From a virus: DNA of 41,351 bases. Every line of letters begins with the position of its first letter. The stretch's first letter is position 1. Positions 1-41,351 of the stretch are shown piece after piece. A model generated the notes under the pieces. The model saw only the letters and a program-made list of their open reading frames with translations. It searched no databases and was not told the DNA's origin. The stretch covers positions 1-41,351 of IMG/VR virus record IMGVR_UViG_3300048592_000315; one strand, written 5' to 3'. Both the position numbers and the translations under genes were made by a program.

Positions 1-176
1 GCACCCTCGTGGTAACCGTGCGTACCCGCCGAGTCCACCTCGACCGGCAAGGCCAGTCGACGCACTGCCAGGCGCTGGCGTAGAACGCCCTCTGCCATCG
101 GTGAACGACAGATATTGCCCATGCAGACCACGAGAACGCGGATAACGTCCTGATTTTGTTTGCGAAACAGCCGCAT
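1..176 (-). CDS. Low-molecular-weight protein tyrosine phosphatase, rebuilt at the prophage junction (C-terminus outside the window)
   Basis: Host gene, reading leftward off the window; 58 codons are visible. It contains the LMW-PTP loop CX5R as CMGNICRSP, followed by MAEGVLRQRL and the family segment VDSAGTHGYH. LMW-PTPs are cytoplasmic enzymes that hydrolyse phosphotyrosine through a cysteinyl-phosphate. The first codons (MRLFRKQNQD, then VIRVLVV) lie on the phage side of the attachment core, so the phage supplies the start codon and about 18 residues. The original host N-terminus is stranded at 41221-41301. The ATG at 174-176 is preceded by AGAGG six bases upstream, and a TATAAT box lies at 207-212. 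The gene is therefore predicted to stay functional with a swapped N-terminus and a new promoter. Confidence 0.88.
   Translation of the reverse strand, partial: MRLFRKQNQDVIRVLVVCMGNICRSPMAEGVLRQRLAVRRLALPVEVDSAGTHGYHEG
112..142 (-). repeat. attL core, direct repeat with attR
   Basis: On the minus strand the repeat reads TGCATGGGCAATAT at 112-125, identical to 41225-41238. The similarity extends to 142 with three mismatches in 31 bp. The three differences change CTC GTG GTC to CTG GTC GTG, all synonymous (Leu-Val-Val). The phage arm thus preserves protein sequence beyond the crossover. The core encodes Cys-Met-Gly-Asn-Ile of the phosphatase loop. Confidence 0.88.
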
Positions 177-180
177 AAAA

Positions 181-190
181 CGCCTCTAAT
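181..190 (-). repeat. Putative integrase arm-type site, left arm, core-proximal
   Basis: ATTAGAGGCG on the minus strand, one of four ATTAGAGG copies close to the prophage ends. It overlaps the ribosome binding site of the rebuilt phosphatase gene. The arm-site role is inferred from position and repetition on both sides of the cores. Confidence 0.5.
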
Positions 191-212
191 AATGCGCCGC
201 AACCGCATTATA
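182..212 (-). promoter_or_regulatory. Phage-borne -10 box and ribosome binding site for the host phosphatase
   Basis: Reading leftward, a perfect TATAAT lies at 207-212, followed about 20 bases later by TTAGAGGCGTTTTATG. AGAGG is placed six bases before the ATG at 176. A convincing -35 is not visible at 16-18 bp spacing; TTGTAG occurs at 14 bp. The arrangement suggests the phage end restores transcription and translation of the interrupted host gene. The -35 weakness keeps confidence moderate. Confidence 0.55.
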
Positions 213-243
213 ACCCCCTGAAATCGCTACAACCGGGGTCAGG

Positions 244-254
244 ATTAGAGGCAC
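244..254 (+). repeat. Putative integrase arm-type site, left arm, distal
   Basis: ATTAGAGGCAC on the plus strand, identical over 11 bp to the site at 41168-41178 by the integrase stop codon. It lies in the short gap between the lysozyme stop and the phosphatase promoter, inverted relative to the site at 181-190. Confidence 0.55.
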
Positions 255-267
255 TTTTTCAGCGGCG

Positions 268-756
268 CTATTGCCAGCGCCCAGACCGGACCTGCTCCGC
301 GAGCCGTCTAGCCCGGGCCGGCGTCTGGCGTGCCCACCTCGATGCCAGCATCCGCTCGGCAGCCTGCTGGTACTCGCCGGCCTTGATCGCCGCCAGCGTC
401 TGCGGGAACCCGAGCAAACCGGAGACGCCGAGCTGAAAGCCCATGTTGACCAGCGCGCCACGGCGCACAGGGTCGAGCGTCGATGCCCACGGCAGCGCCC
501 GATCAATCGCCTGCTCGATCCGCTCGATGTCGTGCTGGAGCAGGGTCGCAGATTCCGCCCGGCTGATGCCGCCACCCTTGCGCCCGTCGATCAATCGCCC
601 GACGCCGATCGTCCAGTAGCCGAGGTGATCCTGATACGCGGTCAGGCGCTCACCTTCGTCGAGGCGTAGCTGGTCCTCGATGCAGGCGATCCCGCGATCA
701 GCCACGAGGTATGATCGCCCCAACAGTACCCGGCACGCCTCTGCCAGCAAGCGCAC
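268..756 (-). CDS. Endolysin, T4-type lysozyme (GH24 muramidase)
   Basis: A 162-residue protein that should cleave the MurNAc-GlcNAc bond of peptidoglycan at the end of infection. Segments LDEGERLTAYQD and GYWTIGVGRL match the GH24 active site. Glu34, Asp43 and Thr49 have the same spacing as T4 lysozyme Glu11, Asp20 and Thr26. The N-terminus shows no clear membrane anchor, so holin-dependent release is inferred. The start is GTG, ten bases downstream of the spanin stop, with no strong ribosome binding site, so translation is probably coupled; a start at Val18 is possible. It is the last gene of the leftward late operon. Confidence 0.92.
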   Translation of the reverse strand: MRLLAEACRVLLGRSYLVADRGIACIEDQLRLDEGERLTAYQDHLGYWTIGVGRLIDGRKGGGISRAESATLLQHDIERIEQAIDRALPWASTLDPVRRGALVNMGFQLGVSGLLGFPQTLAAIKAGEYQQAAERMLASRWARQTPARARRLAEQVRSGRWQ

Positions 757-765
757 CAGGCCGGG

Positions 766-1302
766 TCATTTTCCGCAAAGCCCCTGCAGCGCCGTCAGCC
801 TGGCGCTCACCACCCGCCCCTCGTCCGTCAGCGCGTCGATGTCGGAGACGTTAAGGTCGATATGGCCCGGTCCCGCATCTGCAGCCACTCCTGATCCGTC
901 GGCGGCGGCTGCAGCAGGCTTGCCGGGATCACGGGCCGGACGAGCTGCGGCGGGGGGCACGGGGTCTGCGGCGGGGCACTGCACGCGGACAATGCGCACA
1001 GGATTATCAATCCGCTGCTTTTTGATAGATTCGATGATGCGCTGATATTCACGGTCCACCTCGTCAGCCTTCGTCATTGCCGCTTCCTGCACCGCCTGAA
1101 GCTGGGTCAGGCGCAGGGCCACCGCATCGGCATAGTCGGCCCTGAGCGCAGCCAGCGCAGCCTCGCCCGCACTCGTGGCCGCGTCGATCTTGTTCGACTG
1201 CCAAGACCAAGCAACGGCGAACCCAGCAGCAAAGGCACAGCAGACGGCAACCGCGATGGCAATCGCCCGGCGCGGCAGGCCCGAAAGGACCGCTGGCCAC
1301 AT
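766..1302 (-). CDS. Inner-membrane spanin (Rz-like)
   Basis: A 178-residue protein with a short N-terminal cytoplasmic segment, one hydrophobic span at about residues 13-33, then an alanine- and charge-rich helical region likely to form a coiled coil in the periplasm, and an Ala/Pro-rich linker. Size, topology and position between holin-type genes and lysozyme fit lambda Rz, which with Rz1 disrupts the outer membrane in the last step of lysis. A proline-rich lipoprotein reading frame is fully nested within it in another frame, which supports the call more than sequence similarity does. It ends two bases upstream of no other gene: the lysozyme start follows after nine bases. Confidence 0.8.
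   Translation of the reverse strand: MWPAVLSGLPRRAIAIAVAVCCAFAAGFAVAWSWQSNKIDAATSAGEAALAALRADYADAVALRLTQLQAVQEAAMTKADEVDREYQRIIESIKKQRIDNPVRIVRVQCPAADPVPPAAARPARDPGKPAAAAADGSGVAADAGPGHIDLNVSDIDALTDEGRVVSARLTALQGLCGK
828..1052 (-). CDS. Outer-membrane spanin lipoprotein (Rz1-like), nested inside Rz
   Basis: A 74-residue frame lying wholly inside the Rz-like gene in another frame. It has a charged n-region, hydrophobic residues 14-23 and a lipobox LSAC with the lipidated cysteine at residue 24. The mature part is proline-rich (PPQTPCPPPQ and LLQPPPTDQEW), as in lambda Rz1. The start is GTG, with GAGG seven bases upstream. The mature protein of about 51 residues would be anchored to the inner leaflet of the outer membrane and bind Rz across the periplasm. 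The fully embedded architecture is the lambda type. Confidence 0.82.
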   Translation of the reverse strand: MNISASSNLSKSSGLIILCALSACSAPPQTPCPPPQLVRPVIPASLLQPPPTDQEWLQMRDRAISTLTSPTSTR

Positions 1303-1305
1303 CCG

Positions 1306-1629
1306 TTAATCCTCAACCCGTGGAAGCACGCTAAGGTCCACTTTCGCGCCTGCTCCCATGTACAGGTTCCATGCCAGCCGACCGTGGGGCTTTATCGCGG
1401 TGACGCCCACCTTGCTGTCGCCCAAGTTCAGACATGCCTGGCAATGAGCACGTATCGCTTCGACAAGCTCCTGCGCGGCGCAGGCATCCTCAACCCACGG
1501 GACCGCGATCAGGTCAAGGTCTGTGATTACGGAGCCGTGTATCGCCAGCGCGTAGCCGTGCTGGCGGGCCACATCACACAGCCCGTGATAGATCACGGCA
1601 TACGCGGGGGCGCGGTTTGGGTCTTTCAT
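1306..1629 (-). CDS. Small phage protein with a nucleotidyltransferase-like GS...DxD motif
   Basis: A 107-residue protein. The ATG at 1627-1629 is chosen because it overlaps the upstream stop by four bases and because conserved-looking sequence begins there. Residues 28-42 read ALAIHGSVITDLDLI, resembling the Gly-Ser plus Asp-x-Asp metal-binding motif of minimal nucleotidyltransferases (Gly32, Ser33, Asp37, Asp39). A C-terminal stretch, KPHGRLAWNLYMGAGAKVDL, also looks conserved. Proteins of this type are, as I recall, common near phage lysis genes as hypothetical proteins. Enzymatic activity is inference from the motif only; a third catalytic acid is not evident. Confidence 0.7.
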   Translation of the reverse strand: MKDPNRAPAYAVIYHGLCDVARQHGYALAIHGSVITDLDLIAVPWVEDACAAQELVEAIRAHCQACLNLGDSKVGVTAIKPHGRLAWNLYMGAGAKVDLSVLPRVED

Positions 1630-1979
1630 GCGATCCACCAGCCGAGCGCGACGATCAGCAAGACCAGCGGCAGGAGGTGCGCGTACTCCGTGTCTTTCGA
1701 TCCCCACAGGATCGGGCCGGAGTTCTCGCCGTGGTGATGTTCCACGTGGTTCAAAAGGCGGTCGAAGAACTTGGCCCAGCCGTACTTGTCCCGGTTGTCG
1801 TGAAACCACCGGCTCCACGTGACGACGGCACCACCCAGCAGGCAGCGCGTCCCGTGGTCGAGCAGGTACAGCGCTCGCCAGCGCCACTGGTCACCGCTCC
1901 AGCCGGGTTTAAATTGCAGCTCGTCGAACTTCGACCAGCCGGCCAGCCAGAGCCGCAGGTTTGTCAGATACTGCGCCAT
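1626..1979 (-). CDS. Phage membrane-associated protein of unknown function
   Basis: A 117-residue tryptophan-rich protein. The N-terminal two thirds is amphipathic and rich in Trp, Arg and His, including FDRLLNHVEHHHGE. The C-terminus, about residues 98-116 (YAHLLPLVLLIVALGWWIA), is a single hydrophobic span, giving a probable tail-anchored topology. It overlaps the downstream gene by four bases (ATGA). I do not recognise the family. Its place among lysis genes could suggest a lysis accessory role, but nothing in the sequence proves this. Confidence 0.72.
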   Translation of the reverse strand: MAQYLTNLRLWLAGWSKFDELQFKPGWSGDQWRWRALYLLDHGTRCLLGGAVVTWSRWFHDNRDKYGWAKFFDRLLNHVEHHHGENSGPILWGSKDTEYAHLLPLVLLIVALGWWIA

Positions 1980-1982
1980 ACG

Positions 1983-2489
1983 TCAGCTCCTTCTGCACAT
2001 GACGATCTCGTCGCCCACCACTCCGTAGCCGTATACGTCCCAGACCCCGAGACCCCGGAGCAAGCGACAACTCGTTCCCCGCTTGGCGGGCCGCCCACTG
2101 GCGACAAACTCGTAGTAGCCCTCCGCCGTGGGCACGAAGTCATAGGTCGTGGCACTGACGACGATGGCGTTATTGAGAGTGGGGCTGTTCGGGTCAACGC
2201 CAGCTGCTGCCACGGTCGGCCCGGCAGTCGCTGGTGCCGACAGCCGGCCATCCTGCAGAACGGTGTACAGCAGGTGGCAATACGTCCCCGGTGCGGCCTG
2301 CGCCTCATAGGTTGCGGTCGGGGTCGGGACTGAAGCACTCCCGACCTGCTGATAGAAAAGCCCCGCCGGTGTGCACGTGCCCCACTCGATCAGCGTGCTG
2401 GCAATGTCCGAGAACTCCAACGGCTTGCCGTCCGTGTAGGCGGTGGCGAACTGCCACGAGTACAGCAACCCGGCGAGCAGCAAGGTCAC
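1983..2489 (-). CDS. Putative exported phage protein, function unknown
   Basis: A 168-residue protein starting at GTG, which overlaps the stop of the 27-codon gene upstream. The N-terminus MTLLLAGLLYSWQFATAYTD is hydrophobic and could be a signal peptide or anchor, with possible cleavage after Ala-Thr-Ala. The remainder is rich in Thr, Ala and Gly with five cysteines, the last near the C-terminus (DEIVMCRRS). It has a beta-rich look typical of extracytoplasmic proteins. I do not recognise a family. It lies three bases upstream of the membrane protein at 1626-1979, in the same operon. Confidence 0.68.
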   Translation of the reverse strand: MTLLLAGLLYSWQFATAYTDGKPLEFSDIASTLIEWGTCTPAGLFYQQVGSASVPTPTATYEAQAAPGTYCHLLYTVLQDGRLSAPATAGPTVAAAGVDPNSPTLNNAIVVSATTYDFVPTAEGYYEFVASGRPAKRGTSCRLLRGLGVWDVYGYGVVGDEIVMCRRS

Positions 2490-2569
2490 GCAGCCAGAAC
2501 TCCGAGCAGGACGAACGCCGCCACTGCCCCAAGCATGATTAGCGCCATCAGGATTTTCTCGTAGCTCAT
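2486..2569 (-). CDS. 27-residue membrane peptide in the lysis operon
   Basis: A short frame, MSYEKILMALIMLGAVAAF then VLLGVLAA, almost entirely one transmembrane helix. Its ATG overlaps the stop of the holin-like gene (ATGA) and its stop overlaps the GTG start of the next gene (GTGA). It therefore fills an otherwise empty 77-base gap with perfect coupling on both sides. Such packing is typical of real phage genes. It may modulate the holin or act as a small holin component; that is inference. Confidence 0.6.
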   Translation of the reverse strand: MSYEKILMALIMLGAVAAFVLLGVLAA

Positions 2570-2772
2570 GGCCTCGGCCCCTCCTTCACATTGCCCCACA
2601 CAAAGGCGGAGCAGATACCGATGATGCCGGTGGCAATCGCACCGATCAGAATGCCCGTCGCAGTCAGGTCGCGGTCATGCAGGATGGCGGATGCGGCCAG
2701 GTTCCACGCGGCCAGCAAGTACGGCACGCCCAGCGCGAGACCGAACCAGAATTTGCGATAGCCGGCCATCAT
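2566..2772 (-). CDS. Holin-like small membrane protein with two spans
   Basis: A 68-residue protein with a short basic N-terminus (MAGYRKFWFG) and two hydrophobic segments, about residues 10-27 and 39-58, separated by a charged turn with HDRD. A charged C-terminal tail follows. This is the size and topology of a class II holin, which opens lesions in the inner membrane for endolysin release. ATG at 2772 is used because it follows the upstream stop directly; ATG at 2769 is equally possible. The longer frame to 2832 would overlap the upstream gene by 58 bases and is less likely. No family was recognised. Confidence 0.72.
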   Translation of the reverse strand: MMAGYRKFWFGLALGVPYLLAAWNLAASAILHDRDLTATGILIGAIATGIIGICSAFVWGNVKEGPRP

Positions 2773-2774
2773 TC

Positions 2775-2999
2775 TCAGTGCCCCGCCTTGCCATCTATCA
2801 ACTGTTTCCAGACCAGCGACAGGAACGCCCAAACCGCGGTCACCACGAACAGCGCGCCGCCCAGAAACCCTTTGTAGGCGGTCAGGGTGTTGCTGAGTGC
2901 CTGCACCTTGTTGTTGAGGATGGCCATCTGGTTGCCGAGGTCATCGACCTTGGCCTCAAGGACCGCCAGATCGCTGTCAGTGTGTTGTTCAACTGCCAT
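2775..2999 (-). CDS. XhlA-like membrane protein (holin/lysis accessory)
   Basis: A 74-residue protein. Residues 8-40 form a heptad-like amphipathic helix (LAVLEAKVDDLGNQM and following), and residues 44-66 are a single C-terminal transmembrane segment. This coiled-coil plus tail-anchor layout is that of the XhlA/hemolysin family in phage lysis cassettes. It directly precedes the two-span holin-like gene, two bases away, and probably works with it at the inner membrane. The family assignment rests on architecture more than on sequence identity. Confidence 0.75.
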   Translation of the reverse strand: MAVEQHTDSDLAVLEAKVDDLGNQMAILNNKVQALSNTLTAYKGFLGGALFVVTAVWAFLSLVWKQLIDGKAGH

Positions 3000-3038
3000 T
3001 GCACCGTGTTCCGTTGTTGGTTGTTGTTGAGTGGCTGG

Positions 3039-4826
3039 TCATGGCACTGGCAGATTGCTGCCGACCCGGAACGTGCCGGCCCACACTTCAGGCACATGCG
3101 CGTTCTCGCTGTCGCTGCGCTGGAATAGTCGAACGTTGATCTCTTTCGTGGGAAGGCTGCCGCTCACGTCGATGCGACCGTAGCTTGGCCAGCGGTCAGT
3201 CTGTTCCGGGCTTGTTTCCCCATCTGGCCAGAGTTTCTGTAGTGATGGATACCAGAGGCAAAGCAGACCGTCATCGCCAGCGGGGTCTTGCCACAAATCA
3301 AACACGGATTCAGCGACCGTCACATTGGCCTGACCGCCTGTGCATCCGTAGTGGACGTTAACCCACGATCCGACCAGACCGGTCATCCCCGTCCGCGTCT
3401 TGTTGCCGTGGTACTGGTCAACCGATGATCGGTGAATGTCACCGTGCATCAGCACCAACACACCTTCGGTGCCGTTTGTCTTGGGGTTGTCCATCAGTGA
3501 CTTCGGCGTGGCACCGACTGACCACACCAACTGGTCATAGTCCGACGGAGAGCATTCCTGCAAAGGAATATGCGTCCCGCACGCCCCGTTGCCGTGGCCG
3601 AGGCTGTCGTCAGTGACGGTCTCCCATGACTGGAAATCAAAGGTCGGCAGGACAAAGCACTTGAACGGGTGAGCTGTGTTCGCGGCGTTCAACAGATCGG
3701 TGATCTGGCCGACCCCGAGCAGGGTGTCAGCGAGGATGGGGACGCCATCCATCAGCGGGCAACCGGAACCGTTCGTGATCGAGTCGGGACACAGGATCAG
3801 CAAATCACCCAGCGACCATGCCCAGTGATTCGCGGTGGTGTCCACGGACTTAATAGTCGGCGTCGGGTTCGCCAGCCCGATCAACGTATCCCATGCAGTC
3901 TTCCCCGGCGCATACCACGGGGTTGCCTGCGCTGCCGCAGACCCCGGAGTGGTTCCACTCCCGCCAACGTACAAAGCCCCCGACCAGTGCCCGCAGTCGT
4001 TGTTGAATTCATGGTCCCCCCACTGCCACGCAATCGGCATGTTGCGCATACAGAACATGCGATTGCGGTCGGCGCCCCACGCCAGTTCTGACGTGGCGTT
4101 CTGGCCCATCATGCCGAGCAGTACCAGATACAAATAGCCGTAGTTGTAGGCTATCGGGTCGAAGATCGGTTTCGAGAAGCCGCCAGCCCCATTCGGTGTA
4201 AGAGCTTTGCCAGTAACAGTATCCTCGCCACCTGATGTATCACTTGTGCGCAGCCAATCGGTGTAGCCAATGTCATCCGCCCAGACGAGATACTTGCACT
4301 CCGTGTATCCTCGCTTGATGTCTTGAGCGATGGTTTTCCAGCCGCCGCCACCTACAACGTAACTGAAGGCGTGCGCACTGTCGCAGTTGGCGAAGTAGAC
4401 CGAGAAATCAGTACCAGTGGCAGGTGCAGTGCAGGTTGAAGCATCCATCTCGACAACGGTGCTGGCACCTTGTACCTGCGTCAGCTTGAGGAAGTAGCGG
4501 GTATTTGCAGCCAGTCCCGTGATCGTCGTGGACCCGACCCAGCAGAGGTGGTTGACACCAGACGGGTCTGACTGCAAAGGATCTGAAATTGAATCTGCAC
4601 GATCATCGCAATACTTCGCGAGCTTTGGTGACGCCCCGGCAGACGAGTAGATCGTGACGGTCGTGACCAGTGTTGTCCGGGCTGCGTTGGAGTAGACGTT
4701 CACGGTTATATCGGCGTCGAAGAAGCTCGCCAGTACCACCTTGACCGACGTGGGCTGCGGGTCGCCGGAGAAGAAGCCGACCAGGCGTCGGGGGCCATTG
4801 ACCCCTGCTGTTGCGGAAATCGTCAC
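3039..4826 (-). CDS. Tail protein with a PhoD-like metallophosphoesterase domain
   Basis: A 595-residue protein starting at GTG, overlapping the fibre-like gene upstream by four bases. Residues 1-130 look like an immunoglobulin/fibronectin-type beta domain, as in the N-terminus of PhoD. The rest resembles the PhoD phosphatase/phosphodiesterase core: FSVYFANCDS (141-150), WADDIGYTD (182-190), WGDHEFNND (269-277, compare WDDHE of PhoD) and HGDIHRSS (461-468). In PhoD these residues bind Ca and Fe ions. The position at the end of the tail module, before lysis genes, suggests a virion-borne enzyme acting on a phosphorylated cell-surface polymer. The first acidic motif departs from the classic GDxxY, so activity is not certain. 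Confidence 0.82.
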   Translation of the reverse strand: MTISATAGVNGPRRLVGFFSGDPQPTSVKVVLASFFDADITVNVYSNAARTTLVTTVTIYSSAGASPKLAKYCDDRADSISDPLQSDPSGVNHLCWVGSTTITGLAANTRYFLKLTQVQGASTVVEMDASTCTAPATGTDFSVYFANCDSAHAFSYVVGGGGWKTIAQDIKRGYTECKYLVWADDIGYTDWLRTSDTSGGEDTVTGKALTPNGAGGFSKPIFDPIAYNYGYLYLVLLGMMGQNATSELAWGADRNRMFCMRNMPIAWQWGDHEFNNDCGHWSGALYVGGSGTTPGSAAAQATPWYAPGKTAWDTLIGLANPTPTIKSVDTTANHWAWSLGDLLILCPDSITNGSGCPLMDGVPILADTLLGVGQITDLLNAANTAHPFKCFVLPTFDFQSWETVTDDSLGHGNGACGTHIPLQECSPSDYDQLVWSVGATPKSLMDNPKTNGTEGVLVLMHGDIHRSSVDQYHGNKTRTGMTGLVGSWVNVHYGCTGGQANVTVAESVFDLWQDPAGDDGLLCLWYPSLQKLWPDGETSPEQTDRWPSYGRIDVSGSLPTKEINVRLFQRSDSENAHVPEVWAGTFRVGSNLPVP

Positions 4827-5761
4827 GGGCCGACCGTCAGGTCCGGGCCGGTGCCGGCGTTCACGCCAGCGGCAAAGTTCGCAATCCCATAGCCGAACAC
4901 ATGCCCGAGGATCATCGGCGCGGTTGCGACATAGGCGGACAGCTCAACGCCAGACAGACCGTAGAACTTCGTCGGATCGGCGATCGCCGCCGTGCTGAAG
5001 AAGCCCAGCCCGATCTCGACAGGAACATCACCAGAGCCGCCGTCGATGTAACCGACTCGGGATTCGGCAACGACTGTAGGAGTTGCGCCTACGGCATTGT
5101 GTTTAATACCAACCGAGCCGCGACGCCCGCCGCCGTATCCACCCGGGGCGGTGCTTGACCAGTTTAGTACGTCGCTACCAATTCCCTGATCTACCGTGAT
5201 CGTGACCGACTTCTCGACGCCGTTAACCCATACACGGATTTCATCGCCCGGGTCTGTGGTATCAACGACTGCGTGAATCATGTAGCGCGTGTCAGGCACA
5301 AGCGCGGCGTCGGTCGTGGTGCCGTAGTACAGGGGTAAAGTGGTGCTGCTGTTGTAAATCGCAACATACACCTCACCAGCCGAGGTAATCTGCAACCACC
5401 CCTTCGGGTGCGGTGCGCCAGCGGCTGCGCCAACCCCCACCAGCGTCCAGTTCGCACCTGTCGGGAGTGCAGGTGTCCGTATCTCGCCGACAAACGTGCA
5501 GCTCGTCGTGTCCGATGCCGTCCACGCCGTGTTCGTGAGCGGGTTGTTCCAGAGGTAATCACCGTCGAACACGGCCATCGGGAACTGCGGCAGGTCAGAC
5601 TCAACCACCGCGAGCCGGTTGTACAGCTCCAACGTCATGGCGTTGATGTCAGTGATCCAGTCCTTGATCACCTGGCCACCAGCGCGGATAGTGCTGCCGG
5701 TGCCGTCGTCAGGCGCAGCGCCCAGGTTCAGGTCATCGGGTACGAGAGGGATGCGGGACAT
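4823..5761 (-). CDS. Putative tail fibre protein with concanavalin-like domain
   Basis: A 312-residue protein. The N-terminus (about residues 23-55, with GGQVIKDWITDINAMTLEL) is helical and resembles N-terminal attachment regions of phage tail fibres. Residues about 65-300 are beta-rich and Gly/Thr-rich with motifs like those of LamG/concanavalin-like carbohydrate-binding folds, for example DEIRVWVNGVEKSV. A receptor-binding role is inferred from fold appearance and position directly before the PhoD-like tail gene. No specific family is recognised. Confidence 0.72.
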   Translation of the reverse strand: MSRIPLVPDDLNLGAAPDDGTGSTIRAGGQVIKDWITDINAMTLELYNRLAVVESDLPQFPMAVFDGDYLWNNPLTNTAWTASDTTSCTFVGEIRTPALPTGANWTLVGVGAAAGAPHPKGWLQITSAGEVYVAIYNSSTTLPLYYGTTTDAALVPDTRYMIHAVVDTTDPGDEIRVWVNGVEKSVTITVDQGIGSDVLNWSSTAPGGYGGGRRGSVGIKHNAVGATPTVVAESRVGYIDGGSGDVPVEIGLGFFSTAAIADPTKFYGLSGVELSAYVATAPMILGHVFGYGIANFAAGVNAGTGPDLTVGP

Positions 5762-5799
5762 AAGGCCTCCAACCGGCTGGGCCGGTCAATCGAAGTTGA

Positions 5800-6309
5800 T
5801 CAGGTGATGGCGCCGACGCCGACGATGACGACATCGATCACCGCAGAGGCTGCGCCGGAGGTGTTGGTCAGCAGCAGCTTGTCGGTGGTGTTGTTGACGA
5901 CCGCCCAGCCGGCTGCGGCCGGGTTGGCGAGCACGCAGAAGCCGCCAGCTTCGAGCTTGATGGTGTCTGCGGCGGCGTTGAATGGCGCCGTCCAGCCTTC
6001 GGTGCCGTTCGGCTTCAGGGTGACGTGCGCGGCGTTGCTTGAGGCTGCCTTGATGGCGACGTACTTGATGGCTGAGAACGCGACGTTCTGGCCGAGGTCG
6101 TCCACGATGGCCGACAGGTCGATCACCTGCGTGCCGCTGATGCCGAGCGTGTACCGCTCAGAGTGCACACCGTTGGCCTGGCCGGTGCCGGTGCCGCTGG
6201 CGAGCTGGATGCCGTAGTCGAGGGCGATCCGGGCGGACGGGGTGACGAATCCGTCGGTAGCGGCCAGATCAGCCCGTGCGTTGATGTTGAGGGTCGCGGT
6301 CAGGCTCAT
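5800..6309 (-). CDS. Phage structural protein, paralogue of the next gene upstream
   Basis: A 169-residue, Ala/Thr/Val-rich, beta-looking protein starting MSLTATLNINARADL. It aligns along its whole length with the product of 6381-6959: shared features include the MSLT start, LASG, a KYVAIKAAS/KFIMFKAAA block, VT(L/V)KPN, W.APFNA and the LLAN/GGxCVLAN region. This is a tandem duplication. Both lie between the tail hub and the fibre genes, so a role as an accessory tail or fibre-associated protein is inferred. I do not recognise a named family. Confidence 0.75.
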   Translation of the reverse strand: MSLTATLNINARADLAATDGFVTPSARIALDYGIQLASGTGTGQANGVHSERYTLGISGTQVIDLSAIVDDLGQNVAFSAIKYVAIKAASSNAAHVTLKPNGTEGWTAPFNAAADTIKLEAGGFCVLANPAAAGWAVVNNTTDKLLLTNTSGAASAVIDVVIVGVGAIT

Positions 6310-6328
6310 GGGGTGGCGCTCCTGTTGG

Positions 6329-6349
6329 CGTTTGCGAGGTACGCAAACG
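6329..6349 (-). other. Stem-loop between the tandem paralogues
   Basis: CGTTTGCG and CGCAAACG form a perfect 8-bp stem with a 5-base loop. There is no T-run on either side, so this is not an intrinsic terminator. It may affect mRNA stability between the two related genes or simply be chance. Confidence 0.35.
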
Positions 6350-6380
6350 ATGCGCCGCGAGCCGTCACAGGGTCACGCCA

Positions 6381-6959
6381 TCAGGCGGAGTCCCAGGTGT
6401 AGTCCGTGCTGTCGAAGGTGATCGACGTGCTGTCGAAGGTGGGGGATTCAACGGTGGGGATTGCGGACGTGCCGAGGATGATCACGTCGAGGGTGGCTGC
6501 AGCGCCAGAAAGATTCTCGATGTACAGGCGGTCTGCTGTACCGGCATCCACTACCCAGCCATCTGCTGCATGGTTGGCCAGTAGCGCGCAGCCCCCCGGC
6601 TCGATGCGCAGTACGGCCGTCGAGGCGTTGAAGGGCGCGATCCACGGCCGGGTGGAGTTTGGCTTGACGGTCACCGGGCCAGCGTTGCCGGCAGCGGCCT
6701 TGAACATGATGAACTTCACCGCCGCCAGGGCTGCCGGGCGACGGACCGGGCTGGTGAAGTCGCTCAGGGTGACGATGGCAGTCCCGCTGGCGATCAGCTC
6801 GTGCCGGGTGGCGATCACTGCATCAGCACTGCCGACCTCGATGCCGGACGCGAGCGCGAAATCACCGATCAGGCGAGCGTTGGCGAACCGGGTCGACAAA
6901 GCCGACGTGAGGCTCAGATCGGCTGCGGCGCTGATGCGGATCTGTGTCGTCAGGCTCAT
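6381..6959 (-). CDS. Phage structural protein, longer paralogue
   Basis: A 192-residue protein related to the product of 5800-6309 over residues 1-168 and carrying an extra C-terminal tail of about 24 residues. The tail contains a near repeat, PTFDSTSITFDSTDYTWDSA, built from FDST units. The pair probably arose by gene duplication and has diverged strongly. The extra acidic/Thr-Ser tail may be exposed on the virion. Function is unknown; virion association is inferred from location in the tail module. Confidence 0.75.
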   Translation of the reverse strand: MSLTTQIRISAAADLSLTSALSTRFANARLIGDFALASGIEVGSADAVIATRHELIASGTAIVTLSDFTSPVRRPAALAAVKFIMFKAAAGNAGPVTVKPNSTRPWIAPFNASTAVLRIEPGGCALLANHAADGWVVDAGTADRLYIENLSGAAATLDVIILGTSAIPTVESPTFDSTSITFDSTDYTWDSA

Positions 6960-7018
6960 GAGGGGTTATCCAGTGCGGCTTGCCATACGGTGCGCCGGGA
7001 CGGGTCAACCGGTCACGC

Positions 7019-7216
7019 CTACAGGCGTCGCAGTTGTAGCCAGACGAAGCGCAGGATGCCATCGAGGGCAACCTGTCGCTGTGCGTTGGTCAGGCTGGCG
7101 ATCTTGGCGTCCAGTTCGGCCAGCGTCTTGCAGCGGTAGATCGCTTTCAATGCCGGATCGTTGCGCAGGCTGTCGATGGCGTTGGCTGGCGGCTTTCTGA
7201 CAACGTGGTGCTTCAT
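7019..7216 (-). CDS. Small phage protein, unknown function
   Basis: A 65-residue basic protein (MKHHVVRKPPANAID) with a predicted helical body containing LAELDAKIASLTNAQR. Its start overlaps the stop of the upstream gene by four bases. No cysteine pairs or membrane spans except a short hydrophobic stretch near the C-terminus. No family recognised. Conservation in the same position in other phages would be the test of its reality; tight coupling to its neighbour supports it here. Confidence 0.65.
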   Translation of the reverse strand: MKHHVVRKPPANAIDSLRNDPALKAIYRCKTLAELDAKIASLTNAQRQVALDGILRFVWLQLRRL

Positions 7217-7629
7217 GTTGCGGTCACCGTGAGGGTCAGGGGCTTGTAGGGGAATGCCGGCGTGACCGTGGCCTTGATCGTGCCGGGATCATCCGCGGTG
7301 ATTTCCAGCGTGCCATCGTTGACGGTGTAGATGGTTATGCCGTTGCCATCAGTCACCGCAACCGTTGCGCCAACCGGGATGCTGGACAGGGTGGCAGTGT
7401 CGATGCCATCGGCGGTGATGGTGGACTTGTCGAGCGTGCAGGTGGTGGCTGGTCGCGCCGTGAGCGAACCGGCTGGCAGGTAGTACGCTGCGCCGTCGTC
7501 GCCGAACTCTCCCGCCGACTCGATGGCGACCACGCCCGGCTCGAACCAATCGGCCGACGGCGCGACATCGGCCTGCAGGAAGCCGCGCACCCTGCCCGTT
7601 GCGGTCTCATAAACCGTATATGCCTTCAT
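7213..7629 (-). CDS. Tail-associated protein with an Ig-like domain
   Basis: A 138-residue protein. The N-terminal 60 residues (MKAYTVYETATGRVRGFLQA) resemble short tail-fibre-associated proteins. Residues about 62-138, with DKSTITADGIDTATLSSIP and GTIKATVTPAFPYKPLTLTV, have the pattern of bacterial Ig-like (Big/invasin type) domains. The start codon overlaps the tail hub gene stop by four bases. A role in decorating or stabilising the tail tip is inferred. Confidence 0.72.
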   Translation of the reverse strand: MKAYTVYETATGRVRGFLQADVAPSADWFEPGVVAIESAGEFGDDGAAYYLPAGSLTARPATTCTLDKSTITADGIDTATLSSIPVGATVAVTDGNGITIYTVNDGTLEITADDPGTIKATVTPAFPYKPLTLTVTAT

Positions 7630-10600
7630 CCGATCTGGCTCGCCGTGATGCCTTGTGAACCGAGGTTTGGCAGCAGCAGGGTCGCGCTCGTAATAAGCCT
7701 GGCAGTGAACGTTCCGTCAACCTCCGCAGCCACAACCCGCATCTGCAGAGTAGATGACCACCCGGTCGTCTTGGCTTTGAGCGTATATGCCTGTCGCCTG
7801 ACTTCGCATGGCCGAGCGACTTCATATGCGGCGTCACAGTAATAGACGAGATTGTCGATCGCCGGGCTGGCTACATCGGTCCACGTGCCGCCGTCATACG
7901 AATACTGGAACTTCAATACAACATTCAGGCTTCCAGACCCTGATCCTGACCACAACTTGCCGATGTTCACCAGGTCAACGATAAAGGGCTGATCTACTGA
8001 TTGCAGGGTGTTTGCAGCGACGCCGCCAGAGTTCCCAGGATGGAACAGCGTCGGGATCGTTGCGACAGTTGTGTATGTCGGATAGCCTCCTGACGTCAGC
8101 GACACGTCGCCTATTGTGGTCAACTGGGAGATAACAGCCGCGCTGTAGCCACCAGAACTGATAACGTCCAGTACATTCGTCCCGCTCGCCCGCAGCCTGC
8201 TTGCGACCAGCGTACCCGTGACAAAAAACTCGTCTGTTGTTTCGTCGTAATAGACCTTGACGCCAGAACCCGGCCCGGCCGCATGGTTCGCGCCCTTCGT
8301 GCCGGAGCCGATCCAGAACGGGAAGTCGTGGCCGTTGCCTTCCAGCTCGACGCGGTTGCCAGAACCAGCAGTGCGGAACAACGTCGCCAGCACGATGTCA
8401 GCAGCAAGGGCGGCGGCAGTGATTGACCCGGCAGTGATGTCTCCACCGTCCACGGTCTTGATCCACGCATCAGGTGAGACCGCGTAGTCGGCCCGGTAGA
8501 TTTTCTTGTCGGAGGTCAGGTAGACCAGCGCGCCGTTTGGGTAAGACGATGACGGCAGGGATGGCAGGGACGAAACCACGGAGATGGGCCGCAGTGTCGA
8601 CGCGAATGCAGCAAGGTCATTTATCGCCCCGCTCTGCACGTCGCCCGGCTGCACCTGGTGCGCGTTTTCGTAGGGCACGGCAGAAAGCGCCATGCCGTTG
8701 CCGATAATGACTGCCGTACCGATCACGCCGGACGCGCGGCCGTAGGTGCCGAAAGCCACCATCGTTGCGGTGGCCGTGAACGCGGTCCATGCGCTGCCGT
8801 TGTCATAGACCCAGCCAGATCTGGACTTGCGGGCTGCACCGATCCGCGCACTGCTGAACGGTGTCGAGCCGGTGTTTGTCTCCAGCAGCAGCCAGCCTTC
8901 AGACACGTCCTGCGATGTGGTGATCGCGCCGTTCGGGACTGACGTGGCAACACCGTTGAACGCGATTTCACCCGGCCCAGCCGTCGGATTGCCGAGCGAG
9001 TCGAAGCCGTGGACGTACATCGAGCCGTTGGCCACGGTGCCGGTCATGTCGGAGCGGTTGGCGCGTACCGACAGGATGCGGCTGGCTGGAGCGCCGTCTG
9101 CACCATCAGCGCCGTCTGCACCGTCCGCGCCGCTGGTCACGGCAACCACTGTCTCCGTCGTCACCAGCCCGGACGGAGTGTGCGTGAAGGTGAAGGTGAT
9201 CGTATTGGCCGGGGTCGCGGTCGCGGTGGTGGCGATGTCGCTGTCGTCGGTGATGGATGTCCAGGTCAGCGCGCCGCTGCTGGTGTTGAGCGTGACGCGC
9301 ACGATCTCCCGATCGAGCAGAGAGCCGAAGCGCAGCATGTCGGCAGTGATGTCGGTGGTGGTGCCGGTGGGTTCCCAGCCCACAGGCGACGTGCTGGCAT
9401 CGCCCACCCATGCCCGGCCGTTGCTGGCCGAGACGTTCCACGCCAGACCGGACGGACTGGCAGATCCTGAGACCCCGGCAGTTGCTCCCGATGGATACCA
9501 GTCCGATACCCGCCGATCCGGCCCGGAGCCGGCAATCCCGCGCACCCAGTAGTAGCGCGCACCCCCGTCCGGCAGTGAATGATTGAAGTGATCGGCCGAA
9601 ACCTCGCCCACTTCCTCCGCGTAGGCTCTGTCATTTGTCGCTGACGCGAAGATCTCGACAGCCTGCCACTCCGGCCCCACCGCCCACCTGAGCGACACAA
9701 AGCCGGCATTACCGGTGGCCGTGAGCGATGTCGGTGCTGGGACGACTTCCGGCGATCCGTCACCCGTCGCCGGGATGTACTGAATCATCGAAGCTGCGGC
9801 CCACAGGTTGCCGGATGCCGGGGCGTGGGGATTCATGCCGGTGTAGGCCGGGCGCGGCGAGATGCCGTCGCCATCAATCGGCATGTCCGGCGACCAGCGC
9901 AGAGACGGCCAGGTGTAGGTGGTTCCACTCACGCGGAACTTGTTCTCGAAGGCGGTGATCGCTGAATAACCCTCGATGGGCGTGTCGCCCGCCGACAGGT
10001 TCACCGTCAGCGCGTTGATGTCCGGGTAGGGAACGCCATCGCCATCGAGCAGGATGTGCAGCGCGCCCGGAAAGCCGCCAGCGCCTGCTCCGGCCTGTTG
10101 CGCGAAGTCCCAGTGAATCTTGCCGTTGGTATCGTAAACATCCGGCGTGCCGCCAGAGCTGCCCACGCCGCCGTCAGTGCCAGACAGGTTGATCACGCCA
10201 GCCGTCGAGAAGCCGAGACCGCGGCAGACGATCGCCAGACCGGCGCCGGATGCCCCACCTGCGCCGCCCTTGAGCTGGACTGTGCCGCCCGTGCCCAGGG
10301 CTGCGGTGAAGTTGTTCATCCGCTGGACGACCTGCCCACCCGGCGAGCCTGAAGACCCGCGCAGGTCAGCAGGGAGTTTCGATGTCAGATTCCCGGCATC
10401 GTCAGTGATCAGGGACAGCATCGGTGCAGCGGTTGCCCGCGCGGCGCCCTCGATGACCGCGCCATCGGCCTGCCGGTAATGCTCCGCATCGGCACCATCG
10501 GAGTAGAACTCCAACATGCCAGCGCCGGCTCGAGTCGGGCCGAGATAGCCCGCCGTCCCGGTGGCTTTCGCCCAGCCGGTGCTGGTGCCGCTCACGGTGT

Positions 10601-12482
10601 CGGGGTCGGTCCCGCCCGCGAAGCCCCGCCCAGCGCCGTTGATCGTGCCGGCGCAGGTGAAGAATCCACGCACGCGGAGCTGCGCCTGGTTCTGGATGGT
10701 CACGGTCACGCCGGCGTCGATCAGCAGATCACCCGCGTGATACCAGATGGAGCCGGCCGCATTGATGTCGCTGGTGCCGGTCAGGGTGACATTCGCGGTC
10801 AGTCGTGATGGACTGCCGGCCACGTAGCCGGCCAGACTGCTGATATTGGTGCCGGTCGTGCTGTACCACGCATCCGCAAGCGGGGCATCCGGTAGTTCAT
10901 TCCCGCCTGTGCGCTCGATCAGCCGGCCGGAGGCGAACAGCTCGAACGTGACCTCGCCCGTGGTCCAGTTGATGTTGGTGCTCTGGATCTCGAAGGTTTG
11001 ATCCAGCGTGCCGCTGCCGACCGAGACATGGTTCTGGATGCTCGGCAGCCTCACCCGCACGGTGTCGCCGATCTCCAGCCAGTTCATGTTCGGTGTGCAC
11101 TTCACCTGCAGCTTCAGCGGCGGTTCGGCATAGCGGTCGCCCATCGCCTCAAGCTGCGACCGGATCAGGCGCTCGGTGTGGCGTTCGGTGGTGAGCGCCC
11201 GGAATTCCAGCGTGCTGGTTTCCGACTCACCGTTGCGGCCAATGCTGCCGGCATCCACCACGGCCATCGACCTGGTGAAATCCTCGCCATCGTAGTTGTA
11301 CTTGACCTGGTAGCGGTTCCGGACGGCCGACAGCTCATAGCGCAGCGGGCCGTGACTGACCACGTTGTCGGTATTGAGTTCGGCCACATAGCCCTGGCTG
11401 GCCGTGATGCGTGCCACCCGGCGCAGGCTGATCGTGCCGACTGGTGTCGTTGGTGCATACAGGCCCAGCAGGCGCAGCACGTCGCTCTCAATCAGCTTCT
11501 TGCCGTCGGTGTCAGACCGGAACCCGGACAACCGCAACGGGAACCCGACGCTGTAGTCCGCAGGGTTCCACAGGTCCGTGCCGATGTTCAGCCAGCTTGC
11601 CGTGTCGAAGGCCGTCAGCCAGTCCATGCCCAGATGCCAGTGGTCCGGCAGCATCGGCATGGGCGAGACGTTGACGTTGACGATACCGGTGGCCAGCGCG
11701 ATCGCCATCGCCGGGCCAGGCAGTTCGATGTAGATGTATTCCTCGATCTCCGGCCAGCGTTCCACGGGATCGGCACCGTTGAACTCGATCGCCGCAGGCC
11801 GGGTGCGGAACACGCCACGGGTGACCCCGGTGAAGGTCGTCGAGGTCTTGCCGGTGTAGCGCATGATCTCGCCGGTCTTGCGGTACCGGAGATAACCGAC
11901 CGTGGCACTGGGCGCATCAGCGAAGGATGGGCCGTGCGCCACCATCTCGAAATCGGCTGTACTGCGCACCGATATGGTCGTCGCATCGATCGCCACAGCG
12001 GCAGACGTGCGGGTTTTCTTCGGTTCGAGGATCTTGTCGCGCAGCTCGCGGGTGCGGTCCCTGGCGACCAGCGAATACACGCCGTCGGAGTAGCTGCAAC
12101 TGTCGACGAAGGCCGTGGCCACCCGCGTGAAGTTGTTGAAGTCGTCACCCGTTCCAGCAAAGACCCTGAGTTCCTTGTCACGGATTCCGGCGTCGTCGTT
12201 GTGGAGCTGGTCGCGCAGTTCGATCGTCAGCGCGTCGCCGATGTCCAGTATGTCGACCGTGATCTGGCCGATGGTGGTGCGGCCCTCATCCGGCCAGACC
12301 TGCTGGCTGCGGGAACTGATCGACTTGATCACCCCCTCGATGGGCGTGCCGGGCAGGTTGGCGATACCCTCCCGACTGGTGATCGTCGGGCTCGAGGTGT
12401 CGAACATGATCTGCAGGGCAAACCGCCACTCCTGCGAGCGCGCCTCGCGGGCTGTCGCGACATCAGGCGGATCAGTGCGCAT
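7626..12482 (-). CDS. Tail hub / host-specificity protein (gpJ/TipJ-like)
   Basis: A 1618-residue protein, the largest in the window, placed after the minor tail gene as gpJ is in lambda-like phages. Residues 1-540 look like baseplate-hub domains. About 560-720 is Gly/Thr-rich and probably beta-helical. A fibronectin type III domain starts near 912 (VPAPTSLTATGNAGFVSLRW). Four tandem Gly-Ala-Asp triplets lie near 1117, a small collagen-like hinge. The C-terminal 450 residues are likely the receptor-facing part. It should close the tail tube and contact the host receptor. It overlaps its upstream neighbour by one base (TGATG). Confidence 0.87.
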   Translation of the reverse strand: MRTDPPDVATAREARSQEWRFALQIMFDTSSPTITSREGIANLPGTPIEGVIKSISSRSQQVWPDEGRTTIGQITVDILDIGDALTIELRDQLHNDDAGIRDKELRVFAGTGDDFNNFTRVATAFVDSCSYSDGVYSLVARDRTRELRDKILEPKKTRTSAAVAIDATTISVRSTADFEMVAHGPSFADAPSATVGYLRYRKTGEIMRYTGKTSTTFTGVTRGVFRTRPAAIEFNGADPVERWPEIEEYIYIELPGPAMAIALATGIVNVNVSPMPMLPDHWHLGMDWLTAFDTASWLNIGTDLWNPADYSVGFPLRLSGFRSDTDGKKLIESDVLRLLGLYAPTTPVGTISLRRVARITASQGYVAELNTDNVVSHGPLRYELSAVRNRYQVKYNYDGEDFTRSMAVVDAGSIGRNGESETSTLEFRALTTERHTERLIRSQLEAMGDRYAEPPLKLQVKCTPNMNWLEIGDTVRVRLPSIQNHVSVGSGTLDQTFEIQSTNINWTTGEVTFELFASGRLIERTGGNELPDAPLADAWYSTTGTNISSLAGYVAGSPSRLTANVTLTGTSDINAAGSIWYHAGDLLIDAGVTVTIQNQAQLRVRGFFTCAGTINGAGRGFAGGTDPDTVSGTSTGWAKATGTAGYLGPTRAGAGMLEFYSDGADAEHYRQADGAVIEGAARATAAPMLSLITDDAGNLTSKLPADLRGSSGSPGGQVVQRMNNFTAALGTGGTVQLKGGAGGASGAGLAIVCRGLGFSTAGVINLSGTDGGVGSSGGTPDVYDTNGKIHWDFAQQAGAGAGGFPGALHILLDGDGVPYPDINALTVNLSAGDTPIEGYSAITAFENKFRVSGTTYTWPSLRWSPDMPIDGDGISPRPAYTGMNPHAPASGNLWAAASMIQYIPATGDGSPEVVPAPTSLTATGNAGFVSLRWAVGPEWQAVEIFASATNDRAYAEEVGEVSADHFNHSLPDGGARYYWVRGIAGSGPDRRVSDWYPSGATAGVSGSASPSGLAWNVSASNGRAWVGDASTSPVGWEPTGTTTDITADMLRFGSLLDREIVRVTLNTSSGALTWTSITDDSDIATTATATPANTITFTFTHTPSGLVTTETVVAVTSGADGADGADGADGAPASRILSVRANRSDMTGTVANGSMYVHGFDSLGNPTAGPGEIAFNGVATSVPNGAITTSQDVSEGWLLLETNTGSTPFSSARIGAARKSRSGWVYDNGSAWTAFTATATMVAFGTYGRASGVIGTAVIIGNGMALSAVPYENAHQVQPGDVQSGAINDLAAFASTLRPISVVSSLPSLPSSSYPNGALVYLTSDKKIYRADYAVSPDAWIKTVDGGDITAGSITAAALAADIVLATLFRTAGSGNRVELEGNGHDFPFWIGSGTKGANHAAGPGSGVKVYYDETTDEFFVTGTLVASRLRASGTNVLDVISSGGYSAAVISQLTTIGDVSLTSGGYPTYTTVATIPTLFHPGNSGGVAANTLQSVDQPFIVDLVNIGKLWSGSGSGSLNVVLKFQYSYDGGTWTDVASPAIDNLVYYCDAAYEVARPCEVRRQAYTLKAKTTGWSSTLQMRVVAAEVDGTFTARLITSATLLLPNLGSQGITASQIG

Positions 12483-12901
12483 CAGGGCTGTTCAGTGAAC
12501 GAGAAGCGGAACTTGAACCAGTCCAGTGCCTGAGACCCGCGCTGTGCGTAGCGGTTCTCGGTGTAGCCGTCTGACGTGATCACCACCGAGCGCATGGCAT
12601 TCGGTGACACGCCGGCCCAGTTGAACGGATCGAACTGGAACACCTGGCCGTCTTCCACGCTGTCCAGAAACTCGCGCATCAGGTCGGCATCAGAGCCCTG
12701 CAGCGGTGCGGTCTCGCACTGCCAGACCACATCGCCACGGTGATAGACCGTGTAGGTTGCGCCGCCAAGCGCCCGCTGCTGCTTGCGCTCCACGTCCCGT
12801 TTCCGGTCGCAATCGGTGAGCTGCAGGTTGATCGTGTACAGGCCCGCCTCCGTGTGGCCGGATACCAGACTGCGCCGCGCCTCGTAACGTACTGCCTGCA
12901 C
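12482..12901 (-). CDS. Minor tail protein
   Basis: A 139-residue protein between the tape measure and the tail hub. The sequence (WCETAP-like region WQCETAPLQGSDADLMREFL and FQFDPFNWAGV) is typical of small tail-tip proteins in siphophages that bridge tape measure and hub. It starts directly at the tape-measure stop and ends overlapping the hub start by one base. The assignment depends mainly on gene order; specific family not certain. Confidence 0.75.
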   Translation of the reverse strand: MQAVRYEARRSLVSGHTEAGLYTINLQLTDCDRKRDVERKQQRALGGATYTVYHRGDVVWQCETAPLQGSDADLMREFLDSVEDGQVFQFDPFNWAGVSPNAMRSVVITSDGYTENRYAQRGSQALDWFKFRFSFTEQP

Positions 12902-15211
12902 CTATCCGCCCCTGATCTCTGCGGCCTGGCGGCTGTTCGACCCGAACAGGATCACGTCATTGCCGTCGACCAGATCCCGCAGCGAGCTGACAAACCGGTC
13001 GCGCATGAAATCATCCCAGCCGACCACATCGCCCTGGAACACCACCTGAATGGCTGATCGGCGGCTCTCCTGCGTGTCGTTGGTGGCGTTGCTGATCGGC
13101 TGAGTGGTCGGCGCACTGCCGGCACTGCCAGACACGCTGCCGCCACCGCCAGTACTACCGATGTTCGTGCTGCGGATTGAGTTCACCTGTGCAAAGCCGT
13201 TCGCCAGCACGGTGGCAGCGGCGGCAATGTTGGCGGGATAGGGCACCGTCGACAGCGCATTCGCGGCGCCCTGCAGGGTGCTGATGATCGCCATTGCGAT
13301 CGAGACCTTCTTGTTCTGGCCGAACAGCGACTGGGTAATCGACATCGTGGCGCTCGCGAACGTGGCCGTATTGGCCAGCGTCTTCTTGTGGCCATCCGCC
13401 CAGGTCTTGCCCATCAGCGCGGTGATCGACTTCTGCAGGCCGATGTACTGCCCGCCGAAGCTCTGTTGCATGGCCAGCCGGCGATTGAGCAGATCCGCCT
13501 CGCTGGCCAGCATCTGCTCCTTCACCGCCAGCTCGAACTCGCCCTGCTGGGCCGGATCCGCTGTCTCGCCGGTCTCGCTGATGGCCTGCCCACGGGCTTC
13601 CCACTCGGCAATGACCTTCTCGCGGGCCTGCGCAGCAGCAAGTTCGATCAGAGCGACGCCTGCCTGCTCATCCGACTGGAACAGGGTCGCCCGCAGCTCC
13701 TCCTCCGCGACGCGCCGCTGCTCGTTCGCCAGTTGCCACGATTCCAGATACTGCTGTGCCGAGAGGTCGGCCATTTCCCGAGCCACGGCAGGATCAAGAT
13801 GCGGCATCTTCGGTATGTCGATCTCTGGCACGTCGATCTTCGGCGCGATCAGGGTCTGCGCGTAGAGGTTCCGGCCTTCGCCGGCCTTCAGCGGGTCGCC
13901 GCTGACATCGAGGCCACCACCACCCTGCAGGGCTGATCCGGCCGCAGCGGCTGCGTCCTTCGATGCCTGCACGTAGCCGGCATAGCGCCGTTCCCATTCA
14001 GACCCTGACCATTCGGTCTCGAACTTCTTCAGCACGCCGTCGCTGGCCTCGCCGAACTGTTCAAGGCCGAAGCCGACCATGTTGCGGCCGGCAGTAGCGG
14101 CTGAATCCGAGGCGTTCTTCAGTGAATCGCGCACGCCCTGGATGGCAGCAGAGGCCGACGCTGCGCCCTCCGCCATCGAGTCGAAGCCGACAAACCGGCC
14201 CAGTGCGGCCGAGGCATCGAGGATCTTCTGCAGCCCGGCCAGAATCGGCGTGACGACGATCACCCGGAACAATTCACCGATGGCCCGGAAGGCGCTGGTG
14301 AACGCGCCAGCGATCACATACACGACGCCCTGCACGATGTCGGCAAGGGTGCCGAACGCCAGACCGATGCCCTCAGCCACGTTCATGGCCACGGCACCGC
14401 CAGAGACGATCTTGTCGACGAGTTGGCTCACCTCAGACTGGAAACCGTTCGCACCACGGGCAGCGTCGGTGAAGTCCTCCGCCAGACCCTGCACCAGTGG
14501 CGCAACGGCCACGGCGATGGAATTGCCCAGCCCCTCGAAGGCCAGCTTCGCCACGCCTACCGCGTCATTCGCCTGCTCGATCTGCGAGGCATCGAAGCGG
14601 GACACCGTGACGTTGAGTTCGTCCAGCAGGGTGGACAGTTCGGAAATCCCGGCACCGCCACTGGCGGCGAAGTTGATCATTTCCGCGGCGCGAGCGCCCC
14701 AGATTTCCATTGCGATCGCATTGCGCCGGGTCACGTTGTCGACGTTGGCGATGGCGTCCGCGATGGCGGCGAACTGCTGATCTGCCGGCAGTTCGATCAG
14801 CGCCTGCACATTCAGCCCGAGGCGGGCAAAGGCTTGACCGGCAGTGCCCGCCCCATCGCTGGCGCTCACCAATGCCTGCTGCTGCTTCTGCAGGGACTTG
14901 GTGAGCAGTTCCTGCGACACGCCAGCCAGATCGGCGGCGACCTGCAGTGTGCGCATGGCCTCGGTGGTGACGCCCAGGCGGTCGGATACTTTGGCAAGCT
15001 CGTCGATGCTGTCGAAGCTGGCCTTCGTCAGCATCGCAAAGGCCGTGGCCGCAGCCGTGGCGATTACCGCGAACTTGGCCGCGACATCCGCCGCTTCCCG
15101 CTTGATCTCGCCGAAGGTGGACTTCGATGCTTGGTTGGCCTTGTTCAGCTCACGGATCAGCGTGGCTGAGTCGCCATCCAGTTTTATCGTGACTGTGCCG
15201 GCTGTGGCCAT
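12902..15211 (-). CDS. Tail tape measure protein
   Basis: A 769-residue protein, Ala-rich and largely helical, with the typical tape-measure start GTVTIKLDGDSATLIRELNK and repeated helical segments. Hydrophobic stretches occur around residues 40-65 and 255-320. It sets tail length and is ejected with the DNA. From the usual 0.15 nm per residue, a tail near 115 nm is expected; that is an estimate. It follows the G/GT chaperone genes, overlapping the T extension by one base, as in lambda gene H. Confidence 0.9.
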   Translation of the reverse strand: MATAGTVTIKLDGDSATLIRELNKANQASKSTFGEIKREAADVAAKFAVIATAAATAFAMLTKASFDSIDELAKVSDRLGVTTEAMRTLQVAADLAGVSQELLTKSLQKQQQALVSASDGAGTAGQAFARLGLNVQALIELPADQQFAAIADAIANVDNVTRRNAIAMEIWGARAAEMINFAASGGAGISELSTLLDELNVTVSRFDASQIEQANDAVGVAKLAFEGLGNSIAVAVAPLVQGLAEDFTDAARGANGFQSEVSQLVDKIVSGGAVAMNVAEGIGLAFGTLADIVQGVVYVIAGAFTSAFRAIGELFRVIVVTPILAGLQKILDASAALGRFVGFDSMAEGAASASAAIQGVRDSLKNASDSAATAGRNMVGFGLEQFGEASDGVLKKFETEWSGSEWERRYAGYVQASKDAAAAAGSALQGGGGLDVSGDPLKAGEGRNLYAQTLIAPKIDVPEIDIPKMPHLDPAVAREMADLSAQQYLESWQLANEQRRVAEEELRATLFQSDEQAGVALIELAAAQAREKVIAEWEARGQAISETGETADPAQQGEFELAVKEQMLASEADLLNRRLAMQQSFGGQYIGLQKSITALMGKTWADGHKKTLANTATFASATMSITQSLFGQNKKVSIAMAIISTLQGAANALSTVPYPANIAAAATVLANGFAQVNSIRSTNIGSTGGGGSVSGSAGSAPTTQPISNATNDTQESRRSAIQVVFQGDVVGWDDFMRDRFVSSLRDLVDGNDVILFGSNSRQAAEIRGG

Positions 15212-15917
15212 CAGTGGAACCTTGCGCGGATGTGTTCAGGCATGGCGTGGCCGATGCTCTCCACCACGTCTGGCAGCGCCTGCAGCGTCTTGGCCTGCGG
15301 CTTGCCGGGTGCCTCTACGCCGAAGTTCTCGGCCATCTCGGGCCAGCGGATCGGTTTGCCGAAGGTGTTGCCGGCAAAATAGGCGAGCTTCGCCGCCCGG
15401 CGATCGTCGGCCTTGTGCGGTTCGTATTGCTCGTAGAACGCCATCCAGTAACCCAACTCATCCGATCCCATGCGCGCAGTGAGGTCGCGAACCGTGTAGC
15501 CGAGGTCATAGGCCAGCCGATACAAAAACCGCAGTACGCCGTCGGCGCTCAGGCGGCTTTTTTTTCGTCCAGCTCCGCCCGGCCGAGGCCGAGGCAGGCG
15601 ATGGCCTCCTGGAACAGCTCCTGCACGACATCCCACGGCATCGTGTTCAGCCCGCTCTCACCCTTCCCAGCCTTCACGAGCAGATCACCCGCGCTGTTGC
15701 AGAGCGTGTGGCCCAGCAGCTTCACGATCTCCGGTCGCCGGAAAGATGCGGTGTTGCCGGCCTGGCCCAGCTCGAGGAACACGTCGATGCCCTCGGCTGT
15801 CAGCTCGCGGAAGTGGACCGTCGCGCCGTTCAGGCTCTTGATCTCGCGCTCCCAGCGTTTCAGCGGGCGCGCGGCGGTCAGGTCGGCCAGGCTCTCGATG
15901 CTCTTGGGTTTCGACAT
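15211..15917 (-). CDS. Tail assembly chaperone GT fusion made by -1 frameshift
   Basis: Predicted 235-residue product. Ribosomes translate the G frame to Lys120, slip back one base on the A-run at 15558-15564, and continue as SRLSADGVLRFLYRLAYDLG to the stop at 15211. The T extension is 115 residues, has no plausible start of its own and immediately abuts the tape-measure gene. In lambda, G and GT coat the tape measure and recruit tail tube protein; the same role is inferred here. The frame geometry (A AAA AAA G in the 0 frame) was checked codon by codon. Confidence 0.85.
15549..15917 (-). CDS. Tail assembly chaperone G
   Basis: A 122-residue protein, the unshifted product. It starts MSKPKSIESLADLTA and ends ELDEKKAA just past the slippery run. 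Acidic and helical, it includes WEREIKSLNGATVHFRELTA, a sequence style seen in phage tail-assembly chaperones (lambda gpG class). It lies between the major tail protein and the tape measure, with its start touching the upstream stop. It is expected to be made in large excess over GT and to be absent from finished virions. Confidence 0.87.
   Translation of the reverse strand: MSKPKSIESLADLTAARPLKRWEREIKSLNGATVHFRELTAEGIDVFLELGQAGNTASFRRPEIVKLLGHTLCNSAGDLLVKAGKGESGLNTMPWDVVQELFQEAIACLGLGRAELDEKKAA
15558..15566 (-). promoter_or_regulatory. Programmed -1 ribosomal frameshift site
   Basis: On the minus strand the sequence is GAC GAA AAA AAA GCC GCC TGA in the G frame: eight A residues giving a canonical A-AAA-AAA slippery heptamer. 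The stop follows two codons later. A one-base backward slip opens the 115-codon T frame. GC-rich sequence downstream may form a stimulatory structure, which I have not folded. Confidence 0.85.
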
Positions 15918-16336
15918 CAGGTCCAGCTCACTGCGCTGTTGATCTTCAGGCCGACATTCGCCCGCATCGGATCATTCGGGTTCATGTTCTGGCCCCACTT
16001 GTTCACGTAGCCGGAGAACGCCCCAACGGTCGTGGGCGAGGTCGGGAACGTGATGCGGTAGTTGCGCTCGGCCCGCGCGGTGGCGTCGTTGCGCAGCGCG
16101 GTGTGGGTGGAGTGCTTGGTGAACAGCAGCTCGATGTCCAACTGGCCATAGTCGACCAGGCCGGGGATGCTCTGCTTCACGCCACCGGAGTCCAGCGTGG
16201 TGGCGTCCTTTTCCTCGATGGAGAGTGACGGGCCATCGACCGACACGATTTCGGCGATGGCAGTAAATACCTCGGGTGACGCGCCGTTTCCAACTTCCAG
16301 CGTGCCGCCGATGCCTGTGCGTGCGAGTTCGGTCAT
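15917..16336 (-). CDS. Major tail (tube) protein
   Basis: A 139-residue protein with LEVGNGASPEVFTAIAEIV and a LDSGGVKQSIPGLVDYGQLD segment, characteristic of lambda gpV/HK97 type tail tube proteins. It forms hexameric rings stacked along the tail. The stop touches the G chaperone start and the gene follows the tail terminator, the standard order in siphophages. Its size is short for the family and lacks the extra C-terminal Ig domain seen in lambda gpV. Confidence 0.88.
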   Translation of the reverse strand: MTELARTGIGGTLEVGNGASPEVFTAIAEIVSVDGPSLSIEEKDATTLDSGGVKQSIPGLVDYGQLDIELLFTKHSTHTALRNDATARAERNYRITFPTSPTTVGAFSGYVNKWGQNMNPNDPMRANVGLKINSAVSWT

Positions 16337-16340
16337 GTCA

Positions 16341-16739
16341 TTACCCTTCGTTAAGCCAGATCACAAATTCCAGACTGAGATGCCGGTCCGTGCTGTCGCC
16401 ATCGAACTCCGACAGATCAGCCTCGGACTCATAGCTGCAGTGCTGAATACTGGTAGTGCCCAGCAGACCGGTCACGCCATCGAGCGCGAGCTTCACCGCT
16501 TCTGCCACGGACAGAACTTCCGCCGATGACCGGCCCCAGACATCGACTGCGACACGGGCCTGCACCAGCGAACTGACACCGGACAACGTGCGGAAGCGGT
16601 CGACGGATGTTTTCGCGTAGGCCACTGCGGGATAGGTCACCTGCTGCGGCATTGCTTCGTGGTAAATCCGTGTACCAACCAGTGCGGCTACGCCGGGGTT
16701 CGCGCGAAGGTGGGCGACCAGACCGTCGCGCAGGCTCAT
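16341..16739 (-). CDS. Tail terminator / completion protein (DUF3168-like)
   Basis: A 132-residue protein starting MSLRDGLVAHLRANPGVAAL, then IYHEAMPQQVTYPAVAY. The pattern of DUF3168, short helices and a P-A-V-x-Y strand, is the family of HK97-type tail completion proteins that cap the tail tube and join it to the head. It overlaps the gp10-like gene by four bases. Family named from recollection of pattern, not from a search. Confidence 0.83.
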   Translation of the reverse strand: MSLRDGLVAHLRANPGVAALVGTRIYHEAMPQQVTYPAVAYAKTSVDRFRTLSGVSSLVQARVAVDVWGRSSAEVLSVAEAVKLALDGVTGLLGTTSIQHCSYESEADLSEFDGDSTDRHLSLEFVIWLNEG

Positions 16740-17260
16740 GAACTGGGCCTCTGCTTCTGTGCCTGGCGCACGGCCTCGCGCTCAATCTCGCCACCGAGGA
16801 TCGAGCCGAACTCCGCGATGGAGCCTTGCCCGTGCCGGTCCATCGCATTGCCGAGCACGCCCTTGCCACCGATCGCCCGCCCGCCTCGATGCGTGAACCC
16901 GAACTCGACCAGGTGGCCGTGACGGACACCGCCCGTCAGCACCTTCGGTGTGGCCCGCTTGCGGTAGTGCTGGTAGTACCGCGACAGGGCGGCTTTATTT
17001 GATCGCCGTGGCCCGATCTCCACGGATGCGAACGTGTTCCCGCGTTGTGCGCCTTTCTTCCGCTGCCAGATGCTCGTGGCCTGTGCGAGCGATCCCGACC
17101 CGTTGATAGCCCGATAGCCGCTCCGCGCCGCGTTGACCATCGGCCTGCCGGCCTTCTTCAGCGCGCGCACCATGACCTTCTTGCTGGCCTTCGCTGGCAG
17201 GGCCGTGGTCAGCAGATGTTCCAGGTGCTGAAGCCCGTCGATCTTGATGTCGACCTTCAC
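16736..17260 (-). CDS. HK97 gp10-like head-tail/tail-completion protein
   Basis: A 174-residue basic protein beginning MKVDIKIDGLQHLEHLL. The N-terminal pattern (V.I.GL..L...L..LP...SKKVM.RALKKAGRPMV..AR) is typical of the HK97-gp10 family in the head-tail joining module. Residues around 110-150 are Gly/His-rich. It overlaps both neighbours by four bases. The family acts in neck or tail completion assembly; exact role in this phage is inferred. Confidence 0.85.
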   Translation of the reverse strand: MKVDIKIDGLQHLEHLLTTALPAKASKKVMVRALKKAGRPMVNAARSGYRAINGSGSLAQATSIWQRKKGAQRGNTFASVEIGPRRSNKAALSRYYQHYRKRATPKVLTGGVRHGHLVEFGFTHRGGRAIGGKGVLGNAMDRHGQGSIAEFGSILGGEIEREAVRQAQKQRPSS

Positions 17261-17589
17261 GAGTCGCGCTCCACGGCCAGCAGCTCCAGCTCGCGGTGCT
17301 TGGCCATCAGGTCACCTGGCGGCCCGATCAGGTCGAATATCCGGCCGGCATAGACCGCGCGGTGCTTGCCGGTCATGGCGGCCAGACGGGTTGAGTAGCG
17401 GACGCGGATCTTGTGGCTGATGGACCCCTGCACCCGCTGCGCCTCGTAGCGTTCCTCGCCGCGCAGGGGTTCCAGTGATGCCCATGTCGAGTCGTACAGC
17501 ACCCACTCGTTGACCGTATCGCCCACATCATCCGTGCGCTGGACGGATTCCTCGAAGGTGATGCGGCGGTTTTTCGGCCCGATCAGCAC
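17257..17589 (-). CDS. Head closure protein (SPP1 gp16 / head-tail adaptor family)
   Basis: A 110-residue beta-rich protein with NRRITFEESVQRTDDVGDTV, W.LYDSTWASLEPLRGEERY and a late R.KHRAVYAGRIFDLIGPP region. These are hallmarks of the phage head-tail adaptor family whose members close the DNA exit channel beneath the connector. It overlaps its upstream neighbour by seven bases and its downstream neighbour by four, consistent with a connector-closure-completion gene set. Confidence 0.87.
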   Translation of the reverse strand: MLIGPKNRRITFEESVQRTDDVGDTVNEWVLYDSTWASLEPLRGEERYEAQRVQGSISHKIRVRYSTRLAAMTGKHRAVYAGRIFDLIGPPGDLMAKHRELELLAVERDS

Positions 17590-18197
17590 GCGCCGAACCA
17601 GTCGATCTGATACGGACGGGCCAGCGCCTCATCGACACCGACCCACTGTTTCACGTCCTGCTCGCCGCGACCTTCGTACAGGCTGGCGATCCGGAAGCGC
17701 ATCGCGTCGCGGAGCTGGGCGGGTATTTCGCTGGCAGCGCCATAGCCGACCGTGCAGCGCACCTTGACCGCGCCGATCACGTCCCGCGTTTCCGGCCAGT
17801 CGAGGCCATAGCCAGGGGCGATGACGCCGTGATAGTCGTCGCTCAGATCCTGCTGGAATGCGGTTCCAGCCGGTGAAGCGTCCGGGCCGGTCAGCGTCTG
17901 CTGCACGCCGGAGGTGTCGATGTAGTAGATCGCGGTGACCGACAGCGCCCGGCCGAACGGCAGCACGATCTCCCGTTTCGGTTTCAGCTTGGAGGCAGGC
18001 GGGAAGCGGTCCAGAACCACATCGACAGTGCGCTCGATCAGCGCCCGACGGGTGAAGGACTCGCACCAGTCACGGGCGCCGGCGATCAGCGCGGTGAGGG
18101 TGGCGTCTTCATCGGTTCCGTCGATGCGCAGGTAGGTGCGCATTTCGTCGACGGTCAAGGGTTCCGCATTGGGCGGTGTGATGACGTTGATTCGCAT
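17583..18197 (-). CDS. Head-tail connector (gp6-like)
   Basis: A 204-residue protein whose N-terminus, NVITPPNAEPLTVDEMRTYL then RIDGTDEDATLTALI, is the classic gp6-like connector sequence: short helices that dock under the portal ring. The C-terminal half carries the usual PP.. / IYYIDTSG and low-complexity segments. It lies first in the connector series downstream of the capsid. Twelve or thirteen copies would sit between portal and head closure protein. Confidence 0.87.
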   Translation of the reverse strand: MRINVITPPNAEPLTVDEMRTYLRIDGTDEDATLTALIAGARDWCESFTRRALIERTVDVVLDRFPPASKLKPKREIVLPFGRALSVTAIYYIDTSGVQQTLTGPDASPAGTAFQQDLSDDYHGVIAPGYGLDWPETRDVIGAVKVRCTVGYGAASEIPAQLRDAMRFRIASLYEGRGEQDVKQWVGVDEALARPYQIDWFGAC

Positions 18198-18244
18198 GGC
18201 TGCAGGCTATGCAGCCGGTGCAGTCTCGGCACGCCTCCGCGCGA

Positions 18245-18934
18245 TCAGTCGTCGAGCAGTTGACCGATCGAACGGCGCGGAAAGGCTTCGATGGCGCTGC
18301 CGGGAGAGCAGTTCAGCACCTCCACTCCGAGCGCCTGCAGGTCGCCAACGGCGGTCTGGTAGGCAGCCGCGAAAGCCGCATACGGTGACGTGGTGCGCAG
18401 CCCCTGCGGATGATCACCGAACCAGTGGCGCTGGCCGTTGTTGGCGTGGCAGTCATAGCCGATCAGCAGGACGCGCTTGGCACCGAGGTGAGCTGCGATG
18501 TTCAGCAGTTGGAATCCGGAATGACCGCCTTCCCGACCGGTGTGTATCCGTCCGCCATCCCGCGACATGCCGACAGCAGCCAGGGCTGGTACGTGCCACA
18601 GCCCCCACTTCGCACAGGTCAGTTGATCCTGACACCAGAGCAGCGACATGTGGGTATCACGCACCTGCTCGATGTGCGCTTCCCACCATTCAGGGTCAGC
18701 GGCATACAGGCCATCAATCCACGGTGCGATCCGGTAGGCGTCGTTGCAGCCCAGCACCCGCGCGCGGCCGTCCTGCCAGGCACGGTGAGCACTGTTGATC
18801 TGGCCCCGCGTCAGGCTCGGGCCGTTGGCGATCAGGATGATGGTGGACTCAGGAAACGCCCGCGGGATGGGCGCGCGTACCGCAACGCGCTCTTGCGATG
18901 GCCGGTGTCGATGGGGTTTGAGCGCCGGGTGCAA
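18245..18934 (-). CDS. Phage morphogenesis-associated protein with MptE/DUF115-like fold signature
   Basis: A 229-residue protein with STIILIANGPSLTRGQI near the N-terminus, GCNDAYRIAPWIDGLYAADP (about 62-81) and a KRVLLIGYDCHANNGQRHWF block (about 154-173). The GPSL loop and D-x-D-like region recall DUF115/MptE-type enzymes and sialyltransferase-like folds; phage homologues are, as I recall, labelled morphogenetic proteins. Presence of an enzyme-like gene between capsid and connector genes suggests glycosylation or a similar modification of virion proteins, but this is inference. The start is TTG, four bases after the upstream stop; no better start is visible. Confidence 0.75.
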   Translation of the reverse strand: MHPALKPHRHRPSQERVAVRAPIPRAFPESTIILIANGPSLTRGQINSAHRAWQDGRARVLGCNDAYRIAPWIDGLYAADPEWWEAHIEQVRDTHMSLLWCQDQLTCAKWGLWHVPALAAVGMSRDGGRIHTGREGGHSGFQLLNIAAHLGAKRVLLIGYDCHANNGQRHWFGDHPQGLRTTSPYAAFAAAYQTAVGDLQALGVEVLNCSPGSAIEAFPRRSIGQLLDD

Positions 18935-18937
18935 GGA

Positions 18938-19144
18938 TCAGCCGCGCTTCTTCCGGGCGGGCTTCGCACCCTCACCGGTCTCTGGCGCGGAGACTGTCGC
19001 GGTCTCGTAGCCGGTGTCTTTGATGGCTTCGGCCTGGCCGCTCTCGATCAGCCGCAGCGCGCTGTCATTGTCGAACTCGACAGCATCGCCAACAGTTGCA
19101 GACCAGCCCTGGCCGGCAATCGGTGTCAGCATTCGTACTTTCAT
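18938..19144 (-). CDS. Small head-module protein, unknown function
   Basis: A 68-residue protein MKVRMLTPIAGQGW with a basic Lys/Arg-rich C-terminus (KPARKKRG). The ATG at 19144 is chosen over an upstream one at 19189 because the upstream start would lie inside the terminator hairpin. The sequence pattern, a short beta domain (VEFDNDSALRLIESGQAEAI), is common in small proteins that follow phage capsid genes. A role in head completion or DNA binding is speculative. Confidence 0.72.
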   Translation of the reverse strand: MKVRMLTPIAGQGWSATVGDAVEFDNDSALRLIESGQAEAIKDTGYETATVSAPETGEGAKPARKKRG

Positions 19145-19156
19145 TTGATCACCACG

Positions 19157-19187
19157 AAAAAGGCGGGCCGATATAAACCGGCCCGCC
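19157..19187 (-). terminator. Intrinsic terminator after the major capsid gene
   Basis: On the minus strand GGCGGGCCG, an 8-base loop and CGGCCCGCC form a perfect 9-bp GC-rich stem followed by TTTTT. It lies 36 bases past the capsid stop and ahead of the connector and tail genes, where it could reduce downstream expression relative to capsid unless antitermination acts. Confidence 0.87.
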
Positions 19188-19222
19188 AACGTTATCGCAA
19201 CAACTCCAACAAGGCGAGATGA

Positions 19223-20557
19223 TCAGGCAAGGCGCAGGTACTTGATCGGGTTGGTGCCCGCATCAAGCAGCTTGCTGTCCGAGCGCATGAACATGTTGAA
19301 GCCCACCTGACGATTCGCGGCGTACAGCTCGCGGAGTACCACGAGCTGATAGCCGAGCACGTCCCGGATCTGGAACTTCGACAGATCACCGTAGGCCATC
19401 ACGCGCTGGGCAGTGGTCAGGGCAGAGGACATGGACTGGTCGATGATGAACTGATCACCGTCAATCGTGGCCGGTACCGCATCAGCAACGGACGGCTGCC
19501 AGAGCGGGCGACCATCACTGCCGACCAGCGCCTTGACCGCGCGCAGCACCGTGTCGTGCATCGCCCACTTGGCGCTCATCCGGTACGCCGGATCAACCGA
19601 GTGCTTCAGGTCGAGCATTTCCTGGTAGGTGAATGCCGTCGCGGAAGCAGCGGTCTTGCCGAGCGTGGCAGCGGTGACGAAGCCCTGCGGCTGGCTGGAT
19701 CCCGTACCGGTGGCGTAGTAGGCAGCGGTACCACGGCCGAGACGCTCACCGAGCAACCGACCGAGCAGTGCACCGACATCGACGCCGGAGTCCTGCAGCA
19801 GTTCCAGAGACACGCGCACGATCTTCGAGCTGAAGGTGTACGCGCCGAAGGTGACGACGCCGAAAGCGACATCCTGCTCGGTGTCTGCCGCGTTTTCAGC
19901 GACCAGCACGCCCGAGTTGGTGGTGTCGTTCACGGTCGGCCACGGCAGCGACCGGCCATCGCTCGACTGGATCACCGTGGCAGCGTTGCGGATGCCGCTG
20001 TACTGCTTCAGGGCCACGTCGATGGTGTTGGCGAAGTCCTGCGGGACCATGTAGCCACCAGCGGACGGCGTGCCGATCGACTGGGCGCGGGTTTCGTCGC
20101 TGTCGGAGTAGCGCGACTGCACCAGCGCCTGGTGTTCCGGCTTCAGGACGCCAAGACCGCGGCGCAGGAACGCATCGAACACGGCACCCAGCTCGGCAGG
20201 CTCGGACGGCCGACCGGTGCGGGTGTAGTCGGTGCGCACTTCCTTGCCGCAGAAGGTGACCACGGAGCCACGCTGCTCGGACTCGGCACGGCGATCTTCG
20301 CGACCCAGCTCGACCGGGTTGCCGTTCTCGTCACGGATGAACTGACGGACGATCTGTTCCTCACCGGCCAGCTTCGACTCTGCGAACTTGGCGCGGTCCA
20401 GCTCGCGCTCGAGCTTCTCGTGCTCGTTGCGCAGGTTGGCCCAGGTTTGCTCGTCTTCGGCGGTGAAGCCGCGATTCTCGGCCTTCGCCTTCGCATCCAG
20501 CTCGCGCATCTGCGTGGCAACACGCGCGAGGTTATCCTTGATTACTTTGGTAGACAT
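19223..20557 (-). CDS. Major capsid protein, HK97 fold
   Basis: A 444-residue protein. Residues 1-130 are highly charged and helical (ARVATQMRELDAKAKAENRG), matching the HK97 delta domain that acts as built-in scaffold and is removed by the phage protease. The remainder matches HK97-type capsid, for example GGYMVPQDFANTIDVALKQY, SLELLQDSGVDV and DGDQFIIDQSM. Strong ribosome binding site GAGGAAG lies six bases before the ATG. The protease gene is upstream and the portal before it, the usual order. Confidence 0.93.
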   Translation of the reverse strand: MSTKVIKDNLARVATQMRELDAKAKAENRGFTAEDEQTWANLRNEHEKLERELDRAKFAESKLAGEEQIVRQFIRDENGNPVELGREDRRAESEQRGSVVTFCGKEVRTDYTRTGRPSEPAELGAVFDAFLRRGLGVLKPEHQALVQSRYSDSDETRAQSIGTPSAGGYMVPQDFANTIDVALKQYSGIRNAATVIQSSDGRSLPWPTVNDTTNSGVLVAENAADTEQDVAFGVVTFGAYTFSSKIVRVSLELLQDSGVDVGALLGRLLGERLGRGTAAYYATGTGSSQPQGFVTAATLGKTAASATAFTYQEMLDLKHSVDPAYRMSAKWAMHDTVLRAVKALVGSDGRPLWQPSVADAVPATIDGDQFIIDQSMSSALTTAQRVMAYGDLSKFQIRDVLGYQLVVLRELYAANRQVGFNMFMRSDSKLLDAGTNPIKYLRLA

Positions 20558-20661
20558 GTTTCACTTCCTCGATAAGTTGAAAGGTTTTTTGCCACGCATC
20601 GCCGGGAGCAAGCCCGGTGCAGCGCCGCCTGTAGTAACTGCCGGCCGATAGCCGGTGCTCG

Positions 20662-21255
20662 CTACGCAGTCAGTCGTCGCATTTCCATTGCCCTAACCTC
20701 GGCAATGCGCCGCTGCGATTCCGCCCGCAAGTCACGGCCCTGCAGGTACTCGGCAAGGGTCCGTTTCGCGCTGTCGGTGTCTGGATATGCCGGAAACGTC
20801 ACGGGCGATACGTCGAACAGCCGCGAAACGCGGGTGATCGTGCGGATCAGCACGCCGTCTTCGGATTCGTCCCACTTGTCGCCACCACGGGCAACCCGGA
20901 AGCCGAACGAGCTTTCGCGTACGTCGCCGCGCTCAAGGCTCACCAGCAGGTCGCGGCCGTACTGGGTATCAGGCGGGTCGATCTCGTAGGTCAGCCCGGC
21001 CGCATCCACACCGATGCGGAGCGTGCCGGCACTCGACCGGCCGAGGATCAACGAGCCGTCATGGTTGAACAGGGCGCGAACGTCATCACCCAGCACGTCG
21101 TCGAATGCGCCAGGGGCGATGACTTCGCGGAACCCGCCGAGGTTCTCGGACAGTTTGTCGAATACCGCAGCATGGCCACGGATCAGCGGCGCCTGGCTTT
21201 CGCCTCGGCGCTCGACCGCCAGCGTCCCGGCGTAGTGGCGAACCTCTCGGATCAT
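20662..21255 (-). CDS. HK97-family prohead protease
   Basis: A 197-residue protein using the ATG at 21255, which overlaps the portal stop by four bases; a longer frame to 21297 is less likely. It carries catalytic His65 in RALFNHD and a serine in DVRESSFGFRV (Ser115/Ser116), the His-Ser pattern of the HK97 gp4 protease family (herpesvirus assemblin fold). It would cleave the capsid delta domain and itself during head maturation. A glutamate completing the triad is expected near residue 140-150 but cannot be fixed by eye. Confidence 0.93.
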   Translation of the reverse strand: MIREVRHYAGTLAVERRGESQAPLIRGHAAVFDKLSENLGGFREVIAPGAFDDVLGDDVRALFNHDGSLILGRSSAGTLRIGVDAAGLTYEIDPPDTQYGRDLLVSLERGDVRESSFGFRVARGGDKWDESEDGVLIRTITRVSRLFDVSPVTFPAYPDTDSAKRTLAEYLQGRDLRAESQRRIAEVRAMEMRRLTA

Positions 21256-22832
21256 CTGCAAGCCCTCAGCAGTTCTGCCGGGCCAGTAGCGGCCCATCGA
21301 CTCAGAGTTGTTTCTAAGGCATCACCGGACATCAGGTCACGCCACCGCGTTTGCGCAATTTCTGCAGCCCGCTCTGCCGACACGCCCAGCGCATTGCACA
21401 GGTGGTCGCGGTAGTCGGTCTGGTAGTACGACGTTTCGGCAGCGACGATTGCCGCCCGGTCGCTCACGTGGTTTGTGCGTAGCGCCCGGAGTCGCTTGGC
21501 CTCGCCGGTCAAAACCCGGCCCGCCGCAGTGAGCGCGATGTTGCGCGCCTGTTCGGATTCGTCGTCCTTCGGTTCATCGCCGGCCGTGTCCTTCGGTTCG
21601 TCCTTCTTCGGTTCTTCGGGCGCTTGGGCGACGGCTACCGGCATCAGCGGTTCATCGAGTCCGTCGAGCGGGTCCAGATCCTCCAGCTCGCGGGCCTCGT
21701 TACGGGTCAGCCAGCCGGACGTGATGCCGGCGGTGTAGAACGCGGCGCGGCCGGCGTTATCGCCGCGCAATAGCCCCTGCGCCTTGAACTTGAAGAAAAA
21801 CCGGCCCTGCTGGGCGTCATCAATCAGCGTCGCGTTGAGCGCCGCCTCGATGCGGGTCAGCCATGGCACCAGCGTGTGCTTGACGAAGGCCAGGTCGGAG
21901 TGCTCGGCATTGCTCCATGTGGCGCGCGAGAAGTCCTGCACAAATGTTGGCGGAACCTTGAAGATCCGGCAGATTTCCGACACCTGCAGGGCGCGGGTCT
22001 GCACGAACTGGGCGTCATCCGGGGAGACGCTGATCTGCTTGTAGTCCATGCCCTGCGACAGCACCGCGACCCGCTGGCGGTTCTCGCCGGAGTATGCGGC
22101 ATCCCACTGTTGTCTGAGCTTTTCCGGGTCTGCGACCGTGCCAGGATGCGACAGCACGCCCCGAGGCTGCGCGCCGTTGCCGAAGAATTGCGCGCTGAAT
22201 TCTTGCGTGGCCAGCCCCCAGCCGATTGATTCACGGTGCAGCCGGATCGGTGACCAACCCGATACGCCGTCATAGCTGATGCCCTGCACATGCAGGACTT
22301 GATCCGTGGTCAGTAGGGTCTGCGGGGCGGACGTGGGCCTGAATTCGTACAGCTTGCGGCCATTACGTATGACCGGGCTGATCTGCTGGGGATGGACCGG
22401 GATCAGTTCGGCGACGCGGTTATGGGTCGTGCGATTGATCAGGCTGTAGTGATTGCCCCACCCCGCCAGATGCGCCATGACCAGCTCCCGCCAGATGAAG
22501 CTGCTCTGGTCGGGGTTCGGTTGATCGTGCAGCAGTCGGTACAGCGGGTGATCGACTGCCGGCTCGCGATTCCGGCCTTTCTTTTCGTACAGCACCAGCG
22601 GCAGGGAGGCGACAGCTTCCGACAGAACGCGGATGCAGGCGTAGACGGTCGGCATGGCCAGCGCCGTGGTCGGATCCACGCCCACGCCCGCCTTCGTCAG
22701 CTGGCCGCCCAGCATCTCGTTGATGTACGCCGACGAACTGAACCCGGCAGCACGGTGCTCAATGCCAAGCCACCGGCGAATAAACGCCGCCAGCGATATG
22801 CGGGCGTCGCGTGACTCGTGGCCATTCGCCAT
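21252..22832 (-). CDS. Portal protein, HK97 family
   Basis: A 526-residue protein forming the dodecameric DNA channel at one capsid vertex. Typical portal signature: MPTVYACIRVLSEAVASLPL then LVLYEKKGR, DHPLYRLLHDQPNP, and LAGWGNHYSLI. The C-terminal extension of about 120 residues is acidic then helical (EEPKKDEPKDTAGDEPKDDE). The start ATG has AGGAA about 10 bases upstream. It lies between terminase and protease and overlaps the protease start by four bases. Confidence 0.92.
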   Translation of the reverse strand: MANGHESRDARISLAAFIRRWLGIEHRAAGFSSSAYINEMLGGQLTKAGVGVDPTTALAMPTVYACIRVLSEAVASLPLVLYEKKGRNREPAVDHPLYRLLHDQPNPDQSSFIWRELVMAHLAGWGNHYSLINRTTHNRVAELIPVHPQQISPVIRNGRKLYEFRPTSAPQTLLTTDQVLHVQGISYDGVSGWSPIRLHRESIGWGLATQEFSAQFFGNGAQPRGVLSHPGTVADPEKLRQQWDAAYSGENRQRVAVLSQGMDYKQISVSPDDAQFVQTRALQVSEICRIFKVPPTFVQDFSRATWSNAEHSDLAFVKHTLVPWLTRIEAALNATLIDDAQQGRFFFKFKAQGLLRGDNAGRAAFYTAGITSGWLTRNEARELEDLDPLDGLDEPLMPVAVAQAPEEPKKDEPKDTAGDEPKDDESEQARNIALTAAGRVLTGEAKRLRALRTNHVSDRAAIVAAETSYYQTDYRDHLCNALGVSAERAAEIAQTRWRDLMSGDALETTLSRWAATGPAELLRACR

Positions 22833-22895
22833 GCTTGGAGTTCCTGCAGATCGTCTGCATGGATCATGGCAAGCGTGGCGCTACGCCTCACGCCA

Positions 22896-25718
22896 TCACA
22901 CCACCAGCAGGTCGCCGGTATACGCCGGCACCTCCGGCACAGAGATAGCCCGCCCGATGGCCATGATCGCCGCGACCACCCCGTCGATCTTGTTGGCGCT
23001 GGTCTCTTTTCGCGGGTAAATGTTCTCCTTTGCGTCGATGTGGCACACGACGTTGCTCACCATCCACTCGAACACCGGGTCGCCGTCATAGTGGAAGCGC
23101 CCGGACTGCACCAGGGCGTCGAATTCCTTCATCGGCTGGCTAAAGTTCTGCACCGTGTTGCGGTACTCGACCATGACCGCGCCCGCTTCGGTCATCCTCG
23201 AGGCCAGTTGCGTGGCTTGCCACGGGTCATAGGCCACTTCCTGCACGTCAAACCGGCTGAAACAGTCGAGCAGATCGGCCTCGATCACACCGAAATCCAG
23301 CACAAAGCCCGGCGTGGTGGTGATCCGGCCCTCGATTTCCCATCCCGAATACTGCGAATTGCGGGATTCCTGCACTGCTGCCTCGGGCAGAAAGCTGCGC
23401 AGAAACCCGTAGTAGTGCTTCTGGCCGTCGATTTCGCGCTCGAAAAGCAGGAATCTGGCGGCAATATCCGTCTTCGATGCCAGATCCAGCCCGATCCAGC
23501 ACCGGCAGCCGCCGAAGTCGTCGAGGCTCAGCTCAGGATCCACGCACGCGCGGAACTTCTGCATGTTCATCCACGCCGAATCGGCGTTCACCCAGATGTT
23601 CAAGTGCTTCGTCTGAAAGTTGGCCTGCGCAGCCGGCAGCTCCATGGCTTTCGCGCAGAGCTGGGCCACCACCTCGGGCATGACCGACACGCCCCAGTTG
23701 GGGTTGGCCTTTCGCCACGTGGATTCGGCCGACCAGTCGTCGCCCTCGTCGACCGTGTAGATAATCCCGAACACCGAGTCATCCGACACCACGCCATCGA
23801 GCACGCGGGCGGTATATGTGCGGGTCTCGTAGCAGATCCCGGCCCGGTTTGAGCCGGCGGTGGTGATCACCCAGAGCAGGGACTGCGGGCGCTTGCCGGT
23901 GCCGGTCTCGAGCGCGTCGTAAACATCACGAGTCCGGTGCGCGTGGAGCTCGTCGACGATGGCCAGGTACACGTTGAGGCCGTCGAGCGCGTTGGACTCG
24001 CTGGCCACCGGCTGAAAGGTCGAGGCCGTCGAGGCCTGGGCGATCGCGTGCGCCAGCACCTCCACCCCGAGCGCCGTGCACATCTCCGGCCGGCGCCTGG
24101 CCATGTTCTGCGCCACCGAGAAGACGATGCGGGCCTGATCGCGGGTCACGGCTGCGCTGTAGACCTCGGCGCCACCTTCGCGGTCAGCAAATCCCGCCTT
24201 CAGACCGACGGCAGAGCTCAGGGCGGAGTTATGCGTCACAATGTGGCCTGGCGTCACCAGGTACAGGCCATCCGCGCTATCGACCTCGATGCACTTCACC
24301 GGACGGCTCGGAACAGGGTCGCAACGAACGATGGTTCGGTATCCTTGCAGCCCACGGCTCGGCGGTCTCTGCTTCAACCTGGCCCGTTTGCGAGACAGCC
24401 GAAAGACCGGCAGATCGCTGTATGCATGAAAATCTATGTGCCAGTAGTCCCCGGCCGGCACCCCATTGCACTTCCCGGCCCGCCTGCTCAGGCGTGGGCG
24501 CATCCCGAGCGACGCCACCAACTGATAAACCTGCCGCGCCAGTCGCTCGCGCTTTTGGACGAACTGGCATTGCCCCTGACCTACGCTGATGTGCCCGTCT
24601 GTATCCATCAGGCCCTGTAGCAGCGCGAGGCGCTGATCGGCGCTGGCCGTCATATAGCTTTCCGGGATGTGCTTGTTGCGCAGCAGGTCCATCGCGCGCA
24701 GGCGGGCAGTAAAACATGTTCTCCGAGCGATCAAGGAGCGGTCACCTGTCGACAGCCGGTATGCGTATTTACCCCCCTTCTGCTCTTTCTCGATCGGCTC
24801 GCCGTCGGCCCGTATCAGGTCGATGATCTCCAGGTCGGCGGTGGCCAATCGCCCAGTTCTGGCGGCGCCGTCGCCAAGCCAAACGCCCAAGACATACGGC
24901 GGGATGGGAAACGCCCGCTCCTCTCCGCTAAGAGCGGTCGTTACCGCGACCCGGTGATTGCGGTCTTGCCGGCACATGAGCGTGGCGGCGATCTCCTGGG
25001 TGGTCTTAACCGACGGCCGCGGGCCGGCATTCTTCCCGCCGCGCCCTTTTGTGCGATCACGATCTATGCGGGAATCCGTCACCCACTGATGCGTTGCGTC
25101 GGCTACCACGCTCTCCCCTGTGCTGAATTCCATCTCGTAGCACGGCCGGTCATGCATGACCGGGGTGGCCGCCTTGACGACAACCGGACGACCAGACGGT
25201 GCGTAAACATAATCACCGGGCTCGATGTCTGCGAGCCTGCGCAGCCCGGCCGGGGTCGGGATCAAGGTCTCGCAATCTAAAGCCTTCCCGTTGCCCCTGG
25301 GCACCTCGATATACACCCGACGGAACCGCCGATGATGGGTGCCACGGCGCAACCACCCGAATGCCACCGTCAGAATGAAGCACTGCCATGGCTCCAGTCG
25401 GATGTTTTCGCCCGACAGCGGCCCCTTGATGTGGGGAAGCAGCTCGATGAACCGGCACCATTCGCCGGCTACAGCCTCGGAGAACTCGAAAGGACCGCGC
25501 TTTTCCCAGCGTGCCAGGTCGTCGACCTGTCGCTGACAGGCCAATCTGACCCACTTGCAGGCCGGTATCCGCCCGGAAATCACCCCGGACGCATAGCCCA
25601 TCGCCCTCAGTACATGCGGATCAGTGAACCGCGCCGCCGGACTTGACCGGCGTGCTGGCTTTTTGCGGGCCACCGAACGCGGCGAACGGGTTTTCTTTTT
25701 CGGTCGGCTTTGCGACAT
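22896..25718 (-). CDS. Terminase large subunit containing an intein in its ATPase P-loop
   Basis: A 940-residue precursor. The exteins total 588 residues, normal for a P27-associated TerL. The Walker A motif PRGNGK/S is split by the intein between Lys145 and Ser498. Walker B is LAIVDELHAH (585-594). The nuclease domain shows WIGLDLASKTD (742-751) and NKIDGVVAAIMA (909-920), with acidic metal ligands. TerL translocates DNA into proheads and cuts concatemers. It overlaps the small subunit gene by 98 bases. Unspliced protein cannot form the P-loop, so splicing should be required for packaging. Confidence 0.95.
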   Translation of the reverse strand: MSQSRPKKKTRSPRSVARKKPARRSSPAARFTDPHVLRAMGYASGVISGRIPACKWVRLACQRQVDDLARWEKRGPFEFSEAVAGEWCRFIELLPHIKGPLSGENIRLEPWQCFILTVAFGWLRRGTHHRRFRRVYIEVPRGNGKALDCETLIPTPAGLRRLADIEPGDYVYAPSGRPVVVKAATPVMHDRPCYEMEFSTGESVVADATHQWVTDSRIDRDRTKGRGGKNAGPRPSVKTTQEIAATLMCRQDRNHRVAVTTALSGEERAFPIPPYVLGVWLGDGAARTGRLATADLEIIDLIRADGEPIEKEQKGGKYAYRLSTGDRSLIARRTCFTARLRAMDLLRNKHIPESYMTASADQRLALLQGLMDTDGHISVGQGQCQFVQKRERLARQVYQLVASLGMRPRLSRRAGKCNGVPAGDYWHIDFHAYSDLPVFRLSRKRARLKQRPPSRGLQGYRTIVRCDPVPSRPVKCIEVDSADGLYLVTPGHIVTHNSALSSAVGLKAGFADREGGAEVYSAAVTRDQARIVFSVAQNMARRRPEMCTALGVEVLAHAIAQASTASTFQPVASESNALDGLNVYLAIVDELHAHRTRDVYDALETGTGKRPQSLLWVITTAGSNRAGICYETRTYTARVLDGVVSDDSVFGIIYTVDEGDDWSAESTWRKANPNWGVSVMPEVVAQLCAKAMELPAAQANFQTKHLNIWVNADSAWMNMQKFRACVDPELSLDDFGGCRCWIGLDLASKTDIAARFLLFEREIDGQKHYYGFLRSFLPEAAVQESRNSQYSGWEIEGRITTTPGFVLDFGVIEADLLDCFSRFDVQEVAYDPWQATQLASRMTEAGAVMVEYRNTVQNFSQPMKEFDALVQSGRFHYDGDPVFEWMVSNVVCHIDAKENIYPRKETSANKIDGVVAAIMAIGRAISVPEVPAYTGDLLVV
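24228..25283 (-). other. Class-3-like intein with LAGLIDADG homing endonuclease in TerL
   Basis: The insert spans residues 146-497 (352 residues) of the terminase precursor. It starts with ALDCETLIPTPAG, so the first residue is Ala rather than the usual Cys/Ser, and ends VTHN before extein Ser498. The triplet of class 3 inteins is present: Trp212 in block B (DATHQW), Cys476 in block F (RPVKCIEVD) and Thr495 in block G. Two DOD endonuclease motifs are intact: LGVWLGDG (277-284) and LLQGLMDTDG (366-375). The insertion between the conserved Lys and Ser of Walker A is an allele that homing could target in related phages. Boundaries were checked against the codons. Confidence 0.9.
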
Positions 25719-26124
25719 GGATGCGCGGCCGTGCGGCCGGCGAGAATCCCAACTGTTCCACGCACCTGAGAATCAGGAGCGACATTTTTTGGAATGTGCG
25801 GATCGCCGGGTGTTCAGTCACGCCACCCGCCATCGAATCGGCGAGGATGCCCTCGGTGTTGATCACGTGCTGGGCAACGTTCTGGGTATCCACAGCACGC
25901 ACCCAGGTCAGGAACACCGAGCGGTCGAGCAGCTTCAGCAGACCGGGCGGCGCCTGGGCGATGGCCTCCCGCCAGAGCTGGATCTGGGCCGGTGACAGCC
26001 CGGCAGGTGGCTCCAGCAGATCGCCATCGAGGCGCAGCTCCTGGTCACGGTCGCGATGCTTGGTGGCGTGCAATGTGCCGTCTGTTTTATGCATCTGCGT
26101 GGGCTTCGGTTTGCGGCCTCTCAT
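25621..26124 (-). CDS. Terminase small subunit, P27 family
   Basis: A 167-residue protein starting MRGRKPKPTQMHKTDGTLH, the usual P27-family N-terminus, followed by a central helical region and a basic C-terminus. It recognises phage DNA and presents it to TerL. The ATG at 26124 is preferred to the TTG two codons upstream. It overlaps TerL by 98 bases, and its start overlaps the stop of a 34-residue frame (ATGA). Confidence 0.9.
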   Translation of the reverse strand: MRGRKPKPTQMHKTDGTLHATKHRDRDQELRLDGDLLEPPAGLSPAQIQLWREAIAQAPPGLLKLLDRSVFLTWVRAVDTQNVAQHVINTEGILADSMAGGVTEHPAIRTFQKMSLLILRCVEQLGFSPAARPRIHVAKPTEKENPFAAFGGPQKASTPVKSGGAVH

Positions 26125-26225
26125 GGCCAATACCCCAAATCAGCCAAAAACGGCAGCGCGTGTGCGCGAGGAACTGCTACGGTCACGCCGCCAGTTGTAA
26201 AGTTTATCCCTCCCCCCTGCCTCAT
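26121..26225 (-). CDS. Possible 34-residue peptide coupled to terS
   Basis: A short frame, MRQGGGINFTTGGVTVAVPR and following, ends in a TGA overlapping the small-terminase ATG (ATGA). It fills the gap between the HNH gene and terS. No ribosome binding site is obvious. It could be a leader peptide, a small real gene or chance. No family recognised. Confidence 0.4.
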   Translation of the reverse strand: MRQGGGINFTTGGVTVAVPRAHALPFLADLGYWP

Positions 26226-26321
26226 ATGCACGCCCACGCTGCATCATTTATTGCAGGCTGCATCCGTGGCGATTGCCTTGCCCTTTGCCCGGTGTGCGCG
26301 CGTCGCTCGTCTGGCGGGCTC

Positions 26322-26699
26322 CTACGTGCGACGCTTGGCCCGTCGCTGATCTGCTGCGGTCTTGCTCCTGTGGCACGCCCTGCATGTGGACTGCAGGTTG
26401 CACTCATCGAGCCTCTGCCCACCCTCCGCCAAAGGGATGATGTGATCAACCTCAGTGGCTGCTGCCCCTGCACACTTGCGCCTGATCTGGCAGATGGGAT
26501 GCCGGGCCAGATGCCATGTGCGCAGGCGTCGCCAGTCGGCATCGTAACCGCGCTGGCCTGCATTGGACCGTGTATCAACCCCACGCTCTTGCCTCGGTGG
26601 ATAGGGATGCTGGGCGCATCGAGGGAAGCTGGCCTCGGTCTTGCGCACCAGTACACCACAGCCAGGGTAAGTACAGGGTCGGGCAGGAACAAACGCCAC
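26322..26699 (-). CDS. HNH endonuclease
   Basis: A 125-residue protein. The HNH core is VDHIIPLAEGGQRLDECNLQ, with His86, Asn101 and His110. Four Zn-binding cysteines frame it (Cys70, Cys76, Cys106, Cys109), and an additional N-terminal cluster Cys9, Cys14, Cys28, His31 may bind a second metal. HNH proteins beside terminase genes in HK97-like phages stimulate specific DNA cleavage by TerL during packaging, which is the likely role. The start is GTG, one base past the upstream stop. Confidence 0.9.
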   Translation of the reverse strand: MAFVPARPCTYPGCGVLVRKTEASFPRCAQHPYPPRQERGVDTRSNAGQRGYDADWRRLRTWHLARHPICQIRRKCAGAAATEVDHIIPLAEGGQRLDECNLQSTCRACHRSKTAADQRRAKRRT

Positions 26700-26700
26700 A

Positions 26701-27189
26701 TCAGGCAGCCTGCAGGGACAGTGCCGACTGGTTGTCGGTCAGTGACACGCTCAGCCCGGTGTAGGGCTGCAACCGGAACAGCTTCACCCACTGATCCGGT
26801 GACAACGTGGAGCAGACCTTGCAGGTGATGTGCAGGCCGAACCCATCCACCACCGTCCAGCGGATCTTGGACAGGTCGGCTGCAGCGACCGTGACTTCAT
26901 CCTTGCTCGATGAGCCGAGACCGATCACCGCCTTGATGTTCTTGACCGGGAAGTCCACCGACTGCTGGCCGAAGTAGGTCAACCGCACCTTGCCATCCGT
27001 GGAGTACAGCGCATCGAACAGCTCGCCCACATGCAAGGCCGCCATGATCGCGGCCACGGCAATGGCCCCTTCGACCTTGATGTCGAGCGGTATCTCACAC
27101 ACCCGCTCGACGCTTTCCTCGACCATGCGCAGCTTGCTCTTGATCTCGCCCAGCACGCCTCGTCCGATTATCTGCAGCATCTGATTCAC
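26701..27189 (-). CDS. Conserved-looking phage protein, unknown function
   Basis: A 162-residue protein in the early/late boundary. N-terminal residues 1-35 are helical and basic (VLGEIKSKLRMVEESVERV), and the rest alternates beta strands and short helices with LHITCKVCSTLSPDQW. It overlaps the nuclease gene upstream by four bases. No membrane span or known motif was identified. A recombination or packaging accessory role is guessed only from neighbours. Confidence 0.72.
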   Translation of the reverse strand: MNQMLQIIGRGVLGEIKSKLRMVEESVERVCEIPLDIKVEGAIAVAAIMAALHVGELFDALYSTDGKVRLTYFGQQSVDFPVKNIKAVIGLGSSSKDEVTVAAADLSKIRWTVVDGFGLHITCKVCSTLSPDQWVKLFRLQPYTGLSVSLTDNQSALSLQAA

Positions 27190-27578
27190 TCCTGTTGGGT
27201 TGCGTTGTCGACTATGCGCTTGATCTGGTTCACCGCCTCGGCGCTCTTGACCTGGGCGGGGACGTACTTCAGCACCCGCCAGCCCATTTCTGCGGCGGCG
27301 TTGTATTTCTCACAGTCCTGACGGAAGCCGACGGGGCGGGTGTGGCGGCCGCCTCCCGGCAGCCACTCCCCACCCTCTACCTCGATGGCCAGGCCGAGCT
27401 CGGGGAAAGCGAAGTCGAACAACCAGCGGCGGCCGATCTTCCGGGCGAAAGCGTGCTGCTGCACCCATCCCGTAACACGGTGCAGGCGCAAGTGCGCGGC
27501 CAGCAGGTTCTCCCATCGCTCACGCATGGCCTTGCGCCTGGCACGGGTAGCTGCCGCTGCAGTGACGCCGGGCTTCAT
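27186..27578 (-). CDS. PD-(D/E)xK nuclease, DUF559/Vsr-like
   Basis: A 130-residue basic protein. WLFDFAFPELGLAIEVEGGEW carries the motif expected for this fold in shortened form: Asp55, then Glu66-Val-Glu68, followed by HTRPVGFRQDCEKYNAAAE and GWRVLKY. These features match very-short-patch/DUF559-type nucleases. In phages such genes often replace a Holliday-junction resolvase (RusA or RuvC), cutting branched DNA before packaging; that is inferred. Its start overlaps the Gp49 gene stop and its stop overlaps the next start by four bases. Confidence 0.83.
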   Translation of the reverse strand: MKPGVTAAAATRARRKAMRERWENLLAAHLRLHRVTGWVQQHAFARKIGRRWLFDFAFPELGLAIEVEGGEWLPGGGRHTRPVGFRQDCEKYNAAAEMGWRVLKYVPAQVKSAEAVNQIKRIVDNATQQE

Positions 27579-27931
27579 CCCTGCGCGCTCTCCCGCAGGC
27601 GGAAACCGAGCAGCGGCCAGACCTTCTCGACCGCCTTCTCGCGGGCAATCTGGCGGCCGATCTCGGCGTCGAAGTTCTCGGGGCTGGCGCAGGCAGACTC
27701 GCCGGTGACGGTGAAGCCGTTGCGCAGGATCAGTACGCAGAAGGTCAGCAGAGCCAAAGGGGGGAGCGGATCGCAGCCGTATCGGGCGTCATCGCCGGTT
27801 CGAGCACCGACAACGCCGTTCGCCGCCGTGAAGTAATACTCGCTGGCGATCTCCGCCTCGATGTCAGCCGCCGTGACTCGCGGGGCGGTCAAGCCCTTGG
27901 CCTCGATCAACTCTCCGATGGTCTTGTTCAT
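27575..27931 (-). CDS. Gp49-family phage protein
   Basis: A 118-residue protein starting at the ATG at 27931, whose overlap with the upstream stop (ATGA) decides the start. It matches the phage Gp49 family: RVTAADIEAEIASEYYFTAA, LLTFCVLILRNGFTVTGESA and IAREKAVEKVWPLLGF. The family is widespread in phages and has no established biochemical role. Helical, acidic and probably cytoplasmic. Confidence 0.85.
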   Translation of the reverse strand: MNKTIGELIEAKGLTAPRVTAADIEAEIASEYYFTAANGVVGARTGDDARYGCDPLPPLALLTFCVLILRNGFTVTGESACASPENFDAEIGRQIAREKAVEKVWPLLGFRLRESAQG

Positions 27932-28695
27932 GGTCGTGTCTCCCGTTCGTTGTTGGTAAGCATCAGTTCGAGCCGAGCCAGCGCATTCCATGCGAGGTGG
28001 GCGGCATGGGGCAGGCCAGAGCCTGTATCGGTTGGCTCGACCGGCTCCGCGAGAAAGTGGCGCAGCAGCGCGTCGGTGTAGCGGGCTTGACCGTCGGGCA
28101 CTGACTGCCAGCCGTTCGGTGAATACTTCGCCGCGCCATGCGTGGCTACCCTGCCAACCATCTCCAGCGCGCGAGCAAAACCGTGGAACACCAGACTGAG
28201 CTGGGTCTTGCCAGCGTCGAGCTTCGCGCCGGGAACATGTGCCGGCGTTCCACGTGGATCAGCCTCGGTCTTCCGGACCTGAATGTCCTTCAGGGTCTTC
28301 GGCTTCGTTGGCGGGATCGCCTTGCTCTTGCAGTCCGGGCAGGTGCGCTGGGCGTTACCGGTCGGCACGTAGTCCTTGCCACACTGGAAACAGCGGCGGG
28401 TCTTGCTGGCTTCCGGCTTTCGCGCAGCCGGCGCGGCGCCCTTCTTGATCAAATACCGCTCCTGCTCGGCCTGCTTGGTGCCGTGCTCCTTGCAGTATTT
28501 CCGCTGGGCCGCCGAAGGCTCGAAGACCGTGGTGCAGCCGGGGTGCTGGCAGGTCTTGCGCGTCTGGGCCGGCGTGTCTTCGTACTTCGGGAAGCCGGGA
28601 TCTCCGGGCCGCAGTATCTTCACCGGGCCTGCGCCATTGGTGGCCCTGCTCGCCTGGCCGGCTGACATGTTCTCGTCTGGCAATCCGCTTCTCAT
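27928..28695 (-). CDS. Zinc-finger fusion to dATP/dGTP pyrophosphohydrolase domain (DUF5664)
   Basis: A 255-residue protein. The N-terminal half carries two zinc-binding motifs: Cys49, Cys54, Cys68, His71 and Cys102, Cys105, Cys119, Cys122. Residues 155-245 resemble DUF5664, an all-alpha MazG-type NTP pyrophosphohydrolase family: GAKLDAGKTQLSLV, THGAAKYSPNGWQ, DALLRHFLAEPVEPTDTGSG and LPHAAHLAWNAL. The enzyme class hydrolyses dNTP to dNMP and in some phages serves an altered-nucleotide pathway, but no PurZ gene is in this window. The zinc-finger half could bind nucleic acid. Joint function is inferred. Confidence 0.82.
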   Translation of the reverse strand: MRSGLPDENMSAGQASRATNGAGPVKILRPGDPGFPKYEDTPAQTRKTCQHPGCTTVFEPSAAQRKYCKEHGTKQAEQERYLIKKGAAPAARKPEASKTRRCFQCGKDYVPTGNAQRTCPDCKSKAIPPTKPKTLKDIQVRKTEADPRGTPAHVPGAKLDAGKTQLSLVFHGFARALEMVGRVATHGAAKYSPNGWQSVPDGQARYTDALLRHFLAEPVEPTDTGSGLPHAAHLAWNALARLELMLTNNERETRP

Positions 28696-28940
28696 CGAGT
28701 CTCCCTCGTGGTTTGCTGGTCAGCGCGGCGATTCCTCACGGTGTACTCGGTGAGTGATTCGCCCGTGAGCTTCTCGAATTCCTCGGCCCACTGCGCCCGG
28801 TTCGGCCATGCGTTCCTGACCAGCATTCGCACCGCCAGGTGATACCTGCGCTCCTGGTCGTTGGCGTGGGTGTAGAACCGGGTGCACTCTGGGCAGGTGA
28901 ACACCCCGCCTCTTTCGGGTGTGGCGGTCTGCTCTCTCAT
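28692..28940 (-). CDS. Small zinc-ribbon-like phage protein
   Basis: An 82-residue protein with one CxxC pair (Cys16, Cys19) in VFTCPECTRFYTH, followed by a helical body (WAEEFEKLTGESLTEYTVRN). It overlaps the zinc-finger fusion gene by four bases. Likely DNA- or protein-binding. No second cysteine pair is visible, so a single metal-binding knuckle or coordination with His is assumed. Confidence 0.72.
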   Translation of the reverse strand: MREQTATPERGGVFTCPECTRFYTHANDQERRYHLAVRMLVRNAWPNRAQWAEEFEKLTGESLTEYTVRNRRADQQTTRETR

Positions 28941-28958
28941 GCAGCCGCCCTCACGCTT

Positions 28959-29381
28959 TCAGCGCCGATCATGTTTGCCCGCACCAGCGCCTCGGCCACC
29001 GCTGGCGCCACGCGCGCACCGCTCATACGCCGCAATCAGGTCGTTCTGCATCTCGAGCAGTTGCAGCTCGGTACCAAACCGGGCCTCGAATCCTGGACGG
29101 TCGTGCGCGAGACTGGGGCCGTAGACCCGGGTCGCTGCTGCGATCGTCAGTTGCGCGATATGCCCGGCAACCCGGGTGGTTGGTGGTTCTCCGGCGTGAA
29201 ACCACGGGTGCAGGTAGATCGTCGCGTCATGCCCGATCCGTCGACCGCCGCTGAGCAGGTGGTGCACCTGGCCCGGTGTGCCAGGTCGCTGGAAGTACAC
29301 CGAGCAGATCACGCAGCCGATCTCCTGCATGGCCGCAAACCGGGCGCGGTGCGCGGCGGTTATTTTCTCGGTCGGTCCCAT
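28959..29381 (-). CDS. Ref-like HNH nuclease (recombination enhancement)
   Basis: A 140-residue protein from ATG at 29381, overlapping the upstream stop by one base (TGATG). It has Cys23-Val-Ile-Cys26, then QVHHLLSGGRRIGHDATIYL and HPWFHAG, the pattern of P1 Ref, a RecA-dependent nuclease of the HNH superfamily. Such proteins act with RecA in phage recombination. The longer frame to 29408 lacks the TGATG coupling. Family call is by pattern. Confidence 0.83.
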   Translation of the reverse strand: MGPTEKITAAHRARFAAMQEIGCVICSVYFQRPGTPGQVHHLLSGGRRIGHDATIYLHPWFHAGEPPTTRVAGHIAQLTIAAATRVYGPSLAHDRPGFEARFGTELQLLEMQNDLIAAYERCARGASGGRGAGAGKHDRR

Positions 29382-30013
29382 CAGGCCGCGCGCTCCCCGT
29401 TGCCCCACTTCGCCAGCCGCTCACGCTCCCAGGTCTGCACCTGAGCCGGATTCGCGGCGCAGTAGGCCCGGTGTGCGGCCGCGTTGCTGTAGGTGCCGGC
29501 CTGGTAGATCCGCCAGTGCGCCGGAGACAGCGCGCTCGGGCTCTGGTGGGCGTTGCCGATGAACGGCCACTTGCCCGCAGCGGTATCGGCGGCAAGCTGG
29601 TAGCAGATCGGCGACATGCCGGGAGGCAGCCCGCCGACGCCGTAGCTGCTGGTCGATTCGATGTACTTCAGCCCGGCGTCTGGATCCGGTGCCTGGCGCT
29701 GGCCGTCGCTGGTCTTGCAGGCGGTCCAGAACTGGCCGATCGTCGGCGCAAAACTGCTGTCCGACTTCGACAGGCGCTCGAGCCCGCGCTTGATCTCCGC
29801 ATCCTCCAGCTCGTCGATCCGCCGGCACCAGAGCGGCGGCGGCGTCGAGCCGAAGTTGGTCAGCAGCGTCTGGCCGAACATCTCAGCCAGTGCCGACCAG
29901 ACGCGGCGGTGACGCTCCAACGATCGTGCGGAGGTCGCATCCGGTCGCGTCACGGACCTGCTCGACTGCAGATTTGCGAGAGCTGTGCTTGCTTGTTGCA
30001 TGGTTCTGTCCAT
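29381..30013 (-). CDS. Replication protein P-like (helicase loader-type)
   Basis: A 210-residue protein. Residues about 35-97 (VWSALAEMFGQTLLTNFGST, ELEDAEIKRGLERLSKSDSS and FAPTIGQFWTACK) match the N-terminal region of phage helicase loaders and lambda P-type proteins, including the P-x-x-x-x-F-x-x-x-C pattern. The C-terminal portion is not recognised as an ATPase. It lies after the O-like initiator gene, with which it overlaps by 131 bases, an unusually long overlap. The start ATG at 30013 is the longest; a start at Met5 is possible. Confidence 0.72.
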   Translation of the reverse strand: MDRTMQQASTALANLQSSRSVTRPDATSARSLERHRRVWSALAEMFGQTLLTNFGSTPPPLWCRRIDELEDAEIKRGLERLSKSDSSFAPTIGQFWTACKTSDGQRQAPDPDAGLKYIESTSSYGVGGLPPGMSPICYQLAADTAAGKWPFIGNAHQSPSALSPAHWRIYQAGTYSNAAAHRAYCAANPAQVQTWERERLAKWGNGERAA

Positions 30014-30698
30014 TGGTTTTCAACGGGAAAAGTCCCTGGTAGCCGGCCGCGATCGCCTGCTCGACGACGGCGGCTTGATCCGGCCCGTATCCGGCCAACT
30101 GACGTTGGGCGGCCAGCATCGAAACTGGCTTGATCGGCTTGCGAATCCGTTTTCGGTAGGAAATCCACCGCTCCCAGGCGGTCAGATCGAGATCGGGTGG
30201 CGGCACCACTGTTTCTTCTTCATCTGTATCTGTATCTGTATCTGTATCTTCATGCGCGACATTCGCGACCGGCCGCGACTCCTTGCGACACTCCGCGACA
30301 CCGGCGCCGCCATTGGCTTCCAGCGCGGTTTTCTCTGCCCGCCGTTTTGCAGCTATGCGCTCACGGTCGGCAGCGCGCTTGTCTGCAGCCGACGACAGGT
30401 CGCGATACTTGACGAAATTGACGATCCGCCAGCCCCACGGGCGGTTGTCGTCGACCAGCTCGATCCGGCGGCCATCGCAATCCGGTGACCGGCTGTACAG
30501 ATCGGGCTTACTCAGAAGATCGAGCCCCTTCGTGATGATGTCGAGCGGGATACTGGTGCGCGCAGCGATGGCCTGCGGGGTGATGTCGACATACCCCTCG
30601 GAATCAGCCAGGACGATCATCTGCTGGAAGGTCACGATGGCCTCCCATTGACCGTACAGGCTGCCGTCATAGATCGATGTGAAAACCTTTCCGTACAT
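29883..30698 (-). CDS. Replication initiation protein O-like
   Basis: A 271-residue protein. The N-terminal ~100 residues (IVTFQQMIVLADSEGYVDIT then PQAIAARTSIPLDIITKGLD) look like the winged helix of phage initiators of lambda O/DnaT type. Residues 151-159 are alternating Asp-Thr from a hexanucleotide repeat, a flexible acidic linker. The C-terminal part (WERWISYRKRIRKPIK) binds partner or DNA. In lambda the origin lies within O; the repeat at 30222-30248 is a modest candidate here. It overlaps the upstream gene by one base (TGATG). Confidence 0.78.
   Translation of the reverse strand: MYGKVFTSIYDGSLYGQWEAIVTFQQMIVLADSEGYVDITPQAIAARTSIPLDIITKGLDLLSKPDLYSRSPDCDGRRIELVDDNRPWGWRIVNFVKYRDLSSAADKRAADRERIAAKRRAEKTALEANGGAGVAECRKESRPVANVAHEDTDTDTDTDEEETVVPPPDLDLTAWERWISYRKRIRKPIKPVSMLAAQRQLAGYGPDQAAVVEQAIAAGYQGLFPLKTNGQNHATSKHSSRKSAVEQVRDATGCDLRTIVGASPPRLVGTG
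30222..30248. repeat. Tandem hexanucleotide repeat within the O-like gene
   Basis: Four exact copies of TCTGTA at 30223-30246 on the plus strand (TACAGA on the coding strand) plus partial units. It encodes the Asp-Thr linker in the initiator. It could be a slippage-prone hinge or a weak iteron cluster; only the former is supported by the coding effect. Confidence 0.8.
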
Positions 30699-30958
30699 CA
30701 GCAGGCTCCGCCGTGATTGGGATCAGCAAATGCGGCCACGAGACGACGCAAACGTTCGGTTGGCTGAAAGCGCACGACGAGTTCACCTGTCGGTGCGGTG
30801 TGCGCATCAACCTCAAAGAGGTCAGCCGGGCTATCCGGGCTTTCGTGGAGCGCCTCAGCCAGCTGGGCGGCCCAGGGGGATGACCGCAGCAGGTCGAGCA
30901 ACCGCTCAAGCTCTGATGCCTCGACCCTGACCTGCAGGGTGATCTCCAGCGCGCTCAC
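30698..30958 (-). CDS. Small early phage protein, unknown function
   Basis: An 86-residue protein from GTG at 30958, which overlaps the stop of the 56-codon gene upstream (GTGA); this start is preferred to 30973. It contains a helical segment VRVEASELERLLDLLRSS and an acidic centre. Its stop overlaps the O-like start by one base. Unknown family; possibly a regulator or anti-host protein of the early transcript, which is a guess from location. Confidence 0.72.
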   Translation of the reverse strand: MSALEITLQVRVEASELERLLDLLRSSPWAAQLAEALHESPDSPADLFEVDAHTAPTGELVVRFQPTERLRRLVAAFADPNHGGAC

Positions 30959-31125
30959 TGCAGATCCTCCCAATGCGTATCAGGCAACTGCGGCTCAGGG
31001 CCGGTCGCCGTGGTGGTCCAGAGACCTTGCCACCACGCCTTGATCTCCGCCCACAAAGGGAGACCCGCCCCATCGCCAGGAGCCTGGGCGACACTCCTGT
31101 CGGGGAGTTGCGGGGGGCGGGTCAT
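30955..31125 (-). CDS. Small early phage protein, 56 residues
   Basis: A short frame, MTRPPQLPDRSVAQAPGDGA, followed by LPLWAEIKAWWQGLWTTTAT, with stop overlapping the next GTG by four bases and the ATG overlapping the upstream stop by four bases (ATGA). It fills the gap between two early genes and is too short for most automatic calls. Trp-rich central segment. No family recognised. Confidence 0.65.
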   Translation of the reverse strand: MTRPPQLPDRSVAQAPGDGAGLPLWAEIKAWWQGLWTTTATGPEPQLPDTHWEDLQ

Positions 31126-31433
31126 TTGAACAACTCCGACAGCCGTCCGGGGCGGGGTTGTTCTTCGGCCTTATCGAAAGCCCCGCTTGCGACGTACAGA
31201 TGAGTCGTGATCCCCTCTGCGCATTGGCGGGACTCAAGCCCGTGAATACCGCGACGCGAATAAACAACCATGTTCACTGCGCGAGATCTCCCCCGCCCTC
31301 GCTGGTACGGATCACCCCGCCCCGGCTCCCTGAAATCCACGCCCGGTGCCAGCACCAGCACGCCATCTGCCCTTACCCGGACGGGCGGAAGGTCGCCGCG
31401 CTGCCGCGTTACCATTCGGCTGAATATGTTCAC
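31122..31433 (-). CDS. Early phage protein downstream of the cro terminator
   Basis: A 103-residue protein from GTG at 31433. AGAGGGGG lies four bases upstream, a strong ribosome binding site that decides the start over a longer frame to 31574. The protein has a basic, Arg- and Gly-rich middle (GRGDPYQRGRGRSRAVN). It is the first gene after the intrinsic terminator at 31505-31530 and could act in antitermination or replication control, but no family is recognised. Confidence 0.65.
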   Translation of the reverse strand: MNIFSRMVTRQRGDLPPVRVRADGVLVLAPGVDFREPGRGDPYQRGRGRSRAVNMVVYSRRGIHGLESRQCAEGITTHLYVASGAFDKAEEQPRPGRLSELFK

Positions 31434-31504
31434 AGAACCCCCTCTGCTGCTGGTTTCGTGGTCTTGTCGGTAGACGCGCCTCGCTGATTCCGCACCGCCA
31501 GCCC

Positions 31505-31530
31505 AAAAAAAAGCCCGCCGATAGACGGGC
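31505..31530 (-). terminator. Intrinsic terminator downstream of cro
   Basis: On the minus strand GCCCGTC, loop TATC and GGCGGGC form a 7-bp stem with one G-T wobble, followed by eight T residues. It lies 50 bases after the cro stop and before the replication genes, similar in position to a lambda tR1. Read-through or antitermination would be needed for lytic gene expression. Confidence 0.9.
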
Positions 31531-31579
31531 GCAAGTTCTGGGGGATTTGCGATGACAAATGGGGGAATCTGCATGGGTG

Positions 31580-31816
31580 TCAGGCCCGCTTCCGCTTCGT
31601 GCCGCGCAGGAAGGCCCAGTCCACGTCAGGGCGGATGTCCTCGCAGGTCAGCGAGCTGCCGGACTCACGCTCAAAGGCGATCGCCAGCGATTCGCCGAAC
31701 TTCTGGCCAGTGGAAACGGCCTTGCGGATATAGCCGACTGATGTGCCGCAGCGCTTGGCAAAAGCCTGCTGGTCGGCCGGATCCAGTGCATTCAGGTAGT
31801 CGAGTAGTTTGCTCAT
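31580..31816 (-). CDS. Cro-like regulator (YdaS family)
   Basis: A 78-residue protein MSKLLDYLNALDPADQQAFA with KRCGTSVGYIRKAVSTG, the helix-turn-helix of YdaS/Cro-type phage proteins. The ATG at 31816 is chosen because it directly follows the operator/promoter region. It is divergent from the repressor and first gene of the leftward lytic transcript. It should bind the same operators and favour lytic growth. No Shine-Dalgarno sequence precedes the start; the predicted transcript begins near 31818, so translation may be leaderless. Confidence 0.83.
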   Translation of the reverse strand: MSKLLDYLNALDPADQQAFAKRCGTSVGYIRKAVSTGQKFGESLAIAFERESGSSLTCEDIRPDVDWAFLRGTKRKRA

Positions 31817-31824
31817 GCGGCGGA

Positions 31825-31852
31825 GTATTACCCAAGGGTAACATGTTTGCAA
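31825..31852 (-). promoter_or_regulatory. Leftward lytic promoter for cro
   Basis: On the minus strand TTGCAA at 31847-31852 and TAATAC at 31825-31830 are separated by 16 bp. Operator O1 overlaps the -10 element and O2 touches the -35. Predicted start near 31818, only two bases ahead of the cro ATG. Confidence 0.7.
31828..31841. promoter_or_regulatory. Operator O1
   Basis: TTACC-CAAG-GGTAA, inverted repeat with 5-bp arms. It overlaps the -10 of the leftward promoter. It is the best-matched member of the operator group in the cI-cro interval. Confidence 0.75.
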
Positions 31853-31865
31853 TACCTGCGGGACA
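31852..31865. promoter_or_regulatory. Operator O2 (imperfect)
   Basis: ATACC-TGCG-GGACA. The left half matches the consensus; the right half is degenerate. Centre lies 24 bp from O1 and 15 bp from O3. It may be a weaker site filled cooperatively. Confidence 0.5.
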
Positions 31866-31894
31866 TTTACCTTTTGGTATTGGTGCCGGATAGT
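31866..31894 (+). promoter_or_regulatory. Predicted rightward promoter for the repressor
   Basis: TTTACC at 31866-31871 and GATAGT at 31889-31894 with 17 bp spacing. Predicted transcription starts near 31901, immediately before the repressor ATG at 31902. This would give a leaderless message, as for lambda cI from PRM. Both elements are imperfect. Confidence 0.45.
31867..31880. promoter_or_regulatory. Operator O3
   Basis: TTACC-TTTT-GGTAT, a good match to the group consensus TTACC-N4-GGTAA. It overlaps the predicted -35 of the rightward repressor promoter. Confidence 0.68.
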
Positions 31895-31901
31895 CGCGCG
31901 C

Positions 31902-32315
31902 ATGGACATTGGTTCGATTCGTCGGAAGAACCTGGCGGACCTGATCGCTGACCGTTACCACGGGCGTCAGAGCGAATTCGCGGACGCTGTAAAACGCCAG
32001 CCGGACTACATCAGCCGGCAGATCAGCGGCACGAAAGGCTTCGGCGAGAAACTAGCCCGAAGCTATGAGCAGATCCTGCACCTGCAGGCCGGCTTCTTTG
32101 ATCGAGCACCTGCCGAGTCCTGCCGAGAAGCACCGCCTCCCCGCTATGTCGACATCGCCGCTGACGACTACCCTGCCCTGCTCGCCCAGCGGGTGCGCGG
32201 ATGGGATGAAGCCCAGCAGCTCGCCCTGCTGAACTTCGTGGAGACCATGAACGCGGCCCACCTCGAACGGCCGTCGCGGCTACGCAAAGCCCCCGCGCCC
32301 CACAAACCGAAATAA
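31902..32315 (+). CDS. Short CI-like lysogeny repressor without a peptidase domain
   Basis: A 137-residue protein. Residues 1-65 form a phage-repressor-type HTH domain (NLADLIADRYHGRQSEFADA, then QPDYISRQISGTKGFGEKLA). The C-terminal half is helical with no S24-type Ser/Lys self-cleavage motif, so RecA-stimulated autocleavage is not expected. Divergent from the Cro-like gene across three operators. It should repress the leftward promoter and probably the second promoter at 33.75 kb. No ribosome binding site precedes the ATG. Confidence 0.82.
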   Translation: MDIGSIRRKNLADLIADRYHGRQSEFADAVKRQPDYISRQISGTKGFGEKLARSYEQILHLQAGFFDRAPAESCREAPPPRYVDIAADDYPALLAQRVRGWDEAQQLALLNFVETMNAAHLERPSRLRKAPAPHKPK

Positions 32316-32330
32316 GCCCGAGGCGAGACC

Positions 32331-33125
32331 ATGCTCATCGAGTTCCTCCCGATACTCATTGTCTGCGCCTTAGTCTGGCTGGCAGTCCGGGCGGGGCTGA
32401 AACGACGGGACAGCAATGAGGCGGCCCCAGGTGTAACAATCACCATCAGCTACGGCGACGACAGCAACGACAACTGGGAAGGGAGCTTCTGGGATGTCGC
32501 AGAGCCACGGTCGGTCTCAGCGCAGCTGCGGATCGCGTATACGGATGGCAAAGGCAACGACACCACCCGCAGCATCAGGGTTCGCCAGTTCGGCGAGTGC
32601 GCTGATCACGTATTGATCATGTCCCACTGCCTGCTACGCGATGCCACCCGCACCTTCCGGTCAGACCGGATCCGGGAATGCATCGATGAAGAAACCGGGG
32701 AGGTCGTGGGCGACGTGGCCGCATACCTGCGGCACAAGTACGAGACATCACCAGACCGGTCGCTCGACCGCCTAGCCGCGGATGAAATCGACACGCTCCG
32801 AGTGTTGCTGTACGTGGGGAAGGCCGATGGTCAGCTAAAAGCCGCCGAAAAGGCCATCATCAGGGAAACCTGCATCCAGATCGCGGGCGATACCCGGCTC
32901 ACGGATGACGCAATCGACAGGATCTTCAAGGAGCTGCGCCAGCCGAGCGTGCACGCCTTCAAAATCGCGGTTGGGCGCGTCGCCAAGCAGGGTGAGCACA
33001 AGGGCGCTATCCTGTTGAGCGCAGCCGAGAGGATGGTCGCCACTCAGAAGACGGTGCACGCTGCAGAGGCCGAGGCATTGGAATACATGCGCTCGCGCTT
33101 CACTGCTCGAGCCGCTCGCCAGTAA
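32331..33125 (+). CDS. Membrane-anchored WYL-like / TerB-domain protein (lysogenic cargo)
   Basis: A 264-residue protein. Residues 5-22 are one hydrophobic anchor. Residues about 62-135 (LRIAYTDGKGNDTTRSIRV, MSHCLLRDATRTFRSDRI, ECIDEETGEVVGD) resemble a WYL-type ligand-binding module. Residues about 155-255 (LRVLLYVGKADGQLKAAEKA) resemble TerB. GAGG precedes the ATG. It follows the repressor in the same direction and before the second operator, so it should be expressed in the lysogen. A role in superinfection exclusion or host stress sensing is inference. Confidence 0.72.
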   Translation: MLIEFLPILIVCALVWLAVRAGLKRRDSNEAAPGVTITISYGDDSNDNWEGSFWDVAEPRSVSAQLRIAYTDGKGNDTTRSIRVRQFGECADHVLIMSHCLLRDATRTFRSDRIRECIDEETGEVVGDVAAYLRHKYETSPDRSLDRLAADEIDTLRVLLYVGKADGQLKAAEKAIIRETCIQIAGDTRLTDDAIDRIFKELRQPSVHAFKIAVGRVAKQGEHKGAILLSAAERMVATQKTVHAAEAEALEYMRSRFTARAARQ

Positions 33126-33142
33126 GCCAGGAAGGTCACGAG

Positions 33143-33658
33143 ATGTCATTACGCGCGTGCAAAGACTGTGGCGGCCAAGTCTCAACCGATGCCGCGACCT
33201 GCCCCGCCTGCGGCAAACCACAGAAGCGGACACCGATCGGGTGCGGCGGCGGCCTGGTGCTGATGGTGCTGGTGGCGTGGCTGGCATCAGCCATCGTCCG
33301 GTCAGTGGGCGATCAGCCAGAGCCAACACCACAGAAAGCCTCGGTGAATCAGAAGGCGGATCAGGTCGAGCAAGCACCGGCAAAGAGGCCCGACGCCGAA
33401 CAGAAGAAGCTCGATGAGTTTGTCCGGTCTTCCATCAAGGCGGGCGCATTCTCGAAGGTCGAATGCCGGTCGCTCGGCGGCACCGTTGGCGTCACGCCAA
33501 CCTTCATGGCCAGCGCATTCGAGATGAAGGAAAAGCTGCTCACCGCCGTCTGGGCGAAGTGTTTCCCCCCTGCGCAGTTGGCCGTCCTGCGACTGGTCGA
33601 CAGCCGAACGAATCGCGAGGTCGGTACCTTCGTTCCAGGGCGTCTCGACCTCGACTGA
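33143..33658 (+). CDS. Zinc-ribbon membrane protein (lysogenic cargo)
   Basis: A 171-residue protein. N-terminal zinc ribbon Cys6, Cys9, Cys20, Cys23 (ACKDCG and TCPACG), a transmembrane segment at about 34-53 (GCGGGLVLMVLVAWLASAIV), a Pro/Lys/Gln-rich linker, then a C-terminal domain of unknown fold. It is second cargo gene after the repressor and probably co-expressed with the WYL/TerB protein. A partner role in exclusion is plausible, unproven. Confidence 0.72.
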   Translation: MSLRACKDCGGQVSTDAATCPACGKPQKRTPIGCGGGLVLMVLVAWLASAIVRSVGDQPEPTPQKASVNQKADQVEQAPAKRPDAEQKKLDEFVRSSIKAGAFSKVECRSLGGTVGVTPTFMASAFEMKEKLLTAVWAKCFPPAQLAVLRLVDSRTNREVGTFVPGRLDLD

Positions 33659-33734
33659 TCTGACGGGCGCTATCAGCCCGAACTGGTAAGAAACCCCCTA
33701 CACGTTGCCCTCGGCAAACCTGCACGCAAATACA

Positions 33735-33748
33735 TTACCTGCGGGTAT
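33735..33748. promoter_or_regulatory. Operator O4
   Basis: TTACC-TGCG-GGTAT. Same pattern as the cI-cro operators and located 25 bp (centre to centre) before O5. It immediately precedes the -35 element of the second rightward promoter. Confidence 0.72.
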
Positions 33749-33776
33749 TGACTCCATGTTTACCTGCCGGTAAAGT
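33748..33776 (+). promoter_or_regulatory. Second repressor-controlled promoter, rightward
   Basis: TTGACT at 33748-33753, 17 bp spacer, TAAAGT at 33771-33776. O5 covers the spacer and -10 while O4 abuts the -35, so bound repressor should block it. It faces a run of about 20 genes that ends in the integrase. Confidence 0.75.
33760..33773. promoter_or_regulatory. Operator O5
   Basis: TTACC-TGCC-GGTAA, a perfect 5-bp-arm inverted repeat (6 bp with flanking T and A). It overlaps the -10 region of the second promoter. Confidence 0.78.
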
Positions 33777-33903
33777 CCCCTCCATGCCTGCCGTCTGCCC
33801 CTGTTCCGGGGTTGGATCCAGGCGGTGGCGAGTGGAGACGACTGCATTGGCTGGCCCGGCCGTTCTCCACAGGGCACCACTCAACCATCACAAGGAGACG
33901 ACT

Positions 33904-34422
<519 letters not shown>

Positions 34423-34431
34423 GTCAACGTC

Positions 34432-35145
34432 ATGAAACTTGATCTTGAAGCGATAACTATCGACGGCGGCACTCAGTCCCGAAAACAACTGAACGAGCAG
34501 ACCGTTCAGGAATACACAGATGCCATGCGAGAGGGCATGACATTCCCGCCCATCATCGTTTTCCACGACGGGTCAACGCACTGGCTGGCGGACGGGTTCC
34601 ACCGCTTCATGGCTGCGCGGGCCGCAAACATATCTTCGCTGGAAGCAGCCGTTCACCAGGGTTCCCGTCGTGAAGCCGTGCTCTACAGCGTCGGCGCGAA
34701 TGCATCCCACGGCCTGCCGCGCACGAACGCCGACAAGCGCCGCGCCGTGACCCTGCTGTTGCAGGATGAGGAATGGGCCGCGTGGTCGGACCGGGAGATA
34801 GCGCGGCGGTGCTGTGTCTCCAAGACGTTCGTTAACGGGGTTCGGGAATCCATACTGGCAACGGTTGCCAGTATGCCCGCCGAGCGCACCTTCACACACC
34901 ACAAAACCGGCACCGAGGCGACCATGCGCACAGAGAATATCGGGCGGTCGGGTGGATCTGACAGCGTCGAGCGCGAGGCTGCACTGCCGACGCCACTGCC
35001 ACAGCAAATCGTCCACAAGTCACGAGGCGTGGCTCTCGGCTACGCGCAAAAGGCAATCACATGCCTTAAGGAAATCCCAGGTAACGACGGCCTGCGCCAA
35101 GAGGCGCTTGATGATGTCGCGCGCTGGATAGATCACAACCGATAG
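34432..35145 (+). CDS. ParB/sulfiredoxin-fold DNA-binding protein, first of tandem pair
   Basis: A 237-residue protein. Residues about 24-90 include YTDAMREGMTFPPIIVFHDG and HWLADGFHRFMAARAAN, the ParB/Srx nuclease-like core with D-G-x-H-R. An HTH-like segment (SDREIARRCCVSKTFVNGV) lies about 117-138. In phages such proteins bind DNA or serve as CTP- or ATP-using switches or nucleases; substrate is not visible. It precedes a second ParB-like gene by 11 bases. Confidence 0.83.
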   Translation: MKLDLEAITIDGGTQSRKQLNEQTVQEYTDAMREGMTFPPIIVFHDGSTHWLADGFHRFMAARAANISSLEAAVHQGSRREAVLYSVGANASHGLPRTNADKRRAVTLLLQDEEWAAWSDREIARRCCVSKTFVNGVRESILATVASMPAERTFTHHKTGTEATMRTENIGRSGGSDSVEREAALPTPLPQQIVHKSRGVALGYAQKAITCLKEIPGNDGLRQEALDDVARWIDHNR

Positions 35146-35156
35146 GAGCATGAATC

Positions 35157-35945
35157 ATGTCGATTCCGAAACTTCAACGCACGAAGAATTACTCGCAGTT
35201 TTTCTACACCAAGGAAAACCGGGACGTCGATATTTTGCACCTCAAGCCGCAGCACAAGGCGCTGCGCGAAAGCATGCAGCAGTATGGCTTTCTGCCGGCT
35301 TTCCCTTTGATGGTGCGAACCCAAAATGGGCGGTTTGCTGTGGTTGACGGGCAGCACCGACTGACGTTCGCGAAAGAGCTTGGACTGGAGGTGTTCTTTG
35401 TCGTCGATGACAAAGACGTGGATATTTCCGCAGTCAATCAGGCTCAGGCTAATTGGTCACCGAAAGACTACGCGAACAGATGGGCCCACGCTGGGCGAGC
35501 GGACTATGTGGAAGCGATAGCTTTTGCCACCGAATACGGTGCCCCGCTGGTTCTTGCATTTGCAATGCTCGCCGGGACAACAACCAGCGGCAACATCATG
35601 TGGCGATTCAAGGATGGAACGTACCAAATAAAGGCCAGGGAATTGGCCCACCGCGTCATGTCAATCTACCGCGATCTAACGGAAGTAAACAGCAAAGCGA
35701 AGGGCGCTCGCCTGATTGAAGCACTGTGGGCCTGCTGTCACGTCGACTATTTCGATGAAAGCAGACTCGTCGAGACGGTTTCGCGCCGCCCAGGCTTGCT
35801 GTCGCAAGCCGGTACCCGTGACGCCTACCTCGATGCCTTGGCGGAGATTTATAACTTTGGGCGAAAAGCCAAAGCCCCCCTGAGATTCGACGCAGAACAG
35901 TCAATGAAGAAGCGGCGGGATAGCTTCGGCAAGTCGACCACGTGA
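35157..35945 (+). CDS. ParB-like nuclease/DNA-binding protein, second of tandem pair
   Basis: A 262-residue protein with PAFPLMVRTQNGRFAVVDGQ and HRLTFAKELG, again a D-G-Q-H-R ParB signature. A GGAG ribosome binding site precedes the ATG. The C-terminal half is helical, with KAKGARLIEALWACCHVDYF. AT content appears higher than in neighbouring genes, hinting at a separate origin. The two ParB-like proteins share the fold but little sequence. They may form a two-component switch or act in partition/regulation; this is inference. Confidence 0.82.
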   Translation: MSIPKLQRTKNYSQFFYTKENRDVDILHLKPQHKALRESMQQYGFLPAFPLMVRTQNGRFAVVDGQHRLTFAKELGLEVFFVVDDKDVDISAVNQAQANWSPKDYANRWAHAGRADYVEAIAFATEYGAPLVLAFAMLAGTTTSGNIMWRFKDGTYQIKARELAHRVMSIYRDLTEVNSKAKGARLIEALWACCHVDYFDESRLVETVSRRPGLLSQAGTRDAYLDALAEIYNFGRKAKAPLRFDAEQSMKKRRDSFGKSTT

Positions 35946-36169
35946 TGGTCGAGCAGTCCCAGACCTGCCCGCACTGCGACGGCTTTGGAGTCGCCATTCA
36001 TCCGGCCTGGGCGGCGTTCTATGCCAACGTTCGCGCCAACCCATTCCAGCCCGCCTCGGCAGCGGCAGCCTGGTGGCGGGCGAATGATTGCCCGCAGGAC
36101 GTCAACGGCAATCTGATGCTGCCTCCGCAGGAAGTGCCCTGCTGCTGCCGATCGCAGGTCGCCGCGTGA
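35945..36169 (+). CDS. Small DnaJ-type zinc-motif protein
   Basis: A 74-residue protein from ATG at 35945, overlapping the upstream stop by one base (TGATG). It has CPHCDGFGV (a C-x-x-C-x-G-x-G zinc motif), Trp-rich centre and QEVPCCCRSQ near the end. Zinc-binding is likely. An alternative GTG start is one codon earlier. Confidence 0.7.
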   Translation: MVEQSQTCPHCDGFGVAIHPAWAAFYANVRANPFQPASAAAAWWRANDCPQDVNGNLMLPPQEVPCCCRSQVAA

Positions 36170-36394
36170 ATGCCATCACTCCGGCATCGATGGCACGCCA
36201 TCAGCCCGTTCCGGTCGATCTGCCGCCGGTGCGGTCTCGTGCGCACCCGGTATCCAGTCAAGCGGCGGGCAGTGACGCACTACCACCACCCAAACCGCTA
36301 CCAGTTGCCCATCAGACCCGATTGCAGCGGCGTCTGGCCAGACGGATGGGAGCCGGAGCACCGCGCCCGCCTCGAGCGAAAGGAGTCTCCATGA
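36170..36394 (+). CDS. Small zinc-ribbon-like phage protein
   Basis: A 74-residue basic protein with SICRRCGLVR, a single CxxC pair, in a His/Arg-rich setting. The ATG follows the upstream stop immediately and its own stop overlaps the next ATG (ATGA). These overlaps choose this frame over the longer overlapping frame at 36088-36507. Confidence 0.65.
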   Translation: MPSLRHRWHAISPFRSICRRCGLVRTRYPVKRRAVTHYHHPNRYQLPIRPDCSGVWPDGWEPEHRARLERKESP

Positions 36395-36507
36395 GCATCT
36401 GGATCATCACTGCACTGGCCTGCCTGGTGCTTGGCTTTGCTGCCGGGGCGCTCTGGTCAACTGTCAAGGAATCCTTGACAGCTGCCTGTGTGGAGATCGA
36501 GCAGTGA
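36391..36507 (+). CDS. 38-residue membrane peptide
   Basis: MSIWIITALACLVLGFAAGA followed by LWSTVKESLTAACVEIEQ: one N-terminal membrane span and a short acidic tail. ATGA overlap with the upstream gene and GTGA overlap with the downstream gene. It is the C-terminal portion of a much longer out-of-register frame, so usual callers may miss the correct start. Confidence 0.65.
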   Translation: MSIWIITALACLVLGFAAGALWSTVKESLTAACVEIEQ

Positions 36508-36797
36508 ACCGCCTCAACGACGCACTGGCCCAGTCGCCGCGCTTCGATGGCGAGGTCTACCAGCACGCGATGGACTTCAGCCGGCTGAAGGGTCAGATCC
36601 TGCGCGTGTACCAGCTCATGCGCGATGGGCGATGGCGCACGCTGGATGAGATTGCCAGGGCAACGGGTGATCCGGTTGCCAGTGTTTCGGCTCAATTACG
36701 TCACCTGCGTCGCCCCCGATTTGGCACCCACATCGTCAACCGGCGATCACGTGCAGGCGCGCTGTTTGAGTATCAGCTTGATCTGCGAGGGGAGTAG
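36504..36797 (+). CDS. Winged-helix DNA-binding protein
   Basis: A 97-residue protein from GTG, overlapping the upstream stop. RWRTLDEIARATGDPVASVS then AQLRHLRRPRFGTHIVNRR is a winged-helix pattern. Likely a regulator of the accessory operon or of replication genes. No family name assigned. Confidence 0.78.
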   Translation: MNRLNDALAQSPRFDGEVYQHAMDFSRLKGQILRVYQLMRDGRWRTLDEIARATGDPVASVSAQLRHLRRPRFGTHIVNRRSRAGALFEYQLDLRGE

Positions 36798-36799
36798 CG

Positions 36800-37669
36800 G
36801 TGCAACACCTCCACCATAGCCGACAATTGGCGCTGACTTACATGAAGGCGATCGCGGGTGGCCAGCTCTCCCATGAACAGCGGAGATATATAGATCGCGC
36901 GATCGACCTGCATCGAGCGTCGATTAAGTTTTTACTACCAGATGGTGGGCGGCTCTTTGACGACCTTGAGCTACGCGCGCTCGGTGAGGCCGTGCCCTTG
37001 AAGCTGCCGTTCCCTTGCGTCGCGCTCGAATACCGCGTCAGCCGACAACGTGCACCTGGGGAGCCTGCTGTCATAGTAAACGGTAGATCGCTTTACGAAG
37101 ATAACAGCTTTGTGGTTGCGCCCAAGCGCGTTGTGTACGCCAGTCAGATGGGCGATACCATACTGGTAGATGTTGCCTTCTGGACGAGCCACGACAACAG
37201 TTGGAGACTGCTTCCGACGTGCGCGATTCCTGTTCACGGATACCTACTGCGACAGCATCCTTCGCCCACTGGCCGGCCCGGAATCGCAGTTGTAACAACC
37301 GACCCCAGAATCCCGAACAGTGCCTATTCGGATGAGGTCGGTGCGTTGCTCTGCTTCCTGAACGCACTGCAATGCGCCAATGTCCACACTGCCCTCAGCC
37401 CGCGGCGGGTCGCCGTCCGGCACGCGAAGGCCGCGCTCCAATTCGACGACTACCACATTCTGACGGTGGAGGTCCCGTCACGACCGGGGGCGGGGACTGG
37501 GGCGGGTCATGAGCACCGTTCTCCCCGAGAACATCTCCGGCGCGGACACATCAGGCGCCTAGCCGACGGGCGGCGAGTGTGGGTGAACGCCACAGTGGTT
37601 GCTTCGGGCCAGGGCAGCGGGAAGGTAGGCAAGGCCTACGCACTCTCGCAATCACGGCAAGGAAACTGA
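36800..37669 (+). CDS. Conserved phage protein with C-terminal HRSPREHLRRGHIRRL motif
   Basis: A 289-residue protein from GTG, with GGGGAG five bases upstream. The N-terminal 200 residues have LPFPCVALEYRVSRQ and LLCFLNALQCANV. The C-terminal basic block HRSPREHLRRGHIRRLADGR and RVWVNATVVASG is the segment I recall from phage hypothetical proteins in Pseudomonas-type phages. It could bind nucleic acid. No enzymatic motif recognised. Confidence 0.78.
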   Translation: MQHLHHSRQLALTYMKAIAGGQLSHEQRRYIDRAIDLHRASIKFLLPDGGRLFDDLELRALGEAVPLKLPFPCVALEYRVSRQRAPGEPAVIVNGRSLYEDNSFVVAPKRVVYASQMGDTILVDVAFWTSHDNSWRLLPTCAIPVHGYLLRQHPSPTGRPGIAVVTTDPRIPNSAYSDEVGALLCFLNALQCANVHTALSPRRVAVRHAKAALQFDDYHILTVEVPSRPGAGTGAGHEHRSPREHLRRGHIRRLADGRRVWVNATVVASGQGSGKVGKAYALSQSRQGN

Positions 37670-37670
37670 C

Positions 37671-38114
37671 ATGACCGAACTCGCCGCAATCCTGCAGATA
37701 CATCCCGCCTATCTGCGCGAGCTGCTGCAACTCCCGGACGGCGCGACGCTCGACCGCATAGAGGTGCCCCACGATCGGGCCGGGCTGCTCGAGCTTCGCA
37801 TTCGTGGAGCGGGGTGGCCTACGGTGCCTGGCGAGATGCTGACTCGCACGACAGGGACAGTGACGGTGCTCCGCGATGCCGAGGGGCGCGAGGTGGCACG
37901 GACGGTCGACTGGGGATTGCCACGTCAGACCGCGACGCCCGCGAAAGCAGAACCGCTCACCCTTACTGCTGCCGATGTCATCGAAGGACTCGCACAGGAT
38001 CTGTACGAGGCCGAAACCGTCGATGGCGAGTGGCCAGAAGGCACCCAGACTGATCAGGTGGAATACCGGCGCCTGATAAAGCTGGCCGGTGATCTGAGGG
38101 CGCTGCACCCATGA
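37671..38114 (+). CDS. Phage accessory protein, unknown function
   Basis: A 147-residue acidic protein with ILQIHPAYLRELLQLPDGAT and ADVIEGLAQDLYEAETVDGE. It starts two bases after the upstream stop (TGACATG) and overlaps the DUF7694-like gene by four bases (ATGA). Mixed alpha/beta character. No family recognised. Confidence 0.7.
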   Translation: MTELAAILQIHPAYLRELLQLPDGATLDRIEVPHDRAGLLELRIRGAGWPTVPGEMLTRTTGTVTVLRDAEGREVARTVDWGLPRQTATPAKAEPLTLTAADVIEGLAQDLYEAETVDGEWPEGTQTDQVEYRRLIKLAGDLRALHP

Positions 38115-38476
38115 GCTTCAAGGTCCCCGAGACATTCCGCGTTCGGCGAGGACCGCTCGCCACACATGACACCGCTGGCAATAACGGTTTGTTCCTGATC
38201 CCGGGGCCGCGCAACCAGCAGCTCCTGGTGATCGCCAGCGATGGCATGGGCTGGGAGCATGTCAGCGTGTCCTTGGGAAAGCGCTCGCCGTACTGGGATG
38301 AAATGTGCGCGATCAAGAATCTGTTCTGGGGCCCGGACGATTGCGTGGTGCAGTACCACCCAGCCAAATCGGAGTACGTGAACAACCACGAGTATTGCCT
38401 GCACCTGTGGCGTCCTGTGGACGGAGCCGGGCTGCCGCGGCCTCCTTGCTACCTGGTCGGAGTGGTCGCGCCATGA
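38111..38476 (+). CDS. DUF7694-like phage protein
   Basis: A 121-residue protein: LLVIASDGMGWEHVSVSLGK, RSPYWDEMCAIKNLFWGPDD, VVQYHPAKSEYVNNHEYCLH and LWRP. The WEHVSVS...YW.EM...K.LFW...D.VVQYHP pattern is that of DUF7694 in phage accessory operons. Biochemical role unknown. It overlaps both neighbours by four bases. Confidence 0.85.
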   Translation: MSFKVPETFRVRRGPLATHDTAGNNGLFLIPGPRNQQLLVIASDGMGWEHVSVSLGKRSPYWDEMCAIKNLFWGPDDCVVQYHPAKSEYVNNHEYCLHLWRPVDGAGLPRPPCYLVGVVAP

Positions 38477-38697
38477 GCTTCGACATCGACGAAACCAACG
38501 AGGCGCACGAGCGGCGCATCACGCGCTGCCGGTCATGCAGGGCAATGATTATCTGGTTCCGCACGGCGAGCGGGAAGAACATGCCGGTCGATGCAGACAC
38601 CGTGGAACCGAGTGACGACGAGCTCGACCTGAGCCGGCATGTGTCGCATTTCAGCACCTGCCCTCAGGCAAACCAGCATCGGAGAGTCGGTAAATGA
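38473..38697 (+). CDS. Small Cys-motif phage protein
   Basis: A 74-residue protein from the ATG at 38473 (ATGA overlap with the upstream gene). TRCRSCRAMIIWFRTASGKN then MPVDADTVE, and a C-terminal SHFSTCPQA, are typical of a phage zinc-ribbon family with a split Cys set (CxxC then H..TCP). It likely binds zinc. A longer frame to 38305 is not supported. Confidence 0.75.
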   Translation: MSFDIDETNEAHERRITRCRSCRAMIIWFRTASGKNMPVDADTVEPSDDELDLSRHVSHFSTCPQANQHRRVGK

Positions 38698-39149
38698 CAC
38701 TGCCCTACGCCTCCGCCACCAGCGGCAACCGCGCCCTGGATGACGTCCAGAAGCTGCTGACGAATTTCGGCGTGTCGCGCTTCGGCACCATGACCGACAA
38801 CGAACACGGCGAGATCATGGTGCAGTTCACCTATCGCAGCCGGGACGTGAGCATCAAGGCCAGCGTGAAAGGTTATGCCGTGGCCTTGCTCAAGGAGCGG
38901 CCGTACAACCCGTCACGGATGCGCAAGACCAAGCTCGAGTACGAGCGGGAAGCCCTGGCGCAGGCGCAGATCTCCACCTGCTCGATCCTCCGAGACTGGA
39001 TCAAGGGCCAGATCACCGCCATCGAGGTCGGCATCCTGTCTTTCGAGGGTGCGTTCCTCGGGCAGATCCTGCTCCGGAACGGCCAGACGGTGCTTGAGGT
39101 GGCAGAAGAACGTGACCTGCTACCGCGGCTGGAGCAATACGATGGTTGA
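38694..39149 (+). CDS. Phage accessory protein, unknown function
   Basis: A 151-residue protein with GNRALDDVQKLLTNFGVSRF, GEIMVQFTYRSRDVSIKASV, and EREALAQAQISTCSILRDWI. The alternation of beta strands then a long helix resembles a family common near phage integrase operons. Overlaps both neighbours (four and eight bases). No named function. Confidence 0.75.
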   Translation: MTLPYASATSGNRALDDVQKLLTNFGVSRFGTMTDNEHGEIMVQFTYRSRDVSIKASVKGYAVALLKERPYNPSRMRKTKLEYEREALAQAQISTCSILRDWIKGQITAIEVGILSFEGAFLGQILLRNGQTVLEVAEERDLLPRLEQYDG

Positions 39150-39342
39150 ACGCATAGACAAGAGCCACATCGCCGGATTGGCTGGGACGGACCTGGACCG
39201 GTACGTGGAAAGCGACTTCAAGATCCGCAGCGGGCTGTGCCCGAACGGAGACGGCTTGATGACCGTAGACGATGGCGGCCAGCGGTGCCAGACCTGCGGG
39301 TTCTGGACCAACGTGTTGGCCGAACTGGAGCAGACGGCATGA
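39142..39342 (+). CDS. Small zinc-ribbon-like protein
   Basis: A 66-residue protein MVERIDKSHIAGLAGTDLDR with SGLCPNGDG and RCQTCGFWT, a Cys-rich pattern that can bind zinc. The ATG at 39142 sits inside the end of the upstream gene (8-base overlap), and the stop overlaps the next ATG (ATGA). The longer frame to 38875 is a shadow of the gene before. Confidence 0.7.
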   Translation: MVERIDKSHIAGLAGTDLDRYVESDFKIRSGLCPNGDGLMTVDDGGQRCQTCGFWTNVLAELEQTA

Positions 39343-39593
39343 CCGACATCATCACGCCTGCACAGGCTGACATTCTGCGCCATGCGCTTGGACTTGGGGT
39401 CTCCGACGTTGAGTATCGCAATCGGTTTGTCACCGGACCTGGCTGCGACGACTACCCACACTGCGAAGCGTTGGTAGCCTCCGGGCTGATGACCATAAGG
39501 CCCACACCGGCGTATTGCCACCCCGACGACCGCGTATATGCCGTGACGGATGCCGGGCGAGCAGAGCTGGGCTTGAGGGAGGGTGACGCATGA
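39339..39593 (+). CDS. Winged-helix-like small phage protein
   Basis: An 84-residue protein MTDIITPAQADILRHALGLG then NRFVTGPGCDDYPHCEALVA and YAVTDAGRAELGL. The arrangement resembles MarR-like winged helices found in phage accessory genes. The start is fixed by ATGA overlap with the upstream stop. DNA binding is likely but not proven. Confidence 0.7.
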   Translation: MTDIITPAQADILRHALGLGVSDVEYRNRFVTGPGCDDYPHCEALVASGLMTIRPTPAYCHPDDRVYAVTDAGRAELGLREGDA

Positions 39594-39778
39594 CCGCCCG
39601 ACCCAAACTCACCCCCACGATGCGCGACGAGATGATCCAGCGGCGCAGGACCGGAGTGCGGATCAAAACGCTGGTGCGGGACTACGGGGTGTCTGACAGC
39701 TACGTGAAGCGGCTTTGTCCGCCGATACACCCGAAGCTCAGTCAGGCGGTCAAGGTGCGGCGGGAGAAGCACGCGTGA
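39590..39778 (+). CDS. Small HTH protein
   Basis: A 62-residue protein with MRDEMIQRRRTGVRIKTLVR and DYGVSDSYVKRLCPP, a helix-turn-helix of the resolvase/Hin-like type. Basic overall. Possibly a regulator of excision or of the integrase gene. Overlaps both neighbours by four bases. Confidence 0.75.
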   Translation: MTARPKLTPTMRDEMIQRRRTGVRIKTLVRDYGVSDSYVKRLCPPIHPKLSQAVKVRREKHA

Positions 39779-39975
39779 GCGACCCCAACAAGCAATTGAT
39801 GGATCTGCTGGAGATCCCAGCTGATGCGGTATCGGCGACGTTGCGGATGCGGCCCGGCACGTGGCCAACCTTGACCGTGATGCGGCTTGTCGAGTTCGAT
39901 TGTGATGGCGGGCCGGTGTTGAGTCGCCATAGATACCGCCTGGTGCCGGATGATGAGGACGTCGGATGTTCCTGA
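39775..39975 (+). CDS. Small phage protein, unknown function
   Basis: A 66-residue protein from GTG at 39775 (GTGA overlap with the upstream stop). The sequence, SDPNKQLMDLLEIPADAVSA, is followed by an acidic C-terminus (VPDDEDVGCS). It overlaps the DUF4224-like gene by 10 bases. No family recognised. Confidence 0.65.
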   Translation: MSDPNKQLMDLLEIPADAVSATLRMRPGTWPTLTVMRLVEFDCDGGPVLSRHRYRLVPDDEDVGCS

Positions 39976-40226
39976 CCGGCAAGCAACTCGCTGACCTGAC
40001 CGACGCCCGATCGCACCGCAAGCAGATCGAGTGGCTGGCGCAGCGCGGCTATCGGTTCGAGCTGTCGTCACGAGGCCGGCCGAAAGTGCTACTGTCGGCC
40101 GTCGAATCCCGGCTCGGCCAGATCGGGCCGATGACGCGGAAACAAGAACCCAACTTTGAGGGTCTGCGCGGCTATGGGTCGCACCAGAAAAATGCACCGG
40201 CACCTACCGCCTCGGCTGCGACTTAG
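39966..40226 (+). CDS. DUF4224-like protein adjacent to integrase
   Basis: An 86-residue protein, MFLTGKQLADLTDARSHRKQ then IEWLAQRGYRFELSSRGRPK, matching the DUF4224 pattern (FLT..L..LT......Q..WL...G). Genes of this family commonly precede tyrosine integrases and may be excision-type DNA-binding factors. It overlaps the integrase start by 53 bases. Confidence 0.8.
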   Translation: MFLTGKQLADLTDARSHRKQIEWLAQRGYRFELSSRGRPKVLLSAVESRLGQIGPMTRKQEPNFEGLRGYGSHQKNAPAPTASAAT

Positions 40227-41172
40227 CCACGGGTCTTACTACTGGACGCCGTTTCGCGACGGCAAACAGAAGTGGATTCCGCTCGGGCGGGATTTCGCCG
40301 AGGCCTTCGCCCGTTACGGACAACTCGAGGCCGACCGGCACACCGCAACCGGGCGCACCTTCGCCGATCTTGAAACACGGTTCTTTGCTGAGGTGGTCCC
40401 CAAGCATTCCGCCAACACGCAGAAAAGCTATCGCTCGTGGATCAAGCCGCTGCGGATCGTGTTCGGTGCGGTCGATGTCGGGCGCATCCGGCAAATGGAT
40501 GCGGCTCGATACCAGGACGCCCGCGAACACAAGACCAGCGCGAACCGTGAGATTGCCCTGCTGTCGACAATGCTGGGCTACGCGGTGCGCTGGGGATGGA
40601 TCGAGGGCAACGCCCTCACCGGCTACAAGCTGCTGCCCGAGAAACGCCGGACGCGCTACATCACCGACGGCGAGCTGCGGGCGCTGATCGATGCGGCTGA
40701 CCCACTGCTGGCGCTGTTTATCCGCACGGCCTACATCACCGCCCTGCGCAAGTCCGACCTGTTGGCCCTGCGCTGGGCTGACGTGAAACCGGACGGGCTG
40801 TACGTCACGACGCAGAAAACGGGTGTTCCGCTGGTGCTGTCGATCACACCTGAGCTGTCTCAAATCATCGAGGCGCTACGACGACGGCAAGGGAAGGTGC
40901 GGAGCATGTACCTGTTTGCCTCGCGCCGTGGACAGAAGCTGCACTGGCGCACGGTGGATCGTTGGTGGATGACCGTGCGTGATGGCCTCGGCCTCGACTG
41001 CACGCTGCACGACATTCGGCGCAAGCGGCTGACTGACGCGACGGACGGATCTGGCGGGGAGTATGCGCAGCGGCTTGCGGGGCACAAGGACGCCCGCACG
41101 ACGGCCAGGTACTACGCCCCCGAGGCGATCCGGGTGGATCTGGGAGAGGGGCGCAAAAGGCGGAAAAATTAG
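40174..41172 (+). CDS. Phage tyrosine integrase
   Basis: A 332-residue tyrosine recombinase. The N-terminal ~60 residues form an arm-binding domain (MGRTRKMHRHLPPRLRLSHG), then a SAM-like core-binding domain and the catalytic domain. Visible catalytic residues are Arg192 (TALRKSDLL), Lys215 region, His279-x-x-Arg282 (LHDIRRKR), His304 (AGHKD) and Tyr313 or 314 (RYYAP). The ATG at 40174 is preferred to a TTG upstream. It ends at an arm-type repeat next to attR and sits at the end of the operon from the second repressor-controlled promoter. Confidence 0.93.
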   Translation: MGRTRKMHRHLPPRLRLSHGSYYWTPFRDGKQKWIPLGRDFAEAFARYGQLEADRHTATGRTFADLETRFFAEVVPKHSANTQKSYRSWIKPLRIVFGAVDVGRIRQMDAARYQDAREHKTSANREIALLSTMLGYAVRWGWIEGNALTGYKLLPEKRRTRYITDGELRALIDAADPLLALFIRTAYITALRKSDLLALRWADVKPDGLYVTTQKTGVPLVLSITPELSQIIEALRRRQGKVRSMYLFASRRGQKLHWRTVDRWWMTVRDGLGLDCTLHDIRRKRLTDATDGSGGEYAQRLAGHKDARTTARYYAPEAIRVDLGEGRKRRKN

Positions 41173-41178
41173 AGGCAC
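41168..41178 (+). repeat. Putative integrase arm-type site, right arm 1
   Basis: ATTAGAGGCAC, identical over 11 bp to 244-254. It contains the integrase stop codon TAG. The core begins 47 bases downstream. Confidence 0.55.
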
Positions 41179-41179
41179 G

Positions 41180-41189
41180 ATTAGAGGAG
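41180..41189 (+). repeat. Putative integrase arm-type site, right arm 2
   Basis: ATTAGAGGAG, same direction as the previous site, one base after it. Eight bases match the left-arm sites. Together the four copies form two on each side of the integrated element. Confidence 0.5.
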
Positions 41190-41220
41190 ACGGGCTGGAA
41201 CCCGCGCCGTTATTGACGTG

Positions 41221-41301
41221 TCATATATTGCCCATGCACACGACCAGAACGCGGAGCCTTTCGGGTGATGGTTGCTGCTTGCCGCGCCATGAAAACCTCA
41301 T
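41221..41301 (-). pseudogene. Displaced original 5' end of the phosphatase gene
   Basis: ATG at 41301 starts MRFSWRGKQQPSPERLR, then VLVVCMGNI, and stops at TGA 41221-41223, created by phage sequence just past the core. It overlaps the kdsB stop by four bases (ATGA), so it was translationally coupled to kdsB before insertion. The 26-residue peptide lacks all but the start of the phosphatase loop and is non-functional. Confidence 0.87.
41225..41255 (-). repeat. attR core, direct repeat with attL
   Basis: The 14 bases 41225-41238 equal 112-125 exactly, and the extended match to 41255 has three mismatches. On the minus strand this copy lies in the displaced N-terminal part of the phosphatase gene; phage sequence begins at its left and creates a stop codon. 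Confidence 0.88.
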
Positions 41302-41351
41302 GCTGACATACCCGTGGAACGCATGAACTCCAGCGCCCGCTGCAAGTCTTC
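41298..41351 (-). CDS. kdsB: C-terminus of KdsB, CMP-KDO synthetase (5' part outside window)
   Basis: The last 17 codons, EDLQRALEFMRSTGMSA. The EDL-x-R segment fits the typical KdsB ending after a conserved VDTP. KdsB activates KDO with CTP for lipopolysaccharide core synthesis in the cytoplasm. The identification rests on the short sequence plus the known kdsB - phosphatase - murB order in Gammaproteobacteria. Confidence 0.65.
   Translation of the reverse strand, partial: EDLQRALEFMRSTGMSA

What the first reader, a model, noticed from the sequence alone, without database searches (positions are those of the whole stretch)
24228..25283. Class-3-like intein with intact homing endonuclease splits the terminase P-loop
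Seen: a 352-residue insert between Lys145 and Ser498 of Walker A, starting with Ala, with Trp212, Cys476 and Thr495 in the positions of the class 3 WCT set, and two DOD motifs (WLGDG, LMDTDG). Known: class 3 inteins lack a nucleophilic first residue and use the block F cysteine; a phage origin has been proposed for them. Inference: packaging ATPase activity is switched on only after splicing, and the endonuclease may cut intein-less terminase genes of co-infecting phages.
Basis: partly seen in the sequence, partly recalled or inferred. Interest (0 to 1): 0.86.

Follow-up and report, generated by a model that had tools for sequence, protein, structure and literature searches.

The report
Class 3 intein in phage terminase
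A phage's DNA-packaging motor gene is interrupted by a self-splicing protein element that also carries a DNA-cutting enzyme; near-identical phages lack it, so it looks like a mobile parasite of a well-known kind, although two relatives appear to carry it as a split, two-gene version.

Summary
Window 24228-25283 (minus strand) encodes a 352-aa insert, A146..N497, between Lys145 and Ser498 of the TerL Walker A motif. It meets every sequence criterion of a class 3 intein: Ala1, His B:10, Trp B:12, Cys F:4, Thr-His-Asn at G:5-7, Ser+1. The predicted fold (pLDDT 94.8) superposes on crystallised class 3 inteins (6bs8: 1.2 Å over 125 of 125 residues, 43% identity), and its whole length superposes on PI-SceI, so a two-motif LAGLIDADG endonuclease is present and looks intact. 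Eight IMG/VR contigs with about 90%-identical DNA lack exactly these 1056 bases and encode an uninterrupted 588-aa TerL: natural empty sites. The intein's closest relative sits in an unrelated Terminase_6-type gene, at the same K|S position. Splicing and cutting were not tested here; both are documented for phage TerL inteins, as is this insertion site. It is therefore a new member of a known kind (1701 class 3 inteins were counted in 2020). [quoted passage not shown]

The parts
22896..25718 (-). terL precursor gene, 940 aa, contiguous ORF (extein plus intein)
25284..25718 (-). N-extein, TerL residues 1-145, ending in Walker A ..PRGNGK
24228..25283 (-). class 3 intein, A146..N497, 352 aa
25053..25283 (-). 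N-terminal splicing region (blocks A and B; approximate end)
25083..25091 (-). His210 (B:10), Gln211, Trp212 (B:12); intein residues 65-67, the same numbers as His65/Trp67 of the MchDnaB1 intein
24354..25052 (-). LAGLIDADG homing endonuclease domain (approximate limits)
24867..24887 (-). first DOD motif GVWLGDG (residues 278-284)
24594..24611 (-). second DOD motif LMDTDG (residues 370-375)
24228..24353 (-). C-terminal splicing region (blocks F and G)
24291..24293 (-). Cys476 (F:4), predicted initiating nucleophile
24228..24236 (-). Thr495-His496-Asn497 (G:5-G:7)
22899..24227 (-). C-extein, TerL residues 498-940, beginning with Ser498 (+1 nucleophile, Walker A Ser)
25621..26130 (-). terminase small subunit gene (context)

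Best explanation
[quoted passage not shown] Mechanism, inferred from the class: Cys476, with His210 and Thr495, attacks the Lys145-Ala146 bond and forms the block F branched thioester; the N-extein is passed to Ser498; Asn497 cyclises and frees the intein; the joined exteins form a 588-aa TerL with an intact GNGKS P-loop, so ATP-driven packaging can only begin after splicing. The free intein acts as a homing endonuclease that cuts intein-less terL alleles at the GNGK|SA site, and repair copies the intein in. Shown here: exact boundaries, class 3 residues, predicted fold, natural empty alleles in close relatives, a patchy distribution, and an intein relative in an unrelated terminase type. Not shown here: splicing, DNA cleavage, or any effect on packaging.
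For: Boundaries and WCT residues. All catalytic positions invariant in 43 relatives; 75 of 120 non-redundant relatives read A..W..C..THN|S after GK, most others differ at one of these positions. phmmer hits class 3 DnaB intein structures 6bs8, 6rix and 6riy, with HQW, KCIEV and THN aligned. Model pLDDT 94.8, pTM 0.93; 6bs8 Z 23.0, rmsd 1.2, 125 aligned, 43% identity, and PI-SceI Z 26.9 over residues 1-352. Both DOD motifs present. Eight empty alleles. Sister intein in a Terminase_6C protein (99/97 support). Top phage hits include Bxz1-type 'HNH endonuclease' proteins, which I take from general knowledge to be the RecB/Catera gp206 intein group; the Catera Gp206 class 3 intein spliced in a model precursor (PMC3196547). 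TerL inteins of five mycobacteriophages splice, and two cleave intein-less TerL of partner phages (PMC5050341).
Against: No biochemical test. The intein sequence is a singleton: no second close copy was found, so selection on its endonuclease cannot be measured. No clear co-conversion tract shows in the window's own flanks. Its GC3 (0.736) is low against the extein (0.823) but within the range of other structural genes, so composition does not prove recent arrival.
Confidence: 0.88

Rival explanations
1. The intein splices but its endonuclease is already dead, so it is now inherited passively and the patchy distribution reflects losses.
For: Only one copy of this sequence is known, and inteins often lose the endonuclease with time (general knowledge). 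Activity cannot be read from motifs alone.
Against: Both catalytic-type DOD motifs are intact, and the fold is predicted at high confidence along most of the endonuclease. All eight closest terL alleles are empty, and the nearest intein lies in an unrelated terminase type, which points to transfer.
Confidence: 0.25
2. It uses a class 2 or class 1 pathway rather than class 3.
For: The first residue is Ala, as in some class 2 inteins.
Against: Class 1 needs Cys/Ser/Thr at position 1, absent here. Class 2 lacks the WCT triplet, which is complete here and invariant among relatives. The closest solved splicing domains are class 3.
Confidence: 0.03
3. The intein is kept as a regulatory switch that delays packaging until conditions allow splicing.
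For: It sits in the P-loop of an essential ATPase; conditional splicing is reported for mycobacterial DnaB inteins (PMC6195587, abstract).
Against: About 90%-identical phages do without it. The five phage TerL inteins tested spliced readily (PMC5050341). Nothing here shows regulation.
Confidence: 0.08
4. It is an in-frame terminase domain insertion that is not excised.
For: The ORF is contiguous.
Against: An unexcised insert would separate Walker A Lys from Ser; all splicing residues are conserved, and the 79 nearest TerL loci examined have an uninterrupted site.
Confidence: 0.02

Closest known systems
TerL1-a inteins of mycobacteriophages and the K. rhizophila prophage (Kelley et al. 2016, PMC5050341)
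   Same: Intein in a terminase_1-type TerL between the Walker A Lys and the following Thr/Ser.
   Different: Actinobacterial hosts there; here a temperate siphophage whose closest phage TerL matches are Marinobacter, Burkholderia and enterobacterial phages. I could not tell from the text read whether TerL1-a itself is class 1 or class 3.
Class 3-type inteins of Rhodobacter phages (RcTiptonus group) and Stenotrophomonas phage SOVA965 terminases
   Same: Same site (GK|S/T), same WCT residues, with endonuclease.
   Different: 36-37% amino-acid identity only; annotated simply as 'terminase'. SOVA965 starts with Pro and RcTiptonus with Arg.
Mycobacterial DnaB class 3 inteins (6bs8 M. smegmatis, 6rix M. 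chimaera)
   Same: Splicing domain nearly superposable (1.2-1.8 Angstrom, about 42% identity).
   Different: Mini-inteins in DnaB without an endonuclease.
PI-SceI (yeast VMA intein)
   Same: Hint fold plus two-motif LAGLIDADG endonuclease over the whole length (Z 26.6-26.9).
   Different: Class 1 chemistry; about 16% identity; different host gene.
AceL NrdHF naturally split class 3 intein (PMC7891396)
   Same: Relevant to the split relatives L013 and L067: class 3, intein halves carrying blocks A/B and F/G on separate genes.
   Different: AceL NrdHF lacks an endonuclease domain (a separate GIY-YIG gene lies between the halves). L013 and L067 keep a LAGLIDADG domain on the C-half. The window's own intein is not split.

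Membership tests
Class 3 intein | No nucleophile at intein position 1 | tested here: met
   Ala146 is residue 1
Class 3 intein | Trp at B:12 with His at B:10 | tested here: met
   His210/Trp212 align with HQW of 6bs8; invariant in 43 relatives; definition from PMC5222942
Class 3 intein | Cys at F:4 | tested here: met
   Cys476 in VKCIEV aligns with the catalytic Cys of 6bs8; invariant
Class 3 intein | Thr G:5, His G:6, Asn G:7, Ser or Thr at +1 | tested here: met
   THN|S
Class 3 intein | Hint fold like solved class 3 inteins | tested here: met
   6bs8 Z 23.0, rmsd 1.2 over 125/125, on a predicted model
Class 3 intein | Splices through a block F branched intermediate | not testable with these tools
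   needs expression and the Cys476Ala mutant
LAGLIDADG homing endonuclease | Two DOD motifs with acidic residues | tested here: met
   GVWLGDG and LMDTDG; 110 of 114 endonuclease-length relatives have both
LAGLIDADG homing endonuclease | LAGLIDADG fold | tested here: met
   PI-SceI Z 26.9; I-DmoI also matched; Pfam LAGLIDADG_3
LAGLIDADG homing endonuclease | Cleaves the intein-less allele | not testable with these tools
   candidate substrates exist: L006-L012 and L014
P-loop (site a) TerL1 intein | Insertion between Walker A Lys and Ser/Thr of a terminase_1-type TerL | tested here: met
   GNGK|S; Pfam TerL_ATPase/TerL_nuclease, phrog_9
Naturally split class 3 intein | Intein halves encoded by separate ORFs | tested here: not met
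   The window's ORF is contiguous; relatives L013 and L067 are broken in two

The most novel reading that the evidence does not exclude
Related phages at the same TerL site carry a naturally split class 3 intein. In L013 and L067 the N-half (blocks A, B) and the C-half (a short beta-beta-beta-alpha segment, LAGLIDADG endonuclease, blocks F, G) are separate overlapping or adjacent genes, and TerL is made by trans-splicing. It would be the second natural split class 3 intein that I know of and the first with its homing endonuclease on the C-fragment.
Probability: 0.45. Interest if true: 0.6.

Novelty: new member of a known kind. Interest (0 to 1): 0.36.

Why it matters
It adds a well-defined class 3 intein in a phage TerL, with matched natural empty alleles at about 90% DNA identity, a ready-made pair for testing homing between phages. 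The P-loop K|S position is shared by inteins in unrelated terminases and in DnaB, which supports the view that class 3 inteins move among phage ATPases. The split relatives could show how a homing intein becomes a split one and could supply a trans-splicing tool with both nucleophiles on one fragment.

Tried and rejected
Synonymous recoding of the homing site: the codons within 3 to 5 of the site vary more than expected among six intein-free haplotypes (amino-acid-matched p 0.005 and 0.010). A control in intein-free enterobacterial TerLs shows no excess, but six haplotypes are few, the control has little power, and the signal fades by 10 codons and depends on the window chosen, so it stays a hint. 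Co-conversion around the window's own insert: no clear step in identity. Base composition as a sign of recent arrival: GC3 is low but 9% of other 352-codon stretches of structural genes are as low. Monophyly of the window intein with the split pair L013/L067: in the careful tree they fall next to each other but L225 is the window's sister; holding the three alone together is not rejected (AU p 0.09). A search for further split examples in 398 genomes of the same phylum found none besides L067; another with the N-half gave intein-free TerLs in the eight loci read. Programmed frameshifting as the cause of the break in L013 and L067: judged less likely because the relative frames differ (+1 versus -1) and I saw no standard slippery site by eye. 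Tori and Perler 2011 could not be read (not held).

Full report
What is there. The window is a 41,351-base linear IMG/VR virus record, a temperate HK97-type siphophage: portal, protease, capsid, tape measure, small and large terminase, ParB-like proteins and an integrase are recognisable. On the minus strand, 22896-25718 encodes a 940-residue terminase large subunit. Pfam finds the TerL ATPase and nuclease domains and a LAGLIDADG_3 match inside the interrupted part.

Class. Class 3 inteins are defined by the lack of a nucleophile at position 1 and by Trp B:12, Cys F:4 and Thr G:5 (PMC5222942; PMC3196547). The insert has Ala1, His65 and Trp67 (intein numbering), Cys331, Thr350-His351-Asn352 and Ser+1. 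phmmer against solved structures returns the M. smegmatis and M. chimaera DnaB class 3 inteins first, with HQW, the block F Cys and THN aligned. In an alignment of 43 relatives all these residues are invariant, and among 120 non-redundant relatives the pattern GK|A..W..C..THN|S/T dominates.

Fold. The AlphaFold model has mean pLDDT 94.8 and pTM 0.93. VIA-align places 6bs8 at 1.2 Angstrom over all 125 residues with 43% identity, Z 23.0, and PI-SceI over residues 1-352 at Z 26.9. The insert is thus a Hint splicing domain with a two-motif LAGLIDADG endonuclease. Both DOD motifs (GVWLGDG, LMDTDG) are intact, as in 110 of 114 endonuclease-length relatives.

Empty sites. A scan of IMG/VR found eight contigs (L006-L012, L014; metagenomes 3300048589, 48590, 48836, 48837, 48839) whose TerL is 96-98% identical in protein but uninterrupted. 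BLAST against the window shows a gap at the intein in DNA that is otherwise collinear at about 86-93% identity, several kilobases on each side in the longer contigs. The empty site reads PRGNGK|SA(L/I)SSA. All 79 TerL loci examined from a second scan have an uninterrupted site (that search ranks by full-length match, which favours uninterrupted genes, and includes some of the eight).

Origin. The intein's best-supported sister (99/97) is in L225, a protein whose C-extein matches Terminase_6C and not TerL_ATPase/TerL_nuclease; it too sits after a Lys of a P-loop-like motif and before Ser. TerL descent alone therefore does not explain where this intein came from; movement between terminase types does. 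Similar class 3 inteins sit at GK|S/T in proteins of many actinobacteria whose flanks read like DnaB and in terminases of Rhodobacter and Stenotrophomonas phages.

What is already known. Kelley et al. 2016 (PMC5050341) describe TerL inteins in mycobacteriophages, among them site a, between the P-loop Lys and Thr; the five TerL inteins tested splice, and two cut intein-less TerL DNA from partner phages. Hoffmann et al. (PMC7891396) counted 1701 class 3 inteins, 82.5% with LAGLIDADG motifs, all cis-splicing, and described the first natural split one, AceL NrdHF. The window intein is a new member of this known kind.

Split relatives. L013 (IMG/VR) and L067 (a proteobacterial MAG contig) have TerL exteins about 55% identical to the window's and an intein at the same K|S site, but each is broken into two ORFs just after block B. 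In L067 the second ORF can start at a GTG that overlaps the stop of the first (GTGA); in L013 the nearest downstream ATG lies 17 bases after the stop. A contiguous relative, L206, reads straight through the same region, so the break is probably derived. Among 168 loci with both intein halves only these two are broken. Between them the intein segments are collinear without length change and evolve under purifying selection, dN 0.13-0.26 against dS near or above 1 in every segment. The relative frame differs (+1 versus -1), which suits separate translation better than programmed frameshifting. Independent sequencing errors at one spot are unlikely but not excluded; the L067 contig title gives a coverage of only 4.5.

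Trace of homing in L013. Its C-extein is 85-100% identical in protein, in 20-codon steps, to intein-free L320, L323, L325 and L348, while its N-extein is only 55-90% identical, and the change happens at the insertion site within about 20 codons; two intein-free alleles compared with each other show no such step. The flank changes from GNAK|ST in the empties to GNGK|SA, as in the window and L067. Import of the intein with the adjoining N-extein by recombination is the simplest reading.

Open. No splicing or cleavage was measured. Whether the window endonuclease is active, and whether the raised synonymous diversity at the empty site (control) reflects escape from homing, need experiments and more alleles.

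Noticed in passing
L013:1505-4538 and L067:4989-7948: TerL with a class 3 intein at the same site, broken into two ORFs just after block B in both; both halves conserved. Candidate natural split class 3 intein with endonuclease on the C-half.
   Followed up: partly
L067:5603-5830, L013:2196-2417, L206:2932-3159: A segment of about 65 aa between block B and the endonuclease, predicted as three strands and a helix with good confidence, absent from the window intein; possibly an extra DNA-binding module.
   Followed up: partly
L013 versus L320, L323, L325, L348: Sharp step in identity at the intein insertion site: C-extein nearly identical, N-extein diverged; looks like recombination that brought in the intein.
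   Followed up: partly
L013:846-1259 (-) and L067:4144-4647 (-): Toxin-antitoxin-like genes on the opposite strand between terS and terL in both split loci: PIN domain plus MazE-type antitoxin in L013, GNAT acetyltransferase plus TacA-like antitoxin in L067. Absent at this place in the window.
   Followed up: partly
empty insertion site in L006, L007, L008, L010, L011, L012 (window 24213-24227 and 25284-25298 equivalent): Synonymous codons around the empty site vary more than expected among six haplotypes (p about 0.005-0.01), not in a small control clade.
   Followed up: partly
L016 and L017 (terL): Class 3 inteins of the same family at another TerL position, about 26 residues after the P-loop.
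   Followed up: no
L211 (IMGVR 3300048837_001239): Another gene with a class 3 intein (44% identical, flanks ARKNAK|STLA) in the same metagenome as three of the empty alleles.
   Followed up: no
PHROG families 15, 19299, 36964; GenBank 'HNH endonuclease' of Bxz1-like phages: The window's match spans intein residues in terminase-named profiles (e.g. phrog_15 at residues 131-388), so these profiles seem to contain intein sequence; the Bxz1-like proteins hit by a LAGLIDADG intein are annotated as HNH endonucleases.
   Followed up: no
window 32331-33125 (+): Protein with a WYL-domain match in PADLOC, function unclear.
   Followed up: no
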